Virus record (IMG/VR): IMGVR_UViG_3300042475_001829
Location: 1 to 38,047 of that record
DNA from: a virus
DNA length: 38,047 nucleotides
Strand: one strand, 5' to 3'
Below the pieces are notes generated by a model, which made no database searches, was not told the DNA's origin, and saw only the letters and a program-made list of their open reading frames with translations. Numbering within the stretch: the first letter of the stretch is position 1; each line of letters begins with the position of its first letter. Both the position numbers and the translations under genes were made by a program. Shown here piece by piece: positions 1-38,047 of the stretch.

Positions 1-127
1 ACCTCGACGCGGTCGTGCTCGATGAGGTCGGCCAGATGCGCCCGAGCACCTGGTACTCCGTGGTGAGACCGGCTCTCAGTGATCGTCAAGGGAGTGCGAT
101 CTGGGCGGGGACTCCGGCTGGCAAGAA
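1..127. repeat. Assembly terminal overlap, left copy
   Basis: These 127 bases are identical to 37921-38047. The large terminase reading frame continues without a break from the right-hand copy into this one. This is what an assembler leaves when it closes a circle, and 127 is a common maximum k-mer length. The unique genome is therefore 37,920 bp. It is not evidence for a physical terminal repeat in the virion. Confidence 0.93.
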
Positions 128-980
128 TTTTTTCTGGCAACTGCGCGAAGAGGCGCGTCTGAACGCCGGCACGCACGTTCTGCTCGAGTTGCCGGCGAGC
201 AAGACTGGGATTTTGCCCGAGGAGGAACTGCGCGACGCGCGTGCGCAGATGACCGAAGAGACCTACGCGATCGAATACGAGGTGAGTTTCGACGCCGCGG
301 TACCGGGTGCGTACTACGCGAAGCAGATCGGAGAGCTTTATGAGCGTGAGCAAGTGGGTCAATTCGCAATTGACCCGGATTTTGCAGTGGATCTCGTTGC
401 CGACTTGGGGTTCACCGACAGTTGCAGCTGGTGGGGATGGCAAACCACCCCCGGCGGATACCGCATCGTCGACTTCTACGAAGCCGACGGCCAGGCGATC
501 GGGCACTACATCGACTGGGTCAAGGCCCGGCCGTACAAAGTCGGGCAAGTCTGGCTCCCGCACGACGCCAAAGCCAAGTCGCTCCAAACGGGCAAGTCGA
601 TCATCGAGCAGTTCCTAAGCGCCGGGATCACCCCGCGCATCGTGCCGGAGCTCTCGCTGCAGGACGGCATCGAGGCCGCGCGCATCGTGCTGCCGAAGTG
701 CTACTTCGACGAGAAGGCGACCTACGACGGGCTTGAGCACCTGCGCGGGTACATGCGCGAGTGGGACGAGCGCACGCAGACCTACCGCAACCGCCCCAAG
801 CACGACCAGCACTCGCACGCCTCGGACGCGTTTCGTTACTTGGCACTGGCCGCGAAACCGATTTCTTCCAATTTGTCAAGGGGTGATGTTAAGATCGCAC
901 CGCGTCAGGATATGAACTACAAGTTCTCCCTTGACGACGTTTGGGATTGCAGGCCGAGCCAAAGCAGGCGGGTAGGGTGA
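1..980 (+). CDS. terL: Terminase large subunit, C-terminal part (gene split by window ends)
   Basis: This is the continuation of the gene that starts at 37563; joined across the circle it encodes about 445 residues. The protein is the DNA-packaging motor that docks on the portal, cuts concatemers and pumps DNA using ATP. The piece here begins inside codon 120, just before the Walker B segment (VVLDE, D127/E128 of the joined protein), and carries the nuclease half. An acidic segment VADLGFTD and a late H-x2-H-x-H-A-S-D-A-F motif (near HSHASDAFRY) are typical of the RNase H-like terminase nuclease. The stop TGA (978-980) overlaps the portal start by one base, so the two are probably translationally coupled. 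Confidence 0.93.
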   Translation, partial: LDAVVLDEVGQMRPSTWYSVVRPALSDRQGSAIWAGTPAGKNFFWQLREEARLNAGTHVLLELPASKTGILPEEELRDARAQMTEETYAIEYEVSFDAAVPGAYYAKQIGELYEREQVGQFAIDPDFAVDLVADLGFTDSCSWWGWQTTPGGYRIVDFYEADGQAIGHYIDWVKARPYKVGQVWLPHDAKAKSLQTGKSIIEQFLSAGITPRIVPELSLQDGIEAARIVLPKCYFDEKATYDGLEHLRGYMREWDERTQTYRNRPKHDQHSHASDAFRYLALAAKPISSNLSRGDVKIAPRQDMNYKFSLDDVWDCRPSQSRRVG

Positions 981-3172
981 TGGAAGAAAAAGACCGCATC
1001 GAATCTGCGAATGATTTTGCCGACACGCCGCAAGGCATGGCGCAGCGTTGGTCTGCCGAGCTTGAGGCGTCGAAGAAGGAACTCGGCAAGTTCCACGAGG
1101 ACGCGGACAAGATCACGCGTCGGTACTTGGACAAGCGCGACGAGTGGCACGAAGAGACTGCCCGCGTGAACTTGTTCTGGTCGACGATGAAGGTTTTGCT
1201 GAGCTTGCTGTACGCCCGGCCGCCACGCGCGTCTGTGGCGCGTTCGTTTCTGGACGCGGAGGACGACCAGGCGCGCGTGGCCGGGCAGATCGTGCAGCGT
1301 TTGCTCAACCGCTCGTTCGACGACAACGTGTCGAACTGGGACGCCGCGGTGCGCACCGGTATCGAGGACTGGTTGATCGTAGGCTTCGGGCAGATGTGGC
1401 TGCGCTACGAGGTGCAGACCGAAGAGCGTGAGCAGCCGGCGGAGCTTGACCCGCTCACGGGCGATGAGCTCGTGCCCGCCTCGACCTACGAGGCGATTGT
1501 CGAGGAAGACGCCGCGGTCGATTACATCTACTGGAAGGATTTCTTCTGGTCGCCCGCGCGCACCTGGGACGAAGTGCGCTGGGTCGCGCGCCGCGTGTAC
1601 ATGACGAAAGATCAGCTCGTCGCTCGCTTTGGCGAGGAGATCGCGAAGGTGGTACCGCTCGGTACGCTCAAGCCGCGCGGCTCAAACGATCAGACGCCGA
1701 AGCACGACGTATGGTCGAAGGCGGAAGTGTTTGAGATCTGGAACAAGGAAGACAAGAAGGTCTACTGGCTCGCGAAGGGATGCGAAGTCATTCTTGACGT
1801 GAAGGAAGACCCGCTCGGGCTTGAGAGCTTCTTCCCCTGCCCGAAGCCCTTGGCGGCGAACATCACCTCAAGCAACTTCATGCCGCGCGCGGATTACATA
1901 TTCGCGCAGGACCAGTTCGACGAGCTCGACGAAATCAATACCCGCATCACCTGGCTCACGCGCGCGGCGAAGGTCGTTGGCGTTTACGACAAGTCTGCCG
2001 ACGGCATTCAGCGCATGTTCAGCCAAGCGGCCGAGAATCAGCTGATCCCGGTCGACAACTGGGCGATGTTTGCCGAAGCCGGCGGCATTAAGGGCAAGGT
2101 GGAGTGGGTGCCGATCGAGGCGGTTGTGAACGCCATCGAGCGCCTGCGCCAGTACCGGCAGGACAAGACGATGCAGATCTACGAGGTGCTCGGCATCTCG
2201 GACATCATGCGCGGCTCGAGCAAGGCGAGCGAGACGGCGGCAGCGCAGCAAATCAAGGCGCAGTTCGGCTCGACTCGCGTCCAGCTGATGCAGTTCTACA
2301 TTGCCGAGTGGATCACGCAGGCGCTGCGGATCAAGGCGGAAATCATAGCCAAGCACTTTCAGCCCGAAACGATCGCCATGCGATCGAACATCATGCGCAC
2401 GCCGGATGCGCCCTACGCGCAGGCCGCGATCCAGCTCATCAAGGACGAGAAGCTCGCCGAGTACCGCATCTCTGTCGAGGCCGACTCGATGGCGGCGATG
2501 GACTGGGCGGCAGAGCGCGACGCGGCGGTACAGTTCATGCAGGGCCTGGGCGCGTTCATCTCGCAGGTCTCGCCCGTTGCGCAATCGACGCCGGGCGCTG
2601 GCCCCTTCCTGCTGCGCTTGATGCAGTGGGCGGTGGCGAAGTTCCGCGTGTCGACCGAGATCGAGAGCGTGCTCGACCAGGCGATCGGCGCCATGAACCA
2701 GCAGCTGCAGAACCCGCCGCAGCCGCAGCCCGACCCGCAGTTGCTGCTCGAGGCGGAGAAGATCAAGTCGAACGAGCGTATCGCGATGCTCGAGTCGCAG
2801 AGCGACGAGAAGGTCGCCGCGCTCAAGGCGTCGGTTGAACTGCAGAAGATTGAGATGCAGGCCAAGTTCGATCAGATGGCGGCGCAGTACGAAGCCATGA
2901 TGGCGATGATGCAAGCGCAGCGCGATCAGACGCAGTTCAAGCAGCTCTCTGGCGCGGTCGGTGAGTTGTCCGAAAAGACGGACGCAGGCCAGGCACAGTC
3001 ATCCGAGCAGCTTCAGCAGTTGATGCAGACGCTGGCAAAGAAAAAGAAGCGCATTCCTGTGCGCGACGCGAACGGCGACATCGTTGAAGTTCGCGAGGAA
3101 GACGAAGATCCCATGCCTTCCCCGGTCGGCCCGGTTGGCGTGTTGCCCGATTTTGGCCGGCCGATGAACTAA
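980..3172 (+). CDS. Portal protein (head-tail connector)
   Basis: This gene encodes 730 residues, a usual size for the large portals of podoviruses. The portal forms the dodecameric ring at one capsid vertex through which DNA enters and leaves. I chose the ATG at 980 because it overlaps the terL stop as TGATG and has a GGTAGGG stretch just upstream; an in-frame start at 941 would lie inside terL. The N-terminal 400 residues are a mixed fold rich in W, Y and charged residues. From about residue 590 there is a long Q/E/K-rich coiled coil (around LLLEAEKIKSNERIAMLES) followed by a basic run KKKKR and an acidic tail. Identity rests on position after terL, size and overall character, since portals have no short signature motif. 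Confidence 0.85.
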   Translation: MEEKDRIESANDFADTPQGMAQRWSAELEASKKELGKFHEDADKITRRYLDKRDEWHEETARVNLFWSTMKVLLSLLYARPPRASVARSFLDAEDDQARVAGQIVQRLLNRSFDDNVSNWDAAVRTGIEDWLIVGFGQMWLRYEVQTEEREQPAELDPLTGDELVPASTYEAIVEEDAAVDYIYWKDFFWSPARTWDEVRWVARRVYMTKDQLVARFGEEIAKVVPLGTLKPRGSNDQTPKHDVWSKAEVFEIWNKEDKKVYWLAKGCEVILDVKEDPLGLESFFPCPKPLAANITSSNFMPRADYIFAQDQFDELDEINTRITWLTRAAKVVGVYDKSADGIQRMFSQAAENQLIPVDNWAMFAEAGGIKGKVEWVPIEAVVNAIERLRQYRQDKTMQIYEVLGISDIMRGSSKASETAAAQQIKAQFGSTRVQLMQFYIAEWITQALRIKAEIIAKHFQPETIAMRSNIMRTPDAPYAQAAIQLIKDEKLAEYRISVEADSMAAMDWAAERDAAVQFMQGLGAFISQVSPVAQSTPGAGPFLLRLMQWAVAKFRVSTEIESVLDQAIGAMNQQLQNPPQPQPDPQLLLEAEKIKSNERIAMLESQSDEKVAALKASVELQKIEMQAKFDQMAAQYEAMMAMMQAQRDQTQFKQLSGAVGELSEKTDAGQAQSSEQLQQLMQTLAKKKKRIPVRDANGDIVEVREEDEDPMPSPVGPVGVLPDFGRPMN

Positions 3173-3185
3173 CAGGAGAATTTCG

Positions 3186-3626
3186 ATGTCGATGACCAAT
3201 GCCGCAGAGGCAAACCTGCTCAACTTGTTGTTCCTTAATCTCGACTGGGCAAACATTGGCGACGCCGCTGGATTGCAGAACTCTGCCACGGCGGGGTCGT
3301 TCTACGTTTCGCTTCACACCGCAGATCCCGGCGAGGCCGGCAGTCAGTCGACGAATGAGGTTTCATACACCGGATACGCGCGCGTGGCCGTCAATCGTGC
3401 TGCGGGCGGCTGGACGCTGTCGACCTCGACGATCAGCAACACCGCGCTCGTTCAGTTCGGACAATGCACGGGCGGCAGCGCGACCGCGACGCACTTCGGC
3501 ATTGGCACCGACTTGTCGGGCGCCGGCAACCTCATTTTCAAGGGCTCGCTGACGTCGTCGCTGTCGATCAGCAACGGCATTCAGCCGCAGTTCGCTGCCG
3601 GCGCGTTGACTGTAACGGTCGACTAA
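3186..3626 (+). CDS. Virion structural protein, fibre/decoration-like (146 aa)
   Basis: A 146-residue protein rich in Ser, Thr, Gly and Ala with alternating beta-strand patterns. It starts MSMTNAAEANLLNLLF and contains YVSLHTADPGEAG and YTGYARVAV. I recognise this as a widespread phage family usually annotated as tail-fibre or minor structural protein and commonly found near portal genes. Its exact place in the virion is not known to me. A good Shine-Dalgarno AGGAG (3173-3177) precedes the ATG by 8 bases. It is followed at once by the small zinc-finger-like reading frame at 3628, with no terminator between them. Confidence 0.7.
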   Translation: MSMTNAAEANLLNLLFLNLDWANIGDAAGLQNSATAGSFYVSLHTADPGEAGSQSTNEVSYTGYARVAVNRAAGGWTLSTSTISNTALVQFGQCTGGSATATHFGIGTDLSGAGNLIFKGSLTSSLSISNGIQPQFAAGALTVTVD

Positions 3627-3627
3627 T

Positions 3628-3753
3628 GTGTGGCGCTACGTCTGTGTGCATTGCTTGCGTGAGCTGCTCCAATTGGAAGACGGCAGCGTCGAGCATTGCC
3701 CAGATCATCCCGACGGCAGCGTCGAGGTGATGGAGGCAGACGATGGCCTTTAA
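3628..3753 (+). CDS. Small Cys/His protein, possible zinc binder (41 aa)
   Basis: A short reading frame with a GTG start that follows the previous stop as TAATGTG. It reads VWRYVCVHCLRELLQ and then HCPDHPDGSVEV. The C-x2-C followed about 15 residues later by C-x2-H is the spacing of a small zinc finger or zinc ribbon. The last 11 bases overlap the next gene, and the Shine-Dalgarno GGAGG of that gene lies inside it, so the spacing fits an operon member. The competing ATG at 3626 gives a 34-residue peptide without sensible composition. Function is unknown. That the gene is expressed is inference. Confidence 0.55.
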   Translation: MWRYVCVHCLRELLQLEDGSVEHCPDHPDGSVEVMEADDGL

Positions 3754-4603
3754 CGGCATTGCACCACTTGCCGCCGCTGTGGCGGAGAACGGCCGCGAAT
3801 GGCAGTCGTTTTTCTTTAAGACGTCTGTGCCTGCACCAGGCGCAGGGCGCTGGGCGGACGCATCGGTCGGCGCCGGTATCCCTATCTACAACCCATACGT
3901 CGGCGTGCAGCTTGAGGCGACGCCGGTTACTGGATCGGGAAACCGCGGCATTTACGTCGGGCCGCAGCCGGAAAGCGGGCAAAGCAAGTACATCCACGCA
4001 ATGCAGGCCGTTTCAGTTTCTGCTGGCGTTCCGCTTTACATGTTGCTCGCAGATTATGTGATGTTTTATCCGCTCATTGACGGAGACAGCACCGACGCGC
4101 AAACGATGGACAACACGCTGACGCTTCCGCGATACACCTCTGGCGAAGGCGTGCGTTGCATGTTTGTTGTGCAGACGCCAATGGCGCAGAGCGGCACCGT
4201 GACGATGAGCTACACCAACAGCGCAGGCGTATCTGGTCGCACGACGACGTTCGGCATCAACCTCAGCTCTGTCATTGGCTGCATTGTCAACACGTCATCC
4301 TCAAGCAACGCGGCAAGCGCTGAAGCGCCCTTTGTTCCTCTCGCAAATGGCGACAAAGGAATTCGCAGCATTGAATCCGTGACTGTGGCCGGCGCGCCGG
4401 GCGGGTTTTTGAACGCCGTTTTAGTAAAACCGCTTGCGCATCTGCAGCTTCGCGAAAACAGCACCGCTGCCGAAAAATTCATGGTTCCGCAATCGGCTTC
4501 GTGCCCGAAGGTTGAGAACGGCGCCTATCTAAACTGGATCATCAACAACGCATCTGCGACCGCACCGGTTCTGCGCGGGTTCGTTCATTTTGCCTGGAGC
4601 TAA
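3743..4603 (+). CDS. Structural protein, first of a tandem paralogous pair (286 aa)
   Basis: A 286-residue protein with beta-rich, Gly/Ser/Thr/Val-rich sequence and no membrane segment. It resembles the next gene product in order and spacing of motifs: an M/V-QAV-x-V-x-A/T-GVP stretch, then L-x-RYT-x-G-x-G-x-R (here LPRYTSGEGVR), a SYTN/SYSN segment followed by SGR, PF(V/L)PLA-x-GD, and a C-terminal ending F-x-W. This points to tandem duplication and divergence. Likely roles are capsid or tail decoration or receptor-contacting fibres, because it sits in the structural block. I do not recognise a named family. The Shine-Dalgarno GGAGG lies 6 bases before the ATG. Confidence 0.65.
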   Translation: MAFNGIAPLAAAVAENGREWQSFFFKTSVPAPGAGRWADASVGAGIPIYNPYVGVQLEATPVTGSGNRGIYVGPQPESGQSKYIHAMQAVSVSAGVPLYMLLADYVMFYPLIDGDSTDAQTMDNTLTLPRYTSGEGVRCMFVVQTPMAQSGTVTMSYTNSAGVSGRTTTFGINLSSVIGCIVNTSSSSNAASAEAPFVPLANGDKGIRSIESVTVAGAPGGFLNAVLVKPLAHLQLRENSTAAEKFMVPQSASCPKVENGAYLNWIINNASATAPVLRGFVHFAWS

Positions 4604-4605
4604 TC

Positions 4606-5487
4606 ATGCCTTTTTCTTCAATGGATGACTTGGTCAGTGAAATCACGAACGGCAAGTTCGCGCGCTTCGACTGGAACAAAATCACCGGCGCAAGCGCGTA
4701 CACCGCTGGTCGTTGGTATGACTTCTCAAACCTCGCGGGAACTCCTGTTGCAAACGCTTGGGCGGGCACTGCGCTGGCGTGGCGGTCATGCGACGAGACG
4801 ACTGGCAATGGTACGCAGATCTTTGGTTTGCCAAACGGCGGCAACGTCTCGACCAACACTAAGCACGTCCTCAACGTGCAGGCTGTGACGGGCGTCGCGA
4901 CTGGCGTGCCTGGGCAGTTGATGCTGGTCGATCTGCAAGGGTACTGGCCCGGCATTCAGTTGAACTCGGCGCTGGCTCAGACGCTGACTGGCACCCCGAC
5001 GCTGCGGTACACGAACGGCGCTGGTTGCCGCTTGTTCAGCGTGATTACGACCGCCGCTGGCGCAACCGCGCAGAACTTGGCGTTGTCGTACTCCAACACG
5101 GTGCCGACCTCTGGTCGCTCGCTGCCGGTCACGGTTGCGATGACCGCCTCAGCGATCGTCGGCCACATTTCGCACTCCGGCACGGCCGCCAACAACTACG
5201 GCCCTTTCCTACCCTTGGCGTCGGGCGACACTGGCGTGTCAAACGTGGCCTCGGTCACGATGTCCGCGGCAAACACCGCGGGCGTGATGGCGTTGTGCCT
5301 TGCGCGACCGTTGCTCACGTTGCCGCTCACGACCGTATCGGTCGCTGCCGAGCGCGACCTGTTGAACCAATTGCCGAGCCTGCCGCGAGTGATGGACGGC
5401 GCGTGTCTGACGTGGCTTTATTTTGCGGGCGCTGCGACGGCTGCAAGCACTAACTTCTACGGCTCTGTGGAGTTCGGGTGGGGCTAA
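4606..5487 (+). CDS. Structural protein, second of the tandem paralogous pair (293 aa)
   Basis: A 293-residue protein paralogous to the gene before it. Shared landmarks are LNVQAVTGVATGVPG, LRYTNGAGCRLF, LALSYSNTVPTSGRSLPV, YGPFLPLASGDTG and the C-terminal VEFGWG (the neighbour ends VHFAWS). Its N-terminus (MPFSSMDDLVSEITNGKF, then FDWNKITGASAYTAGRWYDF) differs from its partner, so only the body was duplicated or one N-terminus was replaced. GGAG stands 6 bases before the ATG, only 2 bases after the previous stop. Function is inferred as virion structural from location and composition. The last 10 bases overlap the next gene. Confidence 0.65.
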   Translation: MPFSSMDDLVSEITNGKFARFDWNKITGASAYTAGRWYDFSNLAGTPVANAWAGTALAWRSCDETTGNGTQIFGLPNGGNVSTNTKHVLNVQAVTGVATGVPGQLMLVDLQGYWPGIQLNSALAQTLTGTPTLRYTNGAGCRLFSVITTAAGATAQNLALSYSNTVPTSGRSLPVTVAMTASAIVGHISHSGTAANNYGPFLPLASGDTGVSNVASVTMSAANTAGVMALCLARPLLTLPLTTVSVAAERDLLNQLPSLPRVMDGACLTWLYFAGAATAASTNFYGSVEFGWG

Positions 5488-6329
5488 AGCAGAACACGAC
5501 CCTGCTGGCCCAGCTGCCGTTTCGATTGATCGGCGGCGACCCCGGCACTCTGCGCTCGATGTGGGGGCGCACGGATCTGCGCAACCAGAGCGTAGGGGAA
5601 GGCATACCTTCCGAGCTTGCGGGCATCCCCTACGGCCACCTTGCGCCGTCGTCGTGGGTGCTGCCTTACCAGGGCGGCGCGATGTCGGCGTTTACTTATG
5701 TCGGCGCGTCGTTCGACGTTTCGCCGCTGAACGTCGCCGCCGGCGTCAATCTCACTGGCCCGACGACCCTTACGTTTACAGTCGGCCCAAGCCAGCTCGA
5801 TCTTGTCGTCAGCGCCATCGGCAGCAGCAGCGTCACGTTCACTGTTGGCGGCAACATCGCCGGCGCATTGCAGGCGGTTGGCGCGACGTCGGTCACGTTC
5901 ACGGTTGGGCCTTCAACGCTTGGCGCAATTATCGACGCCGTTGCAAGCGCGCTCGTGACGTTCACGGTTACTGCCACGCCGCGCGCAACGGGCAACCTTG
6001 AAGGCGCGGTGACGCCATTCACAGAGCTTTCGCCGCAATCGCTTTCGGCGGCTGTGTGGTCTGCGCTCGCCAACCAGTACAACGAGCCCGGCACGATGGG
6101 CGAATTGCTCAACTCGGCAGGCTCTGCCGCCGACCCGCTGCTCGGCATCGTCGAGGGCACGCTCACGCTGCGCGATGTGATGCGTCTGCTGCTCGCGGTC
6201 AACGCTGGCGATGCCACCGGCCTTGAAGGAAACACGATGGTGTTCCGTTCGCAGGACGGCACGACGATCCGCGTCGAGGCGTCTTACACCGACGGCGATC
6301 GCACGATCACTACGGTCGACCCGACATGA
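5478..6329 (+). CDS. Structural protein with internal V-T-F-T-V repeats (283 aa)
   Basis: The GTG start at 5478 overlaps the previous gene by 10 bases and has GGAG 5 bases upstream. Residues about 95-165 contain four TFTV strands, each preceded by L or V, about 20 residues apart (LTFTVGPSQLDLVVSAIG, VTFTVGGNIAGALQAVG, VTFTVGPSTLGAIIDAV, VTFTVTA). They alternate a beta-strand with a short Ala/Ile-rich segment, as in a beta-solenoid or stacked-strand fibre. The C-terminal 90 residues (AVWSALANQYNEPGTMGE, then LLAVNAGDATGLEG, ending in a T-V-D segment) match a module I have seen at the ends of many phage tail or head-fibre proteins. It is probably a virion surface protein; the exact function is unknown. 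Confidence 0.65.
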   Translation: MGLKQNTTLLAQLPFRLIGGDPGTLRSMWGRTDLRNQSVGEGIPSELAGIPYGHLAPSSWVLPYQGGAMSAFTYVGASFDVSPLNVAAGVNLTGPTTLTFTVGPSQLDLVVSAIGSSSVTFTVGGNIAGALQAVGATSVTFTVGPSTLGAIIDAVASALVTFTVTATPRATGNLEGAVTPFTELSPQSLSAAVWSALANQYNEPGTMGELLNSAGSAADPLLGIVEGTLTLRDVMRLLLAVNAGDATGLEGNTMVFRSQDGTTIRVEASYTDGDRTITTVDPT

Positions 6330-6802
6330 GTTACTTCGGACAGTACGTCGGCGAATATCCTGGCAACTGGTGGGGCGCTGCCATTGCCCCGCCACCGCCC
6401 GTGCAGGAGACGCGCGGAGGATATCCGCCGCGGCGTCGGCGCGCCAAGCAGCGCGAGTTCGAGGACGAGCTGCGCACGAAGGAAGACATTCGGCAGCGCA
6501 TTTTGGCAATGATCGACCCGTTTGCCGAGGCGGCGGTTGTAGTGACGCGAGGCAACGTCGTGGCGGTACTGCCCGACGAGGGCAAGCAGATCGCGCTGCC
6601 GGTTCCGCCTGCCTTTAACGCGGCCGAAGTCGCGCAGATGGTTGTTGAGCAGTTGAATGCGTTTGGAGTGGAAGCAGAGCGTGCCCGCACCGCTGAGGCG
6701 CAAGCCCGCGCGCGAGCGCTCGTGGATGCGTTCATTGCAGAGCAGGAGCGCCGCACGCGCAAGCGCCGGCGCGAGGAAGAATGGCTGTTGTTGATGAACT
6801 AG
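6326..6802 (+). CDS. Small structural-region protein with basic coiled-coil tail (158 aa)
   Basis: The start overlaps the previous stop as ATGA, indicating coupled translation. The N-terminus MSYFGQYVGEYPGNWWG is an aromatic Gly/Tyr/Trp motif seen at the start of several short phage structural proteins. It is followed by a Pro-rich stretch and PPRRRRAKQR. The C-terminal half is an Ala/Glu/Arg-rich helix ending ERRTRKRRREEEWLLLMN. No enzyme motif is visible. It may be a head-fibre or decoration accessory that works with the neighbours; this is inference. Confidence 0.6.
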   Translation: MSYFGQYVGEYPGNWWGAAIAPPPPVQETRGGYPPRRRRAKQREFEDELRTKEDIRQRILAMIDPFAEAAVVVTRGNVVAVLPDEGKQIALPVPPAFNAAEVAQMVVEQLNAFGVEAERARTAEAQARARALVDAFIAEQERRTRKRRREEEWLLLMN

Positions 6803-6809
6803 GTGGGGT

Positions 6810-8153
6810 ATGGAAGAGCTAATCAAAGAACTGCGGCGACGTGCTGCAAGCATGGTAAGCCTGAACTCGCCAGCTGATCAGGACGCGGCCGATATTGGCG
6901 CGGATATTGCGCTCGGCTTTGTGCCCGTTGTTGGCACAGCTCAAGCCGGTCGCGACTTTGAGCGCGCGCGGCGCGATAACGACAAGCTCGGCATGGTGCT
7001 TTCGGCCGCGGCCGGTGTGCCCGTTGTCGGCGGCGTTGCGAAGGCGGCGAACAAAGGCCGAAAGGCAAAGAATACCGTCGACGCTTTGCGCGGGTATGAC
7101 CCGGCAAAGGTCGCTGTCGACTATCCAGACCGCGCGCCGCCGGTGTGGAAGATGGACAAAAAGAAAGGCGAGAAATTTTTAGGCAAAGATCTTTCGCCAG
7201 AAGCAAAGGCGGTTCAGAAGGCTCGCCAGGTTGCGCAGAAGGACATCGACGCCGGCAACTACACGCCATATTTCAACGTAGACGAGCGCTATTACGTTGA
7301 CGCGTCAAATTACCCGCTGCAAGGCGACACCTTGACGGATGCAATGCCGAAGAAACAGGCGACCATCGACAAGTACAAGTCGCGATTCGATACGCCAGAG
7401 GTTCGCCAGCGATTGCAGGCGGCGTTCCTACGCGGGAACGCAGACCCGAACGCGCAGCGCTGGTACGCGATGGGCCAGCTCGAGAAGGCTTACACGGACG
7501 AGCTCGGCGAGAAGGCCGGACGCGCCGCGTTCAAGACCGACTTTGCCGACGCAATGGCGGCGACCACCGGCGGCGCAGATCCGACCGACAATCTGATGAT
7601 GGCGCACTACGGAAATTTCCAGCGCGCAAGGAACCAGGCTATTCCCGACAAGGCGTATGACTTGCCGTTCCCCATTGGCGGCCGGTACGCCGGCGGCAAC
7701 CTTGAGATGTACGACAAGGTCATCAACCGCGGGCGCAATTTCGTCGCGGGCGAGACGCCGAAGCGCTTCAATTTCTCGGCGAACTTCCAAGGCCATCGCA
7801 ACCGCGCAACGATTGACGAGCAGATGAGCGGCGGGTTTGAGAAAGGGCTAAAGGCGCCCCCTGGCGATTCCTACGGGGTGATGGAGGCGATCGTCGGAGA
7901 CATTGCACGGCAGAACAAAGTGCCCGCGGCAGAGGCTCAGGACGTTATGTGGGCAGGGCTGAAGGGCACGGCAGGAAAGCCGATGATTCAGCACGTCAAC
8001 GAGGCGATCGAGCGCACAGCACGCATCACCGGGCTGTCTCCCGAGGAAGTGCTACGCAAGAACCTCATCCGCAAGATGGGCCCGATGTACGGCATCGGAG
8101 CGGCTGGCGTTGGCACCGCCGCGCTAATGGGTCAAGACGAGGACGAGCTGTGA
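6810..8153 (+). CDS. Putative internal virion / injected protein (447 aa)
   Basis: A 447-residue protein. The N-terminus contains a Gly/Ala/Val-rich hydrophobic stretch (IALGFVPVVGTAQAG and LSAAAGVPVVGGVAKAA), like amphipathic segments in ejected phage proteins. The C-terminal region, around AAEAQDVMWAGLKG and ARITGLSPEEVLR, resembles a polyvalent-protein-associated domain found in phage proteins thought to enter the cell with DNA. Toward the end is MYGIGAAGVGTAALMGQDE. The final 22 bases overlap the 3' end of the convergent small gene at 8132-8335. The ejection role is inferred from composition and neighbourhood; it could also be a maturation factor. Confidence 0.6.
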   Translation: MEELIKELRRRAASMVSLNSPADQDAADIGADIALGFVPVVGTAQAGRDFERARRDNDKLGMVLSAAAGVPVVGGVAKAANKGRKAKNTVDALRGYDPAKVAVDYPDRAPPVWKMDKKKGEKFLGKDLSPEAKAVQKARQVAQKDIDAGNYTPYFNVDERYYVDASNYPLQGDTLTDAMPKKQATIDKYKSRFDTPEVRQRLQAAFLRGNADPNAQRWYAMGQLEKAYTDELGEKAGRAAFKTDFADAMAATTGGADPTDNLMMAHYGNFQRARNQAIPDKAYDLPFPIGGRYAGGNLEMYDKVINRGRNFVAGETPKRFNFSANFQGHRNRATIDEQMSGGFEKGLKAPPGDSYGVMEAIVGDIARQNKVPAAEAQDVMWAGLKGTAGKPMIQHVNEAIERTARITGLSPEEVLRKNLIRKMGPMYGIGAAGVGTAALMGQDEDEL

Positions 8154-8335
8154 TCGTCCAGCTCAATCTTGAGGTCTTTCACCTTGCGCAGCTCGGCTGC
8201 CGAAACAACTTGGTCAAGTAAGGGAAACATGTCGCCAGTGTCTATAACCAATCCGGCCGCGCGCAAAAACGCGCCCCAGGTGCTTTGCGGCACTCGCACA
8301 ACCTTGTCTCCCGTCACGATTACTACGTCTTTCAT
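8132..8335 (-). CDS. Lone reverse-strand small protein, probable moron (67 aa)
   Basis: This is the only leftward gene inside the late block. It encodes 67 residues: MKDVVIVTGDKVVRVPQ, then WGAFLRAAGLVIDTGD, and an acidic/serine tail LDDHSSSSS. Its start is well supported: AGGAGG (8341-8346) sits 5 bases before the ATG, and an extended -10 TGCTATAAT lies just upstream, predicting a leader of only about 12 nt. Its 3' end overlaps the convergent structural gene by 22 bases. I do not recognise the family. Its independent transcription, orientation and small size are the marks of a moron, a cargo gene often active in lysogens (superinfection exclusion, anti-defence or host fitness). That role is inference. 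Confidence 0.72.
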   Translation of the reverse strand: MKDVVIVTGDKVVRVPQSTWGAFLRAAGLVIDTGDMFPLLDQVVSAAELRKVKDLKIELDDHSSSSS

Positions 8336-8352
8336 ACGTTCCTCCTGTTGAG

Positions 8353-8381
8353 ATTATAGCAACGATGACACGCAGACGCTA
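8353..8381 (-). promoter_or_regulatory. Promoter of the reverse-strand small gene
   Basis: On the minus strand this reads TAGCGT, a 17-bp spacer ending in TTGC, then TATAAT. The -10 is a perfect consensus and carries the extended TGN element. The -35 is only a moderate match to TTGACA but differs by one base from the TTGCGT of the capsid promoter. The predicted start of transcription is near 8346, so the Shine-Dalgarno lies at the very 5' end of the mRNA. The element overlaps the start of the rightward gene at 8365. Confidence 0.65.
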
Positions 8382-8703
8382 CATATGGGATGACGAGCTC
8401 AAGGATCTCGTCGAAATCACCCCCGACTACCGCCCGGCGGCCAAAAGGGGCGCGCTCAATCACCTGGGCGGCCTTTGGGGCGATCGGCACTACGACGGGC
8501 TGCGCGCGACCGACGGCGCGGACATCTCAAGCCGCAAGCGGCACCGCGAGTACATGAAGCGCACGGGCCTCACGACCGCGGATGACTTCAAGGACACCTG
8601 GGCAAAAGCCAAGGTCGAGCGCGAGCGGTACTACACGCAGGGCGGCTCGGTGCGCAAACAGGATATTCGAAACGCGATTGAACGACTCCAAAACAGAAGG
8701 TAA
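8365..8703 (+). CDS. Conserved phage structural-module protein (112 aa)
   Basis: A 112-residue, charged, soluble protein. MTRRRYIWDDELKDLVEI, then DYRP, GLRATDGADISSRKRHREY and GLTTADDFKDTW form a recognisable family that occurs directly before the scaffold gene in many podoviruses. Its biochemical role is not known to me; position suggests head assembly. No strong Shine-Dalgarno is visible, and the region just upstream doubles as the promoter and leader of the opposite-strand gene. Translation of this gene could therefore be affected by that transcription. Confidence 0.7.
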   Translation: MTRRRYIWDDELKDLVEITPDYRPAAKRGALNHLGGLWGDRHYDGLRATDGADISSRKRHREYMKRTGLTTADDFKDTWAKAKVERERYYTQGGSVRKQDIRNAIERLQNRR

Positions 8704-8706
8704 CCC

Positions 8707-9819
8707 ATGAGTGACACCACCACGATCAGAGACGCCCTCGAGGCGGCAGTGCCCGTCGACGAGCCCGTAGAAACTTCAGCACCAGAGCCCGTCAGCGAGC
8801 CGGCCAGCGAGCCCGCCAGCGAGCCCGCCGCCTCGGCGCCGGAGGCTCCCAAAAGCGACGGCCGCGACGAGAAGGGACGGTTCAAGCCCAAGGACGCGCC
8901 CGTGGCGCCCGAGACGACGGAGAAAGCCGCCGCAGAGCCCGCGCAGGGCATTCAGCCCGGCCCAAAGGCCGAGCCCAAGTCAGTTCCAAAGGACCGCGCT
9001 CCGGCCTCCTGGCGGCCCGACGTGCGTGAGCACTGGGCGCAGTTGCCCGAGCAGGTGAGGGCGGAGGTTGCCCGGCGCGAGCAGGAAGTGCAGCGCACGC
9101 TGCAGGATACGGCCGAGGCGCGCAAGTTCTCGGATCAGCTCAACCAAGTGATTCGGCCCTACGAAATGTTCATCAAGGCCGAGAACAGCAACCCGCTGCA
9201 GGCGATCGACAATCTGATGGCGACCGCGGCCAAGCTGCGCACGGGCACCGCGCCCGAGCTCGCGCAGATGGTGGCTGGCATGGTCAAGCAGTTTGGCGTT
9301 GGCCGGTTCGGGCAGACGTTCATCGAGCAGCTCGACTCGGCGCTGGCGGGCGAAGTGCCGCGCGTCGACCCGGTGCAGAACCAAATGCAGCAGGTACTGC
9401 AGCAGCAGCTCGCGCCGGTGCAGCAGTTCATGTCGCAGTTCCAGCAGGCGCAGCTCGCCCAGCAGCAGCAGGCCCAGCAGGCGGCGGCGGGCGAGGTGCA
9501 GCAGTTCCTGCAACAGGCAGAGTTCGGCGAGGACGTCCGCGAGGACATGGCGGACATCATGGAGATCGCCCAGCGCCGCGGGCGAGAGCTGACGCTGCAG
9601 GACGCCTACCGCCAGGCGTGCTTGTCCAATCCGCGCGTGCGCACGGTGCTCGAGGCGCGCGCCAAGGCAAAGGGCGCCCAGCAGCAGACGGGCGCCGCGC
9701 AAAGGGCTCGAGCGGCGGCGGTCAGCGTGTCGGGCGCGCCCGCGCTCGGTGCGCCGAAGAGCGAGCCGTCCGATATTCGCTCTGCGATTGAAGCGGCTAT
9801 TGCGTCAAACGCACGATGA
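8707..9819 (+). CDS. Scaffolding protein (370 aa)
   Basis: A 370-residue protein that should act as the internal core guiding capsid assembly and then leave the head. The N-terminal 90 residues are disordered and Pro/Ala/Glu/Ser-rich, with a short tandem repeat (SEPASEPASEPAAS) and a GRDEKGRFKPKD linker. The centre contains ASWRPDVREHWAQLPEQVRAE, typical of phage scaffolds. Residues about 215-270 are extremely Gln-rich and helical (QQQLAPVQQFMSQFQQAQLA). The C-terminus is Ala-rich with DIRSAIEAAIASNAR, as expected for a coat-binding helix. It sits directly before the capsid gene, the standard position. The MCP promoter begins inside its last codons. Confidence 0.88.
   Translation: MSDTTTIRDALEAAVPVDEPVETSAPEPVSEPASEPASEPAASAPEAPKSDGRDEKGRFKPKDAPVAPETTEKAAAEPAQGIQPGPKAEPKSVPKDRAPASWRPDVREHWAQLPEQVRAEVARREQEVQRTLQDTAEARKFSDQLNQVIRPYEMFIKAENSNPLQAIDNLMATAAKLRTGTAPELAQMVAGMVKQFGVGRFGQTFIEQLDSALAGEVPRVDPVQNQMQQVLQQQLAPVQQFMSQFQQAQLAQQQQAQQAAAGEVQQFLQQAEFGEDVREDMADIMEIAQRRGRELTLQDAYRQACLSNPRVRTVLEARAKAKGAQQQTGAAQRARAAAVSVSGAPALGAPKSEPSDIRSAIEAAIASNAR
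9799..9815. promoter_or_regulatory. Operator-like dyad on the capsid promoter
   Basis: The bases read ATTGCGT-CAA-ACGCACG. The inner TGCGT and ACGCA are perfect inverted arms around CAA, the same centre and inner arms (TTGCG-N-CAA-N-CGCA) as the longer dyad at 36485-36501. It covers the -35 of the capsid promoter, so a bound protein would block or recruit polymerase there. Assignment as an operator is inference. Confidence 0.4.
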
Positions 9820-9828
9820 TGCTATAAA
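9800..9828 (+). promoter_or_regulatory. Promoter of the major capsid gene
   Basis: TTGCGT (9800-9805), a 17-bp spacer ending in TGC, then TATAAA (9823-9828). The extended -10 TGCTATAAA matches the other phage promoters described here. It overlaps the end of the scaffold gene and predicts transcription from about 9836, giving the capsid mRNA a leader of about 180 nt. The separate promoter would lift capsid expression above the surrounding structural genes. Confidence 0.6.
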
Positions 9829-9835
9829 CACATCG

Positions 9836-10017
9836 GGGAAGGTGCAGCCTAAAAACTGTACTTTCTCCGGTGTGCCAAAGCACCGACAGCCACCGAAGCT
9901 CTAGGAGCGCGAAAGCGCCCACCTACGACATACCGGACTGAACAGGTTCGCGTAGGCCACACGAAAACTGGTGGGGCGTAAGCCCTTGTCATTTTTTCTT
10001 GTGGGAGTTTCATCACA
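9836..10017 (+). ncRNA. Structured 5' leader of the capsid gene
   Basis: About 180 nt without a credible reading frame, in a genome where genes usually abut. It folds by eye into a row of hairpins: CGGTG/CACCG (9868-9885); GCGC-GAAA-GCGC (9907-9918, flanked by GG/CC), a GNRA tetraloop; CCTACG/CGTAGG (9922-9956); CCAC/GTGG (9957-9974); and GGGC-GTAA-GCCC (9974-9985), a second GNRA tetraloop that shares one base with the previous stem. The Shine-Dalgarno GGGAG (10003-10007) follows after a T-rich linker. It could control translation or stability of capsid mRNA, or be a processed RNA. I cannot match it to a named RNA family. Confidence 0.55.
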
Positions 10018-11001
10018 ATGGCTTTTGCAAACTCGTCCATTTCGGACATCGTCGCGACTACGATTCAGTCGCGCACCCGGCAGATCGCCGACAACGTCAC
10101 CAAGAACAACGCTCTTCTCGCCCGCCTCTCGCAACGCGGCAACGTGAAGACGTTCTCCGGTGGCTCGACCATCCTCCAGGAGCTGAGCTTTGCCGAGAAC
10201 GGCAACGCCGGCTTCTACAGTGGCTACGACCTGCTGCCGGTTGCGGCTCAGGACGTCATCAGCGCCGCCGAGTTCCAGATCAAGCAGCTCGCCTGCCCGG
10301 TCGTGATCTCAGGCCTCGAGCAGCTGCAGAACAGCGGCCGCGAGGCGTTCATCGACCTGCTCGAATCTCGCATCAACGTGGCCGAAGCCACGATGGCGAA
10401 CAAGCTCGCCGCGTCGATCTACAGCGACGGCACCGGCTCGGGCGGTAAGGAAGTCACCGGCCTCAACGCCGCCGTGCCCTCCAACCCGACCACCGGCACC
10501 TACGGTGGCATCGACCGCGCCACCTGGACGTTCTGGCAGTCGAAGTTGTACGACTTCTCGACCGCTGGCGTGACGCCGCCCCCGACTGGTGCTCAGATGC
10601 AGACCGGCCTCAACACGCTGTGGGCTTCGCTCGTGCGTGGTTCGGATCGGCCCGACCTCATCGTGCTCGATTCGGCCTACTGGGGCATCTACACCGCGTC
10701 GCTGCAGGCCAACCAGCGCTTCACCGACCCCTCGGTCGGCAGCCTCGGTTTCCCGTCGCTCAAGTTCATGGACGCCGACGTGGTCCTGGACGGCGGCATC
10801 GGTGGGTTCTGCCCCGCGAACACGGGCTTCATGCTCAACACGAAGTACCTGTTCATGCGTCCGCACCGGGACCGCAACATGGTGAGTCTGTCGCCGAACA
10901 AGCGCTACGCGATCAATCAGGACGCCGAAGTCCAGATCCTCGCGTGGGCCGGCAACCTGACTTGCTCAGGCGCGCAGTTCCAGGGCCGCATCCAGAACTA
11001 A
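10018..11001 (+). CDS. Major capsid protein (327 aa)
   Basis: A 327-residue protein, the main shell subunit. It lies directly after the scaffold and begins MAFANSSISDIVATTIQSRT. It has features of HK97-fold coats: an N-terminal helical segment (TRQIADNVTKNNALLARLS), a glycine-rich loop region (GNVKTFSGGSTILQELSF), a spine-like helix (NVAEATMANKLAASIYSDG) and an A-domain (LIVLDSAYWGIYTASLQ). It ends with ILAWAGNLTCSGAQFQGRIQ. No protease gene is nearby and no cleaved delta domain is apparent. Start: ATG with GGGAG 10 bases upstream. It is flanked by its own promoter and leader upstream and hairpins with a T-run downstream. Confidence 0.88.
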   Translation: MAFANSSISDIVATTIQSRTRQIADNVTKNNALLARLSQRGNVKTFSGGSTILQELSFAENGNAGFYSGYDLLPVAAQDVISAAEFQIKQLACPVVISGLEQLQNSGREAFIDLLESRINVAEATMANKLAASIYSDGTGSGGKEVTGLNAAVPSNPTTGTYGGIDRATWTFWQSKLYDFSTAGVTPPPTGAQMQTGLNTLWASLVRGSDRPDLIVLDSAYWGIYTASLQANQRFTDPSVGSLGFPSLKFMDADVVLDGGIGGFCPANTGFMLNTKYLFMRPHRDRNMVSLSPNKRYAINQDAEVQILAWAGNLTCSGAQFQGRIQN

Positions 11002-11015
11002 TCGGCCCCGTGGTG

Positions 11016-11072
11016 GGGGTCACCCTTGCCTTGATGGGTTTGGGTGATCCCCTAACTCATCAAGGTTTTTTT
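11016..11072 (+). terminator. Terminator/attenuator with two mutually exclusive stems
   Basis: Stem B, CCTTGATG (11029-11036) with CATCAAGG (11058-11065), is followed at once by seven T's (11066-11072): a rho-independent terminator form. Stem A, GGGGTCACCC (11016-11025) with GGGTGATCCCC (11042-11052, one bulged T), interleaves with stem B. The two cannot form as simple hairpins together; they either compete or make an H-type pseudoknot. The Shine-Dalgarno AGGAG of the next gene starts right after the T-run. The element probably sets how much transcription passes from the capsid gene to the next. Confidence 0.6.
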
Positions 11073-11086
11073 AGGAGAAATTGAAC

Positions 11087-11590
11087 ATGTCTGGTCAGAT
11101 TATCGGAATCGACAAGACCGCGGTTGTAGCTGCTTCAGCCGTCCCGGCCTTCCGGCTCGGCACGCTCGGTGGCTACGACGACCCGGTCAACGGCTACCAG
11201 GAATTCGTCTACGGCCGCGCTGATGGCGCCGTAACGGGCGCTGGCTATCTCTGCGTTGAGGCCACCGGCTTTGACTTCGCGATGGCAACCACGACCAACA
11301 CCGCGCCGGGCGCTTCGGGCCACGGCTCTCGCGTTGGTGCGGCGCAGGCTGTGCTTGCGGACAACGAGTACGGCTGGTTCCAGATCTACGGCAAGGGCTC
11401 CCTGCGCACGGCTGGTGCCGCCGCCAAGGGCACGCGCCTCAACAGCACGGCTACGGCTGGCGCGGTTGATGACGATGCCACCGCTGGGTCGGAAGCGATC
11501 GTTGGTCTGGTGCTTGGCACCGCGACCGTCGGCGCTGCGACTTCGACGGATGCGGTGTTCAACTACCCGTCCGTCGGCGCGACGCTGTAA
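11087..11590 (+). CDS. Probable capsid decoration/stabilisation protein (167 aa)
   Basis: A 167-residue protein with Gly/Ala/Thr-rich, beta-type sequence, starting MSGQIIGIDKTAVVAAS and containing GTLGGYDDPVNGYQEFVYG and NEYGWFQIYGKGSL. It has no Cys cluster or membrane segment. I chose the ATG at 11087, with AGGAG 9 bases upstream, over a TTG at 11081. Its place between the capsid gene and a strong terminator suggests a highly expressed shell component, so a decoration or head-stabilising protein is the best reading. The family is not certain. Confidence 0.65.
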   Translation: MSGQIIGIDKTAVVAASAVPAFRLGTLGGYDDPVNGYQEFVYGRADGAVTGAGYLCVEATGFDFAMATTTNTAPGASGHGSRVGAAQAVLADNEYGWFQIYGKGSLRTAGAAAKGTRLNSTATAGAVDDDATAGSEAIVGLVLGTATVGAATSTDAVFNYPSVGATL

Positions 11591-11604
11591 TTCAGCAGCA
11601 GAGT

Positions 11605-11641
11605 GGGACGGTGCGGGGTGATTCCTGCGCCGTCCCTTTTT
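11605..11641 (+). terminator. Strong rho-independent terminator
   Basis: GGGACGG (11605-11611) pairs perfectly with CCGTCCC (11630-11636). The stem extends inward through wobble and GC pairs (about 13 bp in all) and is followed by TTTTT (11637-11641). It closes the capsid plus decoration cassette. Downstream tail genes must be reached by read-through, antitermination or another promoter that I do not see. Confidence 0.8.
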
Positions 11642-11666
11642 CACAACCACACAAGGAAAAAACAAG

Positions 11667-12269
11667 ATGAACGTACCCGCCACGATGCCAACAGATTGGA
11701 ACACGGTGCAGAACGCACCCGGCCTCGACGAGAGCCGCATTGCCGAGGACGGCAAGCTCTTTGTGCAGTTCTACCGCAAGCCGGTGCTGAACGCCGCAAA
11801 GAGCACCGAAGCTGGCCGCGCGATCTACGAGGAACGCGACTTCATCAAGATCATGGTGCCCGGCGACAAGCTGAACATCATTGATCGCCAGGTCAACGAG
11901 CTTGACGCCGCGCGTTTCGCCGCGCGCTACGAGAAGTGGAAGCTCGGCCAGGGCAACGCCGTCGAAGGAACGCCGCTCTCGTCAATGCCGAAGATGACTC
12001 CGACCAAGGTTGAGGAATATCGCTACTTCGGCATTCACACCGTCGAGCAGCTCGCGCATGCGAACGACAACGTCGGCAAGAATTTCTTTTCGTTCAACGA
12101 GGACAAGCGCGCCGCGAAGGCGTTTGTGGAGCTCGCCAAGGGCAACGCCCCGCTCGAGAAGATGAACGAAGAGCTGAAGTCTCGCGATAGCAAGATCGAA
12201 GAGCTGCAGGCTCAGATCGAGGCGATCACGAAGATGATGTCCGCGAAGGGCAAGAAGTCAGAGGAGTAA
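11667..12269 (+). CDS. Phage structural-region protein with C-terminal coiled coil (200 aa)
   Basis: A 200-residue protein. Residues about 25-110 are a compact charged domain (AEDGKLFVQFYRKPVLN, FIKIMVPGDKLNIIDRQV, AARFAARYEKWKLGQG). Next comes VEEYRYFGIHTVEQLAHAND, and the C-terminal 50 residues form a heptad-like coiled coil (LEKMNEELKSRDSKIEELQA) ending KGKKSEE. I recognise it as a conserved podovirus protein between capsid and tail genes; its function is not established. AAGG stands before the ATG. It is the first gene after the terminator at 11605-11641. Confidence 0.65.
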   Translation: MNVPATMPTDWNTVQNAPGLDESRIAEDGKLFVQFYRKPVLNAAKSTEAGRAIYEERDFIKIMVPGDKLNIIDRQVNELDAARFAARYEKWKLGQGNAVEGTPLSSMPKMTPTKVEEYRYFGIHTVEQLAHANDNVGKNFFSFNEDKRAAKAFVELAKGNAPLEKMNEELKSRDSKIEELQAQIEAITKMMSAKGKKSEE

Positions 12270-12278
12270 CACACCGGC

Positions 12279-13028
12279 ATGGCTTTCCAGATTGTCAACG
12301 ACTCGACGCTGTCCGCGATCGTTCAGAACGTTGCGCAGCTGGTGAGCTTTCCGACTCCGGCGGACCCGGCGGGGGACACTGACCCCGCTGTCGTCCAGAT
12401 GGTGCAGGCTGTCAACCTCGCTGGGCTAGATCTGATCTCGCTCAACGATTGGCAGGAGCTGACCAAGACCCACACCATCAGCATCCTCGCGAGCAGCCCC
12501 GGCATCAGCGAGCAGGGCTTTGCATTGCCCGAAGACTTCTACGAGTTCGTCGATCAGACGCAGTGGAACTCGTCGATGCAGTGGCCTGCCGTTGGGCCGA
12601 TCTCGCCGCAGTTCTGGCAGCAGCTGCTGATCCGTCAAACGCTCCCGACCCTGTCGTTCTACTGGCAGGTGCGGGACAACATGATTTACATCCTGTCGCC
12701 ACCCACACCGGCCCAAACACTGAGTTTCTTTTACCAGTCGGTTGCGTGGGTGCGCGATCAGGACAACTCATCGCTATACAAAAACCGCGCGATCAAAAAC
12801 GGCGACACGATTCTGCTCGACTCCTACCTCGTCACGCTGCTCGCGCGGGTGAAGTGGCTTGAGATGAAGGGCTTTGATTCGTCGGCCGCGATGCGCGACT
12901 TCCAAGTCAACTTTGAGAACCGCAAGGGCAACGAGCGCGGCTCGCCCGTGCTGACGATGGCGCGCAGCTTCAAGTACCCGTACATCCAGCCGCTGTCTAA
13001 CACGCCCGACACGGGATTCGGGGTCTAA
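12279..13028 (+). CDS. Head-to-tail adaptor, tail-tubular-A-like (249 aa)
   Basis: A 249-residue protein beginning MAFQIVNDSTLSAIVQNVA. Helical N-terminal segments with VVQMVQAVNLAGLDLISLND are followed by a beta-rich middle (YEFVDQTQWNSS, SFYWQVRDNMIYILSPPTP) and WVRDQDNSSLYKNRAIKNGD. This pattern is that of the adaptor proteins which bind beneath the portal in podoviruses (T7 gp11-like group). Order (adaptor, then nozzle) supports it. Identification is by pattern and position rather than a catalytic motif. GGAG stands upstream of the ATG; the next gene starts directly after the stop. Confidence 0.7.
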   Translation: MAFQIVNDSTLSAIVQNVAQLVSFPTPADPAGDTDPAVVQMVQAVNLAGLDLISLNDWQELTKTHTISILASSPGISEQGFALPEDFYEFVDQTQWNSSMQWPAVGPISPQFWQQLLIRQTLPTLSFYWQVRDNMIYILSPPTPAQTLSFFYQSVAWVRDQDNSSLYKNRAIKNGDTILLDSYLVTLLARVKWLEMKGFDSSAAMRDFQVNFENRKGNERGSPVLTMARSFKYPYIQPLSNTPDTGFGV

Positions 13029-14615
13029 ATGCCGCTCGTCCCGCTCGCACCATTCAAAGCTCCGCGCCGCTCCGCAGCGGCGCAGACGCTGCAGGTGTTC
13101 AACATCCCTGCGCCGGTGGGCGGGCTCAACTATCGCGACCCGATCAGCGACATGAGGCCGACGGACGCGCTCGTGCTGACGAACTTGATCCCGCGACAGA
13201 CGGGCGTCGAGATGCGCAAGGGCTGGACGTATCACACAAGCTCGGTCGGCAGCTCGGTCGATTCCATCTTTGCCTACAACGGCGCCGTGATCGGCGACAA
13301 CAAGTTGTTCGCCGCGGCGGGCGGAAACATTTACGACGTCACGAGCGGCACGCCTTCGGTGGCCGTGAGCGCGACGGGCTCAACGAACGATGTTTGGAGC
13401 GTCACGCAGTTTGCGAACGGCGCCGGCATGTATCTGCTCGCGGTCTCGCCCGGCGCCGGGTATTGGACTTACGACGGCACGACCTGGACGCAGCAAACGG
13501 TAACGGGTTTGCCGGGCAGCCCCGAAACGGTCGCGGTATTCAAGAACCGCGTCTGGTTCACGGTGTCGGACAGCTCGACCGTTTACTACCTCGACACGGT
13601 TGATGCAATTGCAGGCACCGCGTCGGGCTTTGAGATGGGCTCGCTACTCCGCAACGGCGGATACATCCGCGGGCTTGTCAACTGGACTCTCGACGCTGGC
13701 GTCGGTATCGACGACCACCTCGTCGTCGTCGGCTCGCAGGGCGACATCGGAGTGTGGACGGGCACCGACCCGTCTGACCCGTCGAAGTTTGCGCTGCGCG
13801 GCGTCTGGTACGTCGGCAAGGTGCCCAAGTTCGGGCGCTTCTTCACCGGCTATGGCGGCGAAGTGATGATGCTCTCCGAGCTCGGGCTCGTGCCCGTCTC
13901 GCGCCTTGTGAACGGCCAGTTCAGCGATGTCTCGCCCGGCCCGGCGCAAAAGATTCAGTCGGTGCTGATCCCGCTCGTGCGCTCGTACATCAACTCGATC
14001 AGCTGGGACGTGTTTTTGCTGCCGAGCGAGGACATCCTCATCATCAAGCTGCCGGAGCAGGTGACAGGCACCTACCAGCAGTTCGCGATGAACGTAAACA
14101 CCGGCGCCTGGTGCGACTTCTCCGGTATGCCCATGACGTGCGCTGCGCTGCTCGACGGGCAGCTGTACTTCGGTACGGAAGACGGCCGCATTGCAAAGGG
14201 GTTTCTCGGGAACACCGACGGCACCGAGACGAATGGCACGCCTGGCGCCACGCTCGAGGGCGACGTGCAGACCGCGTTCAACTCTTTCAACACGCCCGCG
14301 GTGCTGAAGAAGTTCACGATGGCGCGGCCGATCTTTATCGCGCCGGGGCCCCCGTCTGTAAAGCTGCAGATCAACACGCAGTACACCTTCGTCAACGTCG
14401 GCGGCTCGCCGTCGTTCGTTCAGACGCCGGGCGGCATCTGGAACAGCGGCCTGTGGAACGTCGCGGTGTGGGCGGGCTCCGCCAACACTTACCAGAGCTG
14501 GGCCGGCACGACGGGGCTCGGTTACTACGCGAGCCTGCGCATGAAGGTGCGCGGACTGCCTGCGACGATCTTCACGTCGTCGCACATGATGAGTGAGCCG
14601 GGAGGTGTGATGTGA
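13029..14615 (+). CDS. Tail nozzle / stabilisation protein, beta-propeller type (528 aa)
   Basis: A 528-residue protein. The N-terminal segment VGGLNYRDPISDMRPTDALV, then LTNLIPRQTGVEMRKGW, is the hallmark of the phage stabilisation protein family (P22 gp10 and T7 gp12-like nozzles). It is followed by repeating beta-strand units with short turns and aromatics (VTQFANGAGMYLLAVS, GYWTYDGTTWTQ, VWFTVSDSSTVYYLDT), consistent with a propeller. The C-terminal part includes GSANTYQSWAGTTGLGYY. It should plug and extend the tail tube below the adaptor. The stop overlaps the next gene as GTGA. Confidence 0.78.
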   Translation: MPLVPLAPFKAPRRSAAAQTLQVFNIPAPVGGLNYRDPISDMRPTDALVLTNLIPRQTGVEMRKGWTYHTSSVGSSVDSIFAYNGAVIGDNKLFAAAGGNIYDVTSGTPSVAVSATGSTNDVWSVTQFANGAGMYLLAVSPGAGYWTYDGTTWTQQTVTGLPGSPETVAVFKNRVWFTVSDSSTVYYLDTVDAIAGTASGFEMGSLLRNGGYIRGLVNWTLDAGVGIDDHLVVVGSQGDIGVWTGTDPSDPSKFALRGVWYVGKVPKFGRFFTGYGGEVMMLSELGLVPVSRLVNGQFSDVSPGPAQKIQSVLIPLVRSYINSISWDVFLLPSEDILIIKLPEQVTGTYQQFAMNVNTGAWCDFSGMPMTCAALLDGQLYFGTEDGRIAKGFLGNTDGTETNGTPGATLEGDVQTAFNSFNTPAVLKKFTMARPIFIAPGPPSVKLQINTQYTFVNVGGSPSFVQTPGGIWNSGLWNVAVWAGSANTYQSWAGTTGLGYYASLRMKVRGLPATIFTSSHMMSEPGGVM

Positions 14616-15856
14616 GCGAAGCGCCGTACAAGAGTTCGCTCATCGAGGCCCTGCGCGGCTCTGGCGTGCCAGGCGCGACGATGGGCGGCGACGTCATGTT
14701 CCTCGACTTTCCGTGGATGAGGAACACCGACGTTGCGCTGCGTCAGCGCGCTGCTCGGGCGTACCTCGCGAATCCAGAAGTTTTGGAGTACGCCGACATT
14801 CCCTATATCCCGCCCGCGGCAAAGGGCGGCGGAAGTTCTGCCGTTCCTGCTGGCCCGCCGAACCCGAACACGATTGGCGAGACGATTCCAGAGAAAAAGG
14901 CGGAGCCCGAGACTGTAACGGAATCTCAGCCTGCACCTGCCCCGAAGGGCGAGCCTATTGAGCTTCGGGAGCAAGAAAAGACGGGCGTCATTACCGTCGA
15001 AGAGCTGCCGCCTGCGGACGAGGGTGAGCTCGCCGATCTTGAAAAGAAAGGCGTCATTACCGTTGAAGAGCTTCCGCCGGAAGAGTTGCCGCTGGCAGGA
15101 ATGCAGCCCGAACTCGAAAAGGAAGAAAAGACTGGCGTAGTTACAGTTGAAGAACTGTCGCCTTCGGAGACGACGACTGCGGGTACGCAGCCAGAGCTTG
15201 AGAAGGAAGAAAAGACTGGCGTCGTGACGGTGGAAGAACTGGCAGAGCAGCCGGCGGCTGCGCCTACGGCGCGCGAGGTGCTGGAAGAGCTAATCCCAGA
15301 AGAGGAGAAGCCAGAACCCAAGGCGACTGTCACGGTTGAGGAAATTCCGCAGGACTTGACTGTGCGGCAGGCTCTGGAAGAACTAGTCCCGCAAAAGCCG
15401 GAAGAGCCGGAAGTGTCGGTAACGGTTGAGGAGCTTCCGCCCCCGCCGCCCCCGCCGCCGCCTCCCGTGGTTGCGCCGCCCGTAGCTGCGCCGGTTGCGG
15501 AGCCTAAGAGCGAGCCTGAGCCCGAAGCGTCGGTGACAGTCGAAGAGCTGCCGCAGGAAGAGCCCGCGCCGCAAGCGGAGCCCACACTTGAGGAAGTGGT
15601 TGACTACATCAACGCACTGACCCAAGCCGCTGCGACGGAGCCCGAGCCCGAGGCAGAGCCCGAGCCCGAAACGTCTGTGACGGTGGAAGAGCTGCCGGCG
15701 GAAACGGAGCCCGCGCCTGACGGCCGCGGCGGCTCCATGCCGTTTGTGACTAGCCTTGCTCGAGAGATGGCGCTGCTGGCAGCGATGGGCGACATGCTTG
15801 GCACCGCAAACGATCCAAAGGGTGAAATCACAATTGAGGAGCTGTTTGGCGAATGA
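14612..15856 (+). CDS. Acidic disordered protein with nine V-T-V-E-E-L repeats (414 aa)
   Basis: The GTG start overlaps the previous stop (GTGA), with GGAGG 6 bases before it. Residues 1-70 look folded (SSLIEALRGSGVPGATMGG, VALRQRAARAYLANPEVLE). The rest is Pro/Glu-rich and disordered, and contains nine copies of [IV]-T-[VI]-E-E-[LI], mostly followed by P, spaced unevenly from residue 127 to residue 406. The last copy (ITIEELFGE) is the C-terminus itself. One copy runs into a stretch of ten prolines, and AREVLEEL/VRQALEEL helices lie between copies. Codons differ between all copies, so the repeats are maintained at protein level. No known domain is recognised. It sits between the tail nozzle and ejection genes. 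A multivalent docking scaffold for a virion or host partner is my inference. Confidence 0.75.
   Translation: MSEAPYKSSLIEALRGSGVPGATMGGDVMFLDFPWMRNTDVALRQRAARAYLANPEVLEYADIPYIPPAAKGGGSSAVPAGPPNPNTIGETIPEKKAEPETVTESQPAPAPKGEPIELREQEKTGVITVEELPPADEGELADLEKKGVITVEELPPEELPLAGMQPELEKEEKTGVVTVEELSPSETTTAGTQPELEKEEKTGVVTVEELAEQPAAAPTAREVLEELIPEEEKPEPKATVTVEEIPQDLTVRQALEELVPQKPEEPEVSVTVEELPPPPPPPPPPVVAPPVAAPVAEPKSEPEPEASVTVEELPQEEPAPQAEPTLEEVVDYINALTQAAATEPEPEAEPEPETSVTVEELPAETEPAPDGRGGSMPFVTSLAREMALLAAMGDMLGTANDPKGEITIEELFGE
14990..15844 (+). repeat. Nine-copy V-T-V-E-E-L coding repeat
   Basis: The first copy is at 14990-15007 (ITVEEL) and the ninth at 15827-15844 (ITIEEL). The first four copies have longer shared flanks of the type K-T/K-G-V-I/V-T-V-E-E-L; copies 3 and 4 also share LEKEEKTGVVTVEEL. 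Later copies share only the core and a following P. The core is encoded by a different codon set in each copy. Confidence 0.85.
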
Positions 15857-16263
15857 AGCTCGCGACCGACCAGCCCAATGAGCCGCAGGTGATCTGGCAG
15901 TGGATGACGCGCCAGACGCAGATCCCGTGGTCGACCGATCTGCGCACGATCGCTGCGATCCGCGACGACGGCACGATCGCCGCTGCGGTCGCGTTCGGCT
16001 CGTGGACGCCGGAGAGCTGCTTCATGCACGTCGCGTTCGACACTGGGCACTCGCTGACGCGCGGGCTGTTAAAGGCTGCATTTGCGTATCCGTTTGAGTC
16101 TATTGGCGTGAAGGCGGTCTACGGTTTGACGCCAAAGGATTTCGACAGGGCAATTCGGTTCAACAAAAAAATCGGCTTTAAGCAGATCGCGGAGACGGTC
16201 GATTGCGTGCTGCTCGAGCTGCGGCGCGAGGACTGCCGGTTTCTGAAGGAGACGTTGCAATGA
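15853..16263 (+). CDS. GNAT-like N-acetyltransferase (136 aa)
   Basis: A 136-residue protein starting as ATGA on the previous stop. It has GNAT-like features: a beta-strand pair around IAAIRDDGTIAAAVAFGSW, a central strand and helix (SLTRGLLKAAFAYPF), and a C-terminal FDRAIRFNKKIGFKQIAET, which resembles the N-x-x-S/A-x-x-x-x-x-x-x-G-F motif of GNAT enzymes. It would transfer an acetyl group from acetyl-CoA to an unknown substrate. Similar small acetyltransferase-like proteins occur in the tail/ejection region of other podoviruses. The acetyl-CoA-binding loop is not clear-cut. Confidence 0.65.
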   Translation: MKLATDQPNEPQVIWQWMTRQTQIPWSTDLRTIAAIRDDGTIAAAVAFGSWTPESCFMHVAFDTGHSLTRGLLKAAFAYPFESIGVKAVYGLTPKDFDRAIRFNKKIGFKQIAETVDCVLLELRREDCRFLKETLQ

Positions 16264-17813
16264 GTAAGGGTAAAGCACCGGCCGCGCCAGACTACGTCGG
16301 AGCAGCGCAGCTGCAGGGTGAGCTTTCAAAAGAAGCTCTCAACATGCAGAACTACGCCAACCGTCCGACGCAGAACACGCCGTTCGGATCGACGAGCTGG
16401 AACACCAAAGACGTTGTCGACCCTGCGACTGGCCAAAAGGTCACGCAGTGGACGCAGAACACCACGCTCGCGCCAGAGCTGCAGGGTGCCCTTGACGCGC
16501 AGATTGGCTTGCAGAAGGACCGGAGCGATCTCGCGTCTGGGTTCATGGACCGCGTCGGCAGCGAATACTCAAAGCCGTTCGATTGGCAGAATCTGCCGCA
16601 GATGGCGCAGGCGGCCGGCCCCGGCAAGCTGCAGAGCGGCATCACGGACTACACGCGCGGAATCACGACCAGCGCCGGCCCGCAGCAAAACGCGGTTGGT
16701 GGCTTCAATTTCGGCGGCCCGCAGATGGGCGTCGCGCAGCAGTCTGTCCAGCGCGGATTATCGACCGGCGATAACCCGGCCCTTCCGACGCTGAACAACG
16801 ATTTCCGCAACCAGGTCGCAAGCGACCTCATGGCGCAGATGGCGCCCGTGCAGCGTCAGCAGCAGCAGTCGATGGAGACCGACTTGTCGAACCGCGGGTT
16901 CAAGGTCGGCACCGCCGGCTACCAGCGCGCGATGGACGAACTCAATCAGCGCCAGGCGGGCGAGCGGTACAACGCGCTCGGCATGGCTGGACAGGAAGCG
17001 CAGCGGCTGTACGGGATGCAGATGGGCGCCCGGCAGCAGGCGTTCAACGAAGACCTTTCCGGCGGCCAGTTCGCCAACCAGGCCTCGGGGCAGGCGTTCA
17101 ATCAAGGGCTGCAGGCGGGCCAGTTTGGCAACCAAGCGCAGCAGCAGCTCTACGGGCAGATGATGGGGCAGGCGGATCTCGCCAACCGCGCGTCGGCGCA
17201 GAACTTTGGGCAGAACCTTGCCGCAGCGCAGTTCCAGAACCAAGCGCTCGGTCAGGCGCAGGGGCTCGACCTGTCGCGTATGCAGGCTGGCAACCAGGCC
17301 GCGCAGCAGCAGTTCAACATGAACCAGTCGTATGCCAACCAGCAGAACCAGCTGCGGCAGCAGGCGATCGCGGAGCAGATGCAGCGCCGCGGGATGTCGC
17401 TCAACGAGATGAACGCGCTCCTTACCGGCCAGCAGGTCGGTATGCCGCAGATGCCGAACTTCTCGCAGTCGGGTCGCGCGGAGACGCCGAACATCTTGGG
17501 CGCGACGCAGATGGGCTACAACGCCGCGATGGATCAGTACAACGCCCAGCAGGCCGGCTTTGGCAACGCGATGGGCGGGCTCTTTAGCCTGGGCAGTGCC
17601 GCGATCAGTAACCCGTTCATGTTCTCCGATCGCCGGCTGAAGCGCCGCATCAAGCGCGTCGGCACGCACGCGCTCGGCGTCGGCATCTACGAATTCGATA
17701 TGGCTGGGTATCGCCAGCGTGGCGTGATTGCGCAGGAGGTCGCGGCGGTTCGCCCCGAACTCGTCAAGCGTCACGCCAGCGGGTACTTGACCGTCAACTA
17801 CAGCGCGCTGTGA
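16260..17813 (+). CDS. Ejection-type protein with truncated C-terminal S74 chaperone-like domain (517 aa)
   Basis: I chose the ATG at 16260 (ATGA overlap, GGAG upstream) rather than an earlier in-frame start. It encodes 517 residues. Residues about 180-420 are extremely Gln/Asn/Ala/Met-rich and helical (QQQLYGQMMGQADLANRA, QNFGQNLAAAQFQNQALG), as in internal virion proteins that cross the envelope. The last 62 residues begin at S456 with SDRRLKRRIKRVGTHALGVG and continue with RGVIAQEVAAVRPELV and GYLTVNY. This is the core of the peptidase S74 intramolecular chaperone, with its Ser-Asp cleavage-site pair, but it stops before the usual C-terminal coiled coil. Whether it self-cleaves is unknown. 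Confidence 0.72.
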   Translation: MSKGKAPAAPDYVGAAQLQGELSKEALNMQNYANRPTQNTPFGSTSWNTKDVVDPATGQKVTQWTQNTTLAPELQGALDAQIGLQKDRSDLASGFMDRVGSEYSKPFDWQNLPQMAQAAGPGKLQSGITDYTRGITTSAGPQQNAVGGFNFGGPQMGVAQQSVQRGLSTGDNPALPTLNNDFRNQVASDLMAQMAPVQRQQQQSMETDLSNRGFKVGTAGYQRAMDELNQRQAGERYNALGMAGQEAQRLYGMQMGARQQAFNEDLSGGQFANQASGQAFNQGLQAGQFGNQAQQQLYGQMMGQADLANRASAQNFGQNLAAAQFQNQALGQAQGLDLSRMQAGNQAAQQQFNMNQSYANQQNQLRQQAIAEQMQRRGMSLNEMNALLTGQQVGMPQMPNFSQSGRAETPNILGATQMGYNAAMDQYNAQQAGFGNAMGGLFSLGSAAISNPFMFSDRRLKRRIKRVGTHALGVGIYEFDMAGYRQRGVIAQEVAAVRPELVKRHASGYLTVNYSAL

Positions 17814-17821
17814 GGTGATCT

Positions 17822-18184
17822 ATGGATGAGTCACAAATGTTCGACTACTTGTTGCAGATGGGCGCGATGCGGCCCGAAGAGGACGAGCTCGCGCGCAAGC
17901 AGGCGATGGTCGATGCGCTGCGCCAGCAGTCGATGAAGCCGTTGCAGGGCCAGATGGCCGGCAACGTCTACGTCGCACCCTCGATCACGCAGGGGCTCGC
18001 CCAGCTCGGGCAAGCCTACGGCGCTCGTAAGGGCCAGCAGGGCGTCGACACCGGCATGCGTGACTTCAACGCGCGGCAGAAGGCTGCTCTCGAGGCGCTG
18101 CGCGCCGCGCGCGGGCTGAAGAAGAAGCCCGAGGAAGAAGACGACGTCATCGAAGGATTCACCGCGTCGAGCTACTACCGGTAG
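17822..18184 (+). CDS. Small ejection-module protein (120 aa)
   Basis: A 120-residue helical protein with AGGTGAT just before the ATG. It starts MDESQMFDYLLQMGAMRPEE and contains a Gln/Met-rich helix (VDALRQQSMKPLQGQMAG), then SITQGLAQLGQAYGARKGQ and a basic/acidic end (LKKKPEEEDDVIEGFTASS). Composition and position between two ejection-type proteins suggest a small internal virion protein. No family is recognised with certainty. Confidence 0.6.
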   Translation: MDESQMFDYLLQMGAMRPEEDELARKQAMVDALRQQSMKPLQGQMAGNVYVAPSITQGLAQLGQAYGARKGQQGVDTGMRDFNARQKAALEALRAARGLKKKPEEEDDVIEGFTASSYYR

Positions 18185-18194
18185 CGGAGGCCGC

Positions 18195-19238
18195 ATGGAC
18201 TTTTACGCAGACGCACTGGCGCGCGGCGCCATTGTAGAAACGCCGGAAGAGCTTGAGCGCAAAAAGCGCTCGCTTCTGCCACGCGCACGCGCCGTCAGCG
18301 TGGGCGGCACCGTGACCAACACCGTGCAGCCTGGCGAGGAGAACATCCGTAAGGCGCTCGACATGTACGCGCAGGAGGACGACTACTCGCAGGCGCAGGC
18401 GTATGCGCGCACGCGTGCCGACGAGGGCGGCTCAGCATTGCTGAACGCGCTCGCAGCGCAGTACGCCGGGCCGCGCTTTGAGGGCGTGCAGGGCCAGTAC
18501 CTCAAGCGCTCGATGGCCGCGCGCGAGCCCATGAAGATCGGCAGCGCCATGATCACCCCCGACGGGCAGGTGCTGAAAGACCCCTCTGCGAGCCGCGAGC
18601 GTGAGGCGCAACGGTTGATGCAGCTTGGGCAGTTCCAGATCAGCCAGGACGACAAGCGGCAAGCGCGGGAAGACAACGCCGTGCTGCGGATGTCGCTTGC
18701 CGGTATGCGAGGCAACAGCAACGCCGACGACGCGCGCAATTGGCGCGCTGAGGACAAGCTGCGCAACGACTTCGACAAGGTCACGGGCGACTTGCAGACC
18801 GAGCTCGGCGCGACGCGCAAGATCACGGAGATCATTTCCGCGACGCCGCCCGGCTCGCGCCCCGACGCGATCACGCAGCAATCGCTCGTGATCCTGCTTA
18901 ACAAGTTCCTCGACCCCGGCTCGGTTGTGCGCGAGGGCGAGTTCGACCGCGTCATCAAGGCGCAGGGACTTGAGGGTCGCGCGCGCAACTTGAGAAACAA
19001 CATCATGAAGGGCGAGCCGCTCAACGACGTAGCGATTCAGCAGATCAACAACCTCGCGCAGCTCTATCAGCGCGCGGCCGAGGCGAAGCTGATGGCGACC
19101 GCGCAGCAGTACTCGCAGCTCGCCCAGACGCGCGGCCTCGACCCGGCGGGCGTCATCGTCAACCCGGCATACCGCGGCGGCGAGCAACCGGGCAGCAACC
19201 GCCGCGTGCGGTTTGAGGATCTTGCAAATGGCCGTTGA
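18195..19238 (+). CDS. Internal virion / ejection protein (347 aa)
   Basis: A 347-residue protein with GGAGG 5 bases before the ATG. It is almost wholly helical: RKALDMYAQEDDYSQAQAYA, LMQLGQFQISQDDKRQARED, LRNDFDKVTGDLQTELGA, and LYQRAAEAKLMATAQQYSQ. The segment ITQQSLVILLNKFLDPGSVV is a conserved-looking feature of phage ejection proteins in this slot. It contains no membrane anchor. It likely forms part of the DNA-ejection apparatus with the genes on either side. Its last 11 bases overlap the next gene. Confidence 0.62.
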   Translation: MDFYADALARGAIVETPEELERKKRSLLPRARAVSVGGTVTNTVQPGEENIRKALDMYAQEDDYSQAQAYARTRADEGGSALLNALAAQYAGPRFEGVQGQYLKRSMAAREPMKIGSAMITPDGQVLKDPSASREREAQRLMQLGQFQISQDDKRQAREDNAVLRMSLAGMRGNSNADDARNWRAEDKLRNDFDKVTGDLQTELGATRKITEIISATPPGSRPDAITQQSLVILLNKFLDPGSVVREGEFDRVIKAQGLEGRARNLRNNIMKGEPLNDVAIQQINNLAQLYQRAAEAKLMATAQQYSQLAQTRGLDPAGVIVNPAYRGGEQPGSNRRVRFEDLANGR

Positions 19239-21171
19239 TGTCGTAATGCCCGACGGGACCGTCATCGAGGGTGTGCCCGAGGGCATCACCCAAGACGAGC
19301 TCAAGCGGATGCTGCAAGGCTACGACGCCCCGAAGCTCACCGACGAGTGGCGCCGCAACACGATGCGCAGCATGGCCGGCGCCAAGGCGAAGGACTCGTC
19401 GTGGCTGAAGAAGGCCGCGATGAACATCGGCGCGGGCGCGCAGGAACAGTTCACGGGCGCCGAGCAGCGCCTCAACGACATGTTCGGTAACGAGCAGAAG
19501 GGCGCCGAGCTCAAGCGCCGAGTGGCCGACGAACGTGCGGTGGCGGAGGCGCTTGCTGCTAACACCACCGGCGGCGGCGCGCTGCAGGTCGCCGGCAACG
19601 TATTGCCGACGCTCGCGGTGCCGGTCGGGGCCTTTGCCAACACCGCCGTCCGCGCAGGCACGCTTTTGCCGCGCGCCTACCAGGCACTGCGCGCAGGACG
19701 GGCTATGGCGCCCGCTGCGGCGACTACGGCTAAGCTGGGTACTGCGGGCCTCGTCGGCGACGCGGTGCTCTCTGGCGGCATATACGGCGCCCTGCGCCCC
19801 ACCGCCGAGGGCGAAAGCGTGCTCGGCAATGCAGCCCAAGGGGCGGCGTTCAGCGCCGCGCTGCCGGCGGTTGGCCTGGGCGTCAACCAGATTCGACGCG
19901 TCACGACCTCCGGCGGCGGTCGCGAGCGTGCCGCGGAGCAGATCGTGCGCGAGACGGCCGGCGAGGGCGCCGACCAGGCGACCCGGCAGAGCGTGCTATC
20001 GCGCACGCTCGGGCAGCTGCGCGGCCTTGGCCCGCAGGGGCCGATCCCGCTCACGACTGCGGCGCAGCTCGACAGCGCCGACCTCGCGCGCCTCGAGCGC
20101 GGCAGCCGCACGCTCAACGCCGGCAACTGGTACGACTTCGACCAGAGCCAGGCGCGGGCGGTGGCCGACGAGTTCGGCACGGCGACGGGCGAGGCTGGCG
20201 ATCTGGCCGCCCGACGCGCGGCTCGAAAGAGCTCGTGGGACAACAACTGGGCCGCGGCCCAAGGCGCCGTCAACCCGCAGGTGTTCCGGCAGGAAATCCG
20301 CAACCTCGCCGCGACGATCGACGACGCGCTGATGACGCCGGACGCCGCCAACCCGGCCGTGCGAAACATGCTGCAGCAGATCGGCTCTGAGATCGAGCGC
20401 TACGGCGACAAGATCCAGCCGGGCGTGCTGCAGCAGATCCGCGCCAACTTGAGCGGCAAGTACAGCCCGCTCAGCCCGAACGCCTACGCGGCAGCGCCGC
20501 GCGACTCCGCAGCGACGAAGCTCGTGCTCGGCGAGATCGACCGCGTGCTCAACAACGTCACGAGCGGCAAGTGGCAGGGCGTCGTCGACGACTACTCAGC
20601 CGGCTCCCGCCTGGTCGATCAGAGCAAGGCCGCGGGCCGCGTGCGCGAAGCGTTCTACGACCGCAACACCGGGCGCGTGCTCGGCGTGTCGGCAGACGCC
20701 GCGGGCGATGTCCCGAAGATCACTGAGGCCGGGCTCGGCCGCGCCATCAATCGCGGCTCCGATCGCGCAGGCAACGTGCAGCTGTCGAGCGCCGCGCAGA
20801 CGCGGCTCAATACGGTGCTCGACGCCCTGCGCCGGCAGAACATTACCCAGCGTGTTGCGAGGACCGCGACGGCAGGTGGCGGCAGCAACACCGCGAGCGA
20901 TCGCATCGCGGCTGAGGCAGCCGGGCAGGCCGCGGACGCCATCGCGGGCGCCGCAGGTGCGCCAGGCGCGGCCGTTGCTCGCACGGGCATCGACGCCCTG
21001 CGCGCCTTTGCCAACACGCAGCGCGACCGTGCGCTCGCCGAGGCTCTGCAGAACCCGCAGGAGCTGCGGCGGATGCTCGAGCAGCTCGAGCGCTCCGGTC
21101 AGCCGCTGACGGCAGAACAAGACGCCCTTTTGAGAATTTTGCGCGGGTCGGCTGTGGCCGGTTCGCAGTAA
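19228..21171 (+). CDS. Large ejection / DNA-transfer protein (647 aa)
   Basis: I chose the ATG at 19228, which has AGGA at a good distance, over a TTG at 19213. The N-terminus MPDGTVIEGVPEGITQDELK is a module common to the start of phage DNA-transfer proteins. Residues about 110-220 are a run of Ala/Gly/Val/Leu-rich segments (VAGNVLPTLAVPVGAFANTA, AAATTAKLGTAGLVGDAVL, AAFSAALPAVGLGVNQI) that could insert into or line a membrane channel. The remainder is helical and rich in Ala, Arg and Gln. It probably leaves the virion early and helps carry DNA through the cell envelope. It is the last of the ejection group, directly before the fibre. Confidence 0.65.
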   Translation: MAVDVVMPDGTVIEGVPEGITQDELKRMLQGYDAPKLTDEWRRNTMRSMAGAKAKDSSWLKKAAMNIGAGAQEQFTGAEQRLNDMFGNEQKGAELKRRVADERAVAEALAANTTGGGALQVAGNVLPTLAVPVGAFANTAVRAGTLLPRAYQALRAGRAMAPAAATTAKLGTAGLVGDAVLSGGIYGALRPTAEGESVLGNAAQGAAFSAALPAVGLGVNQIRRVTTSGGGRERAAEQIVRETAGEGADQATRQSVLSRTLGQLRGLGPQGPIPLTTAAQLDSADLARLERGSRTLNAGNWYDFDQSQARAVADEFGTATGEAGDLAARRAARKSSWDNNWAAAQGAVNPQVFRQEIRNLAATIDDALMTPDAANPAVRNMLQQIGSEIERYGDKIQPGVLQQIRANLSGKYSPLSPNAYAAAPRDSAATKLVLGEIDRVLNNVTSGKWQGVVDDYSAGSRLVDQSKAAGRVREAFYDRNTGRVLGVSADAAGDVPKITEAGLGRAINRGSDRAGNVQLSSAAQTRLNTVLDALRRQNITQRVARTATAGGGSNTASDRIAAEAAGQAADAIAGAAGAPGAAVARTGIDALRAFANTQRDRALAEALQNPQELRRMLEQLERSGQPLTAEQDALLRILRGSAVAGSQ

Positions 21172-21184
21172 GCAGGAGAAAGCA

Positions 21185-23041
21185 ATGCCCCGTAACGCAT
21201 CCGGTACATACACCCTTCCGTCCGGCAACCCGGTCGTCAGCGGCACGCTGATCGACGCCACCTGGGCGAACAACACAATGGCCGACCTCGGCAACGAGGT
21301 GACCGACTCGCTCTCGCGCTCGGGCGAAGGCGCGATGCTGGCCCCGCTGCGGATCACCGACGGCGTGCAGGCGACGCCCTCGCTCGCGTTCTCCAACGAG
21401 CCCTCGAGCGGGCTCTACCGCGCCGGCACGAACGAGTGGTGGTCGGTGGCTGCGGGCGTGCAGGTGCAGCAGCACACCTCGACGGGCGCCGTGACGCGCT
21501 TCGCGGCGGGCGCTGTCGGCACACCTTCCGTGTCGGCGTTCAATGACGTCAACACCGGCATCTGGTTCCCGGCGGCGGATACGCTGGCGGTGTCTACCGC
21601 GGGCGTAGAGGCGCTGCGCGTGAACAGCTCCGGCGTGCTGTCGCTCGTCAACAACCCCACCCTCTCCGGCGGCACCGCCAACGGCGTGTTGTTTTTGAAC
21701 GGCAGCAAGGTGGCGACGTCGGGGAGTGCGCTGACTTTTAACGGCACAAACACTTTTACAGTCATCCCCGCAACAGGAACTGCATATAACCGTACAGAAA
21801 GCACGCAGTACAGCACTTGGATGCAAACTGGTGCAGGAAATGCAAACGTATTTTGGGAATTTTCCGCTGGCACTCCGGTTCGTTGGGTAGACACTTCCGC
21901 CGGAGAGTTAATGCGCCTCACCTCCACCTCGCTCTACACAGCGTCGGGGGTTAACGTCGGCATCGGGACGAGTTCGCCTGCAAGCAAGTTGCACGTTTCA
22001 AATACCGCAGCAGCAACTCGCATCACGATTACAGACGACGTTGCGGCAGGTCGATCCGGTTACATTGAGTCCAACTACAGCGATGCGCTGGTTATCGGTA
22101 CTACCTCTGGCGTTCGTGGAATTCGTTTTTCACCGGATAACACGCCGCGTATGTTGCTCGACACCTTGGGCAACCTCGGCATCGGGACGAGTTCGCCTGA
22201 AGCATTGTTAACTGTTTCAAAATCTACTAGTGGCGGGGAAGGTGGATACATTTACCTCGACAATCCTGCGGCCAGCGCGTCGGGCAACAAGGCTGGCATC
22301 AAGTTTGGCACTTCGTCTGGGGCGTCGTTTGCTAGCGTGCCGACAGGCGAAATCACGAACGTAATTGATAACTCTGGCAACGGCGCATCGGCGCTCACGT
22401 TTGGCACGTTTAACGGCACTTCTTCTGGCGAACGCGCCCGCATCACGAGCGGGGGGTTCTTTAAGGCGAGTAATACAGGAACGTATAGCAGCAGCACCAA
22501 TGATCGTTATGAATTCACTAGTGATAAAAATGATTTAACAATACTTGTAAATAGTACAAATACAGGCGCGAATGTTAATAACGTATATTCAGTCCTTCCG
22601 GCAGCGGGAAATGCCGCTGCATATCATTTTGCAGGTGTTATTACTGGCTCTGGCTTGCAATTTACCGTTGATGCGGATGGCGATGTTAAAAATACAAACA
22701 ATTCTTATGGTTCAATTTCAGACATCAAACTGAAGCAAGACGTTGTTGACGCAGCATCGCAATGGGACGACATCAAGGCGCTTCGTGTACGAAAGTATCG
22801 TTTCAAGCGTAACCCAGATGCTGCGTTGCAGATCGGTCTTGTGGCTCAAGAAGCCGAAGCCGTTTCTCCGGGGCTTGTTGAAGAAACTGCCGACCGCGAT
22901 GAGGAAGGTGACGACCTCGGCACCACCACAAAGTCGGTCAAGTACTCTGTGCTTTACATGAAGGCAGTCAAAGCCCTGCAAGAAGCCATGACCCGCATCG
23001 AACAACTTGAGGCGAAAGTCGCCGCATTGGAGATTCACTAA
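21185..23041 (+). CDS. Tail fibre/spike with C-terminal S74 chaperone domain (618 aa)
   Basis: A 618-residue receptor-binding candidate; AGGAG precedes the ATG. The N-terminal 100 residues (GTLIDATWANNTMADLGNEV, then LAFSNEPSSGLYRAG) form the virion-attachment part typical of podovirus fibres. The body has beta-helix-like repeats including NVGIGTSSPASKLHVS and NLGIGTSSPEALLTVS. From S512 the sequence SDIKLKQDVVDAAS, then ALQIGLVAQEAEAVSPGLV and a C-terminal coiled coil (LQEAMTRIEQLEAKVAALE) is a full peptidase S74 intramolecular chaperone, which trimerises the fibre and then cuts itself off at Ser-Asp. The stretch coding the body, about 21730-22730, is visibly richer in A+T than its surroundings, suggesting acquisition by recombination. 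Confidence 0.85.
   Translation: MPRNASGTYTLPSGNPVVSGTLIDATWANNTMADLGNEVTDSLSRSGEGAMLAPLRITDGVQATPSLAFSNEPSSGLYRAGTNEWWSVAAGVQVQQHTSTGAVTRFAAGAVGTPSVSAFNDVNTGIWFPAADTLAVSTAGVEALRVNSSGVLSLVNNPTLSGGTANGVLFLNGSKVATSGSALTFNGTNTFTVIPATGTAYNRTESTQYSTWMQTGAGNANVFWEFSAGTPVRWVDTSAGELMRLTSTSLYTASGVNVGIGTSSPASKLHVSNTAAATRITITDDVAAGRSGYIESNYSDALVIGTTSGVRGIRFSPDNTPRMLLDTLGNLGIGTSSPEALLTVSKSTSGGEGGYIYLDNPAASASGNKAGIKFGTSSGASFASVPTGEITNVIDNSGNGASALTFGTFNGTSSGERARITSGGFFKASNTGTYSSSTNDRYEFTSDKNDLTILVNSTNTGANVNNVYSVLPAAGNAAAYHFAGVITGSGLQFTVDADGDVKNTNNSYGSISDIKLKQDVVDAASQWDDIKALRVRKYRFKRNPDAALQIGLVAQEAEAVSPGLVEETADRDEEGDDLGTTTKSVKYSVLYMKAVKALQEAMTRIEQLEAKVAALEIH
21957..21980 (+). repeat. 24-bp direct repeat in the fibre gene, copy 1
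   Basis: These 24 bases are identical to 22176-22199 and encode the GIGTSSP motif of the fibre body. Exact identity at nucleotide level, unlike the divergent flanks, makes it a ready site for recombination between the two fibre repeats. Confidence 0.85.
22176..22199 (+). repeat. 24-bp direct repeat in the fibre gene, copy 2
   Basis: Second exact copy of the repeat at 21957-21980, 219 bp downstream and in the same reading frame. Exchange between them would remove or add 73 residues of the fibre shaft without a frameshift. Confidence 0.85.
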
Positions 23042-23247
23042 TGGACCTCGCAACCCTCAAAGGCGCCCTAAAGTCGAAGACGGTCTGGTGGAACGTGCTG
23101 CTGGCCGTTCTGGCCTCGCTCGAGATGCTGAACGCCCACCTCACGACGCTTTTCGGCGCAAAGGTCGCAGCTGGCGTTCTGATGACTGGGGCGTTGATAA
23201 ATATTATACTGCGTGCGATTACCACCACACCGCTGAGGAACAAGTAA
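23041..23247 (+). CDS. Holin-like small membrane protein (68 aa)
   Basis: A 68-residue protein whose ATG overlaps the fibre stop by one base. It has two hydrophobic segments (WWNVLLAVLASLEMLNA and KVAAGVLMTGALINIILRAI) separated by HLTTLFG, with a short basic tail. This is the form of a small two-segment holin that opens the inner membrane at lysis, and it heads the lysis cassette. I recall similar short proteins with K-S-K-T-V-W-W/F-N starts in other phages. Other small membrane proteins cannot be excluded. Confidence 0.65.
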   Translation: MDLATLKGALKSKTVWWNVLLAVLASLEMLNAHLTTLFGAKVAAGVLMTGALINIILRAITTTPLRNK

Positions 23248-23406
23248 ATGGAAATTGAATTGAAGCTGAGCGTCGAAGAGGTGCAGTTCATCGTCAACAC
23301 GCTGGGCGAGTTGCCGACCAAGTCTGGCGCATTCCCCGTCGCCGTGAAGATCAAGCAGCAGGCAGACGCGCAGCTTTTGAAAGCTGAAAACAAGCCCGAG
23401 GAGTGA
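23248..23406 (+). CDS. Small conserved phage protein (52 aa)
   Basis: A 52-residue protein with GAGGA upstream of the ATG, starting directly after the holin-like stop. It reads MEIELKLSVEEVQFIVNTLG, then ELPTKSGAFPVAVKIKQQAD. This short beta-then-helix pattern recurs in many phages near the lysis genes. Its function is not known. Coding is supported by operon spacing, the ribosome-binding site and protein-like composition. Confidence 0.72.
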   Translation: MEIELKLSVEEVQFIVNTLGELPTKSGAFPVAVKIKQQADAQLLKAENKPEE

Positions 23407-23410
23407 GCCC

Positions 23411-23641
23411 ATGAGTCAGACGGATGCCTGGTTGACATCGCAAGAGAATCGGCTGCGAGAGGTTGAAACCAAGCTCGCAGCGCACGAGGCGGTCTGTGCC
23501 GAAAGGTACGAAGGCATCCGTCGCGACTTTCAGAAGTTCCACGACGACATGCAGGACTTTAAGAGCCTGCTGAGCAAGGTCGGACTCGCGATGATCGCGG
23601 GCATGGCCGGCATCCTCGTCAAGCTGGTGTTCTTTGTATGA
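23411..23641 (+). CDS. XhlA-like membrane-anchored coiled-coil protein (76 aa)
   Basis: A 76-residue protein with GAGGAG before the ATG. The N-terminal 50 residues are an amphipathic coiled coil (QENRLREVETKLAAHEAVC, then DFQKFHDDMQDFKSLLSK), followed by one C-terminal transmembrane segment (VGLAMIAGMAGILVKLVFFV). This is the layout of XhlA/haemolysin-type lysis accessories that cooperate with holins. Its stop overlaps the next start as ATGA. An antiholin or regulatory role is possible. Confidence 0.6.
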   Translation: MSQTDAWLTSQENRLREVETKLAAHEAVCAERYEGIRRDFQKFHDDMQDFKSLLSKVGLAMIAGMAGILVKLVFFV

Positions 23642-24132
23642 TTGAAATACTCGGCGGCGGCGTTGTCGGTAGCGTGCTGGGCGGCGCCTTCCGCCTGGTG
23701 CCGGAGTTCATCAAGGCATTCGACCGCAAGAGCGAGCGCCAGCACGAGCTCGCGATGTTCGACCGTCAATGCAAGCTTGAGGAGCAGCGCGGCCAGCAGA
23801 AGCTCGCAGAGATCGGCGCCGCGCGCGATGCCGCGATCGACACCGGCGTCGTCGACGCGTTCAAGGCGGCAATCGAGCAGCAGACCGAAATGACCCGCTC
23901 CGCTGGCGGCTGGGTCGCCGCACTCTCCGCGAGCGTGCGCCCCGTCATCACCTACTGGGTTCTCGGGATCTGGTCGTTTGTGCATGTCTGGTACGCCTAC
24001 AGCGCATGGGCTGCTGGCGCGTCGCCGCAGACCGTGTTCACGACGATGATGTCGGCCGACTTTGCGGCGCTGGTAGCGGGCACGCTGAACTACTGGTTCC
24101 TCGACCGCACGCTTTCGCGGCGAGGGCTGTAA
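23638..24132 (+). CDS. Holin-like membrane protein, GTA-holin 3TM type (164 aa)
   Basis: A 164-residue protein. It starts with a Gly-rich hydrophobic stretch (ILGGGVVGSVLGGAFRLVPE), has a charged central helix (RQHELAMFDRQCKLEEQRGQ), and ends with hydrophobic segments (RPVITYWVLGIWSFVHVWYA and FAALVAGTLNYWFLDRTLS). This layout resembles the 3TM holins first described in gene transfer agents. It lies directly before the endolysin, whose start overlaps its stop by one base. Either this or the 68-residue protein could be the pore; both may act together. Confidence 0.6.
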   Translation: MIEILGGGVVGSVLGGAFRLVPEFIKAFDRKSERQHELAMFDRQCKLEEQRGQQKLAEIGAARDAAIDTGVVDAFKAAIEQQTEMTRSAGGWVAALSASVRPVITYWVLGIWSFVHVWYAYSAWAAGASPQTVFTTMMSADFAALVAGTLNYWFLDRTLSRRGL

Positions 24133-24572
24133 TGGATCTCGCGATCGCCACTCAGCTCTGCAGGGAGTTTGAGGGCTTTCGCGCGCGTCCGTATCTGTGC
24201 CCGGCCGGCGTGGCGACGATCGGCTACGGCACGACCTACTACCCCGACGGGCGCGCGGTGACACTGAGCGACCCGCCCGTCACCAAGGCCGAAGCAGAGG
24301 CTCTATTGGCGGCGCAGTTGCGTCGGGAGTTCCTGCCGGCAGTCCTGCGCCTCTGCCCGTCTCTGGCGGCGTATCCGGCCGCTCTGAACGCAATCGTCGA
24401 CTTCGCCTACAACCTCGGCGCAGGGCGGCTGCAGACAAGCACACTGCGTCGGCGGATTAACCAGGGCGACTGGGAGGGAGCGAAAGAGCAGCTCATGCGC
24501 TGGACGCGGGGCGGGGGGAAGGTGCTGCCGGGGCTCGTCCGCCGGCGCCAGGCAGAGGCGGCTCTGCTGTGA
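24132..24572 (+). CDS. Endolysin, GH24 lysozyme (146 aa)
   Basis: A muramidase that cuts the glycan chain of peptidoglycan. I chose the ATG at 24132 because it has GAGG upstream and begins the lysozyme fold; an in-frame start at 24006 would lie inside the holin-like gene. The catalytic triad is intact: E14 (EFEG), C23 in the place of T4 Asp20, and T29 (VATIGYGTT), with the spacing E-x8-C-x5-T. NAIVDFAYNLGAG and GLVRRRQAEAALL are further family landmarks. No signal peptide or SAR segment is visible, so release through a holin is expected. Confidence 0.92.
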   Translation: MDLAIATQLCREFEGFRARPYLCPAGVATIGYGTTYYPDGRAVTLSDPPVTKAEAEALLAAQLRREFLPAVLRLCPSLAAYPAALNAIVDFAYNLGAGRLQTSTLRRRINQGDWEGAKEQLMRWTRGGGKVLPGLVRRRQAEAALL

Positions 24573-24865
24573 GCCGCACCGGCATCCCAAAGCGCTTTCA
24601 GCTTCTTGGGCATGTCATCCAGGTGCGCATCCTGCCGCGGTCGAAATGGCGCCACGGCAAGGGCGTTGTCGGAATGTGGGAGCCAGAGAAGCTCCGCATC
24701 GACCTGCTATCGAATCCCATCGATACGCAGCTGCAGACCGTGTTCACGCACGAGCTCGTACACGCGATGCTCGACCACATGTCACACGAATTAAGCCATG
24801 ACGAAGTGTTCGTCGACCAGCTCGGCCATCTTCTACAGCAAGCGTTAACGACGTTCGAGGAATGA
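24569..24865 (+). CDS. Small zincin-like putative metalloprotease (98 aa)
   Basis: A GTG start overlaps the endolysin stop (GTGA). The 98-residue protein carries H61-E-L-V-H65, the zincin motif H-E-x-x-H, preceded by a strand (LRIDLLSNPIDTQLQTVFT) and followed by DEVFVDQLGHLLQQAL. The latter could supply a third zinc ligand, as in minimal ImmA/SprT-like phage proteins. Its substrate is unknown. Position after the endolysin suggests a late role, perhaps in lysis or virion maturation. Peptidase activity is inferred from the motif only. Confidence 0.68.
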   Translation: MSRTGIPKRFQLLGHVIQVRILPRSKWRHGKGVVGMWEPEKLRIDLLSNPIDTQLQTVFTHELVHAMLDHMSHELSHDEVFVDQLGHLLQQALTTFEE

Positions 24866-25870
24866 ATGTCTGCATCGAAGGCCCGTGACGAAGAGTTCAT
24901 AGAAGTCTGGCATCGTTACAAGGAACCGCGACTGGTCGCGAAGGCGCTCGACGTTCCCGTCCGCAACGTCCACGCGCGTCGGCGGCGCATTGAGGTGAGG
25001 CACGGCATCGTGCTTCCAAGCGCCAACGCCAACTTCAACGCAAGCCCGCACAGCCAAGAACGCAAAGCGATCCAACAGGTCGCCGAGCGCCGCGCGCGGG
25101 AGTACGAGCGCGAGATGGGCGTCGTCGTGCAGAACGGCGTCGTGCTGATCGCGTCCGATTGCCACTACTGGCCGGGGATCGTCACGACGGCGCACCAGGC
25201 GCTCTGCACGCTCGCCAAGGAACTCAAGCCGGCCATGCTCGTGCTGAACGGCGACATACTGGATGGCGCCCGTATCAGCCGCCACCCGCGGATTGGCTGG
25301 GAGAAGCAGCCGGCGCTGAAGGACGAAGTCCACGCGCTGCAGGATCGCTGCGCAGAGCTTGAGCGCGCGGCGGGCGGGGCGCAGCTGATTCGCACGATCG
25401 GCAACCACGACGCGCGCTTTGAGAACTACATGTCGGCCAACGCGCCCGAGCTCGAGGATATGACCGGCGCGACGCTGATCGACTACCTGCCGAGCTGGCG
25501 CGCGGGGTACGCGCTGCACGTCAACGGCGGCACCGACGGCTGGACCGTCATTCGTCACCGCCCGGTCGGGGGCGGCATCCACGCCGCGTATAACAGCACC
25601 CTGCGCTCTGGCGTGCATTACGTCCACGGGCACCTGCACAAGCTCCAATGCACGCCCTGGGGCGATTACAGGGGCCGTCGCTATGGGGTGGACACTGGCA
25701 CCCTCGCAGAGCCGCAAGGCCCTCAGTTCGCCTATACGGAGGCCGGGCCATTGAATTGGGCGTCGGGCTTCGCCGTGTTGACGTATCATGCCGGCCGGCT
25801 CCTAGAGCCTGAGCTCTGCGTCGTGCATAACGGCGCAGCATGGTTTCGCGGTCGGAAGGTTGGGACGTAA
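24866..25870 (+). CDS. Calcineurin-like metallophosphoesterase with N-terminal helix-turn-helix-like segment (334 aa)
   Basis: All metal-binding motifs are present in order: D98-x-H100 (ASDCHYW), G129-D130-x2-D133 (NGDILDG), G179-N-H-D182 (IGNHDAR), and G255-H-x-H258 (HGHLHKL). Residues 1-45 (EVWHRYKEPRLVAKALDVPV, then VHARRRRIE) resemble a small DNA-binding helix-turn-helix. The protein probably hydrolyses a phosphodiester in nucleic acid or a nucleotide, but the substrate is unknown. It starts directly after the previous stop with GAGGA upstream and is the last late gene before attP. Its final codons form the first integrase arm repeat. Confidence 0.82.
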   Translation: MSASKARDEEFIEVWHRYKEPRLVAKALDVPVRNVHARRRRIEVRHGIVLPSANANFNASPHSQERKAIQQVAERRAREYEREMGVVVQNGVVLIASDCHYWPGIVTTAHQALCTLAKELKPAMLVLNGDILDGARISRHPRIGWEKQPALKDEVHALQDRCAELERAAGGAQLIRTIGNHDARFENYMSANAPELEDMTGATLIDYLPSWRAGYALHVNGGTDGWTVIRHRPVGGGIHAAYNSTLRSGVHYVHGHLHKLQCTPWGDYRGRRYGVDTGTLAEPQGPQFAYTEAGPLNWASGFAVLTYHAGRLLEPELCVVHNGAAWFRGRKVGT

Positions 25871-25881
25871 CTGGGACGTGA
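25861..25881 (+). promoter_or_regulatory. attP left arm: paired integrase arm-type sites
   Basis: Two direct copies of TGGGACGTRA (25861-25870 and 25872-25881) are spaced 11 bp apart, one helical turn. The same pair recurs in the same orientation on the other side of the tRNA-like core (26058-26078). The first copy contains the stop codon of the metallophosphoesterase gene. Paired direct repeats flanking the core are the usual form of integrase arm sites; binding is inferred. Confidence 0.65.
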
Positions 25882-25964
25882 CTTGAGGAAAAGAGGGGTA
25901 GCGGGGTCCACACAAGTCGCTGAGAATTCAGCAAATTGTGGATTTCACAACGGGCTGAGGCATT

Positions 25965-26009
<45 letters not shown>

Positions 26010-26017
26010 ACAAAATC

Positions 26018-26084
26018 AACGACTTACGCAGGTTCGGCAAACTCCACTAAGGCCGACTGGGACGTAAATGGGACGTAAGTCGTT
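26018..26084. repeat. 11-bp inverted repeat beside attP
   Basis: AACGACTTACG (26018-26028) is the exact reverse complement of CGTAAGTCGTT (26074-26084). The right arm overlaps the last integrase arm site and lies just beyond the integrase stop. It may be a further recombination-protein site. No T-run follows, so a terminator is less likely. Confidence 0.5.
26058..26078 (+). promoter_or_regulatory. attP right arm: paired integrase arm-type sites
   Basis: TGGGACGTAA occurs at 26058-26067 and again at 26069-26078, 11 bp apart and in the same orientation as the left pair. It lies between the tRNA core and the integrase stop codon. Confidence 0.65.
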
Positions 26085-26087
26085 CGA

Positions 26088-27080
26088 TCAGTGCAGGCGG
26101 GTAGCCAAACGCTCCGCCGCATTGACCAAGTGATCGACCGGTAGGTGGACGTAGTTGTCGATCATGGCCGGGGTCTTCCACCCGCCCATGTCCTGCAACG
26201 TCTTCCGGTCGACCCCGTCCATCGCCGCCCAACTGGCGAAAGTGTGGCGGATGTCATGGAACCGGAACCCGGCCGGGAGCCCCGCGCGCTTGGTGTACCG
26301 GCGCCACTGGTGATGGCACGGCGGCTCGACCGGGAACACCCGCGCCTCGGTGCGCGGCTGCTGCTCGAGCAACGCCTTCGCGGCCGAGTTCACCGGGCAG
26401 ACGATCAGATTGCCCGCCTTGGTGTCGATCGGCTGCACCCAGCACAGGCCCCGCTCAAGATCCACCCGATCCCAAGTGAGCCCAAACACGTTCGACTTGC
26501 GCAGGCCGGTCATGAACGCAAACCCAACCGCCGCGCGTAAGCCCGGCGGCAGCACCTCGAGCAGCGCCTTCGCCTGGGCGGGGGTGGCGATCAGCATCTT
26601 GCTCGCGTCGCGCTTGTCGCCGTAGGTGCGGAATGCCGGCACCTGCTCGATCCACTCCCACTCCTTGCACGCGGTCGAGAGCACCGAGCGCAGGGTGATG
26701 ACGTAGTTGTTCTTGGTTCCATTGCTCGCCGGGGTACCCTTGCGCGTGATGAGCTGCTCGATCTGCTCAGCCGCCCAGGCGCGGCTAATGTCGGTGAGCG
26801 CCATCCCCTCGGCGCGTGCGCACCAGAACGCGAGGTGGTGCGTGTAGTCGCGGATCGCGCTCGCGTTCGCGTTTTCTTTGAGCCACTTCTCGGCGGCCTC
26901 GGTGAGCGAGCGCGGTTGCTTCTCGCCGAGTTTGCTCTGCCGCCAGAGTTGGGCCTTCAGTTGGTCGTGCAACTCCTGCGCTGCTTTGCGATCAGCAGTC
27001 TGAGCAGACTGCTTGAATCGCCGCCCGCCGGGGAGCGCGATGTCGATGTAAAAGGTCTTGCCTCGCTTGAAGATGGACAT
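26088..27080 (-). CDS. int: Tyrosine integrase (330 aa)
   Basis: A site-specific recombinase that joins attP to the host tRNA site. The N-terminal 50 residues are an arm-binding-like domain (GKTFYIDIALPGGRRFKQ), followed by a core-binding SAM-like domain. The catalytic residues are all present: R194 (TGLRKSN), K221, H275 and R278 (HDIRHTFASW), W301 (in the H/W position) and nucleophile Y310 (MIDNYVHL). The gene lies next to attP and reads toward it. AGGAG is 11 bases before the ATG. Its first 124 bases overlap the excisionase-like gene in another frame. It is the last gene of the leftward early operon. Confidence 0.95.
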   Translation of the reverse strand: MSIFKRGKTFYIDIALPGGRRFKQSAQTADRKAAQELHDQLKAQLWRQSKLGEKQPRSLTEAAEKWLKENANASAIRDYTHHLAFWCARAEGMALTDISRAWAAEQIEQLITRKGTPASNGTKNNYVITLRSVLSTACKEWEWIEQVPAFRTYGDKRDASKMLIATPAQAKALLEVLPPGLRAAVGFAFMTGLRKSNVFGLTWDRVDLERGLCWVQPIDTKAGNLIVCPVNSAAKALLEQQPRTEARVFPVEPPCHHQWRRYTKRAGLPAGFRFHDIRHTFASWAAMDGVDRKTLQDMGGWKTPAMIDNYVHLPVDHLVNAAERLATRLH

Positions 27081-27277
27081 GGTTTGCTGGGCTCCTGTTT
27101 GGTTGCTTCGAGAACCTCCGCGACGTTGACTCGGATCGCCTTGCCAAACCGATAAGCTGGCACTGCGCGCCGGTCGACCAGTCGTCGGAGCGTCTTTACG
27201 CTAACACCCAACTGGCCCGCCGCGTCATCAAGTGTGACAAGCACCTGATGGTGAGATTCTCTCAACACCTCAGCCAT
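26957..27277 (-). CDS. xis: Excisionase-like DNA-binding protein (106 aa)
   Basis: Residues about 13-55 (VTLDDAAGQLGVSVKTLRRL, then VPAYRFGKAIRVNVAEVLEA) are a MerR/excisionase-type winged helix-turn-helix of the HTH_17 kind. Such a protein next to an integrase normally bends attachment-site DNA and steers toward excision; it may also regulate. The final 40 residues are low-complexity Ser/Arg-rich and are encoded within the first 124 bases of int in a different frame. The ATG overlaps the end of the previous nuclease gene by 8 bases. Confidence 0.72.
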   Translation of the reverse strand: MAEVLRESHHQVLVTLDDAAGQLGVSVKTLRRLVDRRAVPAYRFGKAIRVNVAEVLEATKQEPSKPCPSSSEARPFTSTSRSPAGGDSSSLLRLLIAKQRRSCTTN

Positions 27278-27596
27278 CTGTCAATTCGCCCCGCATCAGC
27301 GGCAGAAAGTCCTGCAATTTCATCACGATGCGCCACGGCTGGCCGTTCTGGCGGTAGGCGACGACCGCCACCTCGCCGGGCTGGCAGTGCTCCTCAATCT
27401 GCCGGCACCAGGCGGGCAGGGCGAGCGTCTCGCGGCGCTTGGCCTCGATGCGGAACTTGCCGACCTGGATGTCATCCCCGCTGTCGCGAGCTTGGCCGAG
27501 CTTTCGCTTGACGACGAATCCAAGTTCGTCGCTGAGAATCTGCGCCAGTTCCCGCTCCGCCGCGGCTCCCTTGTTTCTCGACATCCGTCCGCCCAT
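27270..27596 (-). CDS. Small PD-(D/E)XK nuclease, Holliday-junction-resolvase-like (108 aa)
   Basis: A 108-residue protein with the catalytic core of the restriction-endonuclease fold: an N-terminal helix with Glu (NKGAAAERELAQIL), then S-G-D-D and I-E-A-K-R (GDDIQVGKFRIEAKRRE), giving the E...D...E-x-K set. The remainder (VAVVAYRQNGQPWRIVMKL) is a typical closing strand and helix. It may cut recombination intermediates or branched DNA together with the other recombination genes. The first ATG (27596) has GGAG 8 bases upstream; a second at 27584 is possible. Confidence 0.75.
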   Translation of the reverse strand: MGGRMSRNKGAAAERELAQILSDELGFVVKRKLGQARDSGDDIQVGKFRIEAKRRETLALPAWCRQIEEHCQPGEVAVVAYRQNGQPWRIVMKLQDFLPLMRGELTDG

Positions 27597-27640
27597 GCTC
27601 CGTGCTCCACTTGCTGCGCCAGGGGTGAGCCTGGCCGGGT

Positions 27641-27880
27641 TTATCGATTCTCACGCGGCTCTCTCCCCGCGAGCAGCGACGCGTAGAACAACAGCTTGCC
27701 CGCGTCGATCTTCGGGTTGTCCTTCATCCCGAGCCGCCAGTTGTATTTCGCTACCTGACCGCGCAGGTAGCCGCGCCACTCGTCCTCGGTCAGCTGCGCC
27801 TTGATCGCGTCGATGCACTCAATGCCGCCGCGATCGTAGTGCTGCGGGCGCTCGACGACGTCGTATTCTTTTACGATCAT
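27641..27880 (-). CDS. DUF3310 family protein (79 aa)
   Basis: A 79-residue protein matching the DUF3310 pattern: PQHYDRGGIECIDAIKAQL, then a Y-L-R-G-Q-V-A-K-Y-N-W-R-L-G segment and DNPKIDAGKLLFYASLLAG. The family is widespread in phage replication regions, sometimes fused to nucleotide kinases. Its biochemical function is not settled. GAGG is 7 bases before the ATG, and the gene follows 9 bases after the upstream nuclease stop. Confidence 0.85.
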   Translation of the reverse strand: MIVKEYDVVERPQHYDRGGIECIDAIKAQLTEDEWRGYLRGQVAKYNWRLGMKDNPKIDAGKLLFYASLLAGREPRENR

Positions 27881-27889
27881 GCGTTAACC

Positions 27890-28990
27890 TCAAAATGGAA
27901 TTGGGTCATTGAAGTCTTCCTCGGGCGGCGGCAGCTTTGAGAGATCCGGCCCGCGGCGGCGCGGCTTGCTCGCCACGACCTTTGCGTTAAAGGTCGCGCG
28001 CAGCGCTTCGACAACGGGCTCCGTCACCGTGCCCGCGCACGCGCTAGAGAGCTCTTTGCTCAAGTAACCGCCGGGTCCGTTCTTGAAGGTCTTACCGGTC
28101 TCGCGGTGCTTGTACTCGATGTAGTTCTCGCCACCGTCCACGGGCTCGCCAAAGGGCACCAGATCGGGAATGAACAGGTGCTGCTCGCACGCCGCGCGCT
28201 GCTCGCCCTTGTTGCGCAGCGTACTGAGTAATTCGCAGCGCCATGCGCCGCTCGCCACAGGTGAGGCGTGACAACAGGTGCGACAGCTCACCTCGGCCAC
28301 CTTGCTCGCGTGGCAGACATCGAAGAAGCTGCAGCCCTTGCACTGCCAGTTCGCAGGATCTTCCGAGAGCTTCGCGGGCGGGGTCTTTGCGTCGATGATG
28401 CGCCGGGCGCGCTCCTGCATTGCCTTGAACGCGTCCTCGTCGAAATGCACCCACTCCGTGTACAGCTCGTCGTTGTCCTTGTTGACGGCGAGGTACATCG
28501 CGCGATCGAGCCGCAGCAGGCCCATGTAAGACTGCATCTGCGCGTAGTGCTGCGGCTTGCTCTCAGCGACGCCGAGCTTCCTCAACTCCGTGAAGCTCTT
28601 CGCGCTGTGAGTCTTCACCTCGAGGATCGCCCAGGACTTGGGCGCCTCGGGGAACCCGCGGCCAATGCCGTCGACCGAGCCGCCGAAATGGCCGCCCTCG
28701 TCGCGGCACTCGATCTGCTTGTCACCGTCGTGAGTGTGCAGATCGACGCCAATGCCGCGCAGCTCTTCCGCCACGACCGCCTCCTCGCGCTTACCGCGAT
28801 CGAAGAGGCGCAGCATCCGCCCGTCCCAGCTGGGCGTCATCGCCCAGCGGAACGAGTACCAAATGTACCGATCGCACGAGTGTCCGATCAGCGACGCACC
28901 GAGGTGTTCGCGGTGTTCCTGCTTCTGCCCAGCACGCCATTTGACAATGGCCTCCCCGGTGGTGTGCTGCGAAGCAGGGACCTGCGCCAC
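27890..28990 (-). CDS. Cas4/RecB-like PD-(D/E)XK exonuclease with Fe-S cysteines (366 aa)
   Basis: A 366-residue nuclease. Core motifs: D107 (GGSVDG), E124-x-K126 (ILEVKTH) and a motif with Q151-x3-Y155 (YAQMQSYMGL), as in RecB-type nucleases. C39 (SCDRYIWY) together with C217-x2-C220-x5-C226 (CKGCSFFDVC) is the four-cysteine iron-sulfur layout of Cas4 and AddB-type exonucleases. A second Cys/His cluster (CRTCCHASP, then WRC) follows at 236-252. It likely provides the 5' or 3' resection for recombination by the Sak4-like ATPase and DUF669 protein encoded just upstream. The GTG start is directly after the previous stop. The C-terminal 120 residues are not recognised. Confidence 0.82.
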   Translation of the reverse strand: MAQVPASQHTTGEAIVKWRAGQKQEHREHLGASLIGHSCDRYIWYSFRWAMTPSWDGRMLRLFDRGKREEAVVAEELRGIGVDLHTHDGDKQIECRDEGGHFGGSVDGIGRGFPEAPKSWAILEVKTHSAKSFTELRKLGVAESKPQHYAQMQSYMGLLRLDRAMYLAVNKDNDELYTEWVHFDEDAFKAMQERARRIIDAKTPPAKLSEDPANWQCKGCSFFDVCHASKVAEVSCRTCCHASPVASGAWRCELLSTLRNKGEQRAACEQHLFIPDLVPFGEPVDGGENYIEYKHRETGKTFKNGPGGYLSKELSSACAGTVTEPVVEALRATFNAKVVASKPRRRGPDLSKLPPPEEDFNDPIPF

Positions 28991-29470
28991 TCAGCGCTTC
29001 TCCCAGGGCCGCGCTGCCGGCTTAGCGGCGGGGGAGGGCGCGGGGGCCGGCCGCGCGGCCTGGGGAAGGGGTTTGCCGGCCGACACTGACGCGTAGCCCA
29101 TCACGCGGTTGCGCGAGGGGTCTTTGCGGTCGAGGTCGATCTCAGCGAGAACCGGGATGTCATGCAGCTGCTCGGTGTCGGTGAGCGTCGTGACGCCGGC
29201 CGCGAGGCACAAGAGCTGCAGCTGACGCTTGGCGATGTCCTCGGCGGTCTTGTTGGGGTTGCTGACATTCAGCCGGTCCCAGACCCGCCGGCCGCTGTGC
29301 TCGCCGTCGATCACCTGCAGCGTGAGTTCGATGTAGTGACCCGTGCCGGCTTGCGTCGGTTTGAGGTCCGAGGCCATAACGATGACCTGGTACATACCCC
29401 GCGGCAGCGGGGCGCGATCCGGCGCCGCGGGCGCAACGTGGTTCTGAGCGTCAAATTGAAATGAAGGCAT
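28991..29470 (-). CDS. DUF669 single-stranded-DNA-binding-like protein (159 aa)
   Basis: I chose the ATG at 29470 because AGGA lies at a good distance; a longer reading frame upstream is not needed. The 159-residue protein has the DUF669 pattern: LPRGMYQVIVMASDLKPTQA, then Y-I-E-L-T-L-Q-V-I-D-G, RRVWDRLNVSNPN and a helix AKRQLQLLCLAAG. It ends in a Pro/Ala-rich disordered tail (ARPAPAPSPAAKPAARPWEK), like many ssDNA-binding proteins. The family accompanies Sak4 and nuclease genes and is thought to act as a phage SSB. It should coat single-stranded DNA during replication and annealing. Confidence 0.82.
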   Translation of the reverse strand: MPSFQFDAQNHVAPAAPDRAPLPRGMYQVIVMASDLKPTQAGTGHYIELTLQVIDGEHSGRRVWDRLNVSNPNKTAEDIAKRQLQLLCLAAGVTTLTDTEQLHDIPVLAEIDLDRKDPSRNRVMGYASVSAGKPLPQAARPAPAPSPAAKPAARPWEKR

Positions 29471-29481
29471 AGTCGTGTTCC

Positions 29482-30216
29482 TCAGCTTTGCGTGATTGCG
29501 TTTACAAATGACTCCCACGAAAGCCCAATGCTTTCGGGAAGCGAATATCTGTTTTTAGCCATATAGGCCGGGCGCTCGCTCGTGTAGAGCAACCGCTCGC
29601 CAGTGCTGATGCCGCGGCTGACTTCCTTGTTGAAGCCGACCTCGGCCTTCTTCACGATCGTGCGATAGTTCGCAAACAGCACCGCATCGCACCACTCGCG
29701 CACGAGTGCGCTCGAGCGGGCTTGCAGCTTCGGCTGGTACCGATCGTAGGGTTCAGTCTCTGGCGAGTCGAAGCGCTTGATCTCACAGTGCGCAATCAGC
29801 ACCACGGCCATGCCTTGGTTGTTGCGTAGCGAGTTCAGCCCCTCTAATACCTTGCGCCACTCTTCGGCGGCGATCATCGCTCCCTTGCCATAAGCCAAAT
29901 CCTTGGCGTCGTACTTCGCTTCGATGTCACGCCAGATCAGCGTCTCTAGCCAATCAAGGCTATCGATGACAACCGTCTGGAAACCGTGATCGGGTTCATG
30001 CAACGCCGCGATCGCATCCAGCACGTCCCCGGCTTTCGTCGCGATCGGGAAGTGATCGACCGCGAGTGAGCCGAGGCCGTCCTCGGTCTGGATAAAGATC
30101 GGCGACGGGGCGCCGGCTGCGAACGTCGACTTGCCAATGCCCTCGACGCCGTAGACTAGAACTCTCGGCGCGGCGAGCGCGTTGTTCTTTTTGATCGACT
30201 TTAGGTCAAATGCCAC
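29482..30216 (-). CDS. Sak4-like RecA-fold ATPase (244 aa)
   Basis: A GTG start with AGGAGG 6 bases upstream. The 244-residue protein has Walker A G23-V-E-G-I-G-K-S-T31 and a Walker B strand ending in acid (QTVVIDSLDWL), followed by VVLIAHCEIKRFDSPE, as in Sak4 (AAA_24) single-strand annealing/recombination ATPases. It is expected to pair homologous single strands, helped by the DUF669 protein encoded next. The start overlaps the 3' end of the upstream gene by 11 bases. Confidence 0.83.
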   Translation of the reverse strand: MAFDLKSIKKNNALAAPRVLVYGVEGIGKSTFAAGAPSPIFIQTEDGLGSLAVDHFPIATKAGDVLDAIAALHEPDHGFQTVVIDSLDWLETLIWRDIEAKYDAKDLAYGKGAMIAAEEWRKVLEGLNSLRNNQGMAVVLIAHCEIKRFDSPETEPYDRYQPKLQARSSALVREWCDAVLFANYRTIVKKAEVGFNKEVSRGISTGERLLYTSERPAYMAKNRYSLPESIGLSWESFVNAITQS

Positions 30217-30595
30217 TCGACACCTCCTCAATCACGATGTAGGTCTTGGCCGGCTTGACGGTGATCGCGGGGGCGATCTGGCGCCAAAGGTCGGGCCGGT
30301 CGTGCCGAATCGCCTTGAGCAGCGACTCGTCCGCCTCGACCTTAGTCTTGACGGGCTTAGCCTCGGCAGGCCACGCCGCGCAGAGCGCGAGCAGCTTGTC
30401 GATCTCGGCCTTGTAGGTCAGCTTGCCGGTCGTCTTGAGCTTCCAGCCATTACCGAGCACGGTCGACTGGGAGCCCTCCTCGAGCGAGGGAACGAGCTTG
30501 AGCAGTTCCTTCTCGATGTCCAGGCGGCGGGTGTTGGCTTCGAGTTCTGCACGCTTCGCGGCGAGCCATTCCGCGGCGAGTGTTTCGACGTTCAT
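30206..30595 (-). CDS. DUF7173-like protein, first gene of the early operon (129 aa)
   Basis: I chose the ATG at 30595 because it lies just downstream of the early promoter candidate and has GGAG upstream; the longer reading frame would start before the promoter. The 129-residue protein has LAAEWLAAKRAELEANTRRL, a central GNGWKLKTTGKLTYKAEID, then a DESLLKAIRHDRPDLW helix and ITVKPAKTYIVIEE. This resembles a phage family (DUF7173) usually found beside Sak4 and DUF669 genes. Its function is unknown. Confidence 0.7.
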   Translation of the reverse strand: MNVETLAAEWLAAKRAELEANTRRLDIEKELLKLVPSLEEGSQSTVLGNGWKLKTTGKLTYKAEIDKLLALCAAWPAEAKPVKTKVEADESLLKAIRHDRPDLWRQIAPAITVKPAKTYIVIEEVSSGI

Positions 30596-30625
30596 TTTTG
30601 TTTGCTCCGTGGTGGGGGCGGGGTG

Positions 30626-30654
30626 AAGATAGCAGCCTAATGAGATATTCGCAA
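30626..30654 (-). promoter_or_regulatory. Promoter of the leftward early operon
   Basis: On the minus strand: TTGCGA, a 17-bp spacer ending in TGC, then TATCTT. The architecture matches the other phage promoters. The -35 is embedded in GTTGCGA, the half-site of the dyad at 36485-36501. The predicted start is near 30619, about 24 nt before the first early gene. It would serve genes from 30595 down to the integrase. Confidence 0.58.
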
Positions 30655-30670
30655 CACCTAGTGTAAAGGA

Positions 30671-30685
30671 CCCGGTTATACCGGG
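30671..30685 (-). terminator. Hairpin at the end of the repressor gene
   Basis: CCCGGT-TAT-ACCGGG forms a 6-bp perfect stem at the repressor stop codon. Only a poor T-rich stretch follows on the minus strand (TCCTTTACAC), so it may be a weak terminator separating the repressor from the early operon, or an operator. Either reading is tentative. Confidence 0.35.
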
Positions 30686-31272
30686 CGAATCCACAGCACC
30701 GGCGCTGCGGCCTTGACTTCGATGTTCTCTGCAGCAGGGCCTGCCGTGAACGGCACCAGGTTAAAGCGCCCCTCGTCGTAGCCGCGCTTGAGTGTGCCGA
30801 CGCGGTGCCCATCGCCGCGCACATCGACAACACACATTCTGTCGATCAGCGCAGCAACGCGCGTATCGAACGCGCCCGCAAAAAATACCCATCCGTCCTG
30901 CGAGAGCTCTGGCGCGCGGATCTGCACCGCGAGTCCATTGGCAGGCACGTCGCGCGGCGCAGCCATTTTGCGCGTATTCTTTGACGTGATCGGCGTAAGC
31001 ACGCCGCGGCTGTCGACGTATGCCTTGATCGGCATTTGCCGCGCGTCGGCGTCGATCGGCACGCCCGCCTGCGCCAGAACTTCTGTGACAGGAATCGTGA
31101 GCAGGCCAGAGATGCGGTTGGCCTCGTCAGCGGTCATCGTGCGCTTACCGCGCAGCATCAGCGAAACCGCCGACGGGTCGAGCTCGAGCAGCTTGGCCAG
31201 ACGCCGGATGGACAAGTCGCGCTCGGCCAGCCGGTCCTTGAACCAGGTGGTGTTTACTTTATGAGCTTTCAT
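30676..31272 (-). CDS. CI-type repressor with S24-like C-terminal domain (198 aa)
   Basis: A 198-residue lysogeny repressor candidate. Residues about 8-62 form a helix-turn-helix (LAERDLSIRRLAKLLELDPS, then VSLMLRGKRTMTADEANRI). The C-terminal half (GLAVQIRAPELSQDGWVFF, MCVVDVRGDGHRVGTLKRGY, APVLWIRPV) has the strand pattern of LexA/S24 domains. The usual nucleophile motif G-x-S-M is absent and reads I-R-A-P-E-L, so RecA-stimulated self-cleavage may be lost. I chose the ATG at 31272, with CGAGG 5 bases upstream; an upstream ATG at 31320 would coincide with the -10. It is divergent from the Cro-like gene. Confidence 0.82.
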   Translation of the reverse strand: MKAHKVNTTWFKDRLAERDLSIRRLAKLLELDPSAVSLMLRGKRTMTADEANRISGLLTIPVTEVLAQAGVPIDADARQMPIKAYVDSRGVLTPITSKNTRKMAAPRDVPANGLAVQIRAPELSQDGWVFFAGAFDTRVAALIDRMCVVDVRGDGHRVGTLKRGYDEGRFNLVPFTAGPAAENIEVKAAAPVLWIRPV

Positions 31273-31282
31273 GTTTGCCTCG

Positions 31283-31310
31283 TTGCGTTGTTCGGCGTGG
31301 TGTTGACAAT
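31283..31310 (+). promoter_or_regulatory. Possible rightward promoter for cro and replication gene
   Basis: TTGCGT (31283-31288), 16 bp, then GACAAT (31305-31310). The -10 is a weak match and lacks the TGN extension. It is the best candidate I see for rightward transcription toward 31372. The -10 lies inside the operator-like dyad. Confidence 0.3.
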
Positions 31311-31318
31311 TGCGCAAC
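31302..31318. promoter_or_regulatory. Operator-like dyad in the cI-cro region
   Basis: GTTGACA-ATT-GCGCAAC: outer arms GTTG/CAAC in a 17-bp site, the same length and outer arms as the perfect dyad at 36485-36501. It directly abuts the -10 of the repressor promoter and overlaps the possible rightward promoter, which fits repressor or Cro binding. Confidence 0.48.
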
Positions 31319-31347
31319 ATTAAAGCACCTTCGGCCAATCGGTGCAA
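31319..31347 (-). promoter_or_regulatory. Promoter of the repressor gene
   Basis: On the minus strand: TTGCAC, a 17-bp spacer ending in TGC, then TTTAAT. The extended -10 and spacer match the early, capsid and moron promoters. Transcription would start near 31312, inside the operator-like dyad, giving a leader of about 40 nt and a means of autoregulation. Confidence 0.58.
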
Positions 31348-31371
31348 CTTAACAGAACACAAGAGCAACAA

Positions 31372-31608
31372 ATGACCCACACACAACTCTCCCCCGCCCG
31401 CGAGGTGATCGCCAAGCTCGGCGGCGTCCGCGCCACGGCCCGCGTGCTGCAACTGAATCCGTCTGCCGTCTCGCGGTGGATGATGCCCGCCGAGCGGCGC
31501 GGCACGGGTGGCAGCATCCCGCAGCGTCATTGGTCGGCGCTGATTGCCTATGCCAAAAAGGAACGCGTCAAGCTCGCCCTGCGCGACTTCGTGACTTTCG
31601 ACAAATAA
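31372..31608 (+). CDS. Cro-like regulator, carph-isopro type (78 aa)
   Basis: A 78-residue DNA-binding protein read divergently from the repressor. VIAKLGGVRATARVLQLNPS, then AVSRWMMP, SIPQRHWSALIAYAKKE is the compact helix-turn-helix of the carph-isopro phage regulator group, common in this Cro position. It should compete with the repressor and favour lytic growth. I chose the ATG at 31372 over a GTG at 31342, which would overlap the repressor -35. It lies 15 bases before the replication gene and is probably co-transcribed with it. Confidence 0.78.
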   Translation: MTHTQLSPAREVIAKLGGVRATARVLQLNPSAVSRWMMPAERRGTGGSIPQRHWSALIAYAKKERVKLALRDFVTFDK

Positions 31609-31623
31609 CCTGCGGGGGCGGGG

Positions 31624-33639
31624 ATGGTGAGCAATTCGGAATTCCTTTCCGCGGTCTATGGCCCCCTCGATTCGGGGCGGCACGGCTGGATCGCGAGCTT
31701 TCGCGGCGACCCGAACGCGGTCGCGGCGGATGCCTGGGCGGGGCAATTGTATGTCGGCACTGCGAATCAGCAGCTCCTGATCGACAAGCGCTCAGACGAC
31801 AACAACTACTACAGCGTCGCGCGGCTGGCGCTCGGCGATGGCCGGCCGCGGCGTAGCAAGTCGGCATTCGACTCGCTGGCGGTGCTCGTGGCGGATGACG
31901 CCGACCCGACCGAGCTCAACGGCACGCCATCGTTCGTGATCGAAACCTCGCCAGGCAATCACCAGATCGGCGTGCTGCTCGATGAGGCAGATCCCGCCAC
32001 GCGCGATGCGGGGCTGATTGACGCCGTGATGCAGGCGATGGCGGATGCACGATTGATTCGCGCAGATTCAAGCGGTAACAACGCTGTGCGTTATTGCCGA
32101 CTACCGACGGGTACTAATGGCAAGGGCGGGCGCAGTGCGGCCGTGCGTCTGCAGTCGTGGAACCCAGGCAACAAGCTCACGCTCGAGGATGCGCTCGGCG
32201 TCTTCGGGTTAGACCTTGACGCAGTGCGCTCCCGAGTGCCGCGTGTAACGCAGCGCGTTACAGACGCCCCAGGCGATGCTGAAACCGGCGATCTTGTCAA
32301 GGCGATTGTCACGGGGGTGAGCTATCACGATCCGTTGATGAAGCTAGCGGCCAAGCTCGTCGCGTCTGGCGCTTCCGGCGGGTCGGTGGTTAACCACCTG
32401 CGCGGGCTGATGGAGGCCCAGATTGACCACGACCGCTCAGAGCGCTGGCAGGCACGCTACAACGAGATCCCGCGCCTCGTGCAAGGCGCAGAGCGCTTCC
32501 GCCCCGAGCCGCTTGCGCCCGTCACGATCAACCTCGGGCCGAAGGCAGAGCCCGCCACGGCCGCGGCAGAGCTCACCCCGATCGACTGGGGCCAGCTTTC
32601 CCAGACCGTCCCAGAGCCTGCCACGTTCGCTCTCGCAGGGTGGATGCCGGCGCGCACGACGACGCTACTTAGCGCGAACGGTGGCGTCGGTAAGTCGAAC
32701 CTGTCGCTGCAGCTCGCGGCGGCGGTGGCGCTTGGGCGCCCCTTCCTTGGGCTTGATACACTGCCCGGCAAGGTGCTGCTGCTCTCGGCCGAAGATGAGA
32801 CGCGCACGGTTCACTTCAGATTGGGCAACATCTGCAGCGACCTCGGCGTCAGCCTCGCAGACCTTGAGGGCAAGCTCGTGGCCTACGATCTCACCCAGTC
32901 CGACTGCGTGTTGTGGCGCGAGGGCGGGGTCACGCCGCGGATGCAGTGGCTCTCGGACGTCGTCGAGCAGCACCAGCCAAGCGTCGTCGTGATCGACAAC
33001 GCGAGCGATGTATTCAACGCCAACGAGAACGATCGCGCAGAGGTGCGGGGGTTTATGCGTGCCCTCAATTCGATCGCGCACCACTCGGGCGCGGCGATCC
33101 TGCTGCTTGCGCACGTCGACAAGGCGAGCGTGCGCATGGGGGCAGGGCAGGACACGAACAGCACGTTCTCGGGCTCGACCGCCTGGAACAACTCCGCCCG
33201 CTCGCGCTGGGCCATGACGCGCGATAACGACCGCGTCGTCAGTCTGCGCCACGAGAAGTGCAACCTCGGGCCGCTGCAGGAAGAGATCCGCCTCGAGTTC
33301 GATCAGGTGGCGAAGGTGTTCCGGCTGCTTGGCACCGTACCGGGCTCGCTTTCGCCGACAGCGTTGCGAAATTCGCAGCGCGTAGAGATCTTGAAGCTGC
33401 TCGCTTACGCGATCCGTGCCGGGCAGCGGCTGTCGATGGCCGCAACCGCAAACAACAACGCGTTCAAGGTACTCGCCGGCAGCCCAGCGTTCCCGCGTAT
33501 TCAGCGCGCGGAGTTCTTCAGCATACTGTTCGACATGCAGCGCGAGGGGCTGATCACTGAGCAGGAATACGACAACAAGGGCAAGAAGGGCTTCAAGGCC
33601 CTCGCGTTAACACCAGCAGGCGAAGAGGCGACAATGTAG
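31624..33639 (+). CDS. Fused replication primase-helicase, RepB'/RepA-like (671 aa)
   Basis: A 671-residue protein with two parts. Residues about 85-200 resemble the RepB'-type primase of RSF1010-like plasmids (FVIETSPGNHQIGVLLDE, then NNAVRYCRLPTGTNGKGG). Residues about 325-560 are a RepA-like RecA-fold helicase with Walker A S350-A-N-G-G-V-G-K-S and Walker B VVVIDN (D458), plus KVLLLSAEDETRTVHFRLGN and ILLLAHVDKASVRMG. The C-terminus resembles a winged helix (FSILFDMQREGLITEQEY). It should prime and unwind the phage origin. A GGGGGCGGGG stretch directly precedes the ATG. The stop TAG lies in the stem of the terminator that follows. Confidence 0.85.
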   Translation: MVSNSEFLSAVYGPLDSGRHGWIASFRGDPNAVAADAWAGQLYVGTANQQLLIDKRSDDNNYYSVARLALGDGRPRRSKSAFDSLAVLVADDADPTELNGTPSFVIETSPGNHQIGVLLDEADPATRDAGLIDAVMQAMADARLIRADSSGNNAVRYCRLPTGTNGKGGRSAAVRLQSWNPGNKLTLEDALGVFGLDLDAVRSRVPRVTQRVTDAPGDAETGDLVKAIVTGVSYHDPLMKLAAKLVASGASGGSVVNHLRGLMEAQIDHDRSERWQARYNEIPRLVQGAERFRPEPLAPVTINLGPKAEPATAAAELTPIDWGQLSQTVPEPATFALAGWMPARTTTLLSANGGVGKSNLSLQLAAAVALGRPFLGLDTLPGKVLLLSAEDETRTVHFRLGNICSDLGVSLADLEGKLVAYDLTQSDCVLWREGGVTPRMQWLSDVVEQHQPSVVVIDNASDVFNANENDRAEVRGFMRALNSIAHHSGAAILLLAHVDKASVRMGAGQDTNSTFSGSTAWNNSARSRWAMTRDNDRVVSLRHEKCNLGPLQEEIRLEFDQVAKVFRLLGTVPGSLSPTALRNSQRVEILKLLAYAIRAGQRLSMAATANNNAFKVLAGSPAFPRIQRAEFFSILFDMQREGLITEQEYDNKGKKGFKALALTPAGEEATM

Positions 33640-33667
33640 GGCCGCGAGGCCCTACTCGCGCTTTTTT
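33636..33667 (+). terminator. Terminator of the rightward replication transcript
   Basis: GTAGGGCC-GCGA-GGCCCTAC (33636-33655) is a perfect 8-bp stem with a GNRA loop. It is followed six bases later by TTTTTT (33662-33667). An overlapping shorter stem GCGAG/CTCGC ends closer to the T-run. It sits between convergent transcripts and includes the stop codons of both flanking genes. Confidence 0.72.
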
Positions 33668-33846
33668 CTTTCTCGGATCTTGTAGCCGATCACAAGCGCC
33701 ACAATCGCTGCGGCGCTTGCTTGCCACGGCAACAACCATAGCAACCATGCCGCCAAGGCAATCGGCGCGGCGATAAGCAGAAGGATTGCAAACAGCACAA
33801 AGATAATGCCGCTTAGTGATGGCGGCGGCGTTCCCATGGCTGGCAT
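33652..33846 (-). CDS. Small membrane protein, two transmembrane segments (64 aa)
   Basis: A 64-residue protein: a short Pro-rich start (MPAMGTPPPSLSG), then hydrophobic segments IIFVLFAILLLIAAPIALAA and WLLWLLPWQASAAAIVALVI, and a basic end KIRERKKRE on the cytoplasmic side. GGAG lies before the first ATG, which overlaps the previous stop as TAATG. It is the last gene of the coupled leftward cassette. Function unknown; a membrane role such as superinfection exclusion is possible but unproven. Confidence 0.65.
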   Translation of the reverse strand: MPAMGTPPPSLSGIIFVLFAILLLIAAPIALAAWLLWLLPWQASAAAIVALVIGYKIRERKKRE

Positions 33847-34079
33847 TACTTGCTCCCCCTCGCACGAATGGTGTCGGCGCAAACTCCTACAGCCCTCGCC
33901 TCGCGTGGATGCCATTGCGTCAGTTTTTCAACTTCCGAATCGCACACCTTCGCACACGCCTCGCGCTCGGCTGCGGCAACGAGGGCGGCGAAGCGTTCAA
34001 GCGCAAAAATGTTTGGGAAGTCATAATCATGCTCGCTACTAGCCTCCCGCGCCAGTCGGATGATGTCGTCGCGGGTCAT
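33846..34079 (-). CDS. Conserved small phage protein (77 aa)
   Basis: A 77-residue protein: MTRDDIIRLAREASSEHDYD, then ALERFAALVAAAEREACAKV and CADTIRARG. It is a recognisable family widespread among phages of Proteobacteria, in which an Ala/Glu-rich helix and a conserved Cys recur. Its function is unknown. I chose the ATG at 34079 because it overlaps the upstream stop as ATGA. It overlaps the following membrane-protein gene by one base. Confidence 0.7.
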   Translation of the reverse strand: MTRDDIIRLAREASSEHDYDFPNIFALERFAALVAAAEREACAKVCDSEVEKLTQWHPREARAVGVCADTIRARGSK

Positions 34080-34258
34080 GGCTCCATCACCCATCTTGCA
34101 TCGTTCGCGCGCAGCTCGCGCACCTCTGTCTCAAGCTGCTCGATGCGCGATACATAGCCCAGTATTCGCTCACGCAGCTCGCGTATCTCGGTGCGGTACT
34201 CGGTCACGGTGTGCGATTGCGCGTCCCATTCCTTGTCCCAGTCGTCGAACTCTCTCAT
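34076..34258 (-). CDS. Small coiled-coil protein (60 aa)
   Basis: A 60-residue charged protein with GGAGG 7 bases before the ATG: MREFDDWDKEWDAQSHTVTE, then a heptad-like helix YRTEIRELRERILGYVSRIE and QLETEVRELRAND. It overlaps both neighbours by ATGA junctions, which supports translation as part of the cassette. No function is recognised. Confidence 0.65.
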   Translation of the reverse strand: MREFDDWDKEWDAQSHTVTEYRTEIRELRERILGYVSRIEQLETEVRELRANDARWVMEP

Positions 34259-34806
34259 TCCCGATCCTCCGCGCTGTACCAGCCTCGCTGGCGTCGTAGA
34301 TTGGTAGGCCACTCGAGCTTGTCGACGAACGATCGGTCGTCGATCAATACCTGGTTCGTCGGCTGCGACGTATAGCGGCCGTTCTCGAGCGCGACGAAGT
34401 AGAACTCTTTGCTCTGCTCGGGCGCGGCGCTGAATGCGTCGCCGACGGGCACGAGCGTGAAGACGTACATGCCGTCGTGTTCTGCGCCGCTTTGCAGCTT
34501 TACGCGCGCGTTCATCGCGTGCAGAAACGGGTACTCGATCATCGCGAACTGCCAGCCATACGCGTCCCAGGTCTGCGCGTCAGACGCGCGCCACGGGTCG
34601 GCGTCCTTCTCGGTTGAGATCTTGTGCAGCGGTACATTGCGGTAGACGGCGCCGTTCTCGAGCAGGATATGACAACCGAACGCGCGGCCGGGCCAGCAAG
34701 TGATCGCAAACCAGACGCCGCGCACCCAGTCGTGCTTCCCAATCGCGTCGGGTTGCAGCCAGACGTATTGATGAACGGGTAGCGGGGCCGAGTGCGTGTA
34801 GAGCAT
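34255..34806 (-). CDS. Conserved phage hypothetical protein (183 aa)
   Basis: A 183-residue soluble protein, rich in aromatic residues: MLYTHSAPLPVHQYVWLQPD, then HDWVRGVWFAITCWPGRAFG, CHILLENGAVYRNVPLHKIS and LEWPTNLRRQRGWYSAEDRE. I chose the ATG at 34806 because the reading frame upstream has shadow-like composition. The sequence looks like a compact beta-rich domain of a family I have seen in phages without a known function. It is coupled to the next gene by an ATGA overlap. About 65 bases without a gene lie upstream of it. Confidence 0.68.
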   Translation of the reverse strand: MLYTHSAPLPVHQYVWLQPDAIGKHDWVRGVWFAITCWPGRAFGCHILLENGAVYRNVPLHKISTEKDADPWRASDAQTWDAYGWQFAMIEYPFLHAMNARVKLQSGAEHDGMYVFTLVPVGDAFSAAPEQSKEFYFVALENGRYTSQPTNQVLIDDRSFVDKLEWPTNLRRQRGWYSAEDRE

Positions 34807-34871
34807 GTTAGGGCCGCCTAGCACAACGGGGGCGGCGCTCCGCAAAGGGGGGCTCTGTGCTTGAGCAGTGG

Positions 34872-35039
34872 TTAATGCTTGACCGCGCGCAAGCGCTCGA
34901 TCTCCTGGTGTAATCGTTCGATCTCGGCGCGCAGCACCATCGTTTCGGCAATGGCTTCGGACAGGCGCACCATCAGCGCGCCCAACTGCCGGCGCAGGCG
35001 CATGTTCTCTTCGCGCGCGGCTTCGATTTCCGATTTCAT
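34872..35039 (-). CDS. Small coiled-coil protein (55 aa)
   Basis: A 55-residue protein: MKSEIEAAREENMRLRRQLG, then MVLRAEIERLHQEIERLRAV. It is a continuous heptad-type coiled coil, likely a dimer. Its ATG overlaps the stop of the PAPS-reductase-like gene as ATGA. It resembles the other short coiled-coil products of this cassette (34076-34258 and 36263-36454) in form, not in obvious sequence. Confidence 0.68.
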   Translation of the reverse strand: MKSEIEAAREENMRLRRQLGALMVRLSEAIAETMVLRAEIERLHQEIERLRAVKH

Positions 35040-35848
35040 ACGCCGCACATTCCTTCACATTCGTTGTTAAACATATCCGCCTGCCCGTGATCGGCCGCGG
35101 TCGAAAGGTCCACCTGGTCGAGCGGCACGCACGATCGGTGCATAAACTGCAGCCCGCGCATGCCGGGCTGATGCCGGATCGCGCGGTCGATTTCCACGGC
35201 ATCGGCCCATGAAACCGGGTCGGCTTTAATCGCGCGCCACTCGTGGTCGCTATGGAACGGACAGCCAATGCAGGACGATTTCGGCGGCAACGGGTAGCCC
35301 TTGCGCTCCATCCATGCCAGGCAGTCAGATCGGCTCATGCCTTTTTCAATCAGCGGCCAGCGGTGAACCTTCCACGCCTCGCGGCTTGGCTTCATCCGCA
35401 GGGCTTCATCCGTGCTGATGCCTATCAGCATCTCGCATTGCACGCCCTTGGCCCGCTGCCGCGGCGCAAGCCCGACAAGCTCGCGCGCCTTCTTAGTGAG
35501 CGGCGCGATTTTGTATTCAGCGGTGCATTGTCGGCGCCCCATCGCGCGGTCACCGCTGGGCATCAATAGGTGCCATGGGATCGCGGCAACACGCGGCCCC
35601 CCGCCGCCCGAGCGGGCCAAAGTGTCGGCCCTTAAATCGCCGCGCTGCACGCGGTAGACGGGGTAGGGCAGCTGCCTTTCCAACCAATCCAGCCACTCAT
35701 AAACGTGGCGCGGCTCCCAGCCGGTATCGGCGAAAATCGCCGCCTCGACCGGCTCAAGCTCACCGTGCGCGATCATCAGCGCTAGGGTGGACGATTGCAC
35801 GCCAGCACCTAGCGACAAATAGCGCTTGCGTGAGGCGTCAGAGCTCAC
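35036..35848 (-). CDS. PAPS-reductase-like adenine nucleotide alpha-hydrolase family protein (270 aa)
   Basis: The GTG start at 35848 lies inside the end of the previous gene, with AGG 6 bases upstream. The N-terminal strand and PP-loop variant YLSLGAGVQSSTLALM, then AAIFADTGWEPRHVYEWLDW, place it in the ATP-pyrophosphatase/PAPS reductase superfamily. RRQCTAEYKIAPL and a CIGCPFHSDHEW segment with a C-x2-C pair are typical of the phage-borne branch. These proteins bind ATP or an adenylylated sulfur substrate. In phages their target is uncertain (sulfur transfer to nucleic acid or cofactor is one idea). It is the largest gene of the cassette. Confidence 0.8.
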   Translation of the reverse strand: MSSDASRKRYLSLGAGVQSSTLALMIAHGELEPVEAAIFADTGWEPRHVYEWLDWLERQLPYPVYRVQRGDLRADTLARSGGGGPRVAAIPWHLLMPSGDRAMGRRQCTAEYKIAPLTKKARELVGLAPRQRAKGVQCEMLIGISTDEALRMKPSREAWKVHRWPLIEKGMSRSDCLAWMERKGYPLPPKSSCIGCPFHSDHEWRAIKADPVSWADAVEIDRAIRHQPGMRGLQFMHRSCVPLDQVDLSTAADHGQADMFNNECEGMCGV

Positions 35849-36014
35849 CCGCCACCTGCTCGAGCGCATCGCGCACGCTCTCCACGGCATAGCCCATCGC
35901 GAGTAGAAACTGCGCGTAGGTCATGACGGCTTCATTCGCGTCGTCGAATTCGTCGACGTGCGCCTCGGACGTCACGCGGTCATTGCTGCCGCGAATCACG
36001 ATGAACTCAACCAT
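35838..36014 (-). CDS. Small acidic protein (58 aa)
   Basis: A 58-residue protein: MVEFIVIRGSNDRVTSEAHV, then DEFDDANEAVMTYAQFLLAM and YAVESVRDALEQVAGEL. A short beta-strand is followed by acidic helices. It overlaps the previous gene by 8 bases and the next by 11, as expected for a coupled cassette. No function is recognised. Confidence 0.65.
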   Translation of the reverse strand: MVEFIVIRGSNDRVTSEAHVDEFDDANEAVMTYAQFLLAMGYAVESVRDALEQVAGEL

Positions 36015-36252
36015 GACGCGTGCCCCAATTGACGTGCGGCCGCGAGGGGTGCAGCACCCAGCGATCGCCCAGGCGGCGCAGGGCCAGCCGGCGCTTAGCC
36101 TGCAGGCGGCGCAACTGCGCGCGGTCGGGCTCGTAGCGCGCGGTTGGGCGCGGCCGCTGGCGCCAGAACACGTCGTAAAGCATCCAGCCAATCAGCCAGG
36201 CAAGGCCGGCGAGGGCGAGGATCGTCATTGCTATCTGTATGTTTTCGTACAT
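36007..36252 (-). CDS. Single-pass membrane protein with basic tail (81 aa)
   Basis: An 81-residue protein with GGAG 5 bases before the ATG. MYENIQ is followed by one transmembrane segment (IAMTILALAGLAWLIGWMLY) and a strongly basic cytoplasmic region (RQRPRPTARYEPDRAQLRRL, then QAKRRLALRRLGDRW). It may tether or bind nucleic acid at the membrane. I do not recognise the family. Confidence 0.65.
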   Translation of the reverse strand: MYENIQIAMTILALAGLAWLIGWMLYDVFWRQRPRPTARYEPDRAQLRRLQAKRRLALRRLGDRWVLHPSRPHVNWGTRHG

Positions 36253-36262
36253 GCGGGCTCCG

Positions 36263-36454
36263 TCAGTAGTTGCACTTGAGCTCTTCAATGCGCGCCTCTA
36301 GGTCGCGAATGCGCTTCTCTTGCAGCTCAATCACGAGCTGCTGGTTGTCGATAAGCCGCGCCTGCACAACCGCGAGCGTGTCGGCGCGCTCGACCGCCTC
36401 GCGTAGCGCAGCGACGCGGGCGGGGCTGATGGTGGTGGGGTTGGGGTTGTCCAT
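36263..36454 (-). CDS. Small coiled-coil protein, first gene of leftward cassette (63 aa)
   Basis: A 63-residue protein: MDNPNPTTISPARVAALREA, then VERADTLAVVQARLIDNQQL and VIELQEKRIRDLEARIEEL, a helical coiled coil ending KCNY. The ATG at 36454 is preferred; another in-frame ATG at 36466 adds four residues, and neither has a strong Shine-Dalgarno. It is the promoter-proximal gene of the leftward cassette, 10 bases before the membrane protein gene. Confidence 0.6.
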   Translation of the reverse strand: MDNPNPTTISPARVAALREAVERADTLAVVQARLIDNQQLVIELQEKRIRDLEARIEELKCNY

Positions 36455-36484
36455 GAACGCGACCATACCAGACAATCGCCACGC

Positions 36485-36501
36485 GTTGCGACAATCGCAA
36501 C
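36485..36501. promoter_or_regulatory. Perfect 17-bp dyad, operator candidate
   Basis: GTTGCGA-CAA-TCGCAAC has two perfect 7-bp arms around CAA. It overlaps the -10 and predicted start site of the leftward cassette. GACAATCGC is also repeated at 36471-36479, in the same orientation as the copy within the dyad (36490-36498). Related sites lie at the repressor, early and capsid promoters. Confidence 0.6.
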
Positions 36502-36507
36502 ATAGCA
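36499..36507 (-). promoter_or_regulatory. Extended -10 of the leftward cassette promoter
   Basis: On the minus strand TGC-TATGTT, matching the extended -10 form of the other phage promoters. No convincing -35 is seen at 17 bp (GCCGCC). The operator dyad overlaps its downstream edge, the same geometry as at the repressor promoter. Confidence 0.42.
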
Positions 36508-36536
36508 CCACCAGGCGGATGGGCGGCAGTGACCTT

Positions 36537-36564
36537 CGATCGCTCTCGATCGCAGTGCGATCGC
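36537..36564. repeat. Three phased CGATCGC repeats
   Basis: CGATCGC occurs at 36537-36543, 36547-36553 and 36558-36564, spaced 10 and 11 bp, about one helical turn. CGATCGC and its complement recur in the inverted repeat at 36668-36709. The group lies in the non-coding gap ahead of the packaging genes. It could be a binding array for a terminase, replication or regulatory protein; which is unknown. Confidence 0.55.
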
Positions 36565-36592
36565 ATAGCGCTCGCAAGCAGTCGCAGCAGGC

Positions 36593-36635
36593 GGCCGGTG
36601 GCGTGGCCCCCACCCCCCGTGGGGGGCCACCGGCC
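36593..36635. repeat. Large GC-rich inverted repeat
   Basis: GGCCGGTGG (36593-36601) and CCACCGGCC (36627-36635) are perfect 9-bp arms. Between them, GTGGCCCCCA and TGGGGGGCCAC can form a further, partly competing stem. The very G+C-rich hairpin could block transcription between the divergent operons or serve as a structural signal for packaging. No T-run follows directly. Confidence 0.6.
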
Positions 36636-36667
36636 CTGCGTAGGGGTCCAAAAGGGGGGTTTTGGGG

Positions 36668-36709
36668 CTCGATCGCTCGCACCTAGTAGGGGTGTGGGGA
36701 GCGATCGAG
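36668..36709. repeat. 11-bp perfect inverted repeat upstream of the packaging genes
   Basis: CTCGATCGCTC (36668-36678) is the exact reverse complement of GAGCGATCGAG (36699-36709), with a 20-base loop. Each arm contains the CGATCGC motif of the phased array at 36537-36564, suggesting the same binding protein. No credible gene is seen between 36467 and 36761. Confidence 0.6.
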
Positions 36710-36761
36710 GCTGTCGGAGCGGTCGGGCGGTAGTGGTACGCTACCGGGACAGGAGGCAGGT

Positions 36762-36929
36762 ATGCGGCAGCGTTGGACGGCGGATGAGGTGGGCGGGATC
36801 ACGGCGGTCGCGCTCGGGGCGATCGCACTGGCGGCGCCCGTGGTCGGGTTCGTGGCGTACTACGCCTGGCAGCTCGGCAAGCTCGGGTGGTGGGCGGCTG
36901 AGGCGCTCGCGGCGATCTTCGTCGGCTGA
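36762..36929 (+). CDS. Small membrane protein at the head of the packaging operon (55 aa)
   Basis: A 55-residue protein with a perfect AGGAGG 5 bases before the ATG. MRQRWTADEVGGI is followed by a hydrophobic segment (TAVALGAIALAAPVVGFVAY) and a second (WWAAEALAAIFVG). It is read in the same direction as terS and begins the rightward late block. Function is unknown. GGTAG/CTACC arms lie just upstream (36729-36745). Confidence 0.65.
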   Translation: MRQRWTADEVGGITAVALGAIALAAPVVGFVAYYAWQLGKLGWWAAEALAAIFVG

Positions 36930-36984
36930 CGTCGCGCGCGGCGGGTGTTGCGGAATCCGCCACGCGGTGGCAGTATCGCGACGC

Positions 36985-37512
36985 ATGAGCGCGGTCGCGA
37001 CCGAGATTTCAGAAACAGCCGTTAAACCAACGGAGAGCCCGCCAGTGCCGGCCAAGCGCCCGCGCGTAGGGACGGGCGTGCCCGGCCCAGGTCGCCCCAA
37101 AGGCTCTCAGGATCGCATTACGCGCACGATCAAGGATGCCATCGAGATGGCCGCGCGTGACTGCCATCCGCGGGGCCTGGCGGGCTGGCTGGTTGAGCGC
37201 GCGCAGGGCGGCGTACAAGACCGGCAGATCTTCGCGACGATGGTCGCCAAGGTGCTGCCCGCCCAGCTGCAGGCCCAGGTCGACGGGGCAATAGTTGTGC
37301 AGCTGCCCTGGCTGCAAGGGCGCAACGTGGGTGGGTTCGTCCCATCTGCGTCCCAGCACAACGTGATCGACGCGCAAGTCGTTGATATCACGATGGAAAA
37401 GGACGGCAACCTTCGGGTTAGTGACCCGAAGCCAGCGCTCGAGGCGCCCAAAAGCGCCCAATCCGACCCCCATCCCCCCATCGATCGGCAGGCGGGGGGT
37501 GGCGAGGAGTAG
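36985..37512 (+). CDS. terS: Terminase small subunit (175 aa)
   Basis: A 175-residue protein directly before terL. It recognises phage DNA and hands it to the large subunit for packaging. PGPGRPKGSQDRITRTIKDA is the N-terminal DNA-binding-type motif (G-R-P-K-G-S) of many phage small terminases. It is followed by helical HPRGLAGWLVERAQGG and DRQIFATMVAKVLPAQLQAQ. The C-terminal 60 residues are less ordered and Pro/Ala-rich. The ATG at 36985 has no strong Shine-Dalgarno; upstream in-frame codons look like shadow sequence. Confidence 0.8.
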   Translation: MSAVATEISETAVKPTESPPVPAKRPRVGTGVPGPGRPKGSQDRITRTIKDAIEMAARDCHPRGLAGWLVERAQGGVQDRQIFATMVAKVLPAQLQAQVDGAIVVQLPWLQGRNVGGFVPSASQHNVIDAQVVDITMEKDGNLRVSDPKPALEAPKSAQSDPHPPIDRQAGGGEE

Positions 37513-37562
37513 GGGGCCCCTCCCCCCTCTCCCGCATTCCCAAAAAGGGGTGTTGAGAAAAA

Positions 37563-38047
37563 ATGGACATCAACACCTACCGCCCCCGCGACGTATTTGT
37601 CCCGCTGCACAACCGCACCGCGCGCTGGGCGTGCGTTGTGGCGCACCGCCGCGCGGGCAAGACGGTCGCGATGTGCGCCGATCTCGTGGTGAGCGCGCTC
37701 GAGTGCAAGCACCCGAAGCCGCAGGTGGCGTACTTGGCACCGTTTCGCGAGCAGGCGAAGAAGGTCGCCTGGCAGTATTTGAAGGATTTAACGAAACCGC
37801 TCTGGGCAAAGCCGCCCAACGAGAGCGAGCTCAAGATCACCATCCACAACAACCGCCCAGGCGATCACAGCACGATCTACTGCGGCGGCAGTGACAACCC
37901 AGATTCGCTTCGAGGCCTCTACCTCGACGCGGTCGTGCTCGATGAGGTCGGCCAGATGCGCCCGAGCACCTGGTACTCCGTGGTGAGACCGGCTCTCAGT
38001 GATCGTCAAGGGAGTGCGATCTGGGCGGGGACTCCGGCTGGCAAGAA
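37563..38047 (+). CDS. terL: Terminase large subunit, N-terminal part (gene split by window ends)
   Basis: The start of the terL gene that continues at position 1; only 37563-37920 is unique. The ATG lies 50 bases after terS. The ATPase part is clear: an adenine-binding-type start (YRPRDVFVPLHNRTARWACV), Walker A with AHRRAGKT at residues 27-34, then VAYLAPFREQAKKVAWQYLK, and Walker B VVLDE near residue 125. H-R-R-A-G-K-T is the Walker A form of a branch of podovirus and siphovirus terminases. At about 445 residues in all, it is a compact TerL. Confidence 0.93.
   Translation, partial: MDINTYRPRDVFVPLHNRTARWACVVAHRRAGKTVAMCADLVVSALECKHPKPQVAYLAPFREQAKKVAWQYLKDLTKPLWAKPPNESELKITIHNNRPGDHSTIYCGGSDNPDSLRGLYLDAVVLDEVGQMRPSTWYSVVRPALSDRQGSAIWAGTPAGK
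37921..38047. repeat. Assembly terminal overlap, right copy
   Basis: These bases are identical to positions 1-127. They code for the same terL residues as the left end, so they should be counted once. Confidence 0.93.

Follow-up and report, generated by a model that had tools for sequence, protein, structure and literature searches.

The leaders of ribosomal-protein operons and other autogenously controlled transcripts place a structured RNA at the 5′ end of the message, tie its fold to the initiation region and serve one abundant structural protein. In riboswitch platforms that sequester the Shine-Dalgarno (SD) sequence, a conserved core is combined with an anti-SD strand that varies jointly with the SD region, and introns are known that occur with or without an open reading frame (ORF) for a homing endonuclease. 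How the capsid protein of tailed phages comes to be made in very large amounts and at the right time is, to our knowledge, poorly understood. The structured candidate RNAs manA and wcaG are borne by phages and lie near genes that they may regulate, mostly genes related to metabolism, in cyanophages and marine DNA (PMC2864571).

Here we analysed a 38,047-nt viral sequence (IMG/VR record IMGVR_UViG_3300042475_001829, positions 1 to 38,047; hereafter the window) in which the gene for the major capsid protein (MCP; 10018–11001; PHROG 9953 'major head protein', E = 2e-112, with capsid relatives in phages Mx8 and BUCT555) is preceded by a structured leader that we termed class A. The promoter, the leader, the capsid gene and the interleaved hairpins behind it all lie on the plus strand. 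A gap of 198 nt separates the capsid start (10018) from the stop (9817–9819) of the upstream ORF 8707–9819, which gave no family match and which we take, from its position alone, to be the scaffold-place gene. The leader (9829–10020) folds at −81.8 kcal/mol compared with −56.2 ± 4.0 kcal/mol in dinucleotide shuffles (z = −6.4; 0 of 200 as low), which bears out a preliminary description of a structured RNA in the intergenic gap ahead of the capsid gene.

The leader resembles those of ribosomal-protein operons in being structured and 5′, in folding with the initiation region and in serving a single abundant structural protein, and differs from them in preceding a phage capsid gene and in having no Rfam sequence match. 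With SD-sequestering riboswitches it shares a conserved core and an anti-SD strand that co-varies with the SD region, but it has no metabolite gene context and no Rfam match. Unlike manA and wcaG, neither of which it matches in Rfam, it stands before a capsid gene. The site recalls introns in that an endonuclease ORF is present or absent at one spot, whereas the RNA is a 5′ leader with no Rfam group I or II match, and homology between class A and the ORF is unsupported. We consider it probable that the class A leader controls MCP translation by SD sequestration and represents a new family of cis-acting phage RNAs.

The leader opens with P1, a 19-bp hairpin (9829–9874; 9829–9847 with 9856–9874) found in the computed fold and in relatives. 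Both its sequence and its length differ widely among phages, the sequence almost completely, and pairing is maintained: across 67 leaders, the six outermost bases of the 3′ strand give 402 positions, with 310 Watson-Crick pairs, 44 G-U pairs and 48 unpaired. The strand CAGCCACCG (9887–9895) is invariant in all aligned class A leaders, and the CAGCCACC strand is likewise invariant across class A. Within the latter, GCC (9889–9891) may pair with a near-invariant GGC (9955–9957) and form, together with the SD helix, a candidate pseudoknot; 96.1% of these cells are paired, with one G-U and no two-sided change, so that the pairing, being nearly invariant, is unproven by covariation. The preliminary description had seen a row of hairpins in the gap. 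Hairpins are present, but they are not a mere row, because the anti-SD strand GAAGCUC (9895–9901) pairs with GAGUUUC (10005–10011) and encloses the others.

Enclosed by this helix, P2 (9903–9924) consists of an outer AGG/CCU stem (9903–9905 with 9922–9924), an invariant internal loop (A9906 opposite CCA, 9919–9921), an inner GCGC/GCGC stem (9907–9910 with 9915–9918) and a GAAA tetraloop (9911–9914). An outer pair (columns 46-90) is A-U in 47, G-C in 9, C-G in 2 and broken in 3 of 61 leaders, the inner pairs occur among relatives as A-U, C-G, U-A and G-C, and in lineage L373 P2 reads CUGAG-A-GC GAAA GC-CCA-CUCAG. An initial model had placed CCUACG/CGUAGG in P3 and let P2 end on CCC; the AGG/CCU outer P2 took its place because CCU covaries better with the AGG on its 5′ side, where 3 of 61 pairings are broken, than with that on its 3′ side, where 17 of 61 are. 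P3 (9925–9927 with 9951–9953) and P4 (CGGAC/GUUCG, 9934–9938 with 9946–9950) follow at 9925–9953 and contain an invariant CGGACUG. Two-sided changes are found at all three P3 pairs; P4 is weakly supported because its variation is on one side only (G-C/G-U). P5 (9958–10003) joins a CCACA/UGUGG-type stem (9958–9961 with 10000–10003) to GAAAA/UUUUC (9963–9967 with 9994–9998) and shows two-sided changes at all six modelled pairs, most relatives having CAUCUGA/UCAGAUG. In the P6 hairpin (9973–9986; tetraloop GUAA, 9978–9981) all four pairs covary and 94.8% of cells are paired.

Both GNRA tetraloops that had been described are present, that of P6 being kept as a GNRA cap in 38 of 60 relatives and that of P2 in only about 6 of 60. 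The invariance of many unpaired bases makes the compact tertiary fold suggested with them plausible. Docking of the GNRA loops is unsupported, and one of the two is not conserved. Three other candidates were rejected, the first two by reading: a CCACC-GGUGG pairing beside P6 (many relatives have GGCG there, and CCACC is invariant), CsrA/RsmA sites (the GGA motifs lie within stems) and a conserved leader peptide (an ATG in P1 of some relatives is unconserved).

To assess conservation of the fold, all class A leaders were aligned with a covariance model, R1, and the revised structure was scored on 61 leaders. Cells of modelled pairs were paired in 88.5% of cases compared with 74.9% in shuffles, two-sided changes occurred at 26 of 35 pairs compared with 19.7 in shuffles, and the covariation score was 0.327 compared with 0.119 in shuffles and 0.034–0.071 when the structure was slid. 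The shuffle controls leave the relatedness among leaders in place. Because the alignment was fitted to an earlier and much the same structure, these figures lean towards the model; the slid controls and the A-U/G-C/C-G outer pair of P2, which was absent from the earlier model, argue against the fit accounting for all of the covariation. The fold of class A is thus conserved by covariation above shuffled and slid controls, and the compensatory changes that the preliminary description had proposed to look for in the stems of homologous leaders are present. The leader core is 97.3% identical between pairs whose capsid genes share 42% identity at four-fold sites, a value to be read as an effect size and not as an independent test because the core was itself picked from conserved columns.

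The SD sequence GGAG (10004–10007) and its spacer (to 10017) have an unpaired probability near 0 in the computed fold, as read from locus L002, whose sequence is identical to the window. Across 59 leaders, the mean unpaired probability of the SD was 0.076 compared with 0.308 when the upstream part was shuffled, and it was below 0.2 in 50 of them; by computation, the SD is hidden in the leader more than by chance, as we would require of a translation-control leader. The SD helix shows two-sided changes at all eight pairs; 72.5% of its cells are paired, some rows being misplaced by the alignment, and the joint changes can be followed by eye from GAAGCUC/GAGUUUC in the window to AAAUGCUCC/GGAGCAUUU (L062), AUGACUC/GAGUCAU (L045), GAUGAG/CUCAUC (L373) and AAUGCUCC/GGAGUAUU. 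In a free-duplex test, SD strands paired with their own partners at −9.88 kcal/mol and with the partners of other phages at −9.25 kcal/mol, a difference that lay beyond all 50 shuffles and is only slight because GGAG/CUCC is shared among phages. This conserved SD-sequestering helix supports the earlier suggestion that the leader may tune capsid translation; for its being cut out as a separate RNA, also suggested, no evidence of excision was found.

In the mechanism that we propose, a capsid transcription unit driven by its own promoter would begin with the leader, which would fold into P1, P2, P3/P4 and P5/P6. The anti-SD strand would then pair with the SD and its spacer, closing the fold, and capsid translation would be off or slow until it is opened. 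We infer that in the cell translation is repressed and that some agent lifts or imposes this repression. Because the RNA is tied only to the capsid gene and its core is invariant, we favour, tentatively and at less than even confidence, putative autogenous control, in which the capsid or scaffold protein would bind the invariant core and so match the amounts of capsid and scaffold. If so, the leader would play a part in tailed phages comparable to that of the coat-protein operator in RNA phages.

The promoter that had been placed before the leader is partly upheld: a −10-like box stands directly before P1 in 56 of 60 relatives, with TG just upstream in 54 of these 56, but a strict sigma-70 promoter scan did not call the site in the window (9800–9828). 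There, a −35-like TTGCGT (9800–9805), weaker than the −10, is followed by a 17-nt spacer and an extended −10, TG-C-TATAAA (9820–9828), and the whole overlaps the end of the upstream scaffold-position gene. The seventh base after the box is a purine in 45 of the 56 relatives, and a transcription start at about 9835 is predicted from sequence. RNA starting there would lack the outermost 5′-strand bases of P1, and GGUGUGCCAAAGCACC would instead form P1b, a GUGC/GCAC hairpin (9872–9883; 9872–9875 with 9880–9883) that is conserved in sequence, excludes the outer P1 pairs and is seen in the computed fold when the transcript begins at 9835. Read-through mRNA from upstream would form the full P1. A start-dependent choice between P1b and full P1 is thus a working hypothesis drawn from the modelled folds.

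A search of IMG/VR, whose contigs are redundant and partial, by MCP similarity gave at least 80 loci, 74 of them with enough upstream sequence. The same RNA, recognised by CAGCCACCG and alignable throughout, stands before the MCP gene in 56 of the 74 among the matches listed, which had been chosen by MCP similarity alone. A pattern scan independent of MCP found at least 119 stretches, 115 of which were followed by an MCP gene within about 60–80 nt; the other 4, away from MCP genes, had no covariance-model score and were put down to chance. Among bacterial genomes there was one true copy (L211), before a capsid gene on a Brevundimonas metagenome-assembled contig, and 24 of 25 pattern matches were due to chance; scans of 385 and 369 genomes from two classes, the second run without a positive control, gave no further copy (1 of 754 overall). 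Because the matches directly precede MCP genes and the bacterial copy also lies at a capsid locus, the class A leader is a phage RNA tied exclusively to one gene.

Among the 118 non-redundant MCP relatives listed, 59 have a class A leader, 4 a divergent one (L331, L354, L357 and L366), 16 a leader of class B and 6 an HNH gene, with 22 others, 6 without a leader and 5 cut off. A second covariance model, R2, scored L354 and L331, which were outside its training set (E = 0.0017 and 0.0057, both before MCP), and also L366, which belonged to that set. Different leaders with CCAUUCAAGCGG- and CUAUUCACGCGG-like hairpins, in two to three copies each, precede the MCP genes of L383, L325 and L358, and a GAACC...GGGCCAUC element recurs in the otherwise different leaders of L382, L387, L368, L374, L331 and L357.

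No tie to a known RNA family had been found from the sequence, and the Rfam covariance-model search agrees. Over the whole window, Rfam 15 gave only a marginal tRNA match away from the leader; the leader at E ≤ 10 gave two sub-threshold chance matches only, and 16 relatives with various leaders gave no match. A likeness to twister-sister, HEARO or group I introns had no Rfam support. The open-access literature yielded no description of the leader; large surveys of structured RNAs (2017; phages) could include the motif. Given that dozens of related phages carry it ahead of their capsid gene and that it has no Rfam match, the RNA is probably a previously undescribed cis-acting RNA family and a new element controlling the amount of capsid.

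In loci L046, L012, L013, L019, L025, L026 and L390–L393, an ORF for an HNH endonuclease occupies the place of the leader. On an MCP tree built by maximum likelihood, HNH-type loci require at least five changes, within groups to which class A loci also belong; the MCP proteins of L046 (HNH) and L050 (class A) are identical, and those of some other leader-less, HNH-bearing close relatives are 82–87% identical. Absence of the gap from close relatives, which the preliminary description had counted against a functional leader, is thus found in part, in those that have an HNH ORF at this place. Because some close relatives have the endonuclease gene instead, the leader would be useful and not indispensable; judged from these sequences, it is dispensable, and nature has in effect carried out deletion experiments in the HNH-bearing loci. 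In some MCP relatives the gap before the gene is only 16–26 nt. The HNH ORFs begin behind the same TATAAT-like box as the leader, and several of the replacements close with ATGGAGTAA directly ahead of the capsid start, so that translational coupling might take over from the leader, which fits a modulating and not an essential role. A 71-kb contig holds both L050 and the HNH-type L390 and seems to combine two related genomes, or alleles, under one record. The DNA identity of the two loci is 98% from the MCP start on and 75% upstream, and this jump from the scaffold side to the capsid side suggests that the leader is a recombination junction between modules. A hairpin within the HNH ORF reads UACGCCGAAGCGCGGCGUA and, with a paired change, UACGCUGAGGCCCAGCGUA in L046.

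These loci bear on an alternative that we regard as unlikely, namely that the leader is an ORF-less remnant of an HNH homing-endonuclease element, kept since its RNA ends control capsid translation. On at least five occasions an HNH ORF has come to lie exactly where the leader does and behind the same promoter, and some HNH ORFs start with GGTGTGC..AAGCACCC, resembling the 5′ part of class A. Class B leaders (L029, L033, L034, L027, L283, L291 and others; 255–334 nt before MCP) are homologous at the DNA level (alignment z up to 20) to the HNH gene in its 3′ half, with broken reading frames. Homology of class A itself to HNH DNA is not supported, however: pairwise z did not exceed 2.4, and an nhmmer search with the class A profile found no HNH genes above shuffles. 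It is similarly improbable that a single mobile element exists in two states, as the capsid leader RNAs and as the HNH genes found at this spot. If it did, the RNA ends would bring control of capsid translation, a homing gene could land harmlessly before the most highly expressed phage gene, and the element could survive later loss of the ORF as a purely regulatory RNA.

Leader-mediated control of MCP translation also has to be weighed against a role in making the message. A terminator-like hairpin follows the capsid gene in 53 of 58 class A relatives, which would give a separate capsid mRNA, and the −10-like box with P1 right behind it is conserved. The leader might therefore mainly strengthen and stabilise this mRNA through its own promoter and a 5′ stem-loop that counters 5′-end-dependent decay, with the SD pairing a by-product and the ribosome simply unwinding the fold. 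We consider this reading doubtful, as it leaves unexplained both the invariant unpaired bases of the mid-leader and an SD pairing beyond chance.

Those invariant unpaired segments, together with the variable SD helix, could also be taken as the aptamer core and expression platform of a riboswitch for a small molecule or ion. This is very unlikely: the RNA is linked to a structural gene only, in a non-metabolic context, and the single copy among the 754 sampled bacterial genomes of two classes is itself at a capsid locus. Least probable of all is a transcription attenuator in which P6 and a U-run (9993–9998) form an intrinsic terminator, for although terminator-like sites are listed at 9969–9991, 5 such sites in the scanned region compare with 3.0 ± 1.8 expected, many aligned relatives have, by reading, no U-run after P6, and the P5 pairing there is conserved.

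On the translation-control reading, the leader would form part of a concrete control unit, in which a dedicated promoter precedes a conserved leader concealing the SD and an interleaved-hairpin terminator follows the gene. At 11015–11072, two interleaved hairpins, S1 (11015–11025 with 11042–11052) and S2 (11029–11038 with 11056–11065), are followed by U7, and the region is predicted to be a terminator with a competing stem. Such a pair occurs in 40 of 58 class A relatives and in some others, compared with 0.3% in shuffles. In L047, L057, L032, L291 and other relatives, the hairpins have 8–13 bp, loops of a few nt and a U-run after the second, and their sequences differ and are always complementary. 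They are probably a mutually exclusive antiterminator and terminator that set capsid versus downstream expression.

A strong terminator-like hairpin (11605–11636; 14 pairs, 10 of them G-C) follows the gene next to the capsid gene. Elsewhere in the window, the marginal Rfam tRNA match (25892–26006; 31 bits, ARAGORN silent) adjoins an ORF on the minus strand (26088–27080) that is integrase-like as judged from its sequence alone, and is possibly a tRNA-derived attachment site.
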